Assembly: GCF_019797825.1 (NCBI RefSeq) | Contig: NZ_CP081855.1 | Coordinates: forward strand, 1,054,001-1,118,000 | Direction: 5' to 3' | From: Limosilactobacillus panis | GTDB taxonomy: Bacteria > Bacillota > Bacilli > Lactobacillales > Lactobacillaceae | DNA: 64,000 nt | Shown here: piece after piece, positions 1 to 64,000 of the stretch | Position numbering within the stretch: position 1 is the first letter of the stretch | Layout: every line of letters starts with the position of its first letter | Position numbers and translations under genes: made by a program | The notes under the pieces: model-generated | What the model saw: the letters and a program-made list of their open reading frames with translations, nothing else | The model's database searches: none | Told to the model about the DNA's origin: nothing

Positions 1-368
1 TCCACGGCAATGGTGATATCCAGCGCTATACTGGGCGGTTCACGGACTATCTGAAGGAAAAACAAGCAAATCATGAGCGTCAGCAAGCGGAAAAGAAGCC
101 GTTTAAAAAGGAAAAAAAGCCGACCCCGGAAAAAGAATCTTCTCAAAAGAAAACTAAGTTGACGTATGCTGAAAAAATTGAATGGGACCAAATTAACCAA
201 GACCTTGATAAGCTGAGCCAGCAGCATGATAAGTTAGAACAGGAAATGGCTGCTAACGCTAACGACTACCCTAAACTGGCGGAACTACAGAAAAGGGTCA
301 ATGAGGTCCAAAAACAGATCGATCAGAAGACAGAACGCTGGGAGTACTTGAGTAACTATGTTGATTAA
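1..368 (+). CDS. ABC-F family ATPase, C-terminal end (cut by window edge)
   Basis: The reading frame is open from position 3 to the stop at 366-368, so only the last ~121 residues of the gene are present. The visible part has the post-ATPase motif around GDIQRYTGRFTDYL typical of the end of the second ABC domain of Uup/YfmR-like ABC-F proteins, then a Lys/Glu-rich linker and a heptad-like coiled coil (about 60 residues, with QKRVNEVQKQIDQ) as in the C-terminal extension of that subfamily. ABC-F proteins act on ribosomes in the cytosol as translation factors. A TTG inside the linker could be mistaken for a start, but the upstream frame continues. The ATP-binding motifs lie outside the window, so the subfamily is inferred from the tail only. 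thyA starts 18 bases downstream. Confidence 0.75.
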   Translation, partial: HGNGDIQRYTGRFTDYLKEKQANHERQQAEKKPFKKEKKPTPEKESSQKKTKLTYAEKIEWDQINQDLDKLSQQHDKLEQEMAANANDYPKLAELQKRVNEVQKQIDQKTERWEYLSNYVD

Positions 369-386
369 TCAGAGGAGGAATTAACG

Positions 387-1349
387 GTGGCAAAAAACCA
401 GAATGAACAACAGTACCTGAACCTAGCTCGGTATGTTTTGGAAAATGGGCACGAAAAATCCGACCGTACTGGTACGGGAACCAGGTCAGTGTTTGGTTAC
501 CAAATGCGGTTTGACCTTTCCAAGGGTTTCCCAATCCTGACGACGAAGAAGGTCCCCTTTGGCCTGATCAAAAGTGAGCTTCTATGGTTCTTACGCGGAG
601 ATACCAATATCCGCTTCCTTCTTCAGCACCACAACCACATTTGGGATGAATGGGCATTTAAAAAGTGGGTCGAAAGTGATGAATATCATGGCCCTGACAT
701 GACGGATTTTGGTCACCGCTGGTTGAAGGACCCCGAATTTAAGAAACAGTACCTGGCCGAAAAAAAGGACTTTTGCCAACGGGTCCTTGATGATGATGAA
801 TTTGCCAAGAAGTATGGTGACCTGGGTCTAGTTTATGGTAGTCAGTGGCGGGCCTGGAAGACCAGTAAGGGTGAAACCATTGATCAGATTGCCAACGTTA
901 TTCACCAGATAAAGACAACTCCAGATTCACGCCGGATGATCGTTTCAGCATGGAATCCAGAGGATGTGCCGTCAATGGCCCTACCACCATGCCATACAAT
1001 GTTCCAGTTCTACGTTAATGATGGGAAACTTAGCTGCCAACTCTACCAGCGAAGTGCGGATATCTTCTTAGGGGTTCCATTCAACATTGCTAGTTACGCC
1101 CTCCTCACCCATATGATTGCCCACCAGTGTGGTCTTGAGGTCGGCGACTTTGTTCATACCTTGGGGGATGCCCACATCTACCTTAACCACCTTGACCAAG
1201 TAAGAGAGCAATTACAAAGGACTCCCCACCCGGCTCCAAAACTAATCTTGCCGGCTGAAGCCAAGCCAGTTGACCAGTACGAAATGACGGATATTAAGCT
1301 TGACGGCTATACTCATGAGCCCGCAATCAAGGCCCCAGTTGCTGTCTGA
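387..1349 (+). CDS. thyA: Thymidylate synthase (long Lactobacillus form)
   Basis: Converts dUMP plus methylene-tetrahydrofolate to dTMP and dihydrofolate. The 320-residue product has the catalytic cysteine in [13 protein letters not shown] (about residue 204), the [17 protein letters not shown] block and the dUMP-binding [15 protein letters not shown] segment. It carries the roughly 50-residue insertion ([19 protein letters not shown] onward) seen in the Lactobacillus casei-type enzyme but absent from the 264-residue E. coli type. The start is GTG at 387, chosen because AGGAGG sits just upstream at 374-379. folA follows after 11 bases, so the two form the usual operon in which the dihydrofolate product is recycled next door. 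Confidence 0.97.
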
Positions 1350-1360
1350 GGAGGCAAATA

Positions 1361-1858
1361 ATGAAGAAAGTTACCTATGTTTGGGCAGAGGACCTGGACG
1401 GCTGGATTGGTAAAGATGGTTCTCTCCCATGGCACGTCAAGGCTGATATGCGGCATTTTAAGCAGGTCACGGCTGACCACCCGGTAGTGATGGGACGACG
1501 GACCTTTGATTCGATTGGTCATCCCCTTCCTGGGCGCCAAAACGTTATTCTGACCCACCGAAGGATTGAAGATAAACGGGTCGTTTCCTTTCAAGACCTG
1601 GCAGAGCTAAAAAACTGGATTAAAGAAAATTCGGCTCCAGTAGTTGATATCATCGGTGGTGGCCGCCTTTTTACTGAACTTATGTCGCTGGTAACGGTCC
1701 TTCACCGGACCATTATCAACGGTCATTACGAAGGTGACACAAAAATGCCACCAGTCAACTATGACCAGTGGCATTTGCAGGACCGACAAACGGTAACTAA
1801 GGATGGTCAGCCGGTTTGCTGGTTTGAAACTTGGCAATTAAACGTAAAGGAGAATTGA
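1361..1858 (+). CDS. folA: Dihydrofolate reductase
   Basis: NADPH-dependent reduction of dihydrofolate to tetrahydrofolate, the partner reaction of thyA. The 165-residue protein shows the order expected of DHFR: N-terminal strand with WAEDLDGWIG, the LPWHVKADMRHFK substrate-binding helix with Asp (about residue 27), VVMGRRTFDSIG, the PLPGRQNVILT segment and the IIGGGRLF nucleotide-binding glycines. Length fits the L. casei enzyme (about 162). GAGGAG lies just before the ATG. Its last 21 bases overlap the 3' end of the convergent hemolysin III-like gene. Confidence 0.96.
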   Translation: MKKVTYVWAEDLDGWIGKDGSLPWHVKADMRHFKQVTADHPVVMGRRTFDSIGHPLPGRQNVILTHRRIEDKRVVSFQDLAELKNWIKENSAPVVDIIGGGRLFTELMSLVTVLHRTIINGHYEGDTKMPPVNYDQWHLQDRQTVTKDGQPVCWFETWQLNVKEN

Positions 1859-2476
1859 GAAATACATCAGACCTGTCCCAACCAGGACAAAGAAGTGCCA
1901 GATGAGGTGGGTGTAATCAGTTGGCCGGCTGTACAAGAGGGCACCAATTGTGAAGGTGATTCCTCCAGCAAGCAGCAGGCCAAAACCAACCGGCCCCAGG
2001 ACATTCCAAAGGGGGAAGAAGGCAAAGATGCAAAGCCAGCCCATCAGGACGTAAACTAAAGTCGAGAGGGCACTCTTGTGCTTAAGCCAGATACTTTTAT
2101 AAATAATCCCAATGACGGCTAGCCCCCAAATGACGCCAAACATCGTCCAGCCTAACCATCCCTTGATACTGACGAGGCAGTAGGGGGTGTAAGTTCCGGC
2201 AATCAGGGCATAAATCATACAGTGGTCAAATACCTGAAAGACGTGCCGGGCCCGGGTAAAGACAAGGGCGTGAAATAGGGTTGACGAGAGGTAGAATAAG
2301 ACTAGGATACTGCCGTAGATGGTAAAGGTGACCACCCGCATGACACTCCCACTATGGGCGGCCCGAATTATTAGGAAGACCAGACCAGTAATTGCTAGGC
2401 CGGTACCAATCCCGTGACTGATGGCGTTACCGATTTCAATTAGTAATGTTTTCTTATCAATGTGCTGCTTATTCAC
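1838..2476 (-). CDS. trhA: Hemolysin III / TrhA-type membrane protein
   Basis: A 212-residue integral membrane protein of the hemolysin III / PAQR-like family, with seven hydrophobic segments. Family features visible are EIGNAISHGIG near the N-terminus, an STLFHA segment (first metal-type Ser/His cluster), DHCMIYALIAGTYTP and the C-terminal THLIWHFFVLVG histidine segment. Members influence membrane homeostasis; the lytic name is historical. I chose GTG at 2476 because AGGAG lies 9 bases upstream; an ATG 11 codons earlier has no ribosome site. It converges on folA with a 21-base 3' overlap and diverges from degV, with which it shares a 190-base promoter region. Confidence 0.9.
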   Translation of the reverse strand: MNKQHIDKKTLLIEIGNAISHGIGTGLAITGLVFLIIRAAHSGSVMRVVTFTIYGSILVLFYLSSTLFHALVFTRARHVFQVFDHCMIYALIAGTYTPYCLVSIKGWLGWTMFGVIWGLAVIGIIYKSIWLKHKSALSTLVYVLMGWLCIFAFFPLWNVLGPVGFGLLLAGGITFTIGALLYSRPTDYTHLIWHFFVLVGTGLMYFSILLYV

Positions 2477-2558
2477 TGAGCAAAACTCCTTTCGGGCTGA
2501 TAAATGCATTATTTAAGGCTTTTTGGTATACTAGGACTATAAAAATCACCTTTGGGTA

Positions 2559-2612
2559 TTTAAAAACTACGTTAAACGATTATAATGTTCTTAGAAACTA
2601 GTATATCTAGTT
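2559..2612 (+). promoter_or_regulatory. degV promoter with palindromic operator-like site
   Basis: TTTAAA at 2559-2564, 16 bases, then a consensus TATAAT at 2581-2586. Just downstream is a perfect inverted repeat AACTAG (2596-2601) / CTAGTT (2607-2612) with a 5-base spacer, and a further ACTAGG follows at 2619-2624. The palindrome is placed where a repressor would block initiation. No regulator is identified. Confidence 0.45.
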
Positions 2613-2669
2613 ATTAAAACTAGGTTAAAATAAACCATTGATAATTGTCAAGGGGGAGTGGATTTTTCC

Positions 2670-3512
2670 ATGTCTAAAGTAAAAATAGTTTGTGATTCTT
2701 CCGCCGGATTGACAGAAGAAGACATTAAAAAGTATAACATTACAATCGTACCACTTACGGTTATGATTGATGGTACAATTTATGTCGAGCGTGAAACCAT
2801 CACTAATGATGAATTCACTAAGTTGATGAAAAACGCCAAGTCTTTGCCAAAGACATCCCAACCGCCGATTGGTAAATTTGTCGACGCCTTTGACAAGCTT
2901 GGCGAAGACGGCAGCGAAGTTCTCTGTGTTACCATGATGGAATCGATTAGTGGGACTGTCCACGCTGCTGAACAGGCGGCAACAATGTCAAAAACGAAGG
3001 TCACGGTCTACGACTCCCAAACTACTGATCAAGGGATGGCCTTCCAAATTATTGAGGCGGCTAAAGTCCTTGAGGCTGGCGGTAGTGTAGATGATGCAAT
3101 TACCAAAATGAAGGATGTCCTTGCCAAGTCAAAGCTTTACCTGGCAATTGATAACCTTGACAACCTGGTTGCCGGTGGAAGAATTAGCAAGTTCGCTGGT
3201 GCACTTTCCAATATCCTTAACATCAAGGTTATGCTCCAGGTTGCCGGTGGTCAGATTCATATCATTATGAAGGGTCGCGGAACAAAGGCAATTCATAAGG
3301 AATGGGACCGAATCTTGAAGGAAATGGCCGCTGGACCTAAACCAATCAAAGTTGGGATTTCCCACGTTGAAGGGAATAAAGAAGTCGAGCGTTTAAAGAA
3401 TGGCGTAGAAAAGATCTACCCTGACCAAAAGATTACGGTTCGGGAAACGGTACCGATTATTGCTACCCACACCGGAATGGGTGCATGTTGTTTGCTGTAC
3501 TACACTGAATAG
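2670..3512 (+). CDS. DegV family fatty-acid-binding protein
   Basis: A 280-residue DegV protein: the N-terminal VKIVCDSSAGL strand-loop with the lipid-contacting Ser pair, PKTSQPPIGKF (the family's TSQP signature), the LDNLVAGGRIS segment in the second domain and a C-terminal ATHTGMGACCL motif binding the carboxylate head group. DegV proteins deliver exogenous fatty acids to the FakA kinase; fakA is not in this window. The ATG at 2670 is preferred over GTG at 2658 because the GGGGGAG ribosome site ends at 2658 and so overlaps the GTG. It is followed by a hairpin terminator and then by cell-envelope genes. Confidence 0.92.
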   Translation: MSKVKIVCDSSAGLTEEDIKKYNITIVPLTVMIDGTIYVERETITNDEFTKLMKNAKSLPKTSQPPIGKFVDAFDKLGEDGSEVLCVTMMESISGTVHAAEQAATMSKTKVTVYDSQTTDQGMAFQIIEAAKVLEAGGSVDDAITKMKDVLAKSKLYLAIDNLDNLVAGGRISKFAGALSNILNIKVMLQVAGGQIHIIMKGRGTKAIHKEWDRILKEMAAGPKPIKVGISHVEGNKEVERLKNGVEKIYPDQKITVRETVPIIATHTGMGACCLLYYTE

Positions 3513-3569
3513 GTTAAAGTTTTACAAATCAGTCCCCACTGTTTGTATCAACAGAATTGAAAGCTATTC

Positions 3570-3601
3570 GAGGCCGGAGAAAACACTGTTTTCCCAGCCT
3601 C
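3570..3601 (+). terminator. Rho-independent terminator after degV
   Basis: GAGGCCGG...GAAAAC pairs with GTTTTCCCAGCCTC around a short ACT loop, with one bulged A and one mismatch, followed by TTATTATTA. It separates degV from the SGNH hydrolase gene. Confidence 0.7.
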
Positions 3602-3625
3602 TTATTATTAAGGAGGAACGTGCAA

Positions 3626-4543
3626 GTGCGAAAACAATGGTGGATGATTGGTGTGGTGATAATTTTAGCGGTGCTTGCTGGTGGCGTCTGGTATGGTCAT
3701 CGCCAATCTTCGCCCGTAATAAGGACGGCTTCATCGCCCCACTATGTTGAAAAGGAGAATGTCCACCTGGTGGCAGTTGGCGATTCTTTGACCCATGGCC
3801 AGGGGGATGAGAAAAAAAAGGGTGGTTATGTCAGTATTATTAAGCATAAGATTGAACACCACTATCGTAAAACGACGGTAAGTACGAAGAACTACGGTGT
3901 TAGTGGGGATTGGTCTGACCAAATCCTGGCCCGCCTTAATTCCCAGCCTAAGATGCGGACGAACCTCCGGAAGGCTGATGTAATCACAATGACGGTGGGC
4001 GGAAACGACCTAATGCAAAATCTTGAAGCCAATATCATGAACTCTCCTAAGACGGTCGACAAGGACGTTGACCAGGCAGAAAAGGTTTATGTCCGTCGTC
4101 TCAATCAGTTACTCACGGCAGTTCGGAAACAGAATCCTCATGCACCGGTATTTATTATGAGTATTTATAATCCTGTTTATACTTACTTTCCCGACGTAGA
4201 CGTAATTAACAACTCAATCGTGAAGTGGAACCAAACAACCCAAAAGGTGATGGGAAACTACCATAAAATGTATTTTGTGAACATTAACCACCTGATGTCA
4301 TGGGGACAGTACAAGACTCCAGACCAGCGTCAGGAGTTGATTCAACAGGAAAAACAGGCTAACCGGGGAAAAATTTCTCAGGCTCGGTTGGTCAGCGTCA
4401 TGCGGGATCGTGACCATAACTTAAACGAATATATCTCAACGGAAGATAATTTTCACCCGAACCATCGTGGTTATCAGCAGATGGCCAACCGCCTATTTAA
4501 ATCAATGAAGAACCACAACAGTTGGGAATACGTAAAGAGGTAA
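3626..4543 (+). CDS. Membrane-anchored SGNH/GDSL hydrolase (YpmR-like)
   Basis: A 305-residue lipase/esterase-like protein. An N-terminal hydrophobic segment (about residues 4-23, WWMIGVVIILAVLAGG) anchors or exports it; the SGNH blocks follow: VAVGDSLTHG (nucleophile Ser), a Gly in block II, GGNDL (block III) and DNFHPNHRGY (Asp/His dyad). The start is GTG at 3626 with AGGAGG 9 bases upstream. It is followed after 8 bases by a YpmS-like gene, the pairing seen in many Firmicutes (ypmR-ypmS). The natural ester substrate is unknown; it presumably acts outside the membrane on lipid or cell-wall acyl groups. Confidence 0.9.
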   Translation: MRKQWWMIGVVIILAVLAGGVWYGHRQSSPVIRTASSPHYVEKENVHLVAVGDSLTHGQGDEKKKGGYVSIIKHKIEHHYRKTTVSTKNYGVSGDWSDQILARLNSQPKMRTNLRKADVITMTVGGNDLMQNLEANIMNSPKTVDKDVDQAEKVYVRRLNQLLTAVRKQNPHAPVFIMSIYNPVYTYFPDVDVINNSIVKWNQTTQKVMGNYHKMYFVNINHLMSWGQYKTPDQRQELIQQEKQANRGKISQARLVSVMRDRDHNLNEYISTEDNFHPNHRGYQQMANRLFKSMKNHNSWEYVKR

Positions 4544-4551
4544 AATAGCGA

Positions 4552-5151
4552 ATGAAAAAGGAGACGAAAACGAAATCAATCAACTGGTGGAAGTGGGCGT
4601 TTATCGTCCTTATCCTGGTGATTGTGGTGGCAACTGGAACGATAATCAACCGGGCCACTGCACCGGCGCCCAGTTCGGCAGTTAGCAAGCCAGCTAAACT
4701 TAATGATACTTCGGTTACAATTGAGCTGAATCGTCACCAAGTTAACGCCCTCGCGGCTAACTACCTTAACCGGTTCTTAAAGGGACAGAAAATTAAGTAC
4801 AGTTTTTTGGTTGGTAAACAGTACGCTACTTTGACGGGCGATACCAGGTTTCTCGGTGCTAAAATTCGGTTTGCCATTAACTTTGTGCCGGTTAAACAAA
4901 GTGATGGTAACGTCCTCTTACGGGCTAAGGGCCTTTCGGTGGGACGGCTTAATATCCCCATCAAGTTTGTGATGGGCTATATTGCCAAGAACTACAATGT
5001 TCCGGAATGGGTAAAGATCAATGCCCAAAAGAAGACTGTCTTGCTGGATTTGAATAAGTACAGTGAGAAGCGAGCGCTAAAGTACCGGGCACAAGAAATA
5101 AATATGACGGAAGGGCGGTTTAAGTTCTTGATAACCGTCCCGACTAAGTGA
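4552..5151 (+). CDS. YpmS/DUF2140 family membrane-anchored protein
   Basis: A 199-residue protein with a single N-terminal transmembrane helix (about residues 10-32) preceded by a Lys/Thr-rich cytoplasmic start, so type II topology with an extracytoplasmic C-terminal domain. The motifs around VTIELNRHQVNALAANYL and GDTRFLG match the DUF2140/YpmS family. Function is not established; its constant pairing with the SGNH hydrolase upstream (8-base gap) suggests a shared envelope role. AAGAGG lies 11 bases before the ATG. Confidence 0.87.
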   Translation: MKKETKTKSINWWKWAFIVLILVIVVATGTIINRATAPAPSSAVSKPAKLNDTSVTIELNRHQVNALAANYLNRFLKGQKIKYSFLVGKQYATLTGDTRFLGAKIRFAINFVPVKQSDGNVLLRAKGLSVGRLNIPIKFVMGYIAKNYNVPEWVKINAQKKTVLLDLNKYSEKRALKYRAQEINMTEGRFKFLITVPTK

Positions 5152-5169
5152 TAAAGAGGAGGATATCAC

Positions 5170-5394
5170 ATGGTTCGTGATAGTTTTTATCGTTATTTGA
5201 TGACCCAACGTAATCCTAATTCTGCAGACGAAATTGAGCAATTCGCTAATAATGCCTTTCTAGACTCAACGTTTCCTAAGCAGTCATCCGACTTTGATGA
5301 GGTTTCAAAGTATTTAGAAGAGAATGCGGACTACCTACCATCAATGACGATTTTTGACGCCGCATGGCAAAAATATTTGGATGAGAGAAATTAG
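5170..5394 (+). CDS. YozE family small protein
   Basis: A 74-residue protein with [12 protein letters not shown] near its start and a helical remainder, matching the YozE (SAM-like fold) family of roughly 70 residues. Molecular role unknown. AGAGGAGG precedes the ATG closely. It sits 18 bases after the YpmS-like gene and 10 bases before rbgA, so it is probably co-transcribed. Confidence 0.88.
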
Positions 5395-5404
5395 GAGGGA
5401 TAGG

Positions 5405-6277
5405 ATGGCAACAATTCAATGGTTTCCTGGACATATGGCAAAGGCCTTACGACAGATTCGTGAACAGATGCCCCTTGTTGACATCGTTTTTGAGTTAGTA
5501 GACGCACGGGTGCCGTATTCTTCCCAAAATCCGGAAGTAGCATTAGCTGCCGGAAACAAGCCCCGGCTTTTAATAATGACTAAGACGGACTTGGCTAATC
5601 GTGATCGTCTACAAAAGTGGTTGGTGTACTTTGAAGAAAAAGGGCAGCCAGTCCTGGCCCTCGATTCACGGGAGCAAAACGTGGCAAAAATTGTCACCAA
5701 AAAGAGTAAGGAAATTTTGCAAGATAAACTGGCGGAAGAAAGGGCCAAGGGATTAAGAAAAAGGCCAATCCGGGCAATGTGTGTCGGGGTGCCGAACGTT
5801 GGGAAGTCGACCCTGTTAAATCACCTGGTTAAAAAGAACGTTGCACAGACGGGAAACCGGCCGGGCGTAACTACTGGCCAACAGTGGTTGCGGTCGTCGG
5901 CTGAGTTGGAACTTTTAGACACCCCTGGAGTCCTGTGGCACAAGTTTGCCAGCCAGAAGCAGGGGGTCATGTTAGCTCTCTCGGGGGCAATCAAGGATAG
6001 TCTTTACCCCAAAGATGATATTGCTCTGTTCGCCCTGAAATACCTTCGCTTGTACCAACCGGAAATGCTGAAGAAACGCTACCGACTGACCGACCAAGAC
6101 CTGGCGGAAACGATTAGCGATCCCGACCTGCTGCTAGCAATCACCCAGAAGATGGGTTTTAGGGATGACTACGACCGGGCTAGCGAGCGGCTGATCTTTG
6201 ACCTACGGAAGGGTAAACTCGGGCCCATTACTATGGAAGTCCCGGCAGACTTGAATGAGGATGGCGTCAATGATTAA
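5405..6277 (+). CDS. rbgA: Ribosome biogenesis GTPase RbgA (YlqF)
   Basis: A circularly permuted GTPase needed for late assembly of the 50S subunit. In the 290-residue protein the G motifs come in permuted order: G4 TKTD (about residue 60), G5-like LDSRE, then G1 GVPNVGKSTLLNHL (about 128), the GVTTGQQW switch and G3 DTPG. The N-terminal IQWFPGHMAKALRQI is diagnostic of the YlqF subfamily. Start at ATG 5405 with AGGAGGG directly upstream; an in-frame ATG at 5354 lies inside yozE. The stop overlaps the start of rnhB by 8 bases. Confidence 0.96.
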   Translation: MATIQWFPGHMAKALRQIREQMPLVDIVFELVDARVPYSSQNPEVALAAGNKPRLLIMTKTDLANRDRLQKWLVYFEEKGQPVLALDSREQNVAKIVTKKSKEILQDKLAEERAKGLRKRPIRAMCVGVPNVGKSTLLNHLVKKNVAQTGNRPGVTTGQQWLRSSAELELLDTPGVLWHKFASQKQGVMLALSGAIKDSLYPKDDIALFALKYLRLYQPEMLKKRYRLTDQDLAETISDPDLLLAITQKMGFRDDYDRASERLIFDLRKGKLGPITMEVPADLNEDGVND

Positions 6278-7037
6278 ACAGACGGTAAGTGAGATTTCGC
6301 GGCTCTTGGACACAATTGATAGCTTGGCCGACCCGCGACTTAAGGAGTGGCAGGCTGACCCCCGGAAGGGTGTTCAACGGGCCTTGCAGCGCCACCAGTG
6401 GCGAATTGAACGGCAGATTAGGGCTTATCAGGCTTTTCGACAGCGTTTCAAGTATGAGGATGCCCTTTGGAAGAGCGGGGTACACTATGTTGCCGGAATG
6501 GACGAAGTCGGCCGGGGCCCTCTTGCTGGTCCCGTTGTCACCTGTGCGGTAATTCTTAGTCCTGATTTTGACCTGGTGGGGGTAACTGACTCCAAACAGT
6601 TGACCCGCCATGAGCGGGAACAGCTCTATTTGCGGATTGTTGACGAGGCCGTCGAAGTCAGCATCGCGGTCAATGACGCGGAAACAATCGACCGCCTTAA
6701 CATATACGCGGCAACGCAGGATGCGATGATGCGGTCCATCCAAAGTCTGAACCACCAGCCGGACCACTTGATTGTTGATGCCGTCCCGCTGCCATTTGAT
6801 TATCCTCAGACAACCTTAATTAAGGGTGATCAAAAAAGCATCAGCGTCGCGGCGGCCAGTATTGTCGCTAAGGAGTACCGTGACCACCTAATGCTTGATT
6901 ACGACTGGGTTTATCCAGGATACGGCTTTGCAGAAAACATGGGGTACGGTACAAAAGAACACCTAGCCGGACTAAAGAAATATGGTGCCTCGCCAATTCA
7001 CCGACGATCATTTAACCCGGTTCCTAAATTTTTATAG
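6270..7037 (+). CDS. rnhB: Ribonuclease HII
   Basis: Removes RNA from RNA/DNA hybrids and misincorporated ribonucleotides. The 255-residue protein has an N-terminal helical extension of about 70 residues as in Bacillus RNase HII, then GMDEVGRGPLAGPV (catalytic Asp-Glu), TDSKQL, LIVDAVPLP and KGDQKSISVAAASIVAKEYRD. I prefer ATG 6270, which overlaps the rbgA stop as ATGATTAA and has GAGGA 8 bases upstream; ATGs at 6255 and 6261 are alternatives. Translational coupling to rbgA is likely. Confidence 0.95.
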   Translation: MIKQTVSEISRLLDTIDSLADPRLKEWQADPRKGVQRALQRHQWRIERQIRAYQAFRQRFKYEDALWKSGVHYVAGMDEVGRGPLAGPVVTCAVILSPDFDLVGVTDSKQLTRHEREQLYLRIVDEAVEVSIAVNDAETIDRLNIYAATQDAMMRSIQSLNHQPDHLIVDAVPLPFDYPQTTLIKGDQKSISVAAASIVAKEYRDHLMLDYDWVYPGYGFAENMGYGTKEHLAGLKKYGASPIHRRSFNPVPKFL

Positions 7038-7048
7038 TGCAAATGAAG

Positions 7049-7083
7049 AAGAGTCTCGTATCTATTAGGTAGGAGGCTTTTTT
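7049..7083 (+). terminator. Terminator-like hairpin containing the dprA ribosome site
   Basis: AAGAGTCTCGTA (7049-7060) can pair with TAGGAGGCTTTT (7070-7081) around a 9-base loop, with one G-G mismatch and G-U pairs, and the T run continues to 7083. The AGGAGG at 7071-7076 is the dprA Shine-Dalgarno, so the hairpin both resembles an intrinsic terminator of the rnhB transcript and would hide the dprA ribosome site. Confidence 0.5.
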
Positions 7084-7944
7084 ATGAAACAAATACGTGA
7101 ATTTTTACTACGCTTGAATTTATGCCGTGGAATTGGCTATAAGACAAAGTACCGGCTATGGCGGGTAGCTGACCAGTACGGATGTTACGATAACATCAAC
7201 GAACTACTTACCCACATTCGGCTAAATGACCGGGAACAAGAAGCTTTGGTGAATAACTGGCCAAGCAAAGAACTAGATGCGGCGGTTGCTCGTAATCAGG
7301 ATTTTCCGTATGTCACCATTGCGGATGACCAATATCCGGAACAGTTACGTGAAATATTTGACCCGCCGATTGTTCTTTACTACCAAGGAAACCTCACACT
7401 GTTACAGTTGCCCACGTTAGCGGTGGTTGGTGCCCGGGATATGTCGGCGTACGGTGAAGCGGTGTTACGGGGGATGCTTCCCCACATTGTAAAACGGCAA
7501 ATCGTTACCGTCAGTGGATTGGCAAAGGGAATCGATGGAATGTGTCACCGCATCACCCTTGAGCATGGTGGTAAGACGATTGGGGTGGCTGGTTGCGGAC
7601 TGGACCAAGCATATCCCCGGGAGAATACTCACCTGCAGGCCAAGGTTGCAAAAACAGGCCTCGTCCTTACGGAATACGGGCGGGGCGAACCCCCTCTGGC
7701 CTATCATTTCCCCGAAAGAAACAGGATAATTGCGGGTCTTTGCTCGACGGTCTTAGTGGTAGAAGCTAAGAAGAAGAGCGGGAGTTTGATCACGGCTAAT
7801 ATTGCTCTAGACGAGAATCGGACGGTTTGTGCGGTCCCCGGGCGAATTGATACTTACCGTTCACTGGGCTGCAATGAGCTGATTGCCGCGGGTGCGAAAC
7901 CGATTCTCCGGGCACAGGACATCCTCGAAGAGTTCATGCTATAA
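7084..7944 (+). CDS. dprA: DNA processing protein DprA
   Basis: Binds incoming single-stranded DNA and loads RecA during transformation. The 286-residue protein has a helical N-terminal part and the Rossmann-like DprA core: VVGARDMSAYGE, TVSGLAKGIDGMCHR, GVAGCGLDQAYPREN, HFPERNRIIAGL, VVEAKKKSGSLITA and AVPGRID. AGGAGG at 7071-7076 is 7 bases from the ATG. Order rnhB-dprA-topA is standard in lactobacilli. No other competence gene is present here. Confidence 0.95.
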   Translation: MKQIREFLLRLNLCRGIGYKTKYRLWRVADQYGCYDNINELLTHIRLNDREQEALVNNWPSKELDAAVARNQDFPYVTIADDQYPEQLREIFDPPIVLYYQGNLTLLQLPTLAVVGARDMSAYGEAVLRGMLPHIVKRQIVTVSGLAKGIDGMCHRITLEHGGKTIGVAGCGLDQAYPRENTHLQAKVAKTGLVLTEYGRGEPPLAYHFPERNRIIAGLCSTVLVVEAKKKSGSLITANIALDENRTVCAVPGRIDTYRSLGCNELIAAGAKPILRAQDILEEFML

Positions 7945-7988
7945 GTAAGGGTCCTTGCATTTTATAATAATTTCTTCTAAAATACGAT

Positions 7989-8024
7989 TTCCATTTGACA
8001 GACCATGGTGAAATGGAATAATAA
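7989..8024 (+). promoter_or_regulatory. topA promoter within an 8-bp inverted repeat
   Basis: A perfect -35 TTGACA at 7995-8000 and a -10-like TAATAA at 8019-8024, spaced 18 bases. The inverted repeat TTCCATTT (7989-7996) / AAATGGAA (8011-8018) overlaps the -35 and abuts the -10, with CCATGG between the arms. This is the placement expected of an operator. Confidence 0.5.
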
Positions 8025-8071
8025 TGTTATATATGAAGAAATAAACAAATAAAATGTGAGGAGCCTCTTTT

Positions 8072-10207
8072 ATGGCAACCAAAACAGCCAAGAAAAGTAC
8101 TAAGACGACGGCAAAGCGGAAGACAATGCGGCGCCGTTCTAAGATTAAGAAAAATTTGGTGATTGTTGAGTCACCGTCAAAAGCAAAGACGATTGGTCGT
8201 TTCCTGGGCCGCTCGTATAAAGTTGTTGCGAGTCTTGGCCATGTGCGTGACCTGCCGAAGAGTCGGATGGGGGTTGATATTGAGAATAATTACCAACCGG
8301 ACTATATTTCGATTCGCGGGAAAGGTGACGTTATTAAGGAACTTCGTAAGGATGCGAAGAATGCGAAGGCCGTTTACTTGGCATCAGACCCGGACCGTGA
8401 GGGGGAAGCCATCGCTTGGCACGTCTCTAATATTCTAAAGCTTGATGATAAGGATAAGAACCGGGTTACTTTTAACGAAATTACGAAGGATGCAGTCAAA
8501 AACGCTTTTAAAGAGCCACGGACGATTAATATGGACTTAGTTGATGCTCAGCAGGCACGGCGGGTCCTTGACCGACTTGTCGGTTATTCGATTAGTCCTA
8601 TTCTGTGGAAAAAGGTTAAGAAGGGGCTGAGTGCCGGTCGTGTTCAATCGGTTGCACTAAATCTGATCATCCAGCGGGAAGACGAAATCCGTAATTTTAA
8701 ACCGGAAGAATACTGGACAATTGACGCGGACTTTAAGCACGGTCGTGATAAATTTAAAGCCGTCTTTTTCGGTGAAGACGGCAAGAAGATAAAACTGGCC
8801 AACAATGCGGATGTTCAAAAGGTCCTTGGCAAGCTGGATAAAAAACAGGGCTTTGTTATTTCAAAGGTCACCAAGAAGGAACGACGCCGGCAACCACAGC
8901 CACCGTACACTACTTCAACGATGCAGCAGGACGCTAACCGCCGGCTTAATTTCCGGACCCGGAAGACCATGATGGCTGCCCAGATGCTGTATGAAGGGAT
9001 TGATATTAAGCAAGGATCTCCAGTCGGCTTGATTACCTACATGCGGACCGACTCCACGCGAATCGCATCGATTGCTAAGCATGAAGCCTCTAAGTTTATC
9101 CATGAGGAGTATGGAGGCGAGTATGCGGCCATCAAACCAGTAAAGGGCAAGTTGCCGGAGGGGGCTCAGGATGCTCACGAAGCAATTCGGCCAACTTCTG
9201 TCTACCGGACACCGGCCAAGATGAAGCCCTACCTGAATAATGACCAGTACAAGCTATACAGCCTTATCTGGTCCCGCTTTGTGGCCAGTCAGATGACGCC
9301 GGAAGTAATTGATACAATGACAGTTGACCTCCAGCAAAATGGGGTAACTTTCCGGGCAAACGGGTCCAAAGTTAAGTTTGCCGGCTTCTCCAAGGTTTAT
9401 AAGCGGGGAGAAGAAAGGGACAACCTTTTACCTGACCTTAGTGAAGGCGACCATGCACGGATGGTCAATGACAATCCAGCCCAGCACTTCACCCAGCCAC
9501 CGGCCCGTTACACTGAAGCGGCATTGATCAAGACGCTGGAAAGCAATGGGGTCGGCCGGCCATCAACGTATGCGCCGACGTTGGATACAATTCAACGGCG
9601 TTACTATGTTCGTCTAGTTTCACGTCACTTTGAACCTACGGAGTTAGGGGAGATTGTCAACAAGATCATCGCTAAGCAATTCCCCGATATCGTTAATGCC
9701 AAGTTCACGGCAGATGTTGAAGGTGAACTTGACCAGGTTGAAGCGGGAAAACAGAATTGGATTAAGGTTGTTGATAGCTTCTATAAGCCCTTCTCCAAGG
9801 AAGTCCAGGATGCAGAAGACAAGGTTGCCAAAATTCAAATGAAAGAGGAACTTGCCGGTATTGATTGTGACATTTGTGGTGCTCCCATGGTAATTAAAAT
9901 GGGCCGGTACGGGAAATTTTATGCCTGTTCCCGATTCCCCAAGTGTCGAAACACGAAGGCAATTGTCAAGGAAATTGGCGTGACCTGTCCAAAGTGTCAT
10001 AAAGGAACTGTGGTTGAGCGCAAATCAAAAAAGAATCGTACTTTCTATGGCTGTTCTCGCTATCCAGACTGTGATTTTGTCTCATGGGATAAGCCAATTG
10101 GGCGGGATTGTCCGAAAGATGGGCACTTCCTGGTTGAAAAGAAGGTCAAGGGTGGTAAACAAGTGGTTTGTCCAAATGGCGACTACGAGGAAGCCGTACA
10201 GAAATAG
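8072..10207 (+). CDS. topA: DNA topoisomerase I
   Basis: Type IA topoisomerase that relaxes negative supercoils. The 711-residue protein has TOPRIM motifs [13 protein letters not shown] and [13 protein letters not shown], the active-site segment [13 protein letters not shown] with the catalytic Tyr (about residue 324), and zinc-ribbon repeats at the C-terminus: CDICG...CSRFPKC and CPKC...CSRYPDC, plus a degenerate third with fewer cysteines. An N-terminal extension of about 27 Lys/Thr/Arg-rich residues precedes the TOPRIM domain; it begins at an ATG with TGAGGAG upstream, so it appears genuine. A strong terminator follows. Confidence 0.96.
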
Positions 10208-10250
10208 GTAAAACCCAGTAAAACTGTGAAATATTTTTACTGGGTTTTAC
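10208..10250 (+). terminator. Strong terminator after topA
   Basis: A perfect 16-base stem, GTAAAACCCAGTAAAA (10208-10223) with its complement at 10235-10250, around an 11-base loop. The 3' arm carries the T-rich run. Confidence 0.85.
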
Positions 10251-10286
10251 TTAGTGAGGGATTGAAAGCGCCGTCATTATTTGGTA

Positions 10287-10315
10287 TTGTGCAAGTAAAC
10301 ATTTTTATATATACT
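10287..10315 (+). promoter_or_regulatory. Promoter of aldose 1-epimerase gene
   Basis: TTGTGC at 10287-10292, a 17-base AT-rich spacer and TATACT at 10310-10315, 36 bases before the start codon. Confidence 0.5.
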
Positions 10316-10350
10316 TGATGTTAAACGTTTAGCAATAAAGGGGTAGTAAA

Positions 10351-11226
10351 ATGATTACAATTCGAAACAAGAAACTCGTAGTTGAAATCAATGAGTTAGG
10401 GGCCCAGTTACACAGTATTAAGCGGCAAGATAATGCAATTGAATACCTATGGCAGGGCTCGCCAGATAGCTGGGGACGGCAGGCACCAATCCTTTTTCCC
10501 TTTGTTGGCCGCCTGAAAGATGACCAGTACCGGTTTAATGGTCAAACCTTCCACCAAACCCAACACGGCTTTGCCCGTGACCGCAAATTTACGGTCACAA
10601 AGCAACTGGACGATCGGGTAATCCTTGAGCAGCGTGCAGGCGACGATACCAAAAAGGTGTACCCGTTTGACTTTATTCTCCAGGTTACTTACGAACTTGC
10701 AGATGACCGTTTAGCGGTTTCTTATAAGGTAATCAATCCGGCCCGCCAATCGCTAATTTACGAAATTGGGGCCCATCCCGGTTTCAATATGCCCCTCACT
10801 TCACGGGGTTCCTATGAAAATGTGGAATTTAGTGTTACCCCGGCAGAAAAATACTCCCGAATTATTTTGGACGGGCCCTACAATGATTCCGGCCACCCCC
10901 AGGTGATCGATATGACCAAGCCATTTATGCTCAATCACAATCTTTTTAACCATGATGCAATTATCTTTAAAACGTGTGGAAGTGACTTTGCTGCTACGCT
11001 TGCTGACAAGACTAGCGGTCACGGGGTTAGTGTCGCAACCGTGGGAACTCAGTACGTTGGTCTGTGGTCGGATTACCCAGCCACCGGTAATTTTGCCTGC
11101 ATCGAGCCATGGTGGGGAATCGCTGACAATGTCAATGCGGATGGTCTCCTCTTGCACAAGCAGGGGATGTACCGTTTGGCTCCGGGGCAGGAACGGGACT
11201 ATCACTTCAGTATTCGGCCATTTTAG
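10351..11226 (+). CDS. Aldose 1-epimerase family protein (LacX/GalM-like)
   Basis: A 291-residue beta-sandwich mutarotase-family enzyme that probably interconverts sugar anomers. Visible features are an N-terminal NELGAQLHSIK, PILFPFVGRL, the HGFARDRKF His segment, YEIGAHPGFNMPL with the second conserved His, and CIEPWWGIAD near the C-terminus with the conserved acidic residue. It is closer in pattern to the LacX-type branch than to canonical GalM. It is a single-gene unit with its own promoter and terminator, so context does not tell the sugar. Confidence 0.88.
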   Translation: MITIRNKKLVVEINELGAQLHSIKRQDNAIEYLWQGSPDSWGRQAPILFPFVGRLKDDQYRFNGQTFHQTQHGFARDRKFTVTKQLDDRVILEQRAGDDTKKVYPFDFILQVTYELADDRLAVSYKVINPARQSLIYEIGAHPGFNMPLTSRGSYENVEFSVTPAEKYSRIILDGPYNDSGHPQVIDMTKPFMLNHNLFNHDAIIFKTCGSDFAATLADKTSGHGVSVATVGTQYVGLWSDYPATGNFACIEPWWGIADNVNADGLLLHKQGMYRLAPGQERDYHFSIRPF

Positions 11227-11254
11227 TATTTTGAATTTTAAACGGCGAATTGTC

Positions 11255-11294
11255 AAAAACGGTCACCGCGCAAAAACAAGCGGTGACCGTTTTT
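11255..11294. terminator. Bidirectional terminator between epimerase gene and plsY
   Basis: A 15-base perfect stem (AAAAACGGTCACCGC with its complement at 11280-11294) and a 10-base loop, with A and T runs on either side, lying between two convergent genes. Confidence 0.88.
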
Positions 11295-11307
11295 TTTAAC
11301 CAAGTAC

Positions 11308-11934
11308 TTATTTTGACTGATGTCTCCGAAAGTAGTAGACCAGGCCGAAGGGAACGAGGGACTCCTTGCCGGTGAGGATCCTTTTAATGTTACTCTTGTG
11401 GCGGTAAAGAACCACCAGGGTTAAGAAACCAGCAACCAGGGAAAGAATAAGGTCGCCTTCAAATACGGCAATTATAAAGATGGTACTGATTCCGATGATA
11501 CTGGCGGCGCTGGCCATTGAGGTTAGGAGGAGTGTTCCAATGAAGACCAGGCAGGCAACCAGGAAGAGGAAGGGGTTATAGGCCAATAAAATTCCTGCGC
11601 TGGTTGCAACCGCCTTTCCACCATGAAAGTGGTCAAAGATGGAGACCGTGTGGCCCAGAGATGCAAAGAGTCCAATTAGTAGGGGATTGACGCTGTGTGA
11701 AATTCCCAAAATGTAAGGTTGACTGGCTGCTAACGTTCCCTTTAAAACATCCATAAAGAGGACTACCGTCCCGGCCTTAGGGCCAAGTGTTCTGAAGGTA
11801 TTAGTTGTGCCAATGTTTCCACTGCCCAACTTACGGATATCCTTGTGATAGAAAATTTGGCCAATCCATAAGCCAAAGGGGATGGATCCTAAGAGATAAG
11901 CGATAATCACCATCCCTAATATTTCAAATATCAT
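11308..11934 (-). CDS. plsY: Glycerol-3-phosphate acyltransferase PlsY
   Basis: Transfers the acyl group of acyl-phosphate to glycerol-3-phosphate, the first membrane step of phospholipid synthesis. The 208-residue polytopic protein has about five membrane segments and the three PlsY motifs: LLGSIPFGLWIG, GSGNIGTTNTFR and HGGKAVATSAG. AGGAG lies 8 bases upstream of the ATG at 11934. It diverges from the topoisomerase IV operon, as is frequent in lactobacilli. Confidence 0.96.
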   Translation of the reverse strand: MIFEILGMVIIAYLLGSIPFGLWIGQIFYHKDIRKLGSGNIGTTNTFRTLGPKAGTVVLFMDVLKGTLAASQPYILGISHSVNPLLIGLFASLGHTVSIFDHFHGGKAVATSAGILLAYNPFLFLVACLVFIGTLLLTSMASAASIIGISTIFIIAVFEGDLILSLVAGFLTLVVLYRHKSNIKRILTGKESLVPFGLVYYFRRHQSK

Positions 11935-12135
11935 AATTATTGCTCCTCATGAATTAAAGTATATCTCAGACACTAAGAATACCATGAAACACTCCTGGGT
12001 GGTAGAGCACAGGAAGCGAATTGTCGTTTGCCAAATGAAATGGATTTGAGTATTATCAATATTGTAACTATTTACCAAGGTCCAGGGCTTAATCTATTTG
12101 CTAGTTGCCCGCGACCATGATAACATTAACTATAT

Positions 12136-12149
12136 CGAACATATGTTTT
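12136..12149 (+). promoter_or_regulatory. LexA/SOS-type box upstream of parE
   Basis: CGAACATATGTTTT matches the Gram-positive SOS box CGAACRNRYGTTYC at 13 of 14 positions. It lies 30 bases before the parE start and immediately before a -10-like TAAAAT at 12155-12160, where repressor binding would interfere with transcription. Confidence 0.55.
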
Positions 12150-12178
12150 AGAAATAAAATGATACGGGAGGTCATTTT

Positions 12179-14155
12179 GTGACCACGAAAAAGGTTAAAT
12201 ACGATGAATCGTCTATTCAAGTGTTAAAAGGGCTTGAAGCTGTCCGTAAGCGCCCTGGAATGTATATTGGTTCAACAGACGCGCGGGGACTCCATCACCT
12301 GGTGTATGAAATCGTTGATAACGCCGTTGACGAAGCCTTATCAGGCTACGGTGATGAGATTAACGTAACGATTGAGGCAGATAATTCAATTACCGTCCAG
12401 GACCATGGTCGGGGGATGCCCGTGGGGATGCACGCTTCAGGGAAACCTACTCCGGAAGTCATTATGACGGTTCTCCATGCCGGGGGAAAGTTTGGTCAGG
12501 CGGATGGTTATAAGACCTCTGGTGGCCTCCATGGGGTTGGTGCATCGGTTGTTAATGCACTCTCCACGCATTTAACGTTAACGATTGTTCGCGACCATGT
12601 CCGTTACCAAGAGAAATTTAAGAATGGTGGTCAACCAGTCGGAACGCTGAAAAAACTTGGTAAAACCCGGGAGCAAAGTGGGACAACTGTTTCGTTTAAA
12701 CCAGACCCGACAATCTTCACCACGACGGTTTACGACTACAATACCCTTGCTAACCGTTTGCGGGAATCAGCCTTCCTTTTGAAAGGAATCAAAATTGTTT
12801 TGACCGATAAGCGGGCAGGACAAGAAAAGCAGGACGTTTTCCAGTACAAGGATGGTATTCAAGAGTTTGTTTCCTACCTTAATGAAGGGAAGGACACCCT
12901 GGGAAAGATCATGTACTTTGACGGTAAAGACCAGGGGGTTGAAGTAGAAGTGGCTGCCCAGTATAACGATGGCTACTCTGAGACCCTCCTTTCATTTGTT
13001 AACAACGTCCGGACGCCGGATGGTGGTACCCATGAAGCGGGTTTTAGAAGTGCGTGGACCAAAACCTTCAACGAGTATGCGAAGCGGGTCGGTCTGTTAA
13101 AGAACAACGATAAAAACCTGGAGGGGAGCGATGTCCGGGAAGGACTCACGGCCGTTATCTCTGTGCGGATTCCAGAACGATTATTGCAATTTGAAGGACA
13201 GACCAAGGATAAGCTTGGTACGCCAGAAGCCCGCAAGATTGTTGATACAATTGTCAGTGAGCAGCTGAACTACGCCCTAATGGAAAATGGCGACTTTGCC
13301 CAAATGCTGATTCGGAAGTCTCTGAAAGCTCGTGAAGCACGTGAGGCCGCCCGTAAAGCTCGTAACCAGGCCCGGGGCGGCAAAAGAAAGAGCCGCAAGG
13401 AACGTAACCTTTCTGGCAAGTTAACGCCAGCCCAGTCCAAGAACGCCCAGAAGAATGAACTCTTCTTAGTCGAAGGGGATTCAGCCGGTGGCTCCGCTAA
13501 GCAGGGCCGGGATCGCAAGTTCCAGGCAATTTTGCCATTACGGGGCAAGGTCCTGAATACCGAAAAAGCAAAGTTAGATGACGTCTTAAAGAACGAAGAG
13601 TTAAATACCATCATCTATACAGTTGGTGCCGGCGCTGGTTCAGAGTTTGATGTTAAGGATGCGAACTATGATAAGATCATCATCATGACCGATGCCGATG
13701 ACGATGGAGCCCACATCCAGATTCTTCTTCTCACTTTCTTTTATAAGTACATGCGGCCAATGATTGAAGCCGGCAAGATTTATATCGCATTACCACCCCT
13801 TTACCGTCTTCAGCAGGGGCGGGGAGCAAAGACGAAAATTACCTATGCCTGGACAAACGAAGAGCTTACTAAGTTGACCAAGAAAATGGGTAAGACTGCC
13901 CAACTGCAACGTTTCAAAGGGCTCGGTGAAATGAACGCGGACCAACTCTGGGAAACGACCATGAACCCTGCCACCCGGACGTTGATCAGGGTCCGAATTG
14001 AAGATGCTGAACTAGCCGAACGGCGGGTCACAACCTTGATGGGGAATAAGGTTGAGCCCCGGCGGGAGTGGATTGAAAACAATGTTCAATTTACCCTTAG
14101 TGATGACCAAGAATCCGATAAACTAGTTGCCAGCAAGAAGCATTTGAATAAGTAA
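12179..14155 (+). CDS. parE: DNA topoisomerase IV subunit B
   Basis: ATPase subunit of topoisomerase IV, which decatenates daughter chromosomes. The 658-residue protein has the GHKL ATPase elements VYEIVDNAVDEAL, DHGRGMPVGMH, GLHGVGASVVNAL and the QTKDKLGT lysine loop, then the TOPRIM EGDSAGGSAKQGRD, PLRGKVLNTEKA and DADDDGAHI motifs. The PLRGKVLNTEKAKLDD form rather than a gyrase-type sequence, and the partner parC directly downstream (17-base gap), separate it from GyrB. The start is GTG at 12179 with GGGAGGT upstream. Confidence 0.96.
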   Translation: MTTKKVKYDESSIQVLKGLEAVRKRPGMYIGSTDARGLHHLVYEIVDNAVDEALSGYGDEINVTIEADNSITVQDHGRGMPVGMHASGKPTPEVIMTVLHAGGKFGQADGYKTSGGLHGVGASVVNALSTHLTLTIVRDHVRYQEKFKNGGQPVGTLKKLGKTREQSGTTVSFKPDPTIFTTTVYDYNTLANRLRESAFLLKGIKIVLTDKRAGQEKQDVFQYKDGIQEFVSYLNEGKDTLGKIMYFDGKDQGVEVEVAAQYNDGYSETLLSFVNNVRTPDGGTHEAGFRSAWTKTFNEYAKRVGLLKNNDKNLEGSDVREGLTAVISVRIPERLLQFEGQTKDKLGTPEARKIVDTIVSEQLNYALMENGDFAQMLIRKSLKAREAREAARKARNQARGGKRKSRKERNLSGKLTPAQSKNAQKNELFLVEGDSAGGSAKQGRDRKFQAILPLRGKVLNTEKAKLDDVLKNEELNTIIYTVGAGAGSEFDVKDANYDKIIIMTDADDDGAHIQILLLTFFYKYMRPMIEAGKIYIALPPLYRLQQGRGAKTKITYAWTNEELTKLTKKMGKTAQLQRFKGLGEMNADQLWETTMNPATRTLIRVRIEDAELAERRVTTLMGNKVEPRREWIENNVQFTLSDDQESDKLVASKKHLNK

Positions 14156-14172
14156 AGAAAGGGATCATTTTA

Positions 14173-16647
14173 GTGAGAGACGCAAAAATTGAGACAATGT
14201 CGCTCGAAAAGTTGATGGGGGAGCGGTTTGGTCGCTATTCCAAATCAATTATCCAGGAGCGGGCACTGCCGGATATTCGCGATGGGCTTAAGCCAGTTCA
14301 GCGGCGGATCCTATACGCAATGAACAAGGATGGTAATACTTATGACAAGGGCTTTCGAAAGTCAGCAAAGTCGGTCGGTAACGTCATGGGTAATTTTCAC
14401 CCCCACGGTGACAGCTCAATATATGAAGCCTTAGTCCGCCTAAGTCAGAATTGGAAACTACGTGAACCACTGGTCGAAATGCACGGGAACAACGGGTCAA
14501 TGGACGGGGACCCTGCTGCGGCAATGCGTTATACCGAAGCGCGTTTGAGCAAAATTGCGGGACTGATGCTGCAAGACATTGATAAGGACACGGTCGAAAT
14601 GACCCTGAACTTTGATGATACCGAAAAGGAACCGGTTGTCCTCCCAGCCCGGATTCCTAACCTGCTCGTTAATGGGGCAACGGGGATTTCGGCAGGGTAC
14701 GCAACCGAAATTCCCACCCACAACCTGAGCGAAGTTTTTAATGCCTTAATTTACCTCTTGAGGCACCCAAACGCGAGCCTCGAGAAATTGATGGAATTCA
14801 TCCCGGGTCCAGACTTCCCCACTGGTGGGATTGTCCAGGGGATTGACGGGATAAAGAAGGCTTACAAGACTGGTCGGGGCAGGGTTGTTGTCCGTGCCAA
14901 GACGACGATTGAGACCCTCCGTGGTGGTCGTCAGCAGATCAACGTCACCGAGATCCCTTACGAAGTTAACAAGGCTCAACTAGTTAAGCGAATTAACGAC
15001 CTCCGCCTGGCCAAAAGGGTCGAGGGGATTGTCGAAGCCCGTGATGAGACTGACCGGAGTGGCCTGCGGATTGCCATTGAGCTGAAACGGAACGCTAATG
15101 CCGAGGGGATTCTTAACTACCTCCTGAAAAACACCGATTTGCAGATTAACTACAACTTTAACATGGTGGCCATCGATAACCAACGGCCAATGCGGGTCGG
15201 GTTAAAGCATATTCTGACGTCATACCTTGCCTTTCAAAGGGAAGTTGTTCGGCGGCGTACCAACTACAACCTGCAGAAGGCCCAACACCGCCTCCACATC
15301 GTCGAAGGGTTAATTAAGGCCCTCTCAATCCTCGACCAGGTAATAAAGACGATTCGGGCTAGCAAAAACCGGCAGGATGCTAAACAGAACTTGGTTAAAA
15401 AATATGACTTCACTGCGGAACAGGCTGAGGCAATCGTTACCTTGCAACTGTACCGTTTGACTAATACAGACGTAACTGAGCTCGAGAAGGAACAGGCCCA
15501 CTTAAATAAGTTAATTACAGAATACCAGTTGATCTTGGGTGATGATGACGAGCTCGCCAAGGTGGTTGAGCGCGAGATGAAGGCAATTAAGAAGGAATTC
15601 GGCAACCCCCGGCGGACCAAGATTGAAGACCGGGTACAAAAGTTGGAGATTGACACGAAGGTTACCGTTGCAAACGAGGACGTGGTTGTTCTTGTATCCC
15701 ATGCTGGTTACATCAAGCGGTCTAGTTTGCGGTCATTCAAGGCCTCATCACTAGATGAAAATGGTCTCCGGGAAGATGACTACCCGTTACTAGTTGAACA
15801 GACTAACACCTTGGCCCACCTCTTTATGTTCACGAATCTCGGTCACGTGATTTACCGACCAGTTCATGAATTGGCTGACGTTCGCTGGAAGGACACTGGT
15901 GAACACATTTCACAGACAATTGGGCTAGCAGAAAACGAAGAGATTATTAAGGCCATGGTATTTGATCGTTTAGACCTACCGGGAACCCTAATTTTTGCCA
16001 CTAGTGATGGCCAGGTTAAGCAGTCTGCCTACCAGGACTACCAGCCTGGTTCACGCTACAAAAGTCATGCTAGCATGGCAATCAAGCTCAAGAGCAAGGA
16101 TGCTCAAGTAGTCAGTGTTAACTACTACGAACCGGCAAATGAGAACCGTTCGCTGCTGGCAATCAGTCGCGAAGGTTACGCGGTCCGCTTTGATGTTGCG
16201 GATGTTCCAGTTACTGGCTTGCGAACTGCTGGGGTACGGGCAATTAACCTTAAGGATGACGATGAATTAGTCGATCTTGCAGTCGTTGCTGATGGACAGC
16301 GGATTGCCTCAATAACCCAACGGGGGGCCTTCAAGGAAATGCCAGTTGACGAGATTGCCGTTGGTGCTCGTGCCCGCCGGGGTGAACTTGTCCTGCACCG
16401 GCTCAAGACTCATCCGCACCGGATTGCTGACTTTACTGCCTATGATGCTGACTTTACGGGTCACTTTGAAGTGATTACAGACCGACCGCTCTTCCAGGAC
16501 GTTGCCGTTAGTGACCACCACCTGGGGTCCATCAAGTCAAACGGCACCTTCGTTATTGACACCGAGACCCAGGGAATTCCAGTTAAGCTTCGCGTCAAGC
16601 AGGCAAATATTTTAAACGATCCAGAACAACAATCACTCCTGAAATGA
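14173..16647 (+). CDS. parC: DNA topoisomerase IV subunit A
   Basis: DNA-cleaving subunit of topoisomerase IV. The catalytic Tyr is at about residue 120 in AAMRYTEARLS, and the quinolone-determining region reads HPHGDSSIYEAL (Ser81, Glu85), the wild-type, susceptible-like state. The C-terminal third contains the beta-propeller repeats of the ParC tail. At 824 residues it is typical. The start is GTG at 14173 with AAAGGGAT upstream; it forms an operon with parE, and DUF1836 and Nudix genes follow at 12- and 14-base gaps and may be co-transcribed. Confidence 0.96.
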   Translation: MRDAKIETMSLEKLMGERFGRYSKSIIQERALPDIRDGLKPVQRRILYAMNKDGNTYDKGFRKSAKSVGNVMGNFHPHGDSSIYEALVRLSQNWKLREPLVEMHGNNGSMDGDPAAAMRYTEARLSKIAGLMLQDIDKDTVEMTLNFDDTEKEPVVLPARIPNLLVNGATGISAGYATEIPTHNLSEVFNALIYLLRHPNASLEKLMEFIPGPDFPTGGIVQGIDGIKKAYKTGRGRVVVRAKTTIETLRGGRQQINVTEIPYEVNKAQLVKRINDLRLAKRVEGIVEARDETDRSGLRIAIELKRNANAEGILNYLLKNTDLQINYNFNMVAIDNQRPMRVGLKHILTSYLAFQREVVRRRTNYNLQKAQHRLHIVEGLIKALSILDQVIKTIRASKNRQDAKQNLVKKYDFTAEQAEAIVTLQLYRLTNTDVTELEKEQAHLNKLITEYQLILGDDDELAKVVEREMKAIKKEFGNPRRTKIEDRVQKLEIDTKVTVANEDVVVLVSHAGYIKRSSLRSFKASSLDENGLREDDYPLLVEQTNTLAHLFMFTNLGHVIYRPVHELADVRWKDTGEHISQTIGLAENEEIIKAMVFDRLDLPGTLIFATSDGQVKQSAYQDYQPGSRYKSHASMAIKLKSKDAQVVSVNYYEPANENRSLLAISREGYAVRFDVADVPVTGLRTAGVRAINLKDDDELVDLAVVADGQRIASITQRGAFKEMPVDEIAVGARARRGELVLHRLKTHPHRIADFTAYDADFTGHFEVITDRPLFQDVAVSDHHLGSIKSNGTFVIDTETQGIPVKLRVKQANILNDPEQQSLLK

Positions 16648-16659
16648 TGAGGTGGTATT

Positions 16660-17178
16660 ATGGGAATTGTTGAGCGGCAAGTTCAGCCAATTGTGGGGAC
16701 CTTTTGCCTTCCCCGTTATGATGAGTTACCCAAGATGGGCCTATACCTTGACCAGGTGGTCCAATACATCAACAGCTACTTTCCTGAAGCAATGGGGATA
16801 AAGGTGACTAATACAATGGTTAGTAGCTATGTTAAGCGTGGTTTGCTTAATCATCCCCAGCGACGGCAGTACGATCGTAATCAGGTGGCAAGCCTGTTTA
16901 TAATTACCGTTAGCCGTCAGGGCCTTTCCCTTCATGAAATTCAGGCCCTCCTTCGTATTCAAGAGGAGCGTCAAAACGTTGAGGACGGTTACAACTATTT
17001 CTGTGCTGCCCTTGAGTTGGCCCTGAGACAGTCATTCTTTCCTGGTGATCAGGGGGAAAGAATTGAAATCCCGGATAGCGAGGAGAAACGATTGATTGAT
17101 CGACTAGTCCGGATGATAAGCTGTCGCGTATACTTGCGGGTTTACCTTAACCAGGTCCAGGAGAACCATAACTCTTAA
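16660..17178 (+). CDS. DUF1836 family protein (HTH-like)
   Basis: A 172-residue protein whose segments LPRYDELPKMGLYLDQVVQYI, MVSSYVKRGLL and RRQYDRNQVASLFIITVSRQGLS-type helices match the DUF1836 family. The NTMVSSYVKRGLL helix pair resembles a MerR-like winged helix, so DNA binding is plausible but not shown. No metal-binding or effector domain is seen. GAGGTGGT precedes the ATG. Its position right after parC suggests co-expression only. Confidence 0.8.
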   Translation: MGIVERQVQPIVGTFCLPRYDELPKMGLYLDQVVQYINSYFPEAMGIKVTNTMVSSYVKRGLLNHPQRRQYDRNQVASLFIITVSRQGLSLHEIQALLRIQEERQNVEDGYNYFCAALELALRQSFFPGDQGERIEIPDSEEKRLIDRLVRMISCRVYLRVYLNQVQENHNS

Positions 17179-17192
17179 AGGAGGGGGTAAAA

Positions 17193-17690
17193 ATGGCGTA
17201 CATTGTAGATTTACGGTCACTAGTTGGTCATATGCCACTGATTTTAACAAGTGCCTCCGGAGCACTTGTAAATGAAGACGGTGCCGTCCTGCTCCAGGCC
17301 CGGGCCGATACCGGCGATTGGGGTTTCCCGGGTGGTTACATGGAATTTGGCGAACAGTTTGCGGATACTGTCCAACGCGAATTTAAGGAGGACGCGGGAC
17401 TCACTGTTAAGCCGGTCCGTCTCCTAAAAATCCTGGATAATGACCAATATACTTATCCGAATGGGGATGCTGTGCAGCCAGTCAATGCCTTTTACCTTGT
17501 TCGCCGGGCTACTGACCAGCATTTTCCAGTTAAACCGAGCGAGACGGTTACAACACATTACTTTGCCCTGCAAGGACGACCACCGCGTTTCTTTAACCAT
17601 CAGCATGAAAAAATGTGGGCAATTTTGAATGAATACTGGACAGAGAATCATAATGTTAATAATAATGCGGACGAGAACTATTTATCGTGA
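17193..17690 (+). CDS. Nudix hydrolase
   Basis: A 165-residue Nudix pyrophosphohydrolase. The Nudix box runs GGYMEFGEQFADTVQREFKEDAGL at about residues 49-72; compared with GX5EX7REUXEEXGU one of the two catalytic glutamates is Asp (KED instead of EE), a tolerated but less common change. Substrate cannot be told. GGAGGGGG precedes the ATG. It is the last gene of the possible parE-parC transcript. Confidence 0.88.
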   Translation: MAYIVDLRSLVGHMPLILTSASGALVNEDGAVLLQARADTGDWGFPGGYMEFGEQFADTVQREFKEDAGLTVKPVRLLKILDNDQYTYPNGDAVQPVNAFYLVRRATDQHFPVKPSETVTTHYFALQGRPPRFFNHQHEKMWAILNEYWTENHNVNNNADENYLS

Positions 17691-17753
17691 TAAAATGAAT
17701 AATGAAAATTGCTTTAGTTGTATTGTTGAAGCACAAACAGGAGGAATTACTTT

Positions 17754-18689
17754 ATGGAAAAAGAATTAGTCTTTGGACATCAAAAGCCAGATACAGATGC
17801 AATCACTGCGGCAATGGCTTTTTCATACTACCAAAACCAATTGGGCTATGAAACGGAAGCGGTTGCCCTTGATGAGCCAAACGCCGAAACGCAATACGCT
17901 CTTAAGAAATTTGGCATGAAGGCTCCACGGGTTATTAAGACCGCTGCTAATGAAGTCGACAAGGTAATGCTGGTTGACCACAACGAACCACAACAAAGTG
18001 TTAGTGACATCGACAAGGTTACGGTTACCCACCTTGTTGACCACCACCGGATTGCGAACTTCAACACTGCTCAACCACTGTGGGCAACTTGCCGCCCATA
18101 CGGTTGTGTTTCAACGATTTTGACGGAAATGTTCCAACAAAAGCACATTGACATTCCTGCTAACTTGGCGGGGATGATGCTTTCTGCAATTATTTCTGAT
18201 ACCCTGTTGCTTAACTCCCCAACCACAACGGACCACGACCGTGAGGCTGTTAAGTACTTAGCTAAGGTTGCTGGGGTTGACGACTACAATAAGTATGGTG
18301 TTGCCATGCTGAAGGCGGGTGCTGATGTTGATGCCAAGTCTGATGCCGACATCGTTGATGGTGATGCTAAGACCTTCGAACTTGGTGGTACCAAGATGCG
18401 GATTGGTCAAGTAAACGCGGTTGAACTTGATGATGTCTTCAAGCGCCAAGCCGACCTTGAAAAGAAGATGCACGAACTGATGGATGCAAATGGTTACCAA
18501 CTGTTCATCCTGATTGCCACTAACATTCTTAACAGCGACTCCGAACTGTTGGTTGTTGGTGATAACACTGACAAGGTTGAAAAAGCATTTGGTCACAAGC
18601 TTGACGCTAACAAGCGGATGAATCTGCCGGGCGTTGTTTCACGTAAGAAGCAGGTCGTTCCTCCATTGACAGATGCCTTTGAAGGCTAA
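17754..18689 (+). CDS. ppaC: Manganese-dependent inorganic pyrophosphatase
   Basis: Family II (DHH) pyrophosphatase, hydrolysing PPi to phosphate in the cytosol. In 311 residues the metal ligands appear in order: [10 protein letters not shown] (His, Asp, Asp), [11 protein letters not shown] (Asp), LVDHHRI (DHH), [16 protein letters not shown], and the C-terminal substrate-binding [10 protein letters not shown]. Length matches the family (about 310). AGGAGG is upstream of the ATG. Codon use is strongly biased, suggesting high expression. The gene is followed by a dispersed repeat whose hairpin probably serves as its terminator. Confidence 0.96.
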
Positions 18690-18730
18690 TATTTATTGAT
18701 AATGGTAAAATAAGCTGGAAAACGTTTCGA

Positions 18731-18888
18731 CGCAAAGCTAGCCTGTAGTGAACTCCCGTCGAAGCGAAGCAAATCTTTAGAAAGCACAGAGAGGCCTCTA
18801 GTGTTCGGATTTTCCGAACGCTAGAGGCCCTTTGTGTACTGCGCTGTAGCATTTTTAACTATATAAGAGTCTTATGTCACAACCCCTC
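18731..18888 (+). repeat. Dispersed intergenic repeat, copy 1 of 3
   Basis: About 155 bases shared with 33941-34093 and 54752-54905. Common blocks are TCGAAGCGAAGC, CTTTAGAAAG, a long hairpin (stem GGCCTCTAGTGTTCGG with CCGAACGCTAGAGGCC), CTTTGTGTACTGCGCTGTAG and a tail near TTATGTCACAACCCC. The leading AACTAGC palindrome of the other copies is degraded here. It lies directly after ppaC and probably ends its transcript. Confidence 0.85.
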
Positions 18889-18944
18889 GTTTTTGCTGGC
18901 GGGCTTACCTGCACCCGCCTTCCGAACCCTTAAGGAGGGGAGTT

Positions 18945-19115
18945 ATGAACAGAAAAACGTTATACTGTCGCAGTCAAGATCAAGAAACGCAAAGGGCGAC
19001 GGTTGCTAAGACTAGTAAAAGGCAGCTAAGCATAGCCGAAAATATGGTTCCAGCCAATACTCAGGAAAATGAGTCGTGGGTTGATTCTGACAACAATGAG
19101 TTACTCGATTATTGA
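18945..19115 (+). CDS. Small hypothetical ORF (56 aa)
   Basis: A 56-residue open frame beginning MNRKTLYCRSQDQ and ending NNELLDY, preceded by AAGGAGG with normal spacing. The product is hydrophilic with no membrane segment and is not recognised. It lies in an accessory stretch between a repeat and an IS element. The good ribosome site is the only support; the frame is short enough to occur by chance. Confidence 0.35.
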   Translation: MNRKTLYCRSQDQETQRATVAKTSKRQLSIAENMVPANTQENESWVDSDNNELLDY

Positions 19116-19378
19116 TGATCGTTTAACAATGGGTTGCCACCTCCCGGGCCGATATCCAGATCCCGGAATTGCTCTGAAAATATTGTTTATTTTAACTTGT
19201 TAGCTGAAGCACAGGCGGCTGGATATCATCACCACCAATAAAATTAGGTATTAAAAAGTGTCCGCTAATCGTAAGACTACTTTGTCTAGTTGAGTAATCA
19301 GCGTGATTGTCAACTAAAAAGAAATGTGGGCACGCAGCTTTTTCCTGCGATTACTGTGTAATATTCGGAAAACTAAAA
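19116..19378. other. Intergenic stretch without recognised gene
   Basis: No convincing reading frame. GATATCCAG (19151-19159) is repeated inverted as CTGGATATC (19219-19227). Otherwise AT-rich sequence leading to the left end of the IS1182-type element. Confidence 0.4.
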
Positions 19379-19421
19379 GAGAGGCTGGGAATTAACTATT
19401 AATTCTTGGTTCTCTAACAGT

Positions 19422-19472
19422 AAAATCCGGACTATAATTTTTGATCGATTCAAAAATCATAGTCCGGATTTT
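19422..19472. terminator. Left-end hairpin of the IS1182-type element
   Basis: AAAATCCGGACTAT pairs with ATAGTCCGGATTTT, and the inner bases continue the pairing with few mismatches. It overlaps the transposase stop codon and can act in both directions. Confidence 0.7.
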
Positions 19473-21067
19473 AAATTATTTATAAAATTAGTCGCCAATC
19501 GACTAATTGATTGACCAAATTTCGTTAGATTTAATGCCATCAAGGCTAGCCCAATGTCATTTTCCACAGCCCGTTGTCCGCGTAGATGAGTTCGGCGTAT
19601 GCCAAAATCCCTCTTCATGTGACCAAAGACTGGCTCAACGTCGAACTTTCGTCGACGATAAATTGCCTTGCCTTCGTCACTTGAGAGGGTTGCTTTTACT
19701 TTAGCCTTGTAATAATTCCACGTTGGGTTAACCTGCATATAGCGTTGCCGACCACTTGGTGTTTTTGCCAACTCATCCAATTGTTCTGACAGTTGGTGCT
19801 TATCCGCTCGGTAGAGTTTGAAATCACGTTCGAAACCATATTTATCGGTTCGCCTACTATACCGATAAAAGCTAAAGCGAACTCCTAAATGATCGATGTA
19901 GTAATCATCTTCGGCATTATACTGCCAATTTTGTGATTTAGTTGGATCGTTTTTAAATTTATGTTTCTGTTCCTTTTGATAAGTTGTGTATGGAATAACA
20001 GGCTGCTTTTCAAACTGATCAAGAATCATTGTGTAATTGTACTCACTACCATAACCGGCATCGGCAACGATATGCTTAAAGAAATCTAAAGCATGAAACT
20101 GGGTAAGGAATGGCACTAAGGTCCTGGTGTCAGTTGGATTTGAAAAGAGCCCGTAATCAAGGACAAATTGCTTATGTGTAGCGATTTGCAGGTTATAGCC
20201 GGGCTTTAACTCCCGATTCATCATCGGATCTTCCTTCATACACATAAAAGTCGCATCATGATCAGTCTTGGAATAGCTATTACGACCTTGGAAGATATCT
20301 TCGGCACGTTCATACTTTTTGGCACGCGGAATTAGGTCGTTGCTTAATTGATGGCGAAGTTTTTTTAGAAAACGACGGCGCCGTTTTCTAACTGAACCAC
20401 CTTTGATGATTTTTGGTTCTTGCTTAATCTCTTCATCTAACTTAGTGATTTTCTCCGCAAGTTCTTGTTCCATTACTTCCATGCCTTCGGCAGAAGTAAC
20501 CAGCTCGGGTGCCATTTCTTGCACCACTTGTTTTTCTACTAGTTCCTCATAAAGCTTACTCGTCTTTTCTCTTAACTTAGCGTGATACTTTTCAACTGCC
20601 CGTCGCCAAGTAAATGAATATTTATTGGCATCGGCTTCTACCTTGGTCCCATCGATAAAAACTGCATCATTTTGAATTAGTCCGTGATCTTTCAAAGCCA
20701 TGGTAAAGTAAACAAAGGCATGTTTAATTAGCTTACTAGCGTGCTGACTGCGTCGAAAGTTATTAATGGTATGGTAGCTATAAGCATAATCATGAGCTAA
20801 CCAACGCATTGGCAGGTTCTCATCCAACATCATTTCAATCTTTCTTCCAGAATAAGTTTGACGTGCGTAGGCAAACAAGAGAATCTTAAGCATAATTGCT
20901 GGATGCGATGAAGGGCGGCCGGTAGCCGCTCCTGAATCTTCTAATAGCACATTTTGTGGAATCGAGTCGACAAAATCACTAATTAGCCGCGCAATATGAT
21001 TTTGTGGTAAATCATAGTTATAGCTTAGTACGAATTCGGTTTGTCCTATGGTATAATTTTGATACAT
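19457..21067 (-). CDS. IS1182 family transposase
   Basis: An intact 536-residue DDE transposase. Visible features are an N-terminal domain with GRPSSHPAIMLKILLFAYA, the first acidic residue in FIDGTKVEADANKYSF, the second in IVADAGYGSEYNY and the Glu in VEPVFGHMKRDFGIRR. A charged coiled-coil insertion (about residues 165-240) separates the first and second catalytic strands. AAAGGAG is 8 bases upstream of the ATG. Full length with no lesions, so it may be active. Confidence 0.94.
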   Translation of the reverse strand: MYQNYTIGQTEFVLSYNYDLPQNHIARLISDFVDSIPQNVLLEDSGAATGRPSSHPAIMLKILLFAYARQTYSGRKIEMMLDENLPMRWLAHDYAYSYHTINNFRRSQHASKLIKHAFVYFTMALKDHGLIQNDAVFIDGTKVEADANKYSFTWRRAVEKYHAKLREKTSKLYEELVEKQVVQEMAPELVTSAEGMEVMEQELAEKITKLDEEIKQEPKIIKGGSVRKRRRRFLKKLRHQLSNDLIPRAKKYERAEDIFQGRNSYSKTDHDATFMCMKEDPMMNRELKPGYNLQIATHKQFVLDYGLFSNPTDTRTLVPFLTQFHALDFFKHIVADAGYGSEYNYTMILDQFEKQPVIPYTTYQKEQKHKFKNDPTKSQNWQYNAEDDYYIDHLGVRFSFYRYSRRTDKYGFERDFKLYRADKHQLSEQLDELAKTPSGRQRYMQVNPTWNYYKAKVKATLSSDEGKAIYRRRKFDVEPVFGHMKRDFGIRRTHLRGQRAVENDIGLALMALNLTKFGQSISRLATNFINNLKSGL

Positions 21068-21133
21068 GAAAATCGCTCCTTTGGGTTGTTTTGTGGTAAT
21101 TACATCATATCAGGAACGATTTCCTGTGTACAT

Positions 21134-21178
21134 AAAAACCGGATGATGAATTGTTCAAAAAATTCATCATCCGGTTTT
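21134..21178. terminator. Right-end hairpin of the IS1182-type element
   Basis: AAAAACCGGATGATGAATT pairs with AATTCATCATCCGGTTTTT. It sits upstream of the transposase and would block read-in transcription from outside the element. Confidence 0.7.
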
Positions 21179-21280
21179 TGCTTTGGACTAGGAGTTTTTT
21201 CCCAGCCTCTCTCACTTTTATATTTTCAGTCGATTGCAGAGCCATTCTGCAACTTTTCCTGTCCTATTCTTTTTGCCGAG

Positions 21281-21370
21281 TTAGAGAATAAACCTAAATA
21301 TGATCACGAGGATAATCGTAATCCCACACAGGGCGGTTGCTCCCCAGTAATGATGGTTCCCGTTATTCAT
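21281..21370 (-). CDS. Tiny membrane protein (29 aa), candidate
   Basis: A 29-codon frame starting MNNGNHHYWGAT followed by one strongly hydrophobic stretch (ALCGITIILVIIFRFIL) and a stop. Its ATG follows the TAA of the upstream small membrane gene without any gap, so it would be translated by coupling. One transmembrane helix is the only recognisable feature. Too short for normal gene finding; function unknown. Confidence 0.4.
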   Translation of the reverse strand: MNNGNHHYWGATALCGITIILVIIFRFIL

Positions 21371-21601
21371 TTAGATGGCGTGGTAAATAAAGACGATGGC
21401 TAAAATAATTGTTAAAAACAGGGCGACCATCATTAGACAAAATGCAAGGTTTCCGTTTAATGTATGGTAGAGATTGGCGTAAAAGATAATCGCACCAGCA
21501 TACATAACAAAGGAATAGGCATAGTTACCTCTTTTAAAGTTTCGTGATAGGCCATAGCCAAATGAGAATATCAGAATCAGGCTGGTTAGACTGTCGATCA
21601 T
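21371..21601 (-). CDS. Small membrane protein (76 aa)
   Basis: Three hydrophobic segments (about residues 3-17, 24-42 and 46-72) in a 76-residue product beginning MIDSLTSLILIF. I chose the ATG at 21601 because AAGGAA lies 5 bases upstream; an in-frame start 15 codons earlier has a charged leader and no ribosome site. Not recognised as any family. It is immediately followed by the 29-codon membrane ORF, giving a possible two-gene unit. Confidence 0.6.
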   Translation of the reverse strand: MIDSLTSLILIFSFGYGLSRNFKRGNYAYSFVMYAGAIIFYANLYHTLNGNLAFCLMMVALFLTIILAIVFIYHAI

Positions 21602-21731
21602 TCTAATTCCTTCTTTTTTGCAATTTTCCTTTTTATTATAAGACAAACACGGCGTTAAAGTACAATAGGAGAGTAAAATAATTTAGTAATTAAGGCCTTA
21701 GTAGTTAATTTTACTAGGGACTTACTTAAAA

Positions 21732-21813
21732 ATGAATACGTTTGCATAATTGGGGGTTGATTATCTGAGTGATAGTGTTATCATTTGAGTTGTAAGAAAT
21801 GCAAATGGTTACA
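21732..21813 (+). promoter_or_regulatory. Promoter with two cre/LacI-like sites for the GH13 gene
   Basis: Two sites each differ by one base from the cre consensus WTGNAANCGNWNNCW: 21732-21746 (ATGAATACGTTTGCA) and 21799-21813 (ATGCAAATGGTTACA). Between them lie TTGATT (21757-21762) and TATCAT (21779-21784) with a 16-base spacer. The arrangement suggests control by CcpA or a LacI-type sugar regulator. Confidence 0.5.
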
Positions 21814-21847
21814 ATAAGCAACCATAAAACGAAGGGTGCTGTTATTA

Positions 21848-23530
21848 ATGGAAAATAAACATTGGTGGAATAATGCGGTTGTTTACCAAATTTACCCGAA
21901 GAGTTTTCAGGACAGTAATGGTGATGGAGTCGGTGACCTTCGGGGAATCATTAACCGCTTAGACTATCTGAAAAAGCTTGGTGTTGACATTATCTGGTTA
22001 AACCCGATCTACAAGTCACCTCAGGTTGATAACGGATACGACATCAGTGACTACCAGGCAATCAACCCGACCCTAGGTAATATGGCTGATTTTTCTGAAT
22101 TGATTGATGGTATCCACCACCGGGGGATGAAGCTGGTGATGGACCTAGTTGTCAATCACACTTCTGACCAGCACAGGTGGTTTAAAGAATCGAAGAAAAG
22201 TAAGGATAACCCATATCGTGACTACTATATTTGGCGGGACGGTAAGAATGGGCAGGAGCCAAACAACTGGGGCTCCTACTTCTCGGGACCTGCTTGGAAG
22301 TATGATCCGGAAACAGACCAGTACTATCTCCACCTCTTTGCTCCCCAACAACCTGATTTGAACTGGGAAAATCCAAACGTTCGCCACAGTGTTTACGATA
22401 TGATGAATTGGTGGGCTGCAAAGGGGGTTGATGGCTTCCGGATGGATGTTATCAACCTAATCTCCAAACCAAAGGAACTCGTTGATGGACCGGTAACGGG
22501 TGACGAAAAGTACGCTAACGTTGAAAAGGTAGTGCCAAATGGTCCCCGGATGCACGAATTCCTGCAGGAGATGAACCGCAACGTCATGAGCAAGCATAAA
22601 ATGATTACGGTCGGCGAAATGCCCGGGACAACACCAGCGCAGGCTAAGAAATACGCTAACCTGGACAATAAAGAGCTTAATATGATCTTCCAATTCGAAC
22701 ATATGGGGCTCGATGGTAATAGCAATCCTGCCTTGGGGAAGTGGAACGACCAGAAGACAAAGCTGAAGGATCTGCGGGCTAACTTCACAAAGTGGCAAAA
22801 GGGCCTGATGGGGACTGCGTGGAACTCCCTTTACTGGAATAACCACGACCAACCGCGGGTTGTCTCCCGCTTTGGTGATGATAGTAGTGAAGAAAACCGT
22901 GTTAAATCTGCAAAGATGTTGGCAACCATGCTGCACTTCCAGCAGGGAACCCCATATATTTACGAAGGCGAAGAGATTGGGATGACAAACGTCTACTTCG
23001 ACAAGCTGGAAGATTACGTTGATCTTGAGTCGATTAACGCATACCACCAACTCGTCGACGAACAGCACCTGCTTGATGGAAAAACGATGCTCAAGTACTT
23101 AGCAATGCACAGTCGGGACAACGCGCGGACGCCAATGCAGTGGGATGATAGCAAGAATGCCGGCTTCTCAACTGGAACGCCTTGGGAAAAGGTCAACCCG
23201 AACTACCCAACCATCAACGTTGAAAAGGCGCTGGAGGACCAAAACTCCATCTTCTATTACTACCAGAAGTTGATCAAGCTCCGTCATGAGCTTCCAGTAA
23301 TTACTAACGGTGATTTTGAATTAGTTACTGGCAACGAGGATGATCCAGCAGTGTTTGCCTATCTTCGGCAAAATAGCGACACTACTCTGCTCGTCATCAC
23401 CAACTACACCGACCAAACACTGCAACGCCACTATGACGTTCCGGATGGTGCCAAGCTTTTGATTACTAACTATGCTGATGATGCGGGCGAGACGATTCGT
23501 CCTTATGAAGCAAAGGTTTACCAATACTAA
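21848..23530 (+). CDS. GH13 alpha-glucosidase (oligo-1,6-glucosidase type)
   Basis: A 560-residue intracellular glycoside hydrolase releasing glucose from small alpha-glucosides. The GH13 regions are in order: DLVVNHTSDQH, GFRMDVIN with the Asp nucleophile (about residue 200), TVGEMPG with the acid/base Glu (about 256) and NNHDQPR with the third acidic residue. The start WWNNAVVYQIYPKSFQDSNGDG is typical of oligo-1,6-glucosidase, trehalose-6-phosphate hydrolase and sucrose isomerase relatives. The lack of a phosphotransferase gene and the MFS transporter downstream favour a non-phosphorylated substrate such as isomaltose or other isomalto-oligosaccharides. The ATG at 21848 has GAAGGG 11 bases upstream. 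Confidence 0.92.
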   Translation: MENKHWWNNAVVYQIYPKSFQDSNGDGVGDLRGIINRLDYLKKLGVDIIWLNPIYKSPQVDNGYDISDYQAINPTLGNMADFSELIDGIHHRGMKLVMDLVVNHTSDQHRWFKESKKSKDNPYRDYYIWRDGKNGQEPNNWGSYFSGPAWKYDPETDQYYLHLFAPQQPDLNWENPNVRHSVYDMMNWWAAKGVDGFRMDVINLISKPKELVDGPVTGDEKYANVEKVVPNGPRMHEFLQEMNRNVMSKHKMITVGEMPGTTPAQAKKYANLDNKELNMIFQFEHMGLDGNSNPALGKWNDQKTKLKDLRANFTKWQKGLMGTAWNSLYWNNHDQPRVVSRFGDDSSEENRVKSAKMLATMLHFQQGTPYIYEGEEIGMTNVYFDKLEDYVDLESINAYHQLVDEQHLLDGKTMLKYLAMHSRDNARTPMQWDDSKNAGFSTGTPWEKVNPNYPTINVEKALEDQNSIFYYYQKLIKLRHELPVITNGDFELVTGNEDDPAVFAYLRQNSDTTLLVITNYTDQTLQRHYDVPDGAKLLITNYADDAGETIRPYEAKVYQY

Positions 23531-23547
23531 GTTGAGAGATAATTATT

Positions 23548-24930
23548 ATGGACAAAAAGACTAACGAAGATAATCGAATTGACCTTGATGCGGGGATGCC
23601 GTCATTATCCAAGAGCCAAATTTTCTCAATTACATTTGCCTTCTTTGGGATTAACATGGCTTTCTCGCTGCAAAGCTCACAAATGAGCCGGATTTGCCAG
23701 ACAATTGGTGCTAACCCAAATAGCCTTGGCTTCTTCTTCATCTTCCCACCACTGATGGGAATGATTGTTCAGCCAATCTTGGGTCAATTGTCTGACCGGA
23801 CATGGAACCGCTTTGGTCGGCGGTTACCATATCTCCTTTTTGGGACCCCAATTGCGGCATTAGTTTTGATTATGCTACCGTTTTCCGGGTCGTTTGGCTT
23901 TGGGTATGGTTCACTGGCCGCAATGACTTACGCCGCTGTTGCAATCTGCTTTATGGACCTGTTCTCCAACGTCTGCATGCAGCCATTACGGATGCTGGTT
24001 GGTGACATGGTTAACAACAAGCAAAATAATGCTGCTTGGTCATGGCAACAGGTCTTCTCTAATGGTGGGGCAATTCTTGCCACGATTCTGCCATTCCTGT
24101 TTACTGCATTTGGGATGTCCAACACGGCCAAACGGGGGGTCGTTCCGCACACCGTTATTTGGGCTTACCTGTGTGCCGCTGCGGTACTGTTGATTACGGG
24201 ACTGTGGACCGTGTTTAACGTTAAAGAATATGACCCGAAAACTTATGCTGATTACCACCATATTGACGTCAATGAGGCACACAAGAAAGTGAGTCTCTGG
24301 AAGCTGGTTAAGCAGGCACCACGGTCCTTCTGGGAGATTAACCTGGTCCAATTATTCTCTTGGTTTGCAATTATGTATGTTTGGACCTATACGACCGGGA
24401 CGGTTGCCAAGAATATTTGGCACACCACTGACGTTAGCTCAGCTGGCTACCAAGCAGCCGGTAACTGGTATGGGATCTTAACCGCCGTTTATAGTATTGC
24501 CGGTATTATTTGGGGTCTGCTCTATGCCAAAGCCAAGGCTAACTCCCGGAAGAAATGGTACGTTTTAGGAATGGTCCTCGGTGCCATTGGCCTCGGTAGC
24601 ATGGCATTTATCACTTCTAAGACGCTGTCAATTATCGCAATGGTTCTCTTTGGAATTGCTAACTTTAGTATTAACACAATTCCGTTTACCCTGCTGACTT
24701 CCTCATTAAACGGGAAAAATGAAGGGGCCTATCTTGGACTCTTCAATGTCGGAATCTGTGTTCCCCAGATTCTGGCCTCCCTATGCAGCTTTATCATTTT
24801 CCCACTCGTGGGACACAACCAAACGATGATGATGCTGATCGCTGGATTATCACTTCTGGTCGGGGCTATCGTTGTACCAAGAATTCATGAAGGGGTCATG
24901 GTGCAAAAGGCTAGCGAAGAAGCTAAGTAA
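23548..24930 (+). CDS. MFS sugar transporter (SLC45/glucoside-type)
   Basis: A 460-residue permease with about 12 membrane segments. The N-terminal half holds GMIVQPILGQLSDRTWNRFGRRLPYL, the MFS loop 2-3 motif in the form seen in sucrose/maltose proton symporters. A central cytoplasmic loop (VKEYDPKTYADYHH) splits the two halves. It begins 17 bases after the GH13 gene, so the pair is an uptake-and-hydrolysis unit for an alpha-glucoside. The ribosome site is weak (GAGAG), consistent with lower expression or coupling. Confidence 0.88.
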   Translation: MDKKTNEDNRIDLDAGMPSLSKSQIFSITFAFFGINMAFSLQSSQMSRICQTIGANPNSLGFFFIFPPLMGMIVQPILGQLSDRTWNRFGRRLPYLLFGTPIAALVLIMLPFSGSFGFGYGSLAAMTYAAVAICFMDLFSNVCMQPLRMLVGDMVNNKQNNAAWSWQQVFSNGGAILATILPFLFTAFGMSNTAKRGVVPHTVIWAYLCAAAVLLITGLWTVFNVKEYDPKTYADYHHIDVNEAHKKVSLWKLVKQAPRSFWEINLVQLFSWFAIMYVWTYTTGTVAKNIWHTTDVSSAGYQAAGNWYGILTAVYSIAGIIWGLLYAKAKANSRKKWYVLGMVLGAIGLGSMAFITSKTLSIIAMVLFGIANFSINTIPFTLLTSSLNGKNEGAYLGLFNVGICVPQILASLCSFIIFPLVGHNQTMMMLIAGLSLLVGAIVVPRIHEGVMVQKASEEAK

Positions 24931-24955
24931 ATAGATTTACAAATTCAATCAATAG

Positions 24956-24998
24956 AAAAGGATGCCTAACCGTTGAAATGAAGGAAAGGCATCCTTTT
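24956..24998 (+). terminator. Terminator after the MFS transporter gene
   Basis: AAAAGGATGCC pairs with GGCATCCTTTT across a 21-base loop, ending in a T run. Confidence 0.82.
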
Positions 24999-25288
24999 TG
25001 TATCATACAAATTTATTGATAATAGATATAATTGCCTTTTAAATCGATAACATGAATGTTGATATTTATTTCATATAAGCTAATTTAAATATTGCTTATT
25101 TTATACTCGTTATGCAATACTAATGGTCACAAATCGCGACTTGACAACGTTTATTGTAGTTCGCCGTCCTGACTATCACCCGCAATGGAAGTATAGTTCT
25201 ATAATAGTTTATGGTTGCATTTTCAGCGGCAAATAAGTCAAATTAGGTGCCGATGTAAACATAAATGTTGTAGGAGAAGGTAAGTTCT
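24999..25288. other. AT-rich leader of the mucus-binding-like gene
   Basis: No reading frame is supported. A perfect TTGACA occurs at 25141-25146 without a well-spaced -10, and a perfect TATAAT at 25200-25205 without a good -35. AGGAGAAGG precedes the ATG at 25289. Confidence 0.4.
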
Positions 25289-28200
25289 ATGTCAAAGAAT
25301 AATCAAAATGAGTATATGAAGCGAATGAGGCCCCAACGGCAACGGTTTGCTCTCCGCAAACTGACTGTCGGTGTGGCTTCTGTTTTATTGGGGGTCATAT
25401 TTTTTATAGGTGGTGTCCAGGCGGATGCTGATACCCCGACCAATAATGGGCAGGCAGCAACTCCGGCAAGAAGTCAGTTAGCAAGTGACCAGCAGGAGAG
25501 TGCAACGGTCACAGCCCAACTGATTAACGCCGATGGCTCAATGCGTAGCGCTGATGGGCAGCAGGTGATGGCACATAACGACAATGTTCAAGTGGCGGTC
25601 AATTACCAGAACGATCGTTTACCGGCTGGTCAACCGATCACGATTTCTTACAGTAATCCGCGTCAATGGACGGTTGTTGACTGGGAAGGCGGCGTTAGCA
25701 AGCAACTAAGCAATAACCTGACTGCCACAAACAATGGTAATGGTACCTTTACAGTTAAGTCGAATGTGGACAAGAATTTGGATATCAATTTTGATCTGCA
25801 CTTTGCCCTGCAATATGCTGGTGATGTAGGGAGCAATACATCTACGTCACTGGTCATCGCAACAAAGCGGGGGACAAAACCGTTAATACTGAGACGGTCA
25901 AGCCGATTATTATCCCCTATGAGGACAATGTTGTCTCCAATGAAATTGCCCATGGTTGGGCAGCCAAGGATGTTCATAAAGTAAAGACTAACTTTGATAA
26001 TACCCAAAATATCCTTAATGGCACGAAAGCAACGACGGGCAAGGAAGCTGACGACCGTGAAGTAATGCAGTACATGATCGAATGGAACTACGGGAAGGCG
26101 GGCAATACTCGTGGTACGACCCTAAGCCCTCTGCAGACCGCAGACTTTACGGCTTATCTTTCAAAGGGCCAGATGATGCTGCCGGATACCATTAAGGTCT
26201 TCCGGGTCTACCAGCCTAATGCTGTTGACGCGAACGGTCAGCGGGTCAGCATTGATAAATCGTACGGTAAGATTACTAACTGCGTAAACGGTGTCTTTGT
26301 TAACGAAGACGCCGCATTTGAACAGTTCCTGAAGGACCATCTGACAGTGACCGTCAACAATTCGACTACTAAGCTTTCCTGGCGTGACTACCGGGCGGCC
26401 CTACAGAAAGCAAAGCATAATGGAACTGAACCGCCGTTGGTTAACGGAATTCAACTGAATGAGAGTGACATGGCTCACGTTAAGCTTTCAACAGACGCTA
26501 ATGGACAGTCGCACAACTTCTCAGTAAATGTCGGTGATAATACCGATAGTGCGGTAAAAAGTCCCCACTCAACATTCTTTATTCAGTTCGATACTCTGCT
26601 GGACTATAACATGCCGCTTTCATGGACAAAGCCGGGTGATGGTCCTTCAATTTCCTATAATCGTGCCTCAGGGAAGTTTAGTGGCACTGGAACCCAGATC
26701 AATAAATCAACATCGAAAGTCTTCCAGGGTGGTGGTAGTGGCTTTACCAACCAAATTGCCTACGAGGCAACCCTTCACTTTGCTGATGTTACCAATACGG
26801 ATGAAGTTGCATCACTTGACACGGGTCATGGGGTCACTTTTTTTAATGGTGATGGTGAAGAAAGCGCTTTTGGGAGTACAAAGATTACCTTTGACGGCCA
26901 ATTAGATGCAATCAAGACGCTTGAAAAAGCTGGTTATCAGCTGGTTGGTGCATCCAAGGGAACTTTAACAAGTGGTAAATACACTGGTTCAACCATTTAT
27001 AATGGCACGGGTGCAATAAGTAACGTAAATTACGGTACATATGGACAGGGGGCCAAGAAGGTTGCCGAGTATACATATGCAACAAGCTTTACCCTCCAGT
27101 TTGTTCGTACGGCAACGCTAAAGTCGGTCTCGAAAACGGCCACGCGGACGGTTTACTACAAAGAGGCAAACGCTGGTCAACCTGACCAGGCAAAGTTGGT
27201 TGATCTTGCTTCGTCAGTTGATCAGTCCGTTAGCTTCAGTGGTAGTCAATACCAGGACGCACAAGGTAAGCCAGTTGCGGTTCTAACCCTGAAGGACTTC
27301 AAAGATGTCCACAAGTTACATGTTAATAAGGGGGATGACAGTGTTTACGTTGTCAACCCTGTAGCGGTACCTGCAGAAGTTAAGTGGCAGCCAAAAGCCG
27401 GTGAACGTTCCAAGTTAAATGGGTCAACCATCTTATTTGATGATGAAAACCAGCAGACTATCAAGGATAAGAATGGTAACACCTGGTATATTACGCCGGC
27501 AACTAAGAATCAAGGTAAGGAAGAAGTTGTTCCATCAACTACACCGGATAAAACGCACTATTATGTTTACCTGATTTATGATCGTGGCAAACGGGCCCTG
27601 CTTCGGTACTACGATGATGACGCTCGAGTATTTTTGGATGACCAAGCAAAGCCAATCAACACTGTCGGTCAAACCGGGGATGCAATTGTCTTTAAGAATG
27701 ACCAACAAGAATTGAATGACTTGCTTAATAAGCATTACATCTATGTTGGAATTTCCAAGACGAGTGAAAAGAACCAGCAAGACCCGCAGCGGCTAAGTCG
27801 GTATTCATTTGGTAACTTTGATAATATTGAAGACAAGACTGCTGCTCCTTCACAAGTCTTCATTGTCCATGTCAAACACGCTCAAAATACAAAAGAAAAT
27901 ACAGTTACTGAGCAGTGGGTCATCCGGTACTTTGATGCCCAGACTGGCCAGGACCTGAGTCAAAAGACCCCGCTTGCCAAAAAAGTTATTCAGTCGGTAT
28001 CCTAGAAGCAAACCTGGGTCATTGATAAGGTAACCGGAAGAATTCTTGGGTATAACACGACCGGCAACAAGGATAAGAATGGTCAGCTGACTATTGATAC
28101 GACTGACGCTGCTAAGTCATGGCTACCAGTAAGCAACGATTACCCTGCCGTAATCTCACCTGATTTAACCGGATTTGGCTATGAGAAGGTCCCATCGTTT

Positions 28201-28856
28201 AACCGACAGCACAATCAGCAGGATGCTGCGGTAGTCGCAAAGAAGGTGGCCCAGCCGAGCGTTCCTGGTGGGGAAGTTGACGTTTATTACTTCCATGTTA
28301 ACGAGCTACAGAGCCGGACAGTAAAGGTTAACGAGATTATTTACTATCGGTACAAGGATACCGGTAAGGCTGCTGCTCCGGACTTTGTGTAGCAAAACCA
28401 CTTTCGTTTACTCAAACCGGCCACAAAGACATGGTTACCAATGCTGTTATCTGGGATGGTCAGTGGACACCTGCTCAAGAGTTTAAAGCGGTAATCAGTC
28501 CAGAGATCAAGGGCTATACACCTGATAAACCAGTCGTTCAAGTTCAACGCGTTGACCATGACTCAGCCGACCTTGAATTCTTAGTCCTATATTCCAAGAA
28601 GGCCCAACCAACACAGCCGACTAAGCCAACAGTGCCGACGCAATCGACTAGACCGACGGCACCAACACAGCCGACGCAACCTACCCAACCAACAAATCCA
28701 GCACAACCAGCCCAATTGACGGCACCAACTGAACCACAACCTGACCGCCAGTTACCAAAAACTGGTCGTAAAGGGAACATGGGCATTGTTGCTGGTGTGC
28801 TTGCCACAATGTTTGTGGGTAGCCTTGGACTTGGCTTTAAGAAGCGGAAAAATTAA
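25289..28856 (+). pseudogene. LPXTG mucus-binding-like surface protein, broken in three places
   Basis: Restoring the frame gives an adhesin of about 1,190 residues: a YSIRK-like signal (RFALRKLTVGVASVLLG), a long N-terminal region, MucBP/Mub-like repeats with WVIRYFDAQTGQDL and VNEIIYYRYKDTGK, a Pro/Thr/Gln-rich wall spacer (28600-28745) and the sortase motif LPKTG with a hydrophobic helix and KKRKN tail. Lesions: a one-base deletion at about 25860, after which the frame continues with NKAGDKTVNTET; a TAG at 28003-28005 after QSVS; and an extra GT near 28386-28390 giving TAG at 28390-28392 before the frame resumes with AKPLSFTQTG. The first fragment would be secreted but not anchored. Sequencing error could explain one lesion, hardly three. 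Confidence 0.85.
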
Positions 28857-28891
28857 ATCCTAATTTCACTAAAGTTAGATAATTAGTTAAC

Positions 28892-28925
28892 AAAAAGACC
28901 CAGTTTCTCAAAAACTGGGCCTTTT
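28892..28925. terminator. Bidirectional terminator between adhesin pseudogene and lacI
   Basis: CCCAGTTT (28899-28906) pairs with AAACTGGG (28912-28919), flanked by A and T runs, between convergent genes. Confidence 0.78.
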
Positions 28926-28936
28926 CAGTACTGGGT

Positions 28937-29917
28937 TTAAATATTCTTAACGCTTGATCGTTCATTGATTGATGTTGGGATAAAAGTTGATGGCTCGTTA
29001 TTAAGAAGATTATCAACGCTCTTGACGCCCATCTGGTAGAAGTCCTGGGTGACACTGGTGAGGGTTGGATTAGTGATCTCGCAGATTATGGAACCATCAA
29101 TACAGATAATGGACAGCTGGTCGGGGAGGTGGAGGTGGTGCTTAGTGGCTGCCTTAATTAGTCCGACAGCCGTCATATCACTACCAGCAATTACTGCGGT
29201 TAACCCGTGTCCCTTAAGTTTTTCAAAAAGGTCCTGGCCATTTTGGTAACTATAGTCACCGTAATAAATCCAGTGGGGATTAATCGTCAGTTGAGCGTCC
29301 GTCATCGCCTGCTGATAGCCAAATAAACGTTGTTGCCCAGTAGATGAGTGGTCAATCCCAACAATGCCAATTTTCTGGTGGCCGTGTGCGATCAGGTAGT
29401 TAGTCGCCTTCTCACCAATTGCGACATTATCTGAACTGATGAAGTGTTGTTCTGGATGCTGCTGGTCATAAATTGAGATTAAGCGGTAAGGCATCCGGGC
29501 CTTGTTAAGAATTTTTAGCTGGACGCTTTCAATCTTACCTGAAATAAGAAGAATCCCGGTTGCCTGGTGTTCCAACGCCTCATTGACAGTTTCGGTCAGA
29601 CGGTTAGCGTTATTATTTCCGGCAGAGAAGATGATGACCTTATGATTTAACTCGTGCGCCCGTTGGAGGATGCCATTAACAATATCTTTCCAAAAATTAG
29701 TCTGGTGGTAGTTAATAATCACCGCAATTGTGTTTGTAATATGGGAAGCTAATTGTGAAGCAGCCACGTTTTTGTGGTAGCCCATCTCCTGCGCAATTTG
29801 GCGAATCTTCTTAGCAGTTGAGGGCTTTAGGATGTCATTCTTGTTAGAAAGGGCCCGCGAGACTGTTGCAGTGGAGACACCGGCCGCTTTCGCAATGTTT
29901 TTTATAGTTGGTTTCAA
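28937..29917 (-). CDS. LacI family transcriptional regulator
   Basis: A 326-residue repressor: N-terminal HTH TIKNIAKAAGVSTATVSRALSN with hinge, then a periplasmic-binding-like sugar domain ending in SIICIDGSIICEITNPTLTSV. The start is probably TTG at 29917, because GGGAGGCG is 10 bases upstream; a GTG at 29935 overlaps that ribosome site. It is transcribed divergently from the GH31 gene over a region with two LacI/cre-type palindromes, one covering its own -35. It is therefore the likely regulator of the GH31 gene, and possibly of the GH13-MFS unit whose promoter has similar sites. Confidence 0.92.
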   Translation of the reverse strand: MKPTIKNIAKAAGVSTATVSRALSNKNDILKPSTAKKIRQIAQEMGYHKNVAASQLASHITNTIAVIINYHQTNFWKDIVNGILQRAHELNHKVIIFSAGNNNANRLTETVNEALEHQATGILLISGKIESVQLKILNKARMPYRLISIYDQQHPEQHFISSDNVAIGEKATNYLIAHGHQKIGIVGIDHSSTGQQRLFGYQQAMTDAQLTINPHWIYYGDYSYQNGQDLFEKLKGHGLTAVIAGSDMTAVGLIKAATKHHLHLPDQLSIICIDGSIICEITNPTLTSVTQDFYQMGVKSVDNLLNNEPSTFIPTSINERSSVKNI

Positions 29918-29951
29918 TATTTTATCGCCTCCCACTAGTTATATTACCCCT

Positions 29952-29989
29952 ATTATATTAAATTATCTTAGTATCAGCAAACGTTCACA
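29952..29989 (-). promoter_or_regulatory. lacI-family gene promoter with overlapping operator
   Basis: On the minus strand TTGCTG (29975-29980), a 17-base spacer and a perfect TATAAT (29952-29957). The palindrome-like AGCAAACGTTCACA at 29976-29989 overlaps the -35 element, indicating autoregulation. Confidence 0.65.
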
Positions 29990-30006
29990 TTGTATCCACA
30001 ATGCAT

Positions 30007-30021
30007 TTGTAAACGTTTGCA
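30007..30021 (+). promoter_or_regulatory. cre / LacI operator upstream of GH31 gene
   Basis: TTGTAAACGTTTGCA matches WTGNAANCGNWNNCW at every position and has the central AACGTT of LacI-family operators. It lies 69 bases before the GH31 start, near a -10-like TAAAGT at 30030-30035. Confidence 0.7.
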
Positions 30022-30089
30022 AAAAGTGGTAAAGTAAGAAATGTAAAGAAATAGCATTTAGAAAAAATCCGGAAGGGGCAGGAAAGACA

Positions 30090-32408
30090 ATGACTAATCG
30101 CTTAACTGGCTACCAGAGTAGTGAACCAAAATTAACGCTGAACTACGAAGATGGTCATAATTTGGTTTTAGATATCTTAACTAGTCAAATTATCCGCGTA
30201 TTTATGGACCGGAACTGCACAACGAATTCTTATGCAATCCAGGGTGACAAGCACCATAAGACAAACTACACGGTTGACAATAAGGGGGACCATATCGAAG
30301 TGCGTACCCCGGACCTGACTGTTAAGGCTTATGACGACCGTCACATCGACTTCTTTGATGGAGAGGGTAATTCATTAGTAATGGACTACCGGGGTCGCCG
30401 GCAGGCCTTGGCAAATGACTTGGATGATGAGCACAAGTCTACCGTCCTGGCTGAAGGCCACGATATTAACCTCTTAGGGAAAAGCGATGACCGGCACTAC
30501 GAAATCATCAAGTCTTTAAGTCCGGACGAACAGTTCTACGGCTTAGGCGACAAGCCTGGCTTCCTGAATAAACGGGGTTATGACTACGACAACTGGAACG
30601 TTGACTTTGGTCAAGTTCATAATGAGTCGGTTAAGGGAATCTACAAGTCAATCCCAGTGATGTATGGCCTTAAAGACGAGCACCCGTATGGCCTCTTCTT
30701 TGACAACACCTACAAGAGTCACTTCGACCTCGGTAAGGAGAGCGAGAACTATTACTACTACTCTGCAGACGATGGGAACATTGACTACTATGTTCTGGGT
30801 GGTCACACCTTAAAAGACGTTGTCGCTAACTATACTTACCTGACCGGGGTTACCCCGCTGCCACAAAAGTGGGTTCTCGGTTACCAGCAGTCACGTTGGG
30901 GTTACAGTACCAGTGACAAACGGGTAGAGAGCATTGCGGACGGCTTTGCAAAGTACCACCTACCAATCGATGTCATTCACCTGGACATTGACTACATGCG
31001 TGGTTACCGTGACTTTACCTGGGATACGACAAAGTATCAGGATCCTAAGAAATTTGTCGCCGAGATGAAGAAGCGGGGGATCCGCTTGATGCCTATTCTC
31101 GATGCCGGAGTCAAAAAGGATGAAGATGGCTACAACATTTACCAAGAGGGGATCAAAAAGGGGTACTTTGTTGAAAACCCTGACGGAACCGTCTTTGTCG
31201 GCCGGGTATGGCCTGGTGACGCGGTCTTCCCAGACTTCGGCCGTCCAGAAGTCCGCAAGTGGTGGGCAAAGCACATCAAGTTCTTTGCGGACATGGGAGC
31301 CTGTGGAGTCTGGAACGATATGGATGAACCAGCCTCCTTTGACGGCGAACTGCCGAAGGACCTGGTCTTCAGTGATGGTGATCAAAAGAGTACCCATGCC
31401 AAAATGCACAATGTCTTCGGGCACTTGCAAGCACAGGCAGCTTATGAAGGAATGAAGGATGCTACTGGCAAGCGACCGTACGTCATCACCCGGGCGGCCT
31501 ATGCTGGTACCCAGAAGTACTCCACCGTTTGGACGGGCGACAACCAATCAATCTGGTCCCACCTCCAGTTAGCAATTCCCCAACTGAATAGTTTAGGAAT
31601 GAGTGGCTTTGCAATTGCCGGAACCGATATTGGTGGTTTCCAGAAGGATACCACGCCGGAGTTGCTTACCCGGTGGCTCGAAGCTTCGTTATTTGTCCCA
31701 CTCTTCAGAAACCATGCTGAGATGGGGACCCGTTACCAGGAGCCATGGGCATTTGACCGGCAGACGCTTGATATCTACCGCGATTACCTGAACCTTCGTT
31801 ACCGCTTTGTCCCGTACCTCTATGATCAACTGCGCCACGAGACTGAGTCTGGTCTGCCAGTAATGCGGCCCCTGGTTCTCAATTACGATCAAGACCCGGC
31901 AGTTCGTCAGCTAAATGATGAATATATGGTGGGGACTAACATACTGGTTGCCCCAATCGTAAACCAGGGAGCTGATAAACGGCTGGTCTACCTGCCAGCG
32001 GGGAAGTGGCTTGACTTCTGGAACAACGCTGAATACTCGGGGAAGCAGACGATTATGGTCAATGCTCCAATCGAGAAGCTGCCACTCTTCATTAAAAAGG
32101 ATACGATTCTGCCATGGGGTAATAAGGTTAAGCACATTAGCGACCAGCCGGAGAAAGTAATGACCTTCCGGCTCTTCGGTGATTGTGGTGCCTATAAGCA
32201 TTACCAAGATAACGGTCTTGACTTTAAGTACCAAGAAGGGGAATATAACGAGTACTACGTGGAAGTTGCTGCTAACGGCCAAGTTACCGTGCAACTTCAC
32301 AAGCATGGTTACCAACCAACCTATGAACGGATCTATGTGGAAACAGATCGCGGTCGCTTTGAATTTGACTACGATAGCAAAGAAGAAAGTTATCACTTAG
32401 CAAAGTAA
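30090..32408 (+). CDS. GH31 alpha-glucosidase
   Basis: A 772-residue retaining glycosidase. The N-terminal beta-sandwich (residues 1-250) leads to the barrel with LPIDVIHLDIDYM, the nucleophile Asp in GVWNDMDEPASF (about residue 412), the acid/base Asp in TVWTGDNQSIW (about 480) and GTDIGGF; the C-terminal beta domains follow. No signal peptide, so it works in the cytosol on imported oligosaccharides. The motifs favour an alpha-glucosidase over an alpha-xylosidase, but this is not certain. GGAAAG precedes the ATG. A strong terminator follows, so it is a single-gene unit under the divergent LacI regulator. Confidence 0.92.
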   Translation: MTNRLTGYQSSEPKLTLNYEDGHNLVLDILTSQIIRVFMDRNCTTNSYAIQGDKHHKTNYTVDNKGDHIEVRTPDLTVKAYDDRHIDFFDGEGNSLVMDYRGRRQALANDLDDEHKSTVLAEGHDINLLGKSDDRHYEIIKSLSPDEQFYGLGDKPGFLNKRGYDYDNWNVDFGQVHNESVKGIYKSIPVMYGLKDEHPYGLFFDNTYKSHFDLGKESENYYYYSADDGNIDYYVLGGHTLKDVVANYTYLTGVTPLPQKWVLGYQQSRWGYSTSDKRVESIADGFAKYHLPIDVIHLDIDYMRGYRDFTWDTTKYQDPKKFVAEMKKRGIRLMPILDAGVKKDEDGYNIYQEGIKKGYFVENPDGTVFVGRVWPGDAVFPDFGRPEVRKWWAKHIKFFADMGACGVWNDMDEPASFDGELPKDLVFSDGDQKSTHAKMHNVFGHLQAQAAYEGMKDATGKRPYVITRAAYAGTQKYSTVWTGDNQSIWSHLQLAIPQLNSLGMSGFAIAGTDIGGFQKDTTPELLTRWLEASLFVPLFRNHAEMGTRYQEPWAFDRQTLDIYRDYLNLRYRFVPYLYDQLRHETESGLPVMRPLVLNYDQDPAVRQLNDEYMVGTNILVAPIVNQGADKRLVYLPAGKWLDFWNNAEYSGKQTIMVNAPIEKLPLFIKKDTILPWGNKVKHISDQPEKVMTFRLFGDCGAYKHYQDNGLDFKYQEGEYNEYYVEVAANGQVTVQLHKHGYQPTYERIYVETDRGRFEFDYDSKEESYHLAK

Positions 32409-32429
32409 AGATTTAATTTTACGGTAAAC

Positions 32430-32475
32430 ATCCGCTTGCGTCACCTGGTTTTGACGTGAGCGGATTGTTTTGTTT
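32430..32475 (+). terminator. Terminator after GH31 gene
   Basis: ATCCGCTTGCGTCA pairs with TGACGTGAGCGGAT (two G-U pairs, 8-base loop), followed by TGTTTTGTTTTT. Confidence 0.82.
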
Positions 32476-32497
32476 TTAGGCGGTAAATGGCTAAAAT
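32470..32497 (+). promoter_or_regulatory. msrA promoter
   Basis: TTGTTT at 32470-32475, a 16-base spacer and TAAAAT at 32492-32497, immediately after the preceding terminator. Confidence 0.45.
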
Positions 32498-32555
32498 ATA
32501 GGAAATTAGTAAAATGCTCGATGATATATTTGGAGCATGGAAAAGGATGGTTGAT

Positions 32556-33080
32556 ATGAGTTTAGACACGGCAATCTTTGCGGGCGGCTGTTTTTGGTGT
32601 ATGGTTCAGCCGTTTGACACTTACCCTGGAATTAAGAAGGTTGTTTCCGGTTATACCGGTGGCCACGTCGCCAACCCGACCTATGAACAGGTTTGTAGTG
32701 GAACGACTGGCCATACCGAAGCGGTTAAAATTACCTTTGATCCAGATATTATCTCCTATGACCAGCTGGTGACGATTTACTGGCACCAAACGGATCCCAC
32801 TGATGCAATGGGGCAATTTCAGGATCGGGGAGATAATTACCGACCCGTTATCTTTGTTAATAGTCCTGAGCAACGGCGGATTGCGAAAAAGTCAAAGCGA
32901 GCACTGCAGGAAAGCGGCGAGTTTGGGGATGCAAAGATTGTAACCCAGATTGAGGATGCACAGCCTTTTTACCCGGCTGAGGACTATCACCAGCATTTCT
33001 ACCAGAAAAATCCGCAACGCTATGCCTTGGAAGAGGCGGGCGGTCGGGCCCAGTTTAAGCAGGAACACTGGAAAGACTAA
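32556..33080 (+). CDS. msrA: Peptide methionine sulfoxide reductase MsrA
   Basis: Reduces S-methionine sulfoxide in proteins. The 174-residue protein begins with the AGGCFWCM active-site cysteine, followed by [30 protein letters not shown] and the C-terminal [10 protein letters not shown]. Length matches the family. The ATG at 32556 has AAGGATGG directly upstream; an in-frame ATG 14 codons earlier lacks one. The TIM-paralogue gene follows after 57 bases and may share the transcript. Confidence 0.94.
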
Positions 33081-33137
33081 GTGCATTTAAGTGCCCAATA
33101 TGCCATAATAGAGGAAAAAGCGGACGGAGGAGAAATC

Positions 33138-33923
33138 ATGCGAAAACCATTTATTGCCGCCAATTGGAAAATGCATAAAAACATTGCGGAGTCAGTTGAC
33201 TTTGTGAACCAGATCAAGGGTAAGCTTCCTGATCCGGCAAAGGTGGAAGTCGGAATTGCTCCACAAGCGTTTGCCCTCTACAGTATGGTGCAGGTGGCCG
33301 GTAATTCGGGCTTAAAGATCATTGCCCAAAATGCGGCGGCTGAGTATAATGGCCCCTTCACGGGTGAAATCAGTCTGCGAGGGCTCCATGATTTAGGGAC
33401 TAACTATGCAATGCTTGGCCATATTGAGCGGCGGCACCTCTTTGGTGAAAATAACGCCGCTGTCCATAAGAAGGTCAATGCGGCCCTCCAGATGGGGGTT
33501 ACCCCGATTATCTGTACCGATGAGACAATGGTGCAAAAAGAAGTCAATGGTGAAATCCACTATGTTTTCCAACAACTCATGAGCGTCCTCCACGGTGTTT
33601 CTTTGGACCAGATCCGTAATGTTGTTATTTCTTACGAGCCCAGCTGGGCGGTTGGTGTCGGTCAGCATGCTAACGTGGCTCTGGCAGAAGAAGGATGCCG
33701 GACGATTCGGCGGACGATTGCCGATAACTATACTTATGAAATTGCCGATAAGATTCGGATCCTTTATGGGGGAAGTGTTAACCCGGATAATATCAAGGAC
33801 CTAATGGCCAAGCCAGATATCGATGGGGTCCTGATTGGTCGGGCGAGCTTAGACGTTGATAATTTTCTAAAGATGGTTAACTATCTTAACGATGGAAAGA
33901 CAAACCAGCAAGCGGGTAAGTAA
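33138..33923 (+). CDS. Triosephosphate isomerase family protein, divergent paralogue
   Basis: A 261-residue TIM barrel that would interconvert dihydroxyacetone phosphate and glyceraldehyde-3-phosphate. Catalytic residues are kept: Lys in ANWKMHKN, His in LGHIERR and Glu in SYEPSWAVGVG, with the phosphate-loop GGSVNPDN. Two positions usually conserved differ: the Ser after the catalytic His (LGHSERR) is Ile, and the ICVGE motif reads ICTDE. It stands alone, outside a gap-pgk-tpi cluster. It may be an extra or specialised isomerase. GGAGGAG precedes the ATG at 33138; upstream in-frame codons are not needed. Confidence 0.85.
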   Translation: MRKPFIAANWKMHKNIAESVDFVNQIKGKLPDPAKVEVGIAPQAFALYSMVQVAGNSGLKIIAQNAAAEYNGPFTGEISLRGLHDLGTNYAMLGHIERRHLFGENNAAVHKKVNAALQMGVTPIICTDETMVQKEVNGEIHYVFQQLMSVLHGVSLDQIRNVVISYEPSWAVGVGQHANVALAEEGCRTIRRTIADNYTYEIADKIRILYGGSVNPDNIKDLMAKPDIDGVLIGRASLDVDNFLKMVNYLNDGKTNQQAGK

Positions 33924-33940
33924 GTTGTAAGTAGGGAGAC

Positions 33941-34093
33941 AGAACTAGCTTGCTAGTTCGTCTTTCGAAGCGAAGCAAGTCTTTAGAAAGGGGACTCTAG
34001 TGTTCGGAAAATCCGAACACTAGAGTCCCCTTTGTGTACTGCGCTGTAGCATTTTCAACTATTATAGAAAACTTGTGTCACAACCCCTTTTTT
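33941..34093 (+). repeat. Dispersed intergenic repeat, copy 2 of 3
   Basis: The best-preserved copy. It starts with the palindrome AACTAGC-TT-GCTAGTT, then TTTCGAAGCGAAGCAAG, CTTTAGAAAG, the hairpin GGGGACTCTAGTGTTCGGA with its perfect complement across a short AAA loop, CTTTGTGTACTGCGCTGTAG, CATTTTCAACTAT and GTGTCACAACCCC, ending in a T run. It lies between convergent genes and can terminate both. Confidence 0.88.
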
Positions 34094-34099
34094 GTGTAG

Positions 34100-34408
34100 T
34101 TATTTATTAATTCTTTCCGCGTAGTTACGGGCGCTGCGAAGTTCATAAACCACCCAGGTCTCAATTAGCGTAATAACGCAGATCAATAGGAAGGTGAATC
34201 GTTCTGGAAGGATAAACATCAGGATAAGAAGAATCCAAGATCCCCAGCTCCACATGTTTTCAACCTTGATGATCCGGGCGACTCTTTTGTTAAGCACGGC
34301 CCGACCAGGCCGGAGAAAAATCGTTCGCACCTGGGCGTAATAGCGTACCTCAAATATACTTTCGATAATGAAAATGGTGGTTAGGGTAAAAAGAAAAGCT
34401 GTTTCCAT
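34100..34408 (-). CDS. Small membrane protein (102 aa), unknown
   Basis: Three predicted membrane segments: residues 3-19, 53-69 and 71-88, with a basic cytoplasmic loop (RPGRAVLNKRVARIIK) between the first two. GGGAGC lies upstream of the ATG. Not recognised as a named family. The neighbouring PAP2 gene lies upstream on the same strand with a 69-base gap. Confidence 0.65.
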   Translation of the reverse strand: METAFLFTLTTIFIIESIFEVRYYAQVRTIFLRPGRAVLNKRVARIIKVENMWSWGSWILLILMFILPERFTFLLICVITLIETWVVYELRSARNYAERINK

Positions 34409-34477
34409 ATATGTTAGCTCCCGACAGTTTAGTAATAATAGTTAAATTCTACTTTTTTTCGAGCCCAAGCAAACAAA

Positions 34478-35104
34478 TTAGATATTATTTACTTTAACAA
34501 AAAAATAAACACTAAATAAAAGCCACCAGCCCAAGGCCAAAAGTAGACCTGCAGTAACATCCGTAGGAAAGTGCGCACGTAAGTAAACCCGCGAAAGCAT
34601 CACGAGGACAATTACAAAAATAATAGCAATCACTAGCAGGCACCGCTGCCATCGTTTCTTGAGTACAGGCCAGACTAAGGATAAAACAGTCAGCATAAAA
34701 ATAGTCGTTGCAAAGGTGTGGCCACTAGGAAAACTATACCCACCCACGTTAACAAGACGATGGATTGGGCGGACACGAAGGACACTGTATTTGATGCCGA
34801 TAACTAAGAGGTAACCAACATACTGGATAGCATCTACCCAGAGGGCCTGTCGAAAGCGCCGCTTGTAAACTAGTAGGAGGACAAGAAAGAAGGTGAGAAT
34901 GTCAATTACAAACGGGTCCCCGCAGGTCGTAATAATGTTCAGCAAACCTGTTTTCCACGGTCGAACCGGGTGGGTAATCGCATAACCGATACGGTCGAAC
35001 TCACGCACCCATCCTTGCCCAGTGACGACGGCAACCAGTATTCCAGTAAACACTAACCAACAAGCCAGTCCAGCCAATAATTTCTTTTTAGTATGAATAG
35101 TCAT
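34478..35104 (-). CDS. PAP2 family phosphatase
   Basis: A 208-residue polytopic phosphatase with about six membrane segments. The three-part acid phosphatase signature is present: KYSVLRVRP (KX6RP), YSFPSGHT (PSGH) and SRVYLRAHFPTD (SRX5HX3D). Such enzymes dephosphorylate phosphatidic acid or undecaprenyl pyrophosphate at the outer membrane face. AGGTGAT precedes the ATG. A short divergent region separates it from the ClC gene. Confidence 0.92.
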   Translation of the reverse strand: MTIHTKKKLLAGLACWLVFTGILVAVVTGQGWVREFDRIGYAITHPVRPWKTGLLNIITTCGDPFVIDILTFFLVLLLVYKRRFRQALWVDAIQYVGYLLVIGIKYSVLRVRPIHRLVNVGGYSFPSGHTFATTIFMLTVLSLVWPVLKKRWQRCLLVIAIIFVIVLVMLSRVYLRAHFPTDVTAGLLLALGWWLLFSVYFFVKVNNI

Positions 35105-35144
35105 AAAAAGTAATCACCTGAAATCCATAAATTTTCCTTATTGA

Positions 35145-35173
35145 TTTAGCAAAAGGGTAAGCCGTGATATAAT
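35145..35173 (+). promoter_or_regulatory. ClC gene promoter (extended -10)
   Basis: Perfect TATAAT at 35168-35173 preceded by TGA (extended -10), with a weak TTTAGC -35 at 35145-35150 and a 17-base spacer. Confidence 0.6.
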
Positions 35174-35204
35174 GACAGACGTTTATAAAAAAGGCGGTGA
35201 ACCC

Positions 35205-36446
35205 ATGAACGATAAATCAAATAACTTTGCAATGACAGTTGCAACCCTAGTCTTGGGAACCGTAGTGGGCTGCAGTTCACTATTGTTAAGTCTCCTCTTA
35301 GATTATACGGAGGAGTTTTTCCTCGACTTTAAGGAAACTAACCTGGTGCCGGTAAACGTGTTTGTTAGTGGCCACCACCGGCTCATCTCTGTTCTGATTG
35401 GTGGGGTTATTTCTGCCGTGATCTGGTATGTTTTGCAGCGTAAATATCATCCCGTAAGTATTGGAAAGGCCATAACCGGGAAAACAATGCCGCTTGGAAA
35501 GACCTTGATTCACGTTTGCACCCAGATCTTCTTTGTTGGCACCGGAAATTCAATTGGTCGTGAATTGGCGCCACGGGAAGCCGGTGCCGCAATTGCTCAG
35601 AAATGGACGCGGCTTGCAAACGGTCGACTGCGATTAAGCAATGATGACCAGAAATTACTGATTGCTGCCGCGGCCGGTGCCGGGTTTGCGGGTGTTTATA
35701 TTGCACCGTTGACCGGGGCAGTCTTTTGCATTGAGCTGCTTTACAAGAAGGTGAATGCCCGCGTGATCGCGGTTAGTCTCACGATGTCAGTAATTGCAAC
35801 CCTGATTGGTTCAATTGTCAAGGGGTACGCACCATATTACATCGTTGGCTCCCGTAATTTTGGCCTCTGGACAGTTCCCCTGGCGGTCATTCTGGGAATA
35901 GTTGGTGGCCTTTTGGGGACCGCTTTTAAACAGGGCGTTAAGCTCGCTAAAGAGAAGCGGGCGACAAATAAGAATATTCTTGTCCAACTACCGATTTTAT
36001 CACTTATTACTGCTGGTGTGGCGAGCTTTTATCCACAAATAATGGGGAATGGCCGGGGCCTGGCCCAGCTTGCTATCAACGCCGGGACAGTCAGCCAACG
36101 TGTCCTAATGCTTTTGTTATTTGGCCTTTTGGCGAAGGTGGCAATTACCCTTGGGACAATCAAGTGTGGTGGATATGGTGGTATCCTAACACCGTCAATT
36201 GCTGCTGGTGCTGTTCTTGGCGTATTTGTCGGTATTTGCTACATGATGGTTATCCCAGCAGTTACTCTCGCGCAAGCAGCCGTTTTGGGGGCGGCGCTCT
36301 TTCTTGCCGCTTCACAGCAGGCTCCACTGATGGCAATGTTTATGCTATTTGAGGTCTGCCACCTCAATTACACGGCCCTCCTGCCACTAGCAGTTGGGGT
36401 CGCGGTGTCCATTACAATCAGCAAATTATTACAAAAGGCCAATTAA
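35205..36446 (+). CDS. ClC family chloride channel/transporter
   Basis: A 413-residue membrane protein with 10-12 hydrophobic helices. ClC signatures are GNSIGRELAPREAG (the family's GREGP glutamate gate, with GP replaced by LA), AGVYIAPLTGAVFCIE (GxFxxPLxGxxF) and GGYGGILTPSIAAGA. No CBS domains, as in short bacterial members. It exchanges chloride, fluoride or other halides for protons or acts as a channel; which is not clear. The ATG at 35205 follows AAGGCGGTGA. Terminator downstream. Confidence 0.9.
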   Translation: MNDKSNNFAMTVATLVLGTVVGCSSLLLSLLLDYTEEFFLDFKETNLVPVNVFVSGHHRLISVLIGGVISAVIWYVLQRKYHPVSIGKAITGKTMPLGKTLIHVCTQIFFVGTGNSIGRELAPREAGAAIAQKWTRLANGRLRLSNDDQKLLIAAAAGAGFAGVYIAPLTGAVFCIELLYKKVNARVIAVSLTMSVIATLIGSIVKGYAPYYIVGSRNFGLWTVPLAVILGIVGGLLGTAFKQGVKLAKEKRATNKNILVQLPILSLITAGVASFYPQIMGNGRGLAQLAINAGTVSQRVLMLLLFGLLAKVAITLGTIKCGGYGGILTPSIAAGAVLGVFVGICYMMVIPAVTLAQAAVLGAALFLAASQQAPLMAMFMLFEVCHLNYTALLPLAVGVAVSITISKLLQKAN

Positions 36447-36507
36447 TGTTGTGAAAAGACGACAAAGTTGGTATGATAACAAGTGGTAGAGTGATTGCCT
36501 ACCATGC

Positions 36508-36540
36508 AAAAGAGGCCTTCTTTTTAGGCCTCTTTTTTAT
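36508..36540 (+). terminator. Terminator after ClC gene
   Basis: AAAAGAGGCCT pairs with AGGCCTCTTTT around TCTTTTT, with further T. Confidence 0.85.
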
Positions 36541-36606
36541 CTTTAAACACCATTTTCACGGTATAATAAAGGTGGAGATGGGGTGGCGTCAGACGGGGGA
36601 CCCACT

Positions 36607-37260
36607 ATGGAATTTAAAGAATTGCTCGCCCGGTTAGCGGCTTTCTTTACAACCTGGAACGTGAAGTATGTGCCCGCTAATCAGGTTAATCGACTACAGA
36701 TTCAGCTGATTGGGACGGAAGTTCATTACCTTTTTAATGGGCAAATACTGTGCTCAATTGAGATTTTGGAAAATCCAAAAATTAAACAAATCCTGCGGAT
36801 CAATCCCGGTGCGGCGGAACAGCAAATATTGCTCAGCATTCTAGGAACGACTCGTTCATTGGTTGTTGATCCGCGCATAAAAAAAGTGCAAAACGTTGCC
36901 GAGAGGCAGGAAATTGTAATCCTCCTGCTTCGCCTCTACCATTCACTAGAGAAGGAACTCGTCGCTTGTTACCCAAGCACGAGGAAGAAACTTGACCGCG
37001 ATTTCTTCTTAAACCGCTTTGCTGATACAGCGGAGGCAGCACAATATGGGATTGAGGTAGAAAAGTTTCGTAAGTACCTCTACGATCGGGTTCGAGTTCA
37101 GGAAGAGCCCGCTGCCTGGATTGAAAGACGAGAGAAGTACATTCTCGGTATGTCAGTAACCGAACTGGACCTGATACTTAAGGCTAGTATCTTCCTCGGG
37201 AATGAAGAAGTCCTTTTTTCCCAAGCTTATGACCTGGTTCGGCAAATATCCTTATATTAA
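36607..37260 (+). CDS. Hypothetical protein (217 aa)
   Basis: Not recognised. The product is soluble and mixed alpha/beta at the N-terminus (about residues 1-90, with NVKYVPANQVNRLQIQLIG and LFNGQILCSIEI), then mainly helical with many charged residues. No metal, nucleotide or membrane motif is seen. ATG 36607 with GGGGGA upstream is used; a GTG 24 bases earlier, with GGTGGAG, is an equally possible start. A consensus TATAAT at 36561-36566 suggests its own promoter. A strong terminator follows directly. Confidence 0.75.
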   Translation: MEFKELLARLAAFFTTWNVKYVPANQVNRLQIQLIGTEVHYLFNGQILCSIEILENPKIKQILRINPGAAEQQILLSILGTTRSLVVDPRIKKVQNVAERQEIVILLLRLYHSLEKELVACYPSTRKKLDRDFFLNRFADTAEAAQYGIEVEKFRKYLYDRVRVQEEPAAWIERREKYILGMSVTELDLILKASIFLGNEEVLFSQAYDLVRQISLY

Positions 37261-37298
37261 AAGCGGTAAGGGGTAGAGAACCTCTTTACCGCTTTTTT
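37259..37298. terminator. Terminator after hypothetical gene
   Basis: AAAAGCGGTAA pairs with TTACCGCTTTT, with an inner GGG/CCT stem and a T run; lies before the convergent thi operon end. Confidence 0.85.
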
Positions 37299-37321
37299 AA
37301 GATGGGTTAGTTAACATAATT

Positions 37322-37978
37322 TTAGCTATGCAGATTAAAAAACAACTGACGTATTTCGCTTACGGCCAAGCCAATATTATTGCTCTGAAGCACCATTGAG
37401 ATGACGGAAAGGCCAGCAACCCCAGTTGCCAGTGTCTGGGCCATGTTGGCGGAATTGATGCCACCAATCGCCACGACCGGGTGGGTACTTAAGGAAACCA
37501 GCTGTTTTAGCTTTGATAAGCCAATTACCGGGTCCGCATCGTCTTTTGAGTGAGTGGCAAAGACCGGGCCGCTACCAATGTAGTCGATTGGTAGCGAATT
37601 AGCCTTTGTCACCTGGTCTACTTGATTACAAGAATAGCCGATTATTAATTTGCCATGAGCGCGTTGGATGACTTTCTCGATCCGTCGATCTTTTTGGCCA
37701 ACGTGGACCCCATCGGCACCGACTTTTAGGGCGAGTTCCTCATCGTCATCAATCAAAAGGGGAACTCCGTATTCGCGGGTCAATTTACGAAGGACCCGCG
37801 CCATTCCAGCTTTTTCATCTGTGGTTAGCTTACTGGTGCCCTTTTCCCGGTACTGGAAAGCGGTAATTCCGGCTTTTAGTGCTTGCTTAACACTGTCTAG
37901 GAAGGCAGTGGGGTCGTTGTTCACATCCTGGGCACCACCAACTAGGTAGGTTTCAAGCATGCGTGGGTTGAATTTCAC
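37322..37978 (-). CDS. thiE: Thiamine phosphate synthase
   Basis: Joins HMP-pyrophosphate and thiazole phosphate to thiamine phosphate. The 218-residue TIM barrel has FQYREKG, LLIDDDEELALKVGADGVHVGQKD, IDYIGSGPVFATHSK and VAIGGINSANM. The start is GTG at 37978, overlapping the thiD stop as GTGA, with GGAAGTGAG upstream. Last gene of the riboswitch-controlled salvage operon thiM-thiD-thiE. Confidence 0.95.
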   Translation of the reverse strand: MKFNPRMLETYLVGGAQDVNNDPTAFLDSVKQALKAGITAFQYREKGTSKLTTDEKAGMARVLRKLTREYGVPLLIDDDEELALKVGADGVHVGQKDRRIEKVIQRAHGKLIIGYSCNQVDQVTKANSLPIDYIGSGPVFATHSKDDADPVIGLSKLKQLVSLSTHPVVAIGGINSANMAQTLATGVAGLSVISMVLQSNNIGLAVSEIRQLFFNLHS

Positions 37979-38790
37979 TTTTGCTCACTTCCAATCTTTG
38001 CCCAGTGGTTCAATGGCCCGTGACCATGACCGACGTTAATCCCATTCCTGATTGTCGCTTCTACGTACTCTTTTCCCGTCCGGATGGCCTTTTCCATTGA
38101 ATGTCCCTTGGCTAACTCAGCCGTGATGCAAGAAGAGATAGTGTCCCCGATGCCGTGGGTGTTCTTCGTGTTTATTCGGTTGGCGGTTAGCCAGAAACTG
38201 TGCCCGTTTTCCAGCAGGACAAAATCGTTGGCCTCATTTGCGTTTGTGAAGTGCCCACCTTTGACCAGCACGTTTTTTGCGCCCAAGTTTTGCAGCGCTT
38301 TTCCGGCCTTTTCCATTTCATCCTCAGTAGTAATCTTTAGGCCCGTTAATTCCTCAGCTTCAGGAAGGTTAGGGGTAACCAGACTAGCGTGGGGGAGGAG
38401 GTGGTCACGGACGGTTGCAATTGCATCGTCACTCAATAACTTGGCACCACCCTTCGCGATCATTACCGGGTCAACAATGACGGGACCAAAATCATATTTT
38501 TTGAGGTTGCGGACTACCGCCAAAACCCGGGGCGCATCGGCTAACATTCCCGTCTTGCAGGCCCGAATATTAAGATCCTCCGCCAGCGAAGCAAACTGTT
38601 CGTCGATCATTTTAGGTGGCATTGGAAAGGCATCCTGCACGCCCAGGGTATTCTGTGCAGTGACGGCCACAACTACCATTGTCGCAAAGACATCGCGTTC
38701 CTGCATGGTCTTAAAGTCGGCAGCAATGCCGGCGCCCCCGCCACTATCGGTTCCAGCAATCGTGAGTGCCTGCGGAAAATCATTCGTCAT
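37975..38790 (-). CDS. thiD: Hydroxymethylpyrimidine/phosphomethylpyrimidine kinase
   Basis: Phosphorylates HMP twice to HMP-pyrophosphate. The 271-residue ribokinase-fold protein starts ALTIAGTDSGGGAGIAADFKTM, continues with VTAQNTLGV, VIVDPVMIAKGG, and ends with the NTHGIGDTISSCITAELAKG anion-hole motif carrying the catalytic Asp. In the usual GTGC(T/S) motif, the Cys region reads DTISSC. AAAGGATCC precedes the ATG, and it overlaps the thiM end by 11 bases. Confidence 0.95.
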   Translation of the reverse strand: MTNDFPQALTIAGTDSGGGAGIAADFKTMQERDVFATMVVVAVTAQNTLGVQDAFPMPPKMIDEQFASLAEDLNIRACKTGMLADAPRVLAVVRNLKKYDFGPVIVDPVMIAKGGAKLLSDDAIATVRDHLLPHASLVTPNLPEAEELTGLKITTEDEMEKAGKALQNLGAKNVLVKGGHFTNANEANDFVLLENGHSFWLTANRINTKNTHGIGDTISSCITAELAKGHSMEKAIRTGKEYVEATIRNGINVGHGHGPLNHWAKIGSEQK

Positions 38791-39571
38791 TAGTAAGGAT
38801 CCTTTCTATCATTAAATCTTGATCGTTAAGCTTGCTTAGGGCGTCTAAGAAACGAACCTGCCAGCTGCCGAGTCCGTTAGCACCTTGGGCGGCCTTGGTG
38901 CCAGCAGTGGTGATTATCCGGCAACCAACTAGTCCCGCAATTAGTGGTGTAATGCCAATGCCGAGTAGGGCGCCAATGGTACTCGAAAGAAGGTCACCGG
39001 AGCCCACGTTAGTCGCCAGCCAGGGGGTGGAACACCGGTTTTGGTAGGCCACGGTACCATCTGTGATAATGTCCTCCTTTCCGGAGAGCACAACAACGCA
39101 GTGATACAGGTGTGCACACCTGCGAGCAATATCAACCTGGTTCTTTTTCCCCGAACCGGCGTCAATCCCATGACTTTCCCATTGTTCGCCTGCCAAAGCG
39201 GCAATCTCACCGGCATTGCCGCGGATAATTGTAAAGTCATATTGACTCAGTAACTGCCTTGCCAGGTGAGCCCGGTAAGCAGAACTGCCGCAAGCGACCG
39301 GGTCGAGAACCAGGGGTGTACATAACTGGTTAGCAGCCGCGGCACCGCTGTCAAATTCGGCTTCTAATGGCTGGCATGGTGTACCCAGGTTGATTACCAC
39401 TGCCTGTACAAGCTTAGCAAGTTCTAAGGCTTCAGTAGGCTGAAAAGACATTATCGGTGAGATGCCCAGCGCACTCAGTCCGTCGGCAACTTTGCCGCTA
39501 GTTACGGTGTTAGCAATGGTGAATACAATCGGGTGCTGATTACGTAGCTGGTAAATGATATGTTTGTTCAT
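38780..39571 (-). CDS. thiM: Hydroxyethylthiazole kinase
   Basis: Phosphorylates the thiazole moiety for salvage. The 263-residue protein shows PIVFTIANTVTSGKVADGLSALG, VINLGT, PLVLDPVACGSSAYR, IIRGNAGEIAALAG and the C-terminal TNVGSGDLLSSTIGALLG with the catalytic Asp. The family often has PLVHNITN and GTGC at two of these places; this copy has PIVFTIAN and GSGD, a mild divergence. AGGAGG is upstream of the ATG. First gene of the operon behind the TPP riboswitch. Confidence 0.94.
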   Translation of the reverse strand: MNKHIIYQLRNQHPIVFTIANTVTSGKVADGLSALGISPIMSFQPTEALELAKLVQAVVINLGTPCQPLEAEFDSGAAAANQLCTPLVLDPVACGSSAYRAHLARQLLSQYDFTIIRGNAGEIAALAGEQWESHGIDAGSGKKNQVDIARRCAHLYHCVVVLSGKEDIITDGTVAYQNRCSTPWLATNVGSGDLLSSTIGALLGIGITPLIAGLVGCRIITTAGTKAAQGANGLGSWQVRFLDALSKLNDQDLMIERILTNDE

Positions 39572-39585
39572 TGGCCGCCTCCTAA

Positions 39586-39616
39586 CAAAAAAGACCAGGT
39601 CAAAAAAACCTGGTCA
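39586..39616 (-). terminator. Expression-platform terminator of the TPP riboswitch
   Basis: On the minus strand GACCAGGT pairs with ACCTGGTC (39593-39600 / 39608-39615) and is followed by a run of six T. It sits between aptamer and thiM, so TPP binding would favour premature termination. Confidence 0.85.
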
Positions 39617-39629
39617 TTAAACAAGATGT

Positions 39630-39719
39630 GCATTTTCCTTCGCAAGTGTCAACTTAACAGGTTCGTAGGGTCCACGGATCTAACCGTATCTCAGTCTGGG
39701 AAACAGACACCCCTAATGC
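39630..39719 (-). promoter_or_regulatory. TPP (THI-box) riboswitch aptamer
   Basis: Read on the minus strand: P1 GCATT/AATGC closes the element; AGGGGTG, the conserved CTGAGATACGG, then CCTACGAACCTG and TTGACACTTGCGAAGGAA follow in THI-box order. It precedes a terminator hairpin and thiM-thiD-thiE. A perfect TATAAT for this transcript is seen on the minus strand at 39743-39748. Confidence 0.93.
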
Positions 39720-39796
39720 AAAACGATTATTTAATTATATATATTATACACCAACTAATTGCTAAGCGCTAGTTGACATAATGTACGATATGACAG

Positions 39797-40450
39797 CTAC
39801 TCAAATTTAAAGTTCTGAACAACTTTATCGAGGTCTTCCTGCTCAATCCCCAAGTAGTGACGGGTATTACGTTCTGATGAGTGGTTGAACAGTTGGGAGA
39901 TAATTTCTACGTTCACGCCTTTCTTGTATAGTTGGCGCCCAAATGTCTTCCGAAAAGAGTGGGTACCTAGTTTGGCGGCAATCTTCGGGTCACCGGTCTT
40001 CCTCCCCATCCTTTGCAGCATTTCATAAAAACCGTGGACCGAGAAGTGGCCATCTTGTTTCCCAGGAAAGAGGTAGTCGTTTTCATCATGGTAATCGAGG
40101 TCGTTCAGGTAGTTAATAATTTCCGCCAGACAATTATTCCAGAAGAGGGTCTTTGCCTTACCCGTCTTTTGCTCAATCACCCGGGTCTTAGTCTTGTTCA
40201 AGACGTGCCCTACGCGGAGGGTAACCACGTCGGAAGCACGGAGACCATTGTTGAGAGCAATCGCAATCATCAGGAGGTTGCGGTTAACGAGTTCCGGACG
40301 CGAGTATTTCTTAATTGTCTCCTCTAACTTTTCGTATTCGTCCAGGGTCAGAAACTTAACGTTTTCTACCCAAATCTTTTTCCGTCCCTTTATTTGGCCA
40401 TTGGTCTTGTTCTTGGGAACATATATCCGCTTTTTTTGCTTAGTTGACAT
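39797..40450 (-). CDS. Tyrosine recombinase/integrase, short form
   Basis: A 217-residue site-specific recombinase with a short N-terminal arm-type region and the catalytic domain. Residues seen are Arg in NNGLRASDV, a Lys in QKTGKAKTLF, HSFRKTF (His-x-x-Arg), NHSS (second His) and the Tyr in NTRHYLG. Its length is about 70-140 residues less than phage integrases. Start ATG 40450 has AAGGAA 8 bases upstream. It lies 17 bases after the patatin gene and is probably co-transcribed. The target site is unknown; no prophage genes surround it. Confidence 0.88.
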   Translation of the reverse strand: MSTKQKKRIYVPKNKTNGQIKGRKKIWVENVKFLTLDEYEKLEETIKKYSRPELVNRNLLMIAIALNNGLRASDVVTLRVGHVLNKTKTRVIEQKTGKAKTLFWNNCLAEIINYLNDLDYHDENDYLFPGKQDGHFSVHGFYEMLQRMGRKTGDPKIAAKLGTHSFRKTFGRQLYKKGVNVEIISQLFNHSSERNTRHYLGIEQEDLDKVVQNFKFE

Positions 40451-40467
40451 AATTACCATTCCTTTGA

Positions 40468-41322
40468 CTAGTTCTCTAGGTAACGAATTAGACCCGGTAA
40501 ATACTCCTCGCCTTCCTTTTTTCCCCGTTCGTAAAGGCGGCGAATTTTCTTAACGTTACCTTCCACTCGTTTAATCTTAATTGGTGATTTGGGAGCAACG
40601 TTGTAAAGTTGGCCATCTTTGGCAAGTTTATTAATCTGGTTAACCTGTTGGTTGTAACGGACGGGCCGCATTATTCCCGCCTCAGCAAAGACCGGATAAT
40701 CCTTATAAAAGCGGCGGTACAGTTCCTTAACAGGCTTACTGGAAGGCTTCTTGCGGTAGTTGACATCCCGGGTACGGACAACAACTATCTTGTCATAGCC
40801 CTGTTGCTGGGCAACATCATACGGGATGGAGTCAGTAATTCCACCATCAAGGCAGAGTCCCTGAGAAGTACGCTGCGGTTCTGACAGGAAGGGCATCGAT
40901 GATGATGCTTTGAGAGCGACGGTTAACTCATCACCAACGGGATCGTTGAAAAGGACAGTCTTACCGCTCTCAACCGAGGTTGCCACCGCGGTGAAGTGCG
41001 ATGCCGAACGGCGGTAGGCTGCCTCGTTAAAATTCTGCCAGGAATATCCGTGGTCTTCAAAGAGGTAATTAAGATTGATAATCTGCTTGCGAAAAATCCG
41101 GGTCATTGAAATGTACTTCCGGTCGTGCCGGTGGTTGATGTTGATGTTTGCTGCCCGACCGTACTGCTTTGATACAAAATTAACTCCGCACAGTGAACCG
41201 GCAGATACACCAATTACGCTGCGGAATTCAATGTGGTGTGCTAAGAAGGTGTCAACGATCCCCGCAGTGTACTGGCCACGAAAGGCGCCACCTTCAAGAA
41301 CTAAAGCTGCATTGTATAACAT
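40468..41322 (-). CDS. Patatin-like phospholipase
   Basis: A 284-residue cytosolic lipid acyl hydrolase of the RssA/YlbK-type. The oxyanion loop LVLEGGAFRGQYTAGI, the nucleophile elbow GVSAGSLCG (Ser about residue 42) and the catalytic Asp in CLDGGITDSIP are all present, so the dyad is complete. The basic C-terminal 50 residues (KSPIKIKRVEGNVKKIRRLYERGKK) may bind membranes. AAGGAG precedes the ATG by 11 bases. A minus-strand TATAAT lies at 41445-41450, within an inverted-repeat-bearing upstream region. Confidence 0.9.
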   Translation of the reverse strand: MLYNAALVLEGGAFRGQYTAGIVDTFLAHHIEFRSVIGVSAGSLCGVNFVSKQYGRAANININHRHDRKYISMTRIFRKQIINLNYLFEDHGYSWQNFNEAAYRRSASHFTAVATSVESGKTVLFNDPVGDELTVALKASSSMPFLSEPQRTSQGLCLDGGITDSIPYDVAQQQGYDKIVVVRTRDVNYRKKPSSKPVKELYRRFYKDYPVFAEAGIMRPVRYNQQVNQINKLAKDGQLYNVAPKSPIKIKRVEGNVKKIRRLYERGKKEGEEYLPGLIRYLEN

Positions 41323-41410
41323 AAAAACTCAAAACTCCTTATTTTAGTAATTAGGAGGGTTATTAATAGGCCTAATTACATGAGACACTTTTTAAATAAA
41401 ATTATACAAC

Positions 41411-41501
41411 AGTCTTACACAAAAATACATCAATTTAAAAGCCTATTATACCGGGCTTCCTCTAAAAGATTTGTAAGACTCTTTCATCAAAAGAGTCTTA
41501 C
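41411..41501. repeat. Inverted-repeat cluster upstream of patatin gene
   Basis: A perfect 12-base inverted repeat GTAAGACTCTTT (41473-41484) / AAAGAGTCTTAC (41490-41501) with a 5-base loop, and a third AGTCTTAC at 41411-41418. Between the first and second occurrences is a minus-strand TATAAT. No long T run follows, so a terminator is less likely than an operator. The rest of the 41323-41665 gap shows no gene. Confidence 0.55.
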
Positions 41502-41665
41502 GGATCACCTTTTTCCTCAAAAAGCTGGTTAAAAAAGGCAATTAGCTCTCAGACACTCTGAAAATTATTTTGACGGGTACTTGATCATCTTAGTTACGCT
41601 CAGCGCTAATTGTGCGATGTGTTAAAATAACATCAGAACCTGTGAAATATCTGAGGAGGGAAATT

Positions 41666-41977
41666 GTGTTAATTACCACAACCGAAAAAATTCCCGGGCA
41701 CGATTATGAAATTATCGGGGAAGTATTTGGTGTTACGACCCAGTCCAAAAACGTTTTCAGCAATATTGGGGCGGGACTGAAGAATATCGTTGGTGGCGAA
41801 ATTAAGGCCTACACTAAGATGCTCCATGAATTTCGGGAAGCGGCAATTTCAAGGATGGCTGACGAGGCCCATAAAAAGGGGGCCGATGCAGTGGTAATGA
41901 TGCGCTTCGATTCTGGCTCAATCAGTACGGATATGCAGTCGGTTGTTGCCTATGGAACGGCAGTTAAATTTAAATAG
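41666..41977 (+). CDS. YbjQ/DUF74 family heavy-metal-binding-like protein
   Basis: A 103-residue protein matching the YbjQ (UPF0145) family throughout: [52 protein letters not shown] and [12 protein letters not shown]. The family forms a pentameric ring; function is unproven. The start is GTG at 41666, with GAGGAGGG 5 bases upstream. Single-gene unit ended by a strong hairpin. Confidence 0.92.
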
Positions 41978-41984
41978 GATGAAA

Positions 41985-42026
41985 AAACGGCCGCGATCAT
42001 CCAGTCCTGGATAATCGCGGCCGTTT
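41985..42026. terminator. Bidirectional terminator between YbjQ-like gene and xerS
   Basis: A near-perfect 18-base stem (AAACGGCCGCGATCATCC with its complement, one mismatch) between convergent genes. Confidence 0.85.
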
Positions 42027-42032
42027 GAGCAA

Positions 42033-43103
42033 CTACTTATTGTTTTCTTCATCACTAATTTCTTTTAAAGCCGCCCTTTGCTGGTGCTGGTCAACGTGGG
42101 TGTAAAGGTCCGTGGCTGAGGTGCCCTTTTGTCCTAGCTGCTGAGCAACCAGGACCTGATCCTTAGTAACTTCATACATTTCCGAAGCCAAGGTGTGGCG
42201 AAGCTTGTGGGGCGTCAGAGGGTGGCCGAACGCTGTTGAATACTTTTTAACCATTCGTTCGATCGAATTAGCAGTCATCCGCCGGGTTGTACCATGGTAG
42301 ACCGTTAGAAAAAGGGCGATATCTTTCTTGAGGGCGTGGTAACGCTGGACCCGAATTAGCAGATAGTCCTTAATATACTGGGTTGCCCAGGGGGCAATTG
42401 GCACCGAATCCTTTTGTCCCCCCTTTCTGACCACGTCTAAGAGACCTTCTTTGATATTGAGGTCGGCAAGGTTAGTGTTCGCTGCTTCAGAAACCCGGAC
42501 GCCGGTTCCGAGAATTAGGGCAATTATCGCCACGTCACGTTCCTTGTTGCGCTTAAATGCTGGAAGGGCCCGCTTGTCGCACTTCTGGGGATAGGTATTA
42601 TTAATGAAGTTGATAAAGTCAAACTTCATCTGGCCGCGGTACATATGGGCCGCAAGGGTGTGGGCACGGTAATTCAGGGTTTTGGTATCATTTAGTGAAT
42701 CAATCTTGGCCATGACATTACGGTAAAAGTATGGTTCACCGTCATTAACATCAGCAGTAACCGTCAAAAATTTAAACAGTGAGCGGAGGGCATTGATTGA
42801 CCGGTTAATTGAGGTTGGTGAATTGAGGTGCCCCTGGCTGTTTTGGGTGTGTTTTAAATGGTCAATGTATAGCATGATGTCATTACGACGGAGCTTTTCA
42901 AGCACCTTGGTACTGATTTCTCGATTGCTTTTAGCGTCACAAAGACCGCTGATACGGAGCCAGTCAAAGAAACGGCGAATTTCGGTCAGATATTGGTAAG
43001 TCGTTGTTACCGCGTGGTTGGTTCCCAGGTAGTATTCGTTTACGTAGTCGGGGAGCTTTTTCAGCTCGTCTTGAATTAGATTCAGGTACTTATCGGCTTC
43101 CAT
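42033..43103 (-). CDS. xerS: Chromosome dimer resolution recombinase XerS
   Basis: Single tyrosine recombinase that resolves chromosome dimers at a difSL site in streptococci, lactococci and many lactobacilli. Length 356 residues equals the XerS standard, and GEPYFYRNVMAKI, NKERDVAIIALILGTGVRVSEA and RKGGQKDSV are family hallmarks. Catalytic residues: Arg in GVRVSE, Lys in RKGGQK, HKLRH and the Tyr in DLYTHV. The usual LGH before the Tyr reads LGQ here, replacing the second active-site His. No dif-like palindrome is obvious in the 74 bases upstream. Confidence 0.93.
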   Translation of the reverse strand: MEADKYLNLIQDELKKLPDYVNEYYLGTNHAVTTTYQYLTEIRRFFDWLRISGLCDAKSNREISTKVLEKLRRNDIMLYIDHLKHTQNSQGHLNSPTSINRSINALRSLFKFLTVTADVNDGEPYFYRNVMAKIDSLNDTKTLNYRAHTLAAHMYRGQMKFDFINFINNTYPQKCDKRALPAFKRNKERDVAIIALILGTGVRVSEAANTNLADLNIKEGLLDVVRKGGQKDSVPIAPWATQYIKDYLLIRVQRYHALKKDIALFLTVYHGTTRRMTANSIERMVKKYSTAFGHPLTPHKLRHTLASEMYEVTKDQVLVAQQLGQKGTSATDLYTHVDQHQQRAALKEISDEENNK

Positions 43104-43177
43104 TTTTTCCTCCTTTAAAATCTCTTCTTACTATTATAAACTGTTAGGCACAAACAAGTGTAGAAGAAGGGAAGAAT

Positions 43178-43582
43178 ATGAAAGCCTTATCGCTTTATCC
43201 CCAAAATGCGGCGGCCGTTGCCTGGGATGAAAAACTGGTGGAATACCGGAGCTGGCAAACAAAGTATCGGGGGCCCGTACTGATATGTGCAAATGCCCGT
43301 AAAACTTGTGGTTACTTGTCCGGCTACGGCTTATGTGTCATGAATCTGGAAGGAATCTACCATTTTCCTGACAAGACTTTGGGCTGGCGCTTTTCGCCAT
43401 TTCAAACGGGGAAGTCTTACCATATTGAGCCGGTACCGGTCAAGGGACGCCAACGACTATTCGGGGTTCCGGATCATTTGATTCAGCCTGTCCAGTGGGA
43501 ACGCGGGGGTCGAGTCGATGAGCAGGAAAAACGCGAATGGTGGACAAAAGTTTACATGCCGTTAATTGAAAATAATAAGTAG
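43178..43582 (+). CDS. ASCH domain (PUA-like) protein
   Basis: A 134-residue protein with MKALSLYPQNAAAVAWDEKLVEYRSW and YRGPVLICANARK, the strand-turn pattern of ASCH domains, which are predicted to bind RNA and may act on modified nucleosides. AGAAGGGAAG precedes the ATG. It starts 74 bases from the divergent xerS gene. Function unknown. Confidence 0.85.
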   Translation: MKALSLYPQNAAAVAWDEKLVEYRSWQTKYRGPVLICANARKTCGYLSGYGLCVMNLEGIYHFPDKTLGWRFSPFQTGKSYHIEPVPVKGRQRLFGVPDHLIQPVQWERGGRVDEQEKREWWTKVYMPLIENNK

Positions 43583-43589
43583 GATAAAG

Positions 43590-43636
43590 TAAACCGGGAA
43601 TACCAGCTTCAATTTGAAGTCGATATTCCCGGTTTA
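43590..43636. terminator. Terminator between ASCH gene and tRNA-Pro
   Basis: TAAACCGGGAATA (43590-43602) pairs perfectly with 43624-43636; an inner GACTTC/GAAGTC-like stem fills part of the loop. Serves both the ASCH gene and the convergent tRNA. Confidence 0.75.
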
Positions 43637-43644
43637 GTTCGTTA

Positions 43645-43718
43645 TCGGAAAAACAGGATTCGAACCTGCGACCCCCTGGTCCCAAACCAGGTGCTCTACC
43701 AAGCTGAGCTATTTTCCG
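43645..43718 (-). tRNA. tRNA-Pro (anticodon UGG)
   Basis: A 74-nucleotide cloverleaf on the minus strand: acceptor CGGAAAA/TTTTCCG with discriminator A, D arm AGCTCAGCTTGGTAGAGC, anticodon arm CCTGG-TTTGGGA-CCAGG with anticodon TGG, and T arm CAGGTTCGAATCCTG. The 3' CCA is not encoded (TAAC follows). Confidence 0.96.
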
Positions 43719-43795
43719 AACTTTTTTATTGCTCTTTAGCGAACGTTTATAATTCTACCAAGTGATTCGTAAATAGGCAAGTACTTTTTCTAATA

Positions 43796-44314
43796 TCATT
43801 GAATTTCTTTGAAAAACTGACTTGGCAATTCATCACAAAGCCATACCTGGTTATTACCGATGTAGAAGTTAACGCCTGCCTTCCGGGCCGCCACCGTATC
43901 AATCTGGAGAATTACAGGATTGCTATCATGACGCATCCCCACCGCCCGCGCCGTCGCAACATCAGTAGAGAGGTGAACAAACTGCCGTTGCATCGGTAAC
44001 AAGCCCACTTCTTTAATACTGGGCATGAAACGCCGGGCAGTGCCGTGAAAGAGAACGGCAGGAGGAACGGCGACCTGGTGCTTAATAATTCCCGGAATTG
44101 AATGACCATAGAGTGCACAAATCTTGTTTCCCTTAATCGCAAAACGTTTCTTATTCGAGTTAGCAATTACCATATTAATCTTTTCTTTAGTCAGCGCAGG
44201 AGAAAAGTGGTGGACCCGGTTCATTGCCACAATGAAACCGTCAAGATTGGTATACCCATACTTATCCAGGCTAATTCCATATTTTTGGGGGTTATGGCGC
44301 AAAGCATAGGACAT
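43796..44314 (-). CDS. kptA: RNA 2'-phosphotransferase (KptA/Tpt1)
   Basis: NAD-dependent transfer of an internal RNA 2'-phosphate. Family motifs: MSYALRHNP (Arg-His), KKRFAI (Arg), GHS, PPAVLFHGTARRF, HLSTDVATARAVG (Arg) and VWLCDELP. The coordinates use the first ATG (44314), but homology clearly runs further upstream in frame (ITNQELKFISKK, as in the E. coli N-terminus), and GGAG lies exactly 8 bases before an ATC codon at 44350-44348. The true start may be that ATC, or a former ATG lost by mutation. The gene sits next to tRNA-Pro. Bacterial substrates are unknown. Confidence 0.88.
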   Translation of the reverse strand: MSYALRHNPQKYGISLDKYGYTNLDGFIVAMNRVHHFSPALTKEKINMVIANSNKKRFAIKGNKICALYGHSIPGIIKHQVAVPPAVLFHGTARRFMPSIKEVGLLPMQRQFVHLSTDVATARAVGMRHDSNPVILQIDTVAARKAGVNFYIGNNQVWLCDELPSQFFKEIQ

Positions 44315-44486
44315 TTTTTTGCTAATGAATTTTAATTCTTGATTAGTGATCTTACCATCTCCTATTACGATAATTAAATTATGTTAACTAAACATCCTTA
44401 CTACTAATATTAAAACACATCCCTCCTGGGTAATCTATTTTGCATGGCAATTACATAATTTATGAATTAAATGTTTCAAAATGGCT

Positions 44487-44546
44487 TTGACGAATAGTAA
44501 CGCGACTCCTATAATTAAAAGCGTTGTTTATAAAGTGTTTACAACG
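44487..44546 (+). promoter_or_regulatory. Promoter and leader palindrome of amino acid ABC operon
   Basis: TTGACG (44487-44492), a 17-base spacer and a perfect TATAAT (44510-44515). Just downstream, CGTTGT (44522-44527) and ACAACG (44541-44546) form an inverted repeat over the expected start site, an operator-like arrangement that does not match the GlnR spacing. Confidence 0.7.
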
Positions 44547-44575
44547 TAATTTATGATTGGGATGGGGGACATAGT

Positions 44576-45319
44576 ATGTCAATGATTGAATTCCATAATG
44601 TCGAAAAGTATTATGGGAAATTTCACGCTTTAAAAAATATCAACCTCAATGTTGATGCCGGAGAAACGGTGGTCTTAATTGGTCCTTCCGGTTCGGGGAA
44701 AAGTACCTTGATTCGGACCATCAACGGGCTTGACCCAATTCAGTCCGGTAAACTGATTGTCAATAATTATGACCTTTCCGATAAGAAGACGAACATCAAT
44801 AAACTCCGTCGAGACGTTGGAATGGTTTTTCAGCATTTCAATCTTTACCAGAACAAGACCGTTTTAGAGAACATTATGCTTGCGCCGCGGATTGTCCTTA
44901 AACGGCCCGAAGATGAGAATCATGAATTGGCAATGCGGCTCCTCAACAAAGTCGGGTTGGCAAATAAGGCCGATAGCATGCCGAGTCAGCTTTCGGGTGG
45001 TCAGAAACAGCGGATAGCAATTGCCCGGAGCCTGGCAATGCAGCCAAAGTGCCTCCTCTTTGATGAACCGACGAGTGCTCTTGATCCAGAAATGATTGAT
45101 GATGTTTTGGACGTCATGAAGGACATCGCCAAAAACTCAAACATGACTATGCTGGTGGTTACCCACGAAATGGGCTTTGCACGTGCGGTGGCTGACCGGG
45201 TAATTTTCATGGCTGACGGTCAGATCCTTGAAGACGACTCTACCGAGAAGTTCTTTGGCGACCAGCCATCAACCGACCGGGCCCGTGAATTTATGAGCAA
45301 AATTAGTGGCCATCTGTAA
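44576..45319 (+). CDS. Polar amino acid ABC transporter, ATP-binding protein
   Basis: A 247-residue ATPase of the GlnQ type: Walker A GPSGSGKST, Q-loop VFQHFNLY, signature LSGGQKQRIAIARSLAMQP, Walker B LLFDEPTSALDP and the switch His in VVTHEMGFA. It energises import of a polar amino acid, probably glutamine or glutamate. GGGGGA is upstream of the ATG. First of four genes (ATPase, binding protein, two permeases) spaced -1 to 17 bases. Confidence 0.95.
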   Translation: MSMIEFHNVEKYYGKFHALKNINLNVDAGETVVLIGPSGSGKSTLIRTINGLDPIQSGKLIVNNYDLSDKKTNINKLRRDVGMVFQHFNLYQNKTVLENIMLAPRIVLKRPEDENHELAMRLLNKVGLANKADSMPSQLSGGQKQRIAIARSLAMQPKCLLFDEPTSALDPEMIDDVLDVMKDIAKNSNMTMLVVTHEMGFARAVADRVIFMADGQILEDDSTEKFFGDQPSTDRAREFMSKISGHL

Positions 45320-45336
45320 GGAAGGAGAGATTAGCC

Positions 45337-46170
45337 ATGCGTAAGATTTGGCGCTTAATATCAACTGCCTTCCTGGGGTTGGTGTTACTTACCTGCTTGT
45401 CCGCTTGTGGGGCAAAGTCAGTCGCTGAGCAGGATGTCTTGACCACTGACCAGAAGACCAACCGGATTACCTGGGGAGTAAAAGCCGATACTCGCTTATT
45501 CGGTCTTGAAAACATTCGGACCGGCAAACTTGAAGGCTTCGAAATTGACCTGGCCAAGGCATTGACCAAGAAGATCTTAGGCCCCAACGGGAAATGTACC
45601 TTTGTCCCCGTCACCAGTGGGACCCGGGTCCCCTTACTGAAAAATGGGAACATTGATGCAATCATGGCCACGATGACCATTACTCCGGAACGGGAAAAGC
45701 AAGTTGACTTTACTCATTCATACTTCGATGCAGGCCAGTCCCTGCTGGTTAAGAAGGGAAGTCCCATTAAGAATATTCAGGACCTTAATAAGCCGGGTAA
45801 GGTCATCTTAGGGGTCGCGGGTTCTAATTCCGTCAAGAATGTGGCGAAGTTTGCCCCGCGGGTCCGGGTCTTACAGTTATCCGACTACGCTCAGGCGATG
45901 ACGGCCCTGAAGTCCAAACAGGGTAATGCTCTGACGACGGATAACGGAATCCTATACGGGATGGCCGCCGAAAATCCCCACTACGAGGTAGTTGGCGGTA
46001 ATTTTACCAAGGAACCCTACGGAATTGCGGTAAACAAGAACCAAAACCGCTTTCGCAAGAAACTCAACTGGGCACTGGACCAGGTTGAAAAAGACGGTAC
46101 TTACAACCGTCTTCTCTTGAAGTGGTTTGGTCATGTCAAAGGATTTAATTTCCAGGAGATGAAACGGTAA
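45337..46170 (+). CDS. Amino acid ABC transporter substrate-binding lipoprotein
   Basis: A 277-residue lipoprotein with signal peptide and lipobox LSAC (Cys about residue 24), then a type II binding domain: GFEIDLAKAL, RVPLLKNGNIDAIMATMTITPER and FTHSYFDAGQSLLV are typical of the GlnH/bacterial solute-binding family 3. AAGGAG precedes the ATG. It captures the amino acid outside the membrane and passes it to the two permeases downstream; the stop overlaps the first permease start (TAATG). Confidence 0.94.
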   Translation: MRKIWRLISTAFLGLVLLTCLSACGAKSVAEQDVLTTDQKTNRITWGVKADTRLFGLENIRTGKLEGFEIDLAKALTKKILGPNGKCTFVPVTSGTRVPLLKNGNIDAIMATMTITPEREKQVDFTHSYFDAGQSLLVKKGSPIKNIQDLNKPGKVILGVAGSNSVKNVAKFAPRVRVLQLSDYAQAMTALKSKQGNALTTDNGILYGMAAENPHYEVVGGNFTKEPYGIAVNKNQNRFRKKLNWALDQVEKDGTYNRLLLKWFGHVKGFNFQEMKR

Positions 46171-46808
46171 TGATTAATTTAATTTCGAGTCAGTGGCAAC
46201 CGCTCCTGTTGGGGTTGTGGAACACCATTCTTTGTAGCGTAATCGCTTTAATTGGCAGTCTAATTATTGGGACATTCTTTGCCCTTCTAGAAATCTCACA
46301 GAAACGGGTTATTCGGTTAATTGGTAGTATCTACGTTGAAGTATTTCGGAACATTCCCTTACTGGTGATTGCGATGGGCTTCTTCCTGATCGTGCCCATG
46401 TATATCGCTAAGATCAACGGTTTTACGGCGGGAACGATTGGCCTAACTCTGTATACTTCCGCCTTCATTGCCGAAACAGTTCGGGCGGGAATCAACTCTG
46501 TTGAAACGGGCCAGTTGGAAGGAGCCCTGGCCAACGGGATGACTTATACTCAGGCAATGCGCTACATTATCCTACCCCAAGCGTTCAAGGTTGTGATCCC
46601 ACCACTGGGTAACCAATTTATCAACCTGGTGAAGAATTCATCCGTTCTGGCCTTCGTTGCCGGTTTTGACCTGATGTATCAAGGAAACCTGATTGCTAAC
46701 GACACCCTGCAGACGATGCCTACCTATTTCATTGTTGGGGTGCTTTACCTGATTATCACCCTGCCGCTTAGCTACTATATGCGGCACCTGGAAAAGAAAT
46801 TGGCTTAG
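46170..46808 (+). CDS. Amino acid ABC transporter permease 1
   Basis: A 212-residue permease with about five membrane helices and the EAA loop EGALANGMTYTQAMRYIILPQAFKVVIPPLGNQ that docks to the ATPase. The GlnP-like N-terminus LLLGLWNTILCSVIALIGS identifies the His/Glu/Gln family. The ATG overlaps the upstream stop. Confidence 0.94.
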   Translation: MINLISSQWQPLLLGLWNTILCSVIALIGSLIIGTFFALLEISQKRVIRLIGSIYVEVFRNIPLLVIAMGFFLIVPMYIAKINGFTAGTIGLTLYTSAFIAETVRAGINSVETGQLEGALANGMTYTQAMRYIILPQAFKVVIPPLGNQFINLVKNSSVLAFVAGFDLMYQGNLIANDTLQTMPTYFIVGVLYLIITLPLSYYMRHLEKKLA

Positions 46809-46820
46809 GGGGCAGATTAA

Positions 46821-47474
46821 ATGCAAAACTTCATTGATGCCTATTCCTGGATCAACATCCGCTTCCTTTTACAGGGGCTGTGGGTCACAATTGAAATCTC
46901 CGTGGCCTCGATTGTTGCTAGTTTTATTTTAGGAACCATCCTAGGAATTATCCGTTACGAAAAATTTAAATATTTTTCCGCAATTGTCGGTTTTATCATC
47001 GACATTATTCGGAACTTACCGTTACTGTTAATTATTTTCTTTACCTACTTTGGCTTGCCAAACATTGGAATCAAGCCCGAAATTATTCCGGCAGCCATCC
47101 TTGCTATGTCTATTTTTGAGTCGGCAATGGTTGCCGAAATCGTTCGGTCGGGAATTAATTCAATCGACTGCGGGCAAACGGAAGGGGCCCTGGCCAATGG
47201 CTTGACCCGCTGGCAGGCGCTGCGAATTATCGTCCTCCCTCAGGCCTTGCGCAACATGATGCCGGCTTTGGTCAGTCAGTTTATTTCTTTGGTGAAGGAT
47301 ACCTCCTTGGCAACCATCATTGTCCTGCCAGAGTTGATGTACCACGCACAAATAATCTACGGACAAAACACTAATTACATTATCCCAATGTTTGTCGCCT
47401 TGGCAGTCCTATACTTCATTGTCTGTTACTCACTGTCACTATTGGCCAAGTACCTTCGCCGACACTTAGCGTAA
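46821..47474 (+). CDS. Amino acid ABC transporter permease 2
   Basis: A 217-residue paralogue of the preceding permease, with the EAA loop EGALANGLTRWQALRIIVLPQALRNMMPALVSQ. Two distinct permeases with one ATPase imply a heterodimeric channel, as in Glu/Asp and Gln transporters. It begins 12 bases after the first permease; GGGGGCAG serves as the ribosome site. Operon end marked by a strong hairpin. Confidence 0.94.
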   Translation: MQNFIDAYSWINIRFLLQGLWVTIEISVASIVASFILGTILGIIRYEKFKYFSAIVGFIIDIIRNLPLLLIIFFTYFGLPNIGIKPEIIPAAILAMSIFESAMVAEIVRSGINSIDCGQTEGALANGLTRWQALRIIVLPQALRNMMPALVSQFISLVKDTSLATIIVLPELMYHAQIIYGQNTNYIIPMFVALAVLYFIVCYSLSLLAKYLRRHLA

Positions 47475-47490
47475 AACGCTAGTCAAAATT

Positions 47491-47541
47491 AGAAAGGGTC
47501 CACTAACGCTCATTCTCTTTGAACGTTAGCGGGCCCTTTCT
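47491..47541. terminator. Bidirectional terminator between ABC operon and YfhO gene
   Basis: AGAAAGGGTCCACTAACG pairs with CGTTAGCGGGCCCTTTCT (G-U and one mismatch) between convergent genes. Confidence 0.85.
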
Positions 47542-47542
47542 A

Positions 47543-50461
47543 TTATTTACTTTTTTTCTTCCAGATGATTGAAACCAGGGCGGCACAGATAAGCCAGAAG
47601 AGGCCGATCAGGCTAACTTTGGCCCCCGTCAGCAATCCCGGTACCTGGTAGGTAAAGGTAACGTGGTGGTTACCCCGGGGCAGCCAGACCCCGAGAAAGG
47701 CTTGATTGGTGCGAATTGTCTTGGCGCGGTGGTTATCAACTTTGCCGGACCAACCAGTCGAATATGGGATTGAGGAGGTCAATACCCCTGAACGGTCGGT
47801 TGTAATTTGGCCCCGTAAGCTATTCCGGCCGAAGTGGATATTCTTGAGGGCATGGCGTTGAATTGCCTCAACTTGCTGGTCGTAATGACGACCAAGCTTA
47901 ACGGCCACGACCCGGTAGTGGAGCTGGTAGTTCCCCAGCTTAGACGGCTGGAACTTTAGGGTTACCGGAAGATTACCATTGTAATAGCCAATGTTTAGCG
48001 TGGAGCTTGTTACCCGTTTGAACAAGGACAGAACATTTTGCTTGGCCTGAACGACACTGGCAGTTCCAAACTTACTATTGTAATTAAGCTTAAAACTAAT
48101 GTCTGGTGATCCGTTCAAGACGTGATAACGCCAGTATTTATACTGGTTATAACGCTGATTAATAATACTTCCCGGGTTAACAGCCATCTGCTGGAGGTGT
48201 TGTTTATCGTACTTGATTTGCTCGCGCATCGTGAATGGGGTGTACTTAATCTTGGAAAATTCAATGTGTAATTCGCTCCCCTGATAGCGGCGTGCCACCG
48301 CCGCCTTTTGCAATTCGGGAAACTGCAGTTGGTAGTATTCATCGCTATCGGTATATTTAAGATGGTTAGGATTAACCTTATTTAACCGGTTGGAGACTAG
48401 TTGACTTTTTAGGAAGGTGGCCCTGGTCAACTTAGCTAGATGCATCCCCTTAGTCTTACCATCAACGAGGGCCCCACTGGCCAGGGCACGCTCCTTTTCA
48501 CTTGGTGACAATCGCTGGTAACGACTATCACTGATGTAGTCGCCTTGCCAGTACATAAGGGGAAAGGCCTGGTTACTCTTATAGCGAATCGTCTGGGTGG
48601 GTACCAGTAGCTGCTTGTTGTTCTTGATGCTATTTGGGCTGGGCTGGCCAACATCGTAGTTGATGATAGGGTCGGTCGCCTTATCGAGGAAGTAGCCATG
48701 AGGAATCTTCAAGGCATTTTTCCCGTTGCTTTGAACAAAGAGGTAGCGAACACCGAAAAAGTTGTTCATCACGGACCGGTCATCGGCCTGGCGGATGGGG
48801 ATATTCGCCTTATATTGATTATTTTGTAGGGAGTTATTAAATTGACCGAGGTACTTATTCTGGAGGGAGTAGTAGGAGTCAATGTTATGTAAGCCCGAAG
48901 TCAGGTCGTTATCGAGGCTGGGCCCGAGGCCATCGGGACTAGTGTTATTATTAATGATTTGGTTCTGACTAACCGTTGAAACCCGGTAAAAGGGGTTCTT
49001 CTTAAGACCCTTGTCAAGGCCACCATAGCGGTTCGCGGTGATGGCTTGGTACTCACCCCGGCTGAGCATCATGGTTGAGAAGTTTCCATTAGCGGGGAAG
49101 GCGGAGTAGATGGCGTTAAATCCAGCATTGAGCAGGATGATCAAAAGCAGGTAGCGGTCGAGTTTAATTGCTGGCTGAACCTTTACGACCCAGAGTGCCA
49201 TTAGGGAAATAATCAGGAAGATGACGGGGACAAAGCTGTCATCCTTGTTGTCAAAGAAGTAGGTGGCGATCAGGACTAGGACATAAATCCCGGTAGCCAA
49301 GCTCAGAATATTTAGTTCGTGGCGACTGATTACTGGAGCATTCTGCATCAATAGGCAGACGGCCATTGCTAACGGCAGGTAAATCAGCAGTGTCCAGCGG
49401 TTAGATGCCGACATCATTCCATTGAAGAAAGCGCCCACCGCGGGAATAAGGAGCATCACCAAAGAACAGAAGAGGCTAATTGTCAGTAAGGGGTACTGCC
49501 GGTAGTGCATATAAATATAGACCAGGGCAATGAACCCGATTGACACGATTCCCAGTGCTGTCCAGTACATGAAATACCACTGCCCACCGTTAATTAGTTG
49601 CTTGGGTAAAAAGAGGTAGTAGTAGAGAGGGTAAACTTTAAGCCCGTTAGCAAATTCAGCACCAGTCCGGGTTGAATTGGTGATGGCCATGATTTCTGGA
49701 ACCAGCATAACAGCAGACACCAGAAGACTGGTGATTGTGGCGAAGGCGAGTTTAGCCACCGTCTGCATGTAACTGAGACGGTGACGGTAGTGGGTCAGGA
49801 CCCGTAATACCAGGAAGATAACAGCGCCAATGCCGAGAACGAAAGCAAGGTAGTAGTTGCTGATTAGCATCCAGATAAATACCCCCGTTAGCGGCCAGGC
49901 ACTGCCTCCCTGAAGGACCCGTTCAATCTGGACCACAATTAATGGGAAGAGGATGAACGGGGTCGTAAAGAAGGGCTGAGCAACGCATGCATAGAGAAGG
50001 AAGGCGTTCACCATGTAGGTAGTCGCCCCGGCCAAAATGACGTTATCACGGAATTTGAAGTGCTGGGCAAAGTAAACAAAGGCTAAGCCGACACAGTACA
50101 TTCGGATAATCCCGATTACCTGGTAAGCGAGGGTTATTTTAGCTGCCGGAAAGAGGAGAGCGAGGTAGGCGAAAACATCACCAATTGTGTAGTAGGAATA
50201 AACCTGGAAGGTATCGGTCCCCAGACCCATTTGCCATGACCAGAAGGAAAAATGGCTTGGATGATGGAAGAAATTGATCAGTGCCTGACGATAATTGGCC
50301 AGCAGGGGCACGTGCTGGTTTAGGGCATCCTTGCTGAGGATGAAGGTATGCCCGGTCAGCAAGTATGTCCCAAAAATACAAGCTGCCAAAAAGATAAACA
50401 CCAAGCTGTACTTTAGGTAAAGCATCTTTAGCGGTCGCTTATTTGTAAATGAAAAATCCAT
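47543..50461 (-). CDS. YfhO family membrane glycosyltransferase-like protein
   Basis: A 972-residue membrane protein with about 12 helices in residues 15-440, a large extracytoplasmic domain (about 440-935) and a final helix before the KKKSK end. The early motifs LSKDALNQHVPLLANYRQAL and FWSWQMGLGTDTFQVYSYY are characteristic of the YfhO/GT-C-like family. In Firmicutes such proteins add sugars to lipoteichoic or other wall polymers; the sugar is unknown here. The ATG at 50461 follows GGAG by 10 bases; another ATG 7 codons upstream lacks a ribosome site. Single-gene unit. Confidence 0.9.
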   Translation of the reverse strand: MDFSFTNKRPLKMLYLKYSLVFIFLAACIFGTYLLTGHTFILSKDALNQHVPLLANYRQALINFFHHPSHFSFWSWQMGLGTDTFQVYSYYTIGDVFAYLALLFPAAKITLAYQVIGIIRMYCVGLAFVYFAQHFKFRDNVILAGATTYMVNAFLLYACVAQPFFTTPFILFPLIVVQIERVLQGGSAWPLTGVFIWMLISNYYLAFVLGIGAVIFLVLRVLTHYRHRLSYMQTVAKLAFATITSLLVSAVMLVPEIMAITNSTRTGAEFANGLKVYPLYYYLFLPKQLINGGQWYFMYWTALGIVSIGFIALVYIYMHYRQYPLLTISLFCSLVMLLIPAVGAFFNGMMSASNRWTLLIYLPLAMAVCLLMQNAPVISRHELNILSLATGIYVLVLIATYFFDNKDDSFVPVIFLIISLMALWVVKVQPAIKLDRYLLLIILLNAGFNAIYSAFPANGNFSTMMLSRGEYQAITANRYGGLDKGLKKNPFYRVSTVSQNQIINNNTSPDGLGPSLDNDLTSGLHNIDSYYSLQNKYLGQFNNSLQNNQYKANIPIRQADDRSVMNNFFGVRYLFVQSNGKNALKIPHGYFLDKATDPIINYDVGQPSPNSIKNNKQLLVPTQTIRYKSNQAFPLMYWQGDYISDSRYQRLSPSEKERALASGALVDGKTKGMHLAKLTRATFLKSQLVSNRLNKVNPNHLKYTDSDEYYQLQFPELQKAAVARRYQGSELHIEFSKIKYTPFTMREQIKYDKQHLQQMAVNPGSIINQRYNQYKYWRYHVLNGSPDISFKLNYNSKFGTASVVQAKQNVLSLFKRVTSSTLNIGYYNGNLPVTLKFQPSKLGNYQLHYRVVAVKLGRHYDQQVEAIQRHALKNIHFGRNSLRGQITTDRSGVLTSSIPYSTGWSGKVDNHRAKTIRTNQAFLGVWLPRGNHHVTFTYQVPGLLTGAKVSLIGLFWLICAALVSIIWKKKSK

Positions 50462-50645
50462 TATTATATAACTCCATCTCAATATATCAAATACTAATAT
50501 TTTAGCATTTTAAAGACGGCAATGTGAATATTAATGAGTAGACTAGTGTAATTGTGAGCTAACTAATTATTCCTAAGTCTTTCATGGTAATATCCGGGTG
50601 AGTTTACCGGCCTGGCTTTCTATTATAAGTAAAAAGTAGTTAATT

Positions 50646-50685
50646 TTGAAAGCGGTTACTGCTTAGAAATGATCGGTGCTATACT
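50646..50685 (+). promoter_or_regulatory. cre site overlapping the lipoyl operon promoter
   Basis: TTGAAAGCGGTTACT at 50646-50660 matches the CcpA cre consensus WTGNAANCGNWNNCW at all defined positions. It overlaps the -35-like TTACTG (50656-50661); the -10 is TATACT at 50680-50685 with TGC before it (extended -10). This placement implies carbon catabolite repression. Confidence 0.7.
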
Positions 50686-50728
50686 TTAGGCGGATTGTTA
50701 TTGGACAAAATGGATGGAAGTGAATATT

Positions 50729-50971
50729 ATGCTAAAGAATATTGAAATGCCCAAGTTGAGTCCCAAGTCTGATGATTATTTTTTTGGTACTTGGAAGAAG
50801 CAACCCGGTGACCAAATTAAGAAGGGTGACCCGCTCTTCGAAGTGGAAACCGAAAAGGTAATCAGCGAAGTCCCAAGTGACTTTGCCGGAGTACTCAAGG
50901 AGCAGAAAGTCAGTGAAGGCGATCCCATCTCTGTTGGGGATGTTGTTGCAACAATCGAAGTTGATGAATAG
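50729..50971 (+). CDS. Free-standing lipoyl (biotinyl/lipoyl attachment) domain protein
   Basis: Only 80 residues, essentially one lipoyl domain of the E2 type: IEMPKLSPK at the start, GDQIKKGDPLFEVETEKVISEVPS with the lipoylated Lys (about residue 43) at the hairpin tip, and SEGDPISVGDVVATIE at the end. No E3-binding or acyltransferase domain is attached, and it is shorter than GcvH. ATG 50729 follows GGAAGTG; the ATG at 50714 has no ribosome site. lipA starts 18 bases later and lplA after that, so this is very likely the acceptor on which lipoate is built. Its catalytic partner is not in the window. Confidence 0.88.
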   Translation: MLKNIEMPKLSPKSDDYFFGTWKKQPGDQIKKGDPLFEVETEKVISEVPSDFAGVLKEQKVSEGDPISVGDVVATIEVDE

Positions 50972-50989
50972 AAAGGCTGGCTATTATCT

Positions 50990-51871
50990 ATGACCGAAAG
51001 TTTAGCTGCAAAAAAGCCCAGTTGGTTAAAAGTTCGTTATGATGAAGAAAAGGTTGAGCACGTTAGCAAGCTGTTAAATAAACTCAACTTGAATACTGTC
51101 TGTGCCGAAGCAAACTGCCCAAACGTTGGTGAATGCTTCGGGACGGGAACAGCGGCATTCATGATTTTGGGGCCTTACTGTACGCGGAATTGTCGCTTCT
51201 GTGATGTTCCCCATAAGCGTCCAGCACCCGTTGACCTGAAGGAACCGATGCGGGTTGCTAAGGCAATTAAAGAACTAGGTTTGAAGCACGTTTGTGTTAC
51301 TAGTACCGACCGGGATGACCTCCCCGACCTCGGGGCCGACCAGTTTGTCCGGGTTATCAAGGCAATTCGGGAGTTGTCACCACACACGACGATTGAGGTT
51401 TTGACCCCTGATTTCCAAGGGAAGACTGACCTTGTTCAGCGGGTCTTAGATGCCAAACCGGATGTTTTCAACCACAATATCGAGACGGTTCGCCGGGTTA
51501 CCCCACTGGTTCGTGACCACCGGGCAACGTATGATCACTCATTGAATGTTTTGCGTTACGCTCACAAACACGCGCACGAGGGAACCTACGTTAAGACCGG
51601 GATTATGCTGGGTCTGGGTGAAAAAGACGATGAAGTTTACCAGACGATGGACGACTTGATTGATGCTGGCGTTGATTTTCTTTCCATTGGCCAGTATGTC
51701 CAGCCTTCACCCAAGCACTACCCGCTCAAGGAATGGGTTCCTGTTAAACGATACCAGAAGTACTATAACGTTGCGATGGATAAGGGCTTTAAATTCGTTG
51801 CTAGTTCACCACTTGTTCGGAGTTCCTACAAGGCTAGTGCTGAATTGGCTGCCGTTGGAGTAAGTCGGTAA
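50990..51871 (+). CDS. lipA: Lipoyl synthase
   Basis: Radical-SAM enzyme that inserts two sulfurs into octanoyl groups on lipoyl domains. The 293-residue protein has the auxiliary-cluster motif CAEANCPNVGEC, the radical-SAM CTRNCRFC, and the C-terminal LVRSSYKA with the Ser that ligates the auxiliary cluster. Complete and of standard length. Its stop overlaps the lplA start by one base (TAATG). Confidence 0.96.
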   Translation: MTESLAAKKPSWLKVRYDEEKVEHVSKLLNKLNLNTVCAEANCPNVGECFGTGTAAFMILGPYCTRNCRFCDVPHKRPAPVDLKEPMRVAKAIKELGLKHVCVTSTDRDDLPDLGADQFVRVIKAIRELSPHTTIEVLTPDFQGKTDLVQRVLDAKPDVFNHNIETVRRVTPLVRDHRATYDHSLNVLRYAHKHAHEGTYVKTGIMLGLGEKDDEVYQTMDDLIDAGVDFLSIGQYVQPSPKHYPLKEWVPVKRYQKYYNVAMDKGFKFVASSPLVRSSYKASAELAAVGVSR

Positions 51872-52854
51872 TGATTTTCGTTCAAAGCATGGGGCACCAG
51901 GCAGCTGACAATTTTGCCTTGGAATACTGGCTCACCAAGAAAAGGTTTGACGACCTTGTTTTCTTACTTTGGACGACTGATCCCACCATTATGCTGGGTA
52001 AGTACCAGGATGCGTTAGCGGAGGTCAACCTGGAATACGCTGATTTGCACCATTTAACGGTGGCCCGGCGTTTGTCGGGCGGCGGAACCATCTTTACGGA
52101 CCGGGGGAGCTACCAATACTCCTTTATTAAGCCGTCAGTAAAGCAAACGATTGATTTTGATAGTTTCCTGAAAATTATTTGTAATGCCTTGACTGAGCTC
52201 GGCTTGCCGGTGAAGCGCTCCAGTCGTAATGACTTGACAATCAACGGTCGCAAGTTTTCCGGAAATGCCCAGTACAACCGAAATGACTGTGTGGTTCACC
52301 ACGGGAGCCTTCTTTTCGATGCCAATATTGACGAAATGACGGCGGCCTTGCATGTTGACCCAATGAAGCTGAAGGCTAAAAAAATCTCTTCTGTCCACCA
52401 GCGGGTTCTCAACTTACGGAACTTTCTTCCTAGCTTGTCTATGGATGAGTTCGGTGCGAAGTTGAAGCGGGCTGTTTTTAACCAGGCCGGTAAGGTAGTG
52501 AACTATTCGCTGACGAGTGCCGACCAGGACGAAATTCAGGCGATTAAGGTGCGGATCTTTGCTAATCAGGCCTTTGTCTATGGGCAAACTCCACGGACGG
52601 CAATTATGAAGGAAAAGTATTTTCATGGTGGGGGCCTTGTTAAACTCGCCGTGAACGTTGATCATGGTTATTTAAAGCAGATTCACATTACTGGTGACTT
52701 TTTCAGTAACCTAGATGTTCGAGGCCTGGAGAAGGTACTTGCCGGGAAAATGTTTCAGCCGGCAATAATTCGTCCGGTGTTGGACCAGTGGTTGCAGAAA
52801 ACCCCAATTCAAAATATTACTACCGAACAAGTCTTAGATTTGTTGTTTGGATAA
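51871..52854 (+). CDS. lplA: Lipoate-protein ligase A
   Basis: Attaches free lipoate or octanoate to lipoyl domains via an adenylate. The 327-residue protein has RRLSGGGTIFTDRGSYQYSF, the catalytic Lys in INGRKFSGNAQ, HHGSLLFDANID, KKISSVHQRVLNL and a C-terminal accessory domain. Overlaps lipA by one base, so translation is coupled. With the preceding lipoyl domain and LipA it makes a complete attach-and-sulfurate module. Confidence 0.95.
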   Translation: MIFVQSMGHQAADNFALEYWLTKKRFDDLVFLLWTTDPTIMLGKYQDALAEVNLEYADLHHLTVARRLSGGGTIFTDRGSYQYSFIKPSVKQTIDFDSFLKIICNALTELGLPVKRSSRNDLTINGRKFSGNAQYNRNDCVVHHGSLLFDANIDEMTAALHVDPMKLKAKKISSVHQRVLNLRNFLPSLSMDEFGAKLKRAVFNQAGKVVNYSLTSADQDEIQAIKVRIFANQAFVYGQTPRTAIMKEKYFHGGGLVKLAVNVDHGYLKQIHITGDFFSNLDVRGLEKVLAGKMFQPAIIRPVLDQWLQKTPIQNITTEQVLDLLFG

Positions 52855-52856
52855 AG

Positions 52857-52904
52857 AAAATCCAGGAGATAAAGGGAGCAGATGCCTTTTATCTCCTGGG
52901 TTTT
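52857..52904 (+). terminator. Terminator after the lipoyl operon
   Basis: AAAATCCAGGAGATAAAGG pairs with CCTTTTATCTCCTGGGTTTT around a 9-base loop; also suits the convergent chimeric ORF. Confidence 0.87.
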
Positions 52905-52908
52905 GTTA

Positions 52909-53535
52909 CTATTCCATTGTTCTAATTGTGTGATAGCCTCCGTGGATCGCATTCATGATCTTACGTGGCTGTAATGCATCACCAATAACGTTTGCGTGAT
53001 CGTCAAAGAGGGCATAGAGGTCGTTACTAAGCTGGTCATTGGATCGAAAACCGATGGCGTTCAAAACAGTATCACAGGCCAGTGTTTGCACTTGTTTCTG
53101 ATTATCAACATAGGTGGTCTGGCCATTCTCGACCTCTTTAACTATTGCACTCGTGTGGACAGTAACATTATCTACGGTAACTTTAGCTTTCAGGTGCTGT
53201 TCATTGTTCAAGCACTCGTTGGCGTTTGCAGGATGTTTGGTAATTGCTCGAATAGGGTCCACCTGGTACCCTTGTTCAGCCAAGTCACAGGCGGTTTCGG
53301 TTCCTGTGAGGCCGGCACCGATTACGGCGACGTGGTGACCGGGTTTAACGCGGTGGTTGAGATAGTCAACTGCAAAAGCCGCGTTTTCCTTCATTCCAGA
53401 GATAGAGGTCGTGACTGGTGAGGACCCAGTAAGCTTGGCAACCTGACTCATTGAAACGCTGCCATAGCCATCATTAGTAATGATCTTGGCAACGGCATCC
53501 ATAATCAAAGTTCTGTTATTACTTTTGTTTGCCAT
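52909..53535 (-). pseudogene. Chimeric ORF: TetR N-terminus fused to flavin oxidoreductase C-terminus
   Basis: An open 208-codon frame made of two unrelated pieces. Residues 1 to about 40 (RTLIMDAVAKIITNDGYGSVSMSQVAKLTGSS) are the DNA-binding start of a TetR regulator. From about residue 40 (TGSSPVTTSISGM) the sequence is the C-terminal FAD/NAD part of an old-yellow-enzyme/2,4-dienoyl-CoA-reductase-like protein: VAVIGAGLTGTETACDLAEQG, then DTVLNAIGFRSN and VIGDALQPRKIMNAIHGGY. The TetR ligand domain, the OYE barrel and the Fe-S region are missing. The join falls on TGSSP, which fits both families. Start ATG 53535 has GGAGG 5 bases upstream. Most likely a deletion scar. Confidence 0.82.
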
Positions 53536-53826
53536 AAGAGCCTCCAATTTTATCCATTTATTCTTTTAAAGTTTAGCATAGACTAGAGAAATAATTTTAT
53601 GTAATGCACAGTAAATGTAAGATAATGGTTAAAACAAGGCTTGCTGATTGGCAGCAGATAACCATATCTTCGGGGTGGTTCATTATGCAATCGCATTAAA
53701 ACTATAATTTTAATGACAGGTTGATTATAAAGTTCATTCTCGCCTCTTTATTGCCTTCATTAGTAATCGCTGGACATCATACTTAGGAAATATATACTTT
53801 TTTTAAAGTATCCCACCTATGTTCCA

Positions 53827-54290
53827 GTACAGATCCGCGTTGCCTCGCCAGCTGATGCAAAGCAGCTATTGGCGATTTATGCGTAGATGTCGAGAAGACG
53901 GCGATTACTTTTGAATACACAATTTCCACCGTTTCGGAATTCGAAAGAAGAATGGTTGGTTTAAAATATGAAACGGTATCCGTACCTAGTATGATTGGTC
54001 GGTTGAGACGTCAATTTACATTGCTTGATCTTTCCGCCATCACGGAATTGGCAAAAAACCTTATGATAAAATTGAAGTCATTTGTCGTTCAATGAATACT
54101 ACAAACCTCAATGCCTGTATTGGCTATCCCCAAAGTAATATTAATTCATACCAAAAATTATGCTGCTTTTCACCGCCACCGCGGCTTTCAACTTGTTGGC
54201 CAAGGGTAACGTAAACGATGATTTTTGCTTCAATAAGGATCTCGGCTATCCCCGCGTAATCACTAGGGGTGCCGGTAAACAAAGCATGAT
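53827..54290 (+). pseudogene. Decayed GNAT acetyltransferase
   Basis: No open frame, but fragments in three frames match a phosphinothricin-type N-acetyltransferase in order: IRVASPADAKQLLAIYA, VEKTAITFEYTISTVSEFERRMV, TSIYIA then FRHHGIGKKPYDKIE (acetyl-CoA loop), ICRSMNTTNLNACIGYPQS, and NYAAFHRHRGFQLVGQ. Several frameshifts and stops separate them, and part of the middle is missing. Ends are approximate. The rest of the gap 53536-54395 shows no gene. Confidence 0.78.
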
Positions 54291-54395
54291 TGCCTTGACA
54301 ATTCGTTCGCTTAACTTGTGACTCGTACCCCGTTCTGGGAGAAGCTCTTATAAAATGCTATAATTTACTAGCAAAATAAGGAGGCTGACGGACAT

Positions 54396-54737
54396 ATGAC
54401 AGAAGCAGATTATGATGAGAACGGTTTTCGTGAGGACCTCAAAAACAGCAAGGACGTTTTACACCAACCGGATGCTGACCGCTCGGCTTGGGACCTCAAG
54501 GTGTTGGACTATGATCAAACACTTGCTGTTTTGAATGGTAAACTAGCGGTTAAACCAAACTTTAGCTTCGCAGATGATGTTCTCAAAAAAATTAGGGAAG
54601 AAAAACCACAGATAGATTCTGATGAGGACCTAAATAGCGTGATTGAAGATAAGTACCAGCAGATACTATTAGCCCGCTATAATGAGGACCAGGCAAAGAA
54701 CGTCTCCCGCAAAATAGTAAAAGATGATGATGAATAG
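54396..54737 (+). CDS. Hypothetical acidic protein (113 aa)
   Basis: A hydrophilic, acidic, probably helical protein (MTEADYDENGF to KIVKDDDE) with no membrane segment or recognised motif. AAGGAGG lies upstream of the ATG and an extended -10 (TGCTATAAT) at about 54355-54363 suggests its own promoter. It is an isolated unit next to a dispersed repeat that may terminate it. Function unknown. Confidence 0.7.
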   Translation: MTEADYDENGFREDLKNSKDVLHQPDADRSAWDLKVLDYDQTLAVLNGKLAVKPNFSFADDVLKKIREEKPQIDSDEDLNSVIEDKYQQILLARYNEDQAKNVSRKIVKDDDE

Positions 54738-54751
54738 AAAAAAAGAGCGAG

Positions 54752-54905
54752 ATAACTAGCTTGCTAGTTCGTTTTTCGAAACAAAGTAAGTCTTTAGAAA
54801 GCACAAAGAGGACTCTAACGTTCGGAAAAATCCGAACATTAGAGCCCTCTTTGTGTATGTAGTATTTTCAACTATGTAGGAGACTTATGTCGCAACCTTT
54901 TTTAT
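54752..54905 (+). repeat. Dispersed intergenic repeat, copy 3 of 3
   Basis: Same layout as the copies at 18731 and 33941: TAACTAGC-TT-GCTAGTTC palindrome, TTTCGAAACAAAGTAAG, CTTTAGAAAG, a hairpin (AGAGGACTCTAACGTTCGGA with TCCGAACATTAGAGCCCTCT, two mismatches), CTTTGTGTATGTAG, ATTTTCAACTATGTAGGAGAC and TTATGTCGCAACC with a T run. It lies between convergent genes. Confidence 0.86.
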
Positions 54906-54907
54906 CA

Positions 54908-57900
54908 TTAGAAGTCATGGCGGTAGGTGACCGTGCTCTTCCCCTGGTGCGCGACGACAATCAGTTGGTCAGGGACCTGCTCTTCTAGTTCAGTAACGTG
55001 ACTGATGATTCCAATCATCCGGTGGCCACCAAGTGCCTGTAATGAGCGTAAGGCATCCGTCAGCGCTTGCCGATCCAAAGAGCCGAAGCCTTCATCAATA
55101 AAGAAGGCATCAATACTGATTCCGCCACTCTGCTCTTGAATAATCTGGCAGAGGGCTAGAGAAAGGGCCAGTGAAGCCATAAAACTCTCACCCCCCGACA
55201 ATGTCCGCGCACTACGCGTTTTACCAGCATTGTCATCGTAAATATTGACCTCTAAGCCAGTCCACTTTGCACCGGCCCCGTGACTCTCGTTAGCAAGTTC
55301 AAACTGATACCGTCCGTTCGTAAGTTGGGCCAACTGCGAATTAGCCACAATTAAAACGTTCCGGAAATATGCTTGAAGGACGTAGCGTTCCAAGCCGATA
55401 TGGGTATTCGTATTTCCTGAAACAACATCCGTGAGCTTTTGCAGTTCACCAATGCGCTTATCTAATTGTTGATTATTACTCATTAACCGAGCCACTTTAT
55501 TTGTGATTTCCTTGGTTAGCTTTTGTTGTCCCCGCACTTGGCCAATTTCTTCTTGGATGGTCGCTGCTTGCTGTCGGACCGCGGATAAAGAAGCTTTAGT
55601 TTTCTCAAGGTTTGGTTGCTTTTTCCCCTTTGTTTGTGCCCGGAGGCGTTCTTGCTGAAGTTGCGTGTCGTGCAAGGCTCGCCGGTATGTTTGAACCTCT
55701 TGCTGATATCGTTCAAGTTCACCTAAGTCATCCGCTGCTTCCTGAAAGAAAGACCAGGACAAGTCACGGCGGTAATCGTTTAAGTCGTTAATGAGTTCTG
55801 TATGACTTTTTACTTGCTCTTTTTTCAGCCTTGTTTGTTTTTTTCTTGTTTGATTGATCTGGTTCTGGACAACGGCGACCTTTTCGGCCAACTCGTGCTC
55901 CTTGCTTTGGCAACTTAGCAGGTTTTCCTTATGCTTATTAATTTCTTGTTCCCAATTCTTAAGTTGATTTTTAGCGGCTTCACTGTCAGTAAAATTAGCC
56001 GGTAACCTTCCTTGCTTTTCGTCCAAGCTGGTTTGAACCTTAGCTAAATTCTGGCTTAATTGAGTACCGACTGCCTGCACCTGGCTGAGCTTATCTTGTT
56101 GGTCTGCTAGCTGTTCTTTAACGGTGCTTAACTGGTCTTGCCAGTCGTGCACCCGTTTCTGCTGACCCCTCAGATTGTTCTCCTGTTGTGTAAGCTGGTC
56201 ATCGGAATCAGCAATTAGTTTCTTCCCATCGTCTTTTGGAAGCTTATCAACGCCCAGGCTCTTACTAACCGCTGCACGTAATTTATCAATCTGCATACCC
56301 AGGTCGCTAGCGGTCTGTTTCCCCTGCCGCAGTTGCTCACCAAGTTTGTCAAAAGTTGTCCGCCTGCTTTGTAGCTTGTTAAGAGCCCGTTTGACCTGCT
56401 CTTCAGTGACCACGGAGCTGTCTTGGGATAAGTGGGCTGGTTGGGGGTGGTCAGGTGAACCACAAACCGGGCACGGGGAGCCCGGCTTTAGGCGGGTAGC
56501 TAGTTCAGCGATTTGTTGACGGGCATACGCATCGTTAAGATCTTCGTAATGGCTTTTTTGATCGTTGGTAGCAATCCGTTGGCATTGAAGTTTATCTGCA
56601 AGTTCCTTGTTTTGCTTCTGAACTGCTAGTTGCTTGTCAACCAGTAATTTAAGGTCCTGACTCTCCTGAAGCAGTTGTTGGTGAGCGGCCTGCTTCTTGG
56701 TAAGGTCGACCTCTTCAGTGGCCAGTTGATCCTTAATTTTCAACTGGTCAGTAAGTTTCGCTTGTTGACTAATCAAACAGGTCACATTATCCTGGCCAGC
56801 CTTTTCCTTCTTTTGGTTATCCGCAACTTTCTTGGTTAGTGTCGCCACCTTAGACCGTACTAAATCGACATCTTGAAATAACGGAAGAACTTCTTTGAGT
56901 TGGTCATGTTGACGTTTCAAGTCATTAATTGTTCCTTCTAAGCCTTGAAGCTTATTCAATTCCGTGGCCACTGCCGTATGTTGAGTCCGCGTACTGGCAA
57001 ATTCTGTGCTCAACTCACTTATTTCAGCTTCTAGCTGGTCATAATGCTCCTTGTCAGCTTGCCACTGGTGATAGAGCAACTGGTGCTTTTGAAACCATTG
57101 GAGGTCGTTCACCCGTTGAGAAACCTCTTCAATGTTGGCCCGTTGTTTAAGCAGGGTTTTCTCCTTCTGCTTGACCTCTGCTAGTTCCTGGAATGACTTC
57201 TTAAGCTGTTGCTCACTGTGCAATTGGTCATTATACTTATCAATATCCTTTTGTAGTTGTCGCTGGCTTCCTTTTAAATCGCTGAGCTGCTGATCCAACG
57301 ACGCCGAATATTTCGCAGTAGCGGTATCCCACTGACTGTTTGGCAATTGGGAATCGACCTGAGGAAGAGATTCCTTGGCCGATTGAATTCGCATTCGTTG
57401 CTTTTCCCAGTCGCCTTTTCGCGTCTTGAGTTGGTCCTTGAGCTTTTCAGCCCATTTTGCGTATAAACTGGTCCCAAAAAGATTCCGCAAGAGTGTTTCC
57501 TTATCATTACTGTTAGAATCTAAGAATTGGCGAAACTTGCCCTGGGGCAAGAGGACAATCTGTTTAAACTGGTCCTTGGTCATGTTGAGGAGACCCACGA
57601 TAAAGGAATCAACGTCCTTCACCTTAGTCAGTTCGTGGGGTGCAGAAGAGTCTAGTGGGTAGATAAGATTAACGGCCTGGTTGTGCTGAATCAACTTTCC
57701 TCGCCTTCCCTGAAGGACCTGCTTGGGACGGCGAGTTATCCGATAACGCATCCCCTGGTGGTTAAAGGTGAACGATATCTTAGTTTCTTGATTGACGGGT
57801 GCAAAGTCGGAACGCAGGTCCGTTGCGGACCGGTCACGATCGTTCGTTGTTTGGCCAAAAAGGGCGTAACACATGGCATCAAAAATCGTCGTCTTCCCTG

Positions 57901-58012
57901 CTCCGGTGTTTCCCGCAACAAGAAAAAGGGGGCGGTCATAAAATTGGGTAAAGTCAATTGTTTCATGTTTATATGGCCCAAAGTAGTCAAGAGTAATTTT
58001 TTCTGGTCGCAT
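54908..58012 (-). CDS. sbcC: Exonuclease SbcC
   Basis: SMC-like ATPase subunit of the SbcCD nuclease that opens hairpins and processes DNA ends. In 1,034 residues: N-terminal IDFTQF and Walker A GNTGAGKTTIFDAMCYALFG, two long coiled coils meeting at the zinc hook CPVCGSPDHP (about residue 505), and a C-terminal signature LSGGESFMASLALSLAL with Walker B IDAFFIDEGFGSLD. ATG 58012 lies one base after the sbcD stop and follows GGGGGAAAG. Operon with sbcD. Confidence 0.95.
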   Translation of the reverse strand: MRPEKITLDYFGPYKHETIDFTQFYDRPLFLVAGNTGAGKTTIFDAMCYALFGQTTNDRDRSATDLRSDFAPVNQETKISFTFNHQGMRYRITRRPKQVLQGRRGKLIQHNQAVNLIYPLDSSAPHELTKVKDVDSFIVGLLNMTKDQFKQIVLLPQGKFRQFLDSNSNDKETLLRNLFGTSLYAKWAEKLKDQLKTRKGDWEKQRMRIQSAKESLPQVDSQLPNSQWDTATAKYSASLDQQLSDLKGSQRQLQKDIDKYNDQLHSEQQLKKSFQELAEVKQKEKTLLKQRANIEEVSQRVNDLQWFQKHQLLYHQWQADKEHYDQLEAEISELSTEFASTRTQHTAVATELNKLQGLEGTINDLKRQHDQLKEVLPLFQDVDLVRSKVATLTKKVADNQKKEKAGQDNVTCLISQQAKLTDQLKIKDQLATEEVDLTKKQAAHQQLLQESQDLKLLVDKQLAVQKQNKELADKLQCQRIATNDQKSHYEDLNDAYARQQIAELATRLKPGSPCPVCGSPDHPQPAHLSQDSSVVTEEQVKRALNKLQSRRTTFDKLGEQLRQGKQTASDLGMQIDKLRAAVSKSLGVDKLPKDDGKKLIADSDDQLTQQENNLRGQQKRVHDWQDQLSTVKEQLADQQDKLSQVQAVGTQLSQNLAKVQTSLDEKQGRLPANFTDSEAAKNQLKNWEQEINKHKENLLSCQSKEHELAEKVAVVQNQINQTRKKQTRLKKEQVKSHTELINDLNDYRRDLSWSFFQEAADDLGELERYQQEVQTYRRALHDTQLQQERLRAQTKGKKQPNLEKTKASLSAVRQQAATIQEEIGQVRGQQKLTKEITNKVARLMSNNQQLDKRIGELQKLTDVVSGNTNTHIGLERYVLQAYFRNVLIVANSQLAQLTNGRYQFELANESHGAGAKWTGLEVNIYDDNAGKTRSARTLSGGESFMASLALSLALCQIIQEQSGGISIDAFFIDEGFGSLDRQALTDALRSLQALGGHRMIGIISHVTELEEQVPDQLIVVAHQGKSTVTYRHDF

Positions 58013-58013
58013 C

Positions 58014-59129
58014 CTACTTTCCCCCTTCAATTTCACTAAGCGTTAACTTGGCCACCTTTAATTGGGTTGGTGACAACTGATTCCCAGTTGTTTCGGTATA
58101 GAAGTCAGTCAATAGGTCTAAAGGCGCCGCTTTAGCCCGCTTAATGTTAGCCTGGCGACGGGTCATTTGTGCTAAAGCAGTTCGGTGCAGGGTTACTATC
58201 TTGGGATAGTAAGCCCGCAAGCGGTTTAGTACGTCGGGAATCCTTCCCTGGTCAGTCAACTCAATATCATAGAAATCGTCTGTCGGCTGTTGCTTAGCAT
58301 CCTTAACGAGGTCAGCAAAACTGCCCTTCAAGAGGTGGATATCGTGAACCGGCTTTAGAGGAATCCACTTAGTCTGGAAGGGATCAGTATCCACCAGCCA
58401 CATCCCCTTCTCTTGCTTGGCCTCCGAAACGGAAAACTTCATCGGCGACCCGCTATACTTAATCCGCTCATCATGGAGGGCATTCTTATTATGAAGGTGG
58501 CCGAGGGCAACGTAATCAAATGGTGCCAGTGTTTCCGTAGAAACTGGACTAAGCCCCCCAACTTCAATCAGTGTTTCGGAATCCGCTGTCCTCTTACTCC
58601 CCGCCGCAAAGAAGTGCGCAATCAAGACGTGTTTTTTTGCGGGAAGAAATGACTTTTCCATTTCGGCCACAATTCTTTGCATTGCTAGGTCAACATTCTT
58701 AATCTTAGAATCGTTGAAATAATTACGTACTGTTTGAATGCCAAAGAACGGGAGGAGGAAGAACTGGGTGTCCCCCAGGACAACCGGATTAAAAGCTTTC
58801 GCAAGGCTAGTTTGCAGGAAGAAGTTTTTGAATGAAAACCAGTCGGCTCCTGCACTCAGACGGGAAGCTGAATCATGATTTCCACTAATTGCTAGGACCG
58901 GAAATTTATCAACGAGGTTTAGCCGTTTGAGCATACTGTTTAAGGCCCGAACCGCTGTCTCGCTGGGGATACTCGAATCATAAAGGTCCCCGGCGATGAC
59001 GACGGCATCAACCTGTTCTGCCTTTGCCACATCCTCAATTTGCTTAAAAAGTTCACGCTGGTCATCCAGCAAACTAAAGCCGCTGAGGGTCTTACCAATG
59101 TGCCAATCAGCCGTATGTAAAAATCGCAT
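58014..59129 (-). CDS. sbcD: Exonuclease SbcD
   Basis: Mre11-type nuclease partner of SbcC. The 371-residue protein has the metallophosphatase motifs FLHTADWHIGKTL, VIAGDLYDSS, ISGNHDSASR, HVLIAHFF and ALGHLHNK, then the C-terminal capping and SbcC-binding parts. CAGGAGGA is upstream of the ATG. The unknown 59.1-60.2 kb gene lies 21 bases upstream on the same strand and may be co-transcribed. Confidence 0.95.
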   Translation of the reverse strand: MRFLHTADWHIGKTLSGFSLLDDQRELFKQIEDVAKAEQVDAVVIAGDLYDSSIPSETAVRALNSMLKRLNLVDKFPVLAISGNHDSASRLSAGADWFSFKNFFLQTSLAKAFNPVVLGDTQFFLLPFFGIQTVRNYFNDSKIKNVDLAMQRIVAEMEKSFLPAKKHVLIAHFFAAGSKRTADSETLIEVGGLSPVSTETLAPFDYVALGHLHNKNALHDERIKYSGSPMKFSVSEAKQEKGMWLVDTDPFQTKWIPLKPVHDIHLLKGSFADLVKDAKQQPTDDFYDIELTDQGRIPDVLNRLRAYYPKIVTLHRTALAQMTRRQANIKRAKAAPLDLLTDFYTETTGNQLSPTQLKVAKLTLSEIEGGK

Positions 59130-59150
59130 TAAAATCCTCCTGAAGTTACA

Positions 59151-59444
59151 TTAATTCTGGATTATTTCTAAAAGGGCGTCCCCGACTTCCTTATTGCGGA
59201 GATAATACTGATTCTTCAATGACGGATTCTCCCACAAGGCTTTGAGGACCCTTTCAGGATTGAAACTGTCGGCAAGCACCGCCAGCAAGATGGCAAGGTC
59301 CTTAACCCGGCGCCGCTTTACCCGGACCTGGTGCAAGCGCTCCGCAAATTTTTCGGTGTCTAATTGGCTGATATCAACTATTTCTACTGTATTGGAGGTA
59401 GTCCTGAAGGATGTCACCGTCGTACTGGGCCAATAACTGGTCAA
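59151..59444 (-). CDS. C-terminal part of the unknown gene upstream, in a shifted frame
   Basis: An open frame whose credible part (about the last 75 codons, from VEIVDISQLDTEKFAERLHQV to LLEIIQN) is helical and Arg/Leu-rich. It has no ribosome site of its own; its only early starts are TTG/GTG inside the end of the preceding gene. A single-base insertion near 59387-59398 would join the two into one protein of about 355 residues, which I consider the likelier original state. Confidence 0.45.
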   Translation of the reverse strand: MTSYWPSTTVTSFRTTSNTVEIVDISQLDTEKFAERLHQVRVKRRRVKDLAILLAVLADSFNPERVLKALWENPSLKNQYYLRNKEVGDALLEIIQN

Positions 59445-60222
59445 CTTGATTCTTCTTAGTCAATGCCAGTGCAAGATAGGATAACGCATCAAAGACTTTT
59501 TGTGCATTATATTCAGTGAAATCGACTGCAGGTAAGGGCTCACTACGCAAATATCGATTGACTGGCAAATTATTTCTCGCCGGATCAAAATGATCAGTGA
59601 GTTGTGTATGGAGACGCATTACCAGGTGCCGCACCAATTTGGTGTCAAAATCAGTTGCTTCTTGGTTCGTCCCAGCATTACCATCGCGCGGCCAGACGAT
59701 GACTCCAGTACTCAAGTCAATCACCTTTAGTTGGGAGGGGTCAAAATCGGGATATTTTTTCCATAATCGCGGGTTATTTTGAATATTAGCGGCCGTTACC
59801 TCAGCCTTTCGTTGGTCGTTCCACCGTTTAACAGTCTGGTTGAGGGTACTAACGAGTGATCCGTTCTTGCCACTACTGTTGTAGAAGAACCGACCTGAAG
59901 AAATATCAATTGTGATTGCAAAAACCTTATTATCTGCTAATGAGATTGGACAAGTATGCGGTAGATTTTCCTTCTGGACGTGATTACCCTTAATTTTTAA
60001 CGGTGTACTCGTTCCCTTCTCAAGATCAAAAGCTGCTAATCGTTGGCAGTTGCGGTTCTTAAAGCGTGTTGGAAACTTATTCATTAGCTTTAATATATCT
60101 TGCTCCAATGCTGACTGTTCCGGCCATTCACGGCGGGCAAGATCTTTTAGCGAGAAATTATTACGAGTGGTCCAGTAAGTCTGATTACCGCTTTTAGCAG
60201 TATAGATAAGGTTGACGGGCAT
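59374..60222 (-). CDS. Hypothetical protein, probable N-terminal part of a frameshifted gene
   Basis: A 282-residue soluble protein not recognised as any family. The first 120 residues are mixed (MPVNLIYTAKSGNQTYWTTRN, FPTRFKNRNCQRLAAFD); VFAITIDISSGRFFYN and LKVIDLSTGVIVWPRDG look like beta strands; the end is helical. No nuclease or ATPase motif is visible. GGAG is 8 bases before the ATG. A minus-strand extended -10 (TGATATAAT) at about 60269-60277 gives it a promoter. It lies between the PLD-ATPase gene and sbcD, all on one strand, hinting at a DNA-related role. Confidence 0.65.
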   Translation of the reverse strand: MPVNLIYTAKSGNQTYWTTRNNFSLKDLARREWPEQSALEQDILKLMNKFPTRFKNRNCQRLAAFDLEKGTSTPLKIKGNHVQKENLPHTCPISLADNKVFAITIDISSGRFFYNSSGKNGSLVSTLNQTVKRWNDQRKAEVTAANIQNNPRLWKKYPDFDPSQLKVIDLSTGVIVWPRDGNAGTNQEATDFDTKLVRHLVMRLHTQLTDHFDPARNNLPVNRYLRSEPLPAVDFTEYNAQKVFDALSYLALALTKKNQVDQLLAQYDGDILQDYLQYSRNS

Positions 60223-60305
60223 GATAATAACTCCTTTTGAAACGTGGTAAGTAACACTGCTAACTAAGATTATATCAGTTTTGGTCTACCTAATCTTGAT
60301 AAAAA

Positions 60306-62525
60306 TTATTTTCGAAAGAGTCGCGATAACAGCCCCTTCTTCTTTGTGTCTTGCTGATTTTTCATCTGTTTCATCATCTGGTTCATTATTTTAGTCTGGT
60401 CCTGAATAACCTGAGCGTTTTGCTCATCACGCTTTTTCTGGAGCTTGAGCATCTCCGCTAGCTGATCATCTTGCCGTTCACTCTTATGGACTTTGTTGTA
60501 ATAGTTGCGGATAAGGGGTTCGCCGATGTAGTGGTCAAACTTATCAATATTTAAAATCATCCCGTTATCGTACTGGTAAATAGCGATTCCTAACTCGCGG
60601 GGAAACATATTGAAGTAATTATCGAGAGTCTGGTTAATATTTTCATAAGCACTCCCCTTCAAATTATTGAAGATGGCCTTGGAAACTGTAAATTGCTGGT
60701 CGTCCCCCGATGTAAAGGCAACGTGCTGGAAGCCGTCATCTCTAATCAGCATCTTCCAGGTAATCCGGTTACGGTCTACCTTATAGTTATAGTTCTCATC
60801 GATGATATCTGCCAACTCACTTTCCAGGCCAAAATGAGCGAGCAGGTCCTTTACAATGGCTTTCGTTTGGCTCAGGTAATCATCAATTAAGTTGCTTTCT
60901 TCAATTCCAGAAAGATTATTCAGCCGGTCGTTCAGTTCATGAGTAACATAGCGGTAAATGTGGTCGTTTGTATTGTTGACCAGAATTTCAAAGTTATACT
61001 TTTGCTGGTCCATTTCCAGCCACCCGGCTTCAAAGGAAAGGTAGTAGACCCGTTTAGTGATTTCCTCGAGGTTGTTAATGCTACGGCTTCCGGCGTTATG
61101 GTTCATCGCAAAGATATTAATATTGTGGATACCTTTGATCGTGTTGGACCACTGTTTGATGGCGTTAGTGGAAACCTTACTGTGGAGGAAATTATCATTT
61201 AATTCATCAATGATCATTGGTGAAACAAACCGCCCCGACTGTAAATAGTGGCCAAGAAAGTCGACTGCCCGGTTTGTGTGGGAACTAATTCCCTGGTTAA
61301 TTTGTAGGTACTCGATACTATCTGAATGGTCACCAATAAAACGCTTGAAGTAATCGCGGACTAAGAGGGTCTTCCCCGTTGTTCCGCGACCAATGAGGAC
61401 CATTGAAACGGGGACCTGGTCGGGACTTTTGGCAAAGTTAGAATCTCGATAAATTTGACGGATTTTCCAAATCAAGGGAGCCGTCATTAAATACATAAAG
61501 GTAGAGAGCGCTTGTTGGCTCTCGTCGCGTACCTTGTTATAACGGAAACTTTTAATAATCTGGACAAAGTTTACAACGTCCTCTCGACTAACGATACTGA
61601 TATTTGCCTGGAGGGGATAAAAGCGGTTGGTCGTTGGGTCCTGGACGATCAACTCACCACTATCGCTATATGACCACATTGGCTTTGGGTACAAAGAATT
61701 TGCCGGGACGTCAGTTATCTGCTTATCATCCTTGAAGGACTGGTAAACAATTTTTTGAACCTTCTTTCGGGTTTGCTGTGGTGTCCGGCGCTTATTCCCT
61801 TTCGGCGTGTAAATAGCTTTGACGATCTCCGTTGCGGCCTGAGGAAGCAATTCGTAGGAATCATCGATGGCAGCCTTCTTGGCAACAACTTTACGCACGT
61901 CTTCGGTAGAAAATTTAACTTTATTGCTTTCAACCGCGTTTAAGACATCCGTTGTCAATAATTCACCAATCTCTTGGCGACTTTTATTCTTCAGCTGGTC
62001 AATAATCTTGCGGTCGAGGTATTCGGCGCTATCCTCATTGAAGTTCTTTAGAAATAACTTATGGTGAGCCTGATATAATGAATCGTCAGTTGTCCCAGTA
62101 TACATCCACATTAACTCGTGGTTAGAACTTGTTGCTCGCCTAGTTAAATTCATTGATCCATTAAATAAGCGGAAATGATCACTCTGGCGAAGGATGAAGT
62201 ACTTACTGTGAAATAATGGTCCCTTGGTAAATTTAAGGTGAAGGGTCTGGTCCGCCAGGCGGTCAATAAAATTATCGCTGGTGTTTGCTAAGGCTTTCGC
62301 ACGTTGGCTGATGTTAAAGAATTGGTTCATCGCTTGACTGGTCTGCTGATCTTCCAGCCCCAAGATTAGGTTTACCTGTTTGAACCGGGATAATAGCTCC
62401 TGATCAATGATCTTAAAGCTACTAACAAAAGAAACTCCCGCGAAGTAATCGTAACCATCCAGTAGTGAAAAGAAATCAGGTTGGTTAAGCATCCTCTGCT
62501 CATTGAGATCGTATATTGTCAGCAT
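60306..62525 (-). CDS. PLD-like nuclease / P-loop ATPase fusion protein
   Basis: A 739-residue protein. Residues 1-160 form a phospholipase D-type nuclease domain with one HKD-like motif: FHSKYF (His106, Lys108) and GSMNLT (Gly123 to Asn126). A linker with a basic stretch (GNKRRTPQQTRKK) leads to a AAA+-like P-loop domain: Walker A GRGTTGKT (379-386), Walker B MIIDELND (437-444), a sensor-like NIFAMNHN and an Arg in EEITKRVYYLSFE. The C-terminus is a Met/Gln/Lys-rich coiled coil ending KKGLLSRLFRK. A single HKD motif implies a dimer. ATG 62525 follows GGGAGG. The layout suits a DNA-targeting, possibly defensive enzyme, but function is inferred only. Confidence 0.8.
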   Translation of the reverse strand: MLTIYDLNEQRMLNQPDFFSLLDGYDYFAGVSFVSSFKIIDQELLSRFKQVNLILGLEDQQTSQAMNQFFNISQRAKALANTSDNFIDRLADQTLHLKFTKGPLFHSKYFILRQSDHFRLFNGSMNLTRRATSSNHELMWMYTGTTDDSLYQAHHKLFLKNFNEDSAEYLDRKIIDQLKNKSRQEIGELLTTDVLNAVESNKVKFSTEDVRKVVAKKAAIDDSYELLPQAATEIVKAIYTPKGNKRRTPQQTRKKVQKIVYQSFKDDKQITDVPANSLYPKPMWSYSDSGELIVQDPTTNRFYPLQANISIVSREDVVNFVQIIKSFRYNKVRDESQQALSTFMYLMTAPLIWKIRQIYRDSNFAKSPDQVPVSMVLIGRGTTGKTLLVRDYFKRFIGDHSDSIEYLQINQGISSHTNRAVDFLGHYLQSGRFVSPMIIDELNDNFLHSKVSTNAIKQWSNTIKGIHNINIFAMNHNAGSRSINNLEEITKRVYYLSFEAGWLEMDQQKYNFEILVNNTNDHIYRYVTHELNDRLNNLSGIEESNLIDDYLSQTKAIVKDLLAHFGLESELADIIDENYNYKVDRNRITWKMLIRDDGFQHVAFTSGDDQQFTVSKAIFNNLKGSAYENINQTLDNYFNMFPRELGIAIYQYDNGMILNIDKFDHYIGEPLIRNYYNKVHKSERQDDQLAEMLKLQKKRDEQNAQVIQDQTKIMNQMMKQMKNQQDTKKKGLLSRLFRK

Positions 62526-62682
62526 CGTAGATCCTCCCATTTGTATTCCTCTCCTATTCTACTAGATTGCAAAATGATTGGCGAATGTAAGGCGCTATTC
62601 AAAATCTGTTTATCAATAGTTTATCGACAGAATACTGTGTTTACGGCTTCTAAAAGGTTTTAATATTATTTAATAAAATAAT

Positions 62683-62710
62683 TTGACTTTTATTTTCATA
62701 ATCATATAAT
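62683..62710 (+). promoter_or_regulatory. Consensus promoter of the candidate small RNA
   Basis: TTGACT (62683-62688), a 16-base AT-rich spacer and a perfect TATAAT (62705-62710), in an AT-rich stretch with no gene downstream for about 240 bases. Confidence 0.8.
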
Positions 62711-62716
62711 AATTGT

Positions 62717-62866
62717 GTTAGGTAGTTTATGGATTTACTACTTAACCTCCCCCAGAATCTAAATAATGCTCTTTCCTAGAAACCATTTGAGTATTACTTA
62801 GTGTGAGACTTCCCTATCTCACCTGGTCGACATCATCCCTCTTTGATGCCGGCCTCTTTTTATTTA
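62717..62866 (+). ncRNA. Candidate small RNA with C-rich loops
   Basis: About 150 nucleotides between a consensus promoter and an intrinsic terminator, with no reading frame or ribosome site. Predicted parts: a 10-pair stem GTTAGGTAGT/ACTACTTAAC (62717-62746); CCTCCCCC unpaired from 62747; a single-stranded AU-rich section with TTTCCT; a stem GTGAGA/TCTCAC (62803-62822) with loop CTTCCCTA; and the terminator stem GGTCGACATCA/TGATGCCGGCC (62825-62854) with loop TCCCTCTT and T tail. C-rich loops of this type pair with Shine-Dalgarno sites in known Gram-positive sRNAs. Confidence 0.65.
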
Positions 62867-62875
62867 TACCCGGTT

Positions 62876-63934
62876 TGTAAAATTAAGTTAGAAAAACAAA
62901 AAAACCATTTGTGATAGACTTTTGAGTATCCCTAATCAAAAGAAAGGCAATCACAAATGACCTACAAACATCTTACCACACGTGAATTAACTCTCATAGC
63001 TGAATTTTATCGTCAAGACACTCGAGCTTATCGAGTTGCTAAATCACTAAAGCGTAGTGCTGAAACAATTTATCGAGTTTATCGTTACTTGGATACGGGC
63101 AAGACAATTACGCAGTATTTAAAGCAGTACCAACGGAATAAGCGCCGTTGTGGTCGTAAACCAATGACGTTACCTGATGATGAAGTAAGTTACATTACCA
63201 AGCAAGTTAGTCAAGGTTGGACGCCAGATACCATTATTGGTCGGTCAGAGAAGAAAATCAGTTGTAGTATGCGGACGCTTTATCGCATGTTTGCTCGTGG
63301 TCAATATGGCTTTGATGTTAAGCAGTTACCAATGAAAGGTAACCGTCACCCAAATGGCTACGTTGAACGGCGTGGGAAAGCTGGCCATCTTGGTCGCAGT
63401 ATTTACCAACGTTACCGCGATTTTCCACATTACCAACATGAATTTGGTCATTTAGAAGCTGATACGGTTCAAGGGAAAGCTCACCATGGTGCTGTGATGA
63501 CCCTAGTAGAACGGATTTCAAAAGTTGAGATTGTTTTGAATGTCCATCACAAAACGGCCGAGAGTGTGAACTATTATTTGGACCAATGGCTATCAAAACA
63601 GCCTCGTCATCTTTTTAAGTCCATCACCTTTGACAACGGTAAGGAATTCGCGGGCTGGCGTGAGATTGCCAATAAGCACGATATTCAGACATATTTTGCG
63701 GAAGTCGGTGCGCCTAATCAGCGAGGGCTAAACGAAAACACCAACGGTATTCTTCGGCGTGATGGTCTGAGTAAAAAGAAAGACTTCCGTAATCTCCCGG
63801 ATGAATTAGTTACTCAGCTAATGTCATACCGGAACAATATTCCACGGAAGTCACTGCACTACCGCACACCCATTGAGGTATTCATGGAGAATATCACAGA
63901 TGCACAGTTAGTTTCTTTCTAACTTAATTTGACA
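62876..63934 (+). mobile_element. IS30-family insertion sequence
   Basis: About 1.06 kb with imperfect inverted ends TGTAAAATTAAGTTAGAAA (left, 62876-62894) and its near complement at 63916-63934 (one difference), enclosing one intact transposase. It inserted directly after the terminator of the candidate small RNA. Confidence 0.82.
62957..63922 (+). CDS. IS30 family transposase
   Basis: An intact 321-residue transposase. N-terminal HTH: YKHLTTRELTLIAEFYRQ and AYRVAKSLKRSAETIYRVYR; DDE core: HLEADTVQG (Asp), ITFDNGKEFAGW (Asp) and NENTNGILRRD (Glu), then the C-terminal LHYRTPIEVF. AGAAAGG precedes the ATG. No lesions, so it may be active. Confidence 0.95.
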   Translation: MTYKHLTTRELTLIAEFYRQDTRAYRVAKSLKRSAETIYRVYRYLDTGKTITQYLKQYQRNKRRCGRKPMTLPDDEVSYITKQVSQGWTPDTIIGRSEKKISCSMRTLYRMFARGQYGFDVKQLPMKGNRHPNGYVERRGKAGHLGRSIYQRYRDFPHYQHEFGHLEADTVQGKAHHGAVMTLVERISKVEIVLNVHHKTAESVNYYLDQWLSKQPRHLFKSITFDNGKEFAGWREIANKHDIQTYFAEVGAPNQRGLNENTNGILRRDGLSKKKDFRNLPDELVTQLMSYRNNIPRKSLHYRTPIEVFMENITDAQLVSF

Positions 63935-63945
63935 TTTCAGGATAC

Positions 63946-63985
63946 AAAAAAGCCACCTATTAACTGATAGGTGACTTTTATTTTT
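63946..63985 (+). terminator. Terminator-like hairpin right of the IS30 element
   Basis: AAAAAAGCCACCTAT pairs with ATAGGTGACTTTT (one mismatch) around TAACTG, followed by TATTTTT. It lies outside the element and probably ended a gene interrupted or displaced by it, or one beyond the window. Confidence 0.7.
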
Positions 63986-64000
63986 CAAGCTTACTCACCT

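Follow-up and report, generated by a model that had tools for sequence, protein, structure and literature searches.

The window, by which we mean the whole stretch of 64,000 nucleotides analysed here, carries on its plus strand a predicted small RNA (sRNA) gene that has a promoter and a terminator of its own, which confirms an observation made in an earlier note on this DNA. The gene unit spans 62683-62861 and includes a predicted RNA of about 145 nt. Its promoter (62683..62710) consists of a -35 TTGACT, a 16-nt spacer and a -10 TATAAT, as the earlier note had claimed. It matches 11 of 12 consensus bases and scored highest among the 11 promoter-like sites between 60000 and 64000, where shuffled sequences had a mean of 8.7 sites. 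The predicted start is 62717, the G of GTTAGGTAG, 7 nt 3' of the -10, and the predicted transcript (62717..62861) is supported by its fold (z -5.5) and by a covariance model of its body, R1. The transcript ends at an intrinsic terminator (62825..62861), formed by hairpin 4 (62825-62854, loop UCCCUCUU) and TCTTTTT, so that the proposed terminator hairpin was recovered in the fold. A simple terminator scan did not report it, probably because a mismatch interrupts the stem.

Upstream of the sRNA, the minus strand encodes a PLD-like protein (60306-62540) that has a PLDc_2 match. Its gene (744 aa) looks related to a second one in the same neighbourhood, L018 (16339-18627; 762 aa), as both have a PLD-like start and an ATPase-like middle; the latter has similar neighbours in L. 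oris. Just past the terminator and outside the sRNA unit, an insertion element (62869..63941, plus strand, end points by eye) starts 7 bases beyond the U-tract. This insertion of about 1073 bp, which we take to be IS30-type, shows a 3-base duplication, ATA, by eye and contains a transposase frame (62957-63922, plus strand) whose integrase-core match is below the Pfam cut-off. L. panis DSM 6035 has no insertion at the corresponding place (L005). A weak Rfam match to the trpB motif (63897-63986; 29.4 bits against a cut-off of 59, E 1.1), which extends over the insertion's end and the hairpin that follows it, is probably due to chance.

The transcript folds at -39.9 kcal/mol compared to a shuffle mean of -22.6 (sd 3.1), a value that none of 200 shuffles reached, and the opposite strand of 62717-62861 folds with z -2.7. 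Four homologues described below gave z values of -5.6 to -7.1, so all five sequences fold strongly. Hairpin 1 (62717..62746, plus strand as are all elements of the fold) has 10 pairs and a 10-nt loop. It is followed by a single-stranded C-rich segment, S1 (CUCCCCCAGAAU, 62747..62758), which is the predicted main seed. Hairpin 2 (62759..62801) has a 17-nt loop that contains UUUCCUAG and is invariant across the five sequences, and hairpin 3 (62803..62822) has the loop CUUCCCUA, which reads CCUCCCUA in three of the four other genomes. S1 is unpaired in the minimum-energy folds of all five 145-nt sequences; when 155 nt were folded, its 3' half paired with bases beyond the terminator in three of the five. 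The three exposed C-rich segments of the earlier note were found where it had placed them: CCTCCCCC (62746-62753) between hairpins 1 and 2, single-stranded except for its first base, CTTCCCTA (62809-62816) as loop 3 and TCCCTCTT (62836-62843) as loop 4. A fourth pyrimidine- and C-rich segment, UUUCCUAG (62772-62779), lies within loop 2.

We searched for the sRNA in 50 Limosilactobacillus genomes and in 397 genomes drawn from the family. A DNA search found it in five of the 50, namely the window's own genome (G000; 2.13 Mb in 3 contigs), L. panis DSM 6035 (G061), Ca. L. intestinipullorum (G013), L. oris DSM 4864 (G020) and the L. oris-like G060. The latter two are nearly the same species, with 98% identical ispE genes. 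A sixth genome also matched at E <= 0.01 and was dropped, as its match (G025; 24 nt, E 0.007) seems to fall inside a reading frame. The covariance model search that the earlier note had proposed returned the same five of 50 genomes with one match in each, using stricter filters that could lose weak matches. Among the 397 family genomes it recovered three of the five again and one further match (G255; 25.7 bits, E 0.014), which we dropped as chance since it has a different fold without C-rich loops. No match covering the sRNA was found in phage and plasmid collections, where weak matches in 11 and 5 records, respectively, each spanned at most ~20% of the query and fell in the AT-rich part that holds the promoter. 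One 18-mer, searched as an exact match, did not occur in viral contigs. At permissive thresholds, the region gave only noise below the cut-offs of 4227 Rfam families (best E 2.5), and thus the sRNA matches no known family there. The L. oris locus, searched at the same kind of threshold, also had nothing near a cut-off; its best match, ctRNA_p42d (24.1 of 50 bits, E 0.039), falls on the L. oris terminator hairpin.

The rsmH and ispE genes of 27 genomes were used for a tree, which leaves out G000 as its rsmH was not parsed. In this tree, a clade with a support of 0.99 unites L. panis, L. oris, G060 and Ca. L. intestinipullorum. This clade also includes six genomes that lack the sRNA, and therefore either losses or transfer of the sRNA must be assumed. 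The branch on which this would turn has a support of 0.79.

The sRNA body is 95-100% identical between the genomes. For comparison, ispE is 76-86% identical in nine of the ten genome pairs, the tenth being the L. oris pair. The promoter region (-42..-1) is 82-98% identical across the five genomes, and the 100 nt preceding -42 align only within two close genome pairs. The -10 reads CACAAT in Ca. L. intestinipullorum and the -35 reads TTGATA in L. oris and G060. All 136 stem cells counted in the alignment pair (136/136), compared to 29-46% in a control in which the partners were slid. Four stem pairs vary, on one side each, and retain a standard pair every time. As no body stem pair changed on both sides, covariation proper is absent from the body, and the shuffle control says nothing. 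The exception to this conservation is the terminator, where the hairpin is retained with a differing sequence; three genomes have a clearly distinct helix here, whose pyrimidine-rich loop reads AUCCC in Ca. L. intestinipullorum and UCUUUCC in L. oris and G060. Stems and C-rich loops are thus conserved in five genomes, as the earlier note had anticipated for a functional RNA, and this conservation shows that the feature exceeds chance.

To look at possible partners, we paired five exposed segments of the sRNA with 2020 start regions of G060, obtained by our own simple gene calling with approximate starts. The top two partners of S1, as CUCCCCCAG, were both genes for surface proteins with a KxYKxGKxW signal. 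Their leaders are in L056 (from 3127, plus strand) and L101 (from 19152, minus strand). Their energies, including the opening cost, were -22.7 and -20.9 kcal/mol, and the best energies of 20 shuffles averaged -15.7 (sd 2.0). Pfam identified MBG domains and a signal peptide in one of these proteins and a signal peptide only in the other. A cruder surface class, 32 G060 genes selected by a regular expression, supplied five of the top 20 S1 partners. None of 150 full shuffles reached this number, and six of 150 did so when shuffling was restricted to the flanks around a fixed core, CUCCCCC. The AUC of this class (0.637) was reached by seven of 150 full shuffles and by 121 of 150 core-kept ones, which places most of the S1 signal in the core and its G-run partner and little in the flanks.

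For the KxYKxGKxW class itself, we compared 13 PF19258 genes of G060 with 2001 others, after removing 19 of 24 surface start regions from the background, and S1 reached an AUC of 0.893 (p 4.9e-7, optimistic because the top G060 matches were known before this class was chosen). None of 200 shuffled S1 segments reached this value. Loops 3 and 2 had AUCs of 0.738 and 0.663 for the same class, and pairing of these genes with the anti-Shine-Dalgarno (anti-SD) sequence was not raised (AUC 0.422). The 11 YSIRK-signal genes of G060 were not enriched, as 47 of 200 shuffles reached their value (28 of 30 YSIRK matches were usable). Four G060 genes (L072, L097, L099 and L103), helix-turn-helix-like by eye, have near-identical starts; their common leader, CTAACTCTAGGGGGAG, is strongly complementary to S1 (-20.0), and they are perhaps a mobile element.

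Across genomes, we used 57 of 59 PF19258 matches in the five genomes with the sRNA and 30 of 111 in ten genomes without it. GGGGAG occurred in 19/57 start regions of the former versus 2/30 of the latter (Fisher p 0.007), and GGGGGAG in 10/57 versus 1/30 (p 0.09). Tested against the set without the sRNA, with the four-species form of S1 for all genomes, the class was enriched in G013 (p 0.018), G020 (p 0.016) and G060 (p 0.001), and not significantly in G000 (p 0.13, 8 genes) or L. panis (p 0.37, 8 genes). The target prediction that the earlier note had proposed thus gave computed pairing with ribosome-binding sites in G060, and the window's own genome and L. panis gave no significant enrichment of this class. 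The S1 signal was weaker in Ca. L. intestinipullorum than in the L. oris-like genome, and 22 of 200 shuffled segments reached the contrast between genomes with and without the sRNA. G000 and L. panis each have nine near-complete S1 complements beyond the sRNA gene (five and four, respectively, in a reversed-pattern control), none of which is at a convincing start site. Both genomes carry a short, decayed-looking KxYKxGKxW frame that has kept a GGGGGAG ribosome site (L186, G000 C1:1654242-1654319, and L201 in L. panis).

A second candidate partner is a LysM-glucosaminidase gene of the autolysin type, matched in 48 genomes and compared at 29 of 30 loci. Its start has GGGGAG in 5/5 genomes with the sRNA versus 2/24 without it, an association that counts as few events because the five leaders look alike by descent. 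The strongest autolysin site (-20.0) was found in two genomes that lack the sRNA. High S1 scores also occurred at a lysylphosphatidylglycerol synthase-like gene and at a repeated gene that looks helix-turn-helix-like. The best G060 partners of loops 2 and 3 were rsmH and ispE, respectively, and we rejected both since the long complementarity is confined to the L. oris pair. Pairing of rsmH with loop 2 failed in both other species with the sRNA that were tested (the G000 start was not located), and pairing of ispE with loop 3 failed in G000 and G013 and was intermediate in L. panis (-18.1).

Considering the gene anatomy, the fold, the conservation, the lack of a match to a known family and the pairing enrichment in one genome, we suggest, with a probability of about 0.62, that this is the gene of a small regulatory RNA that acts in trans by base pairing through its C-rich segments, with surface-protein and autolysin mRNAs as candidate targets. 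The RNA would be transcribed from its own promoter and ended at its intrinsic terminator. Ribosome entry would be blocked by its exposed C-rich segments, which would bind G-rich Shine-Dalgarno (SD) regions of the GGGGGAG type; the most important of them would be CUCCCCCAG, which links hairpins 1 and 2, and the UCCC loop in hairpin 3. In L. oris and its close relatives at any rate, and perhaps also in Ca. L. intestinipullorum, the likely targets would include mRNAs of large secreted or wall-bound KxYKxGKxW-signal proteins and of the LysM-glucosaminidase.

In the alternative that survives best, which we nonetheless consider somewhat unlikely, an sRNA of this kind would act in trans on other mRNAs as its real targets, and the KxYKxGKxW genes of L. 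oris would be enriched only as a by-product of their unusually G-rich ribosome sites. The non-significant enrichment in G000 and L. panis despite an almost identical RNA, the reliance of the signal mostly on the CUCCCCC core and the high scores of the further genes named above would fit this explanation. Against it, 0 of 200 shuffled segments matched the G060 enrichment, and GGGGAG is rarer in the KxYKxGKxW class of genomes that lack the sRNA.

A bolder form of the preferred reading, an sRNA that pairs with surface-protein mRNAs, is speculative. Here, a lineage-specific master sRNA would set the surface coat, with CUCCCCCAG co-repressing KxYKxGKxW adhesins and the autolysin. The ribosome-binding sites of the class would have drifted to a private GGGGGAG, read at most averagely by the ribosome and best by the sRNA. 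The surface proteins of these bacteria matter for adhesion and biofilm. If the link to the surface class is true, one RNA regulator would be coupled to a signal-peptide class, and the sRNA is in any case a compact candidate that lends itself to testing, its seed segment and its target sites being named.

It is improbable that the RNA is instead a protein-binding decoy, whose C-rich loop repeats would sequester an RNA-binding protein in the way that the GGA loops of CsrB-type RNAs do. Short pyrimidine motifs are indeed repeated in the loops, and loops 2 and 3 are strongly conserved, but the contexts of the loops differ from one another. We know of no C-rich-binding protein of this kind in lactobacilli.

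Equally improbable is a role in cis, as an antisense RNA or a terminator element, at the neighbouring membrane-protein gene. This gene is convergent and adjoins the sRNA in each of the five genomes, although the insertion intervenes in the window, and in three of the five a terminator hairpin that has A- and T-runs could act for both genes. Its product, matched in 38 of 50 genomes, has an N-terminal hydrophobic stretch, a Ser/Thr-rich tail and no Pfam match. However, the sRNA body does not overlap the gene. In the window the two are separated by the insertion, and the RNA body nevertheless shares 98% identity with its L. panis counterpart. Moreover, the covariance model with default filters found no diverged sRNA copy near the gene at 27 loci of genomes that lack the sRNA. 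In each of the four other genomes the gene that follows the sRNA is convergent, so that the sRNA is not a leader there, and in the window the next same-strand gene is the transposase beyond the terminator. The sRNA thus has its own promoter and intrinsic terminator and is no leader of a downstream gene.

The earlier note's statement that the RNA has no coding capacity was nearly right, the exception being a 16-codon frame from the ATG at 62729 to the TAG at 62779. At that place G060 has a different, open frame of 10 codons (MDLLLNSPRI), a situation shared, by reading, by the three remaining genomes, and an A-to-G change within it in L. oris and G060 is synonymous, also by reading. A dual-function or peptide-coding RNA translated from 62729 is nevertheless very improbable, given that an extra C in the window shifts the frame to another peptide, the start region sits in hairpin 1 and only a weak AGG lies upstream.

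Among known regulators, the sRNA is most readily compared with LhrC of Listeria. Its description (PMC4132741) gives five copies, LhrC1-5, of 111-114 nt that depend on the two-component system LisRK and are controlled by it under envelope stress, with UCCC motifs that bind SD sites and the mRNA of a surface protein (an adhesin) as a target. Both are short RNAs of low-GC Gram-positive bacteria that carry UCCC-type motifs not only in loops but also in the unpaired stretch between stems; three such motifs are present in the window, and the fourth loop of L. oris and G060, UCUUUCC, lacks UCCC. Surface-protein mRNAs are also the candidate targets here. In contrast to LhrC, we found one copy per genome rather than several near-identical ones, with ~145 nt and four hairpins. 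The Rfam search had no match above noise, and LhrC itself was compared by that description. The same paper cites RNAIII, RsaE and SprD of S. aureus and FsrA of B. subtilis for a UCCC motif in mRNA pairing, a likeness that was likewise accompanied by noise-level Rfam matches only.

Streptococcal csRNAs share segments complementary to ribosome-binding sites, here as computed pairing in G060. Their promoters are under CiaR, for which PMC8186281 gives the repeat TTTAAG-N5-TTTAAG. Allowing up to 2 mismatches, this repeat had 11 matches in the window, none of them beyond 61944 or near the promoter of the single-copy sRNA. The likeness to LhrC and csRNAs claimed earlier therefore extends to architecture and presumed action and not to membership. 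Titles and abstract beginnings in one open-access library contained no characterised trans-acting sRNA of Limosilactobacillus. The best reading is that the sRNA would act like LhrC and csRNAs and belongs to neither; it would represent a new family within a known kind, that of the SD-masking, C-rich sRNAs.
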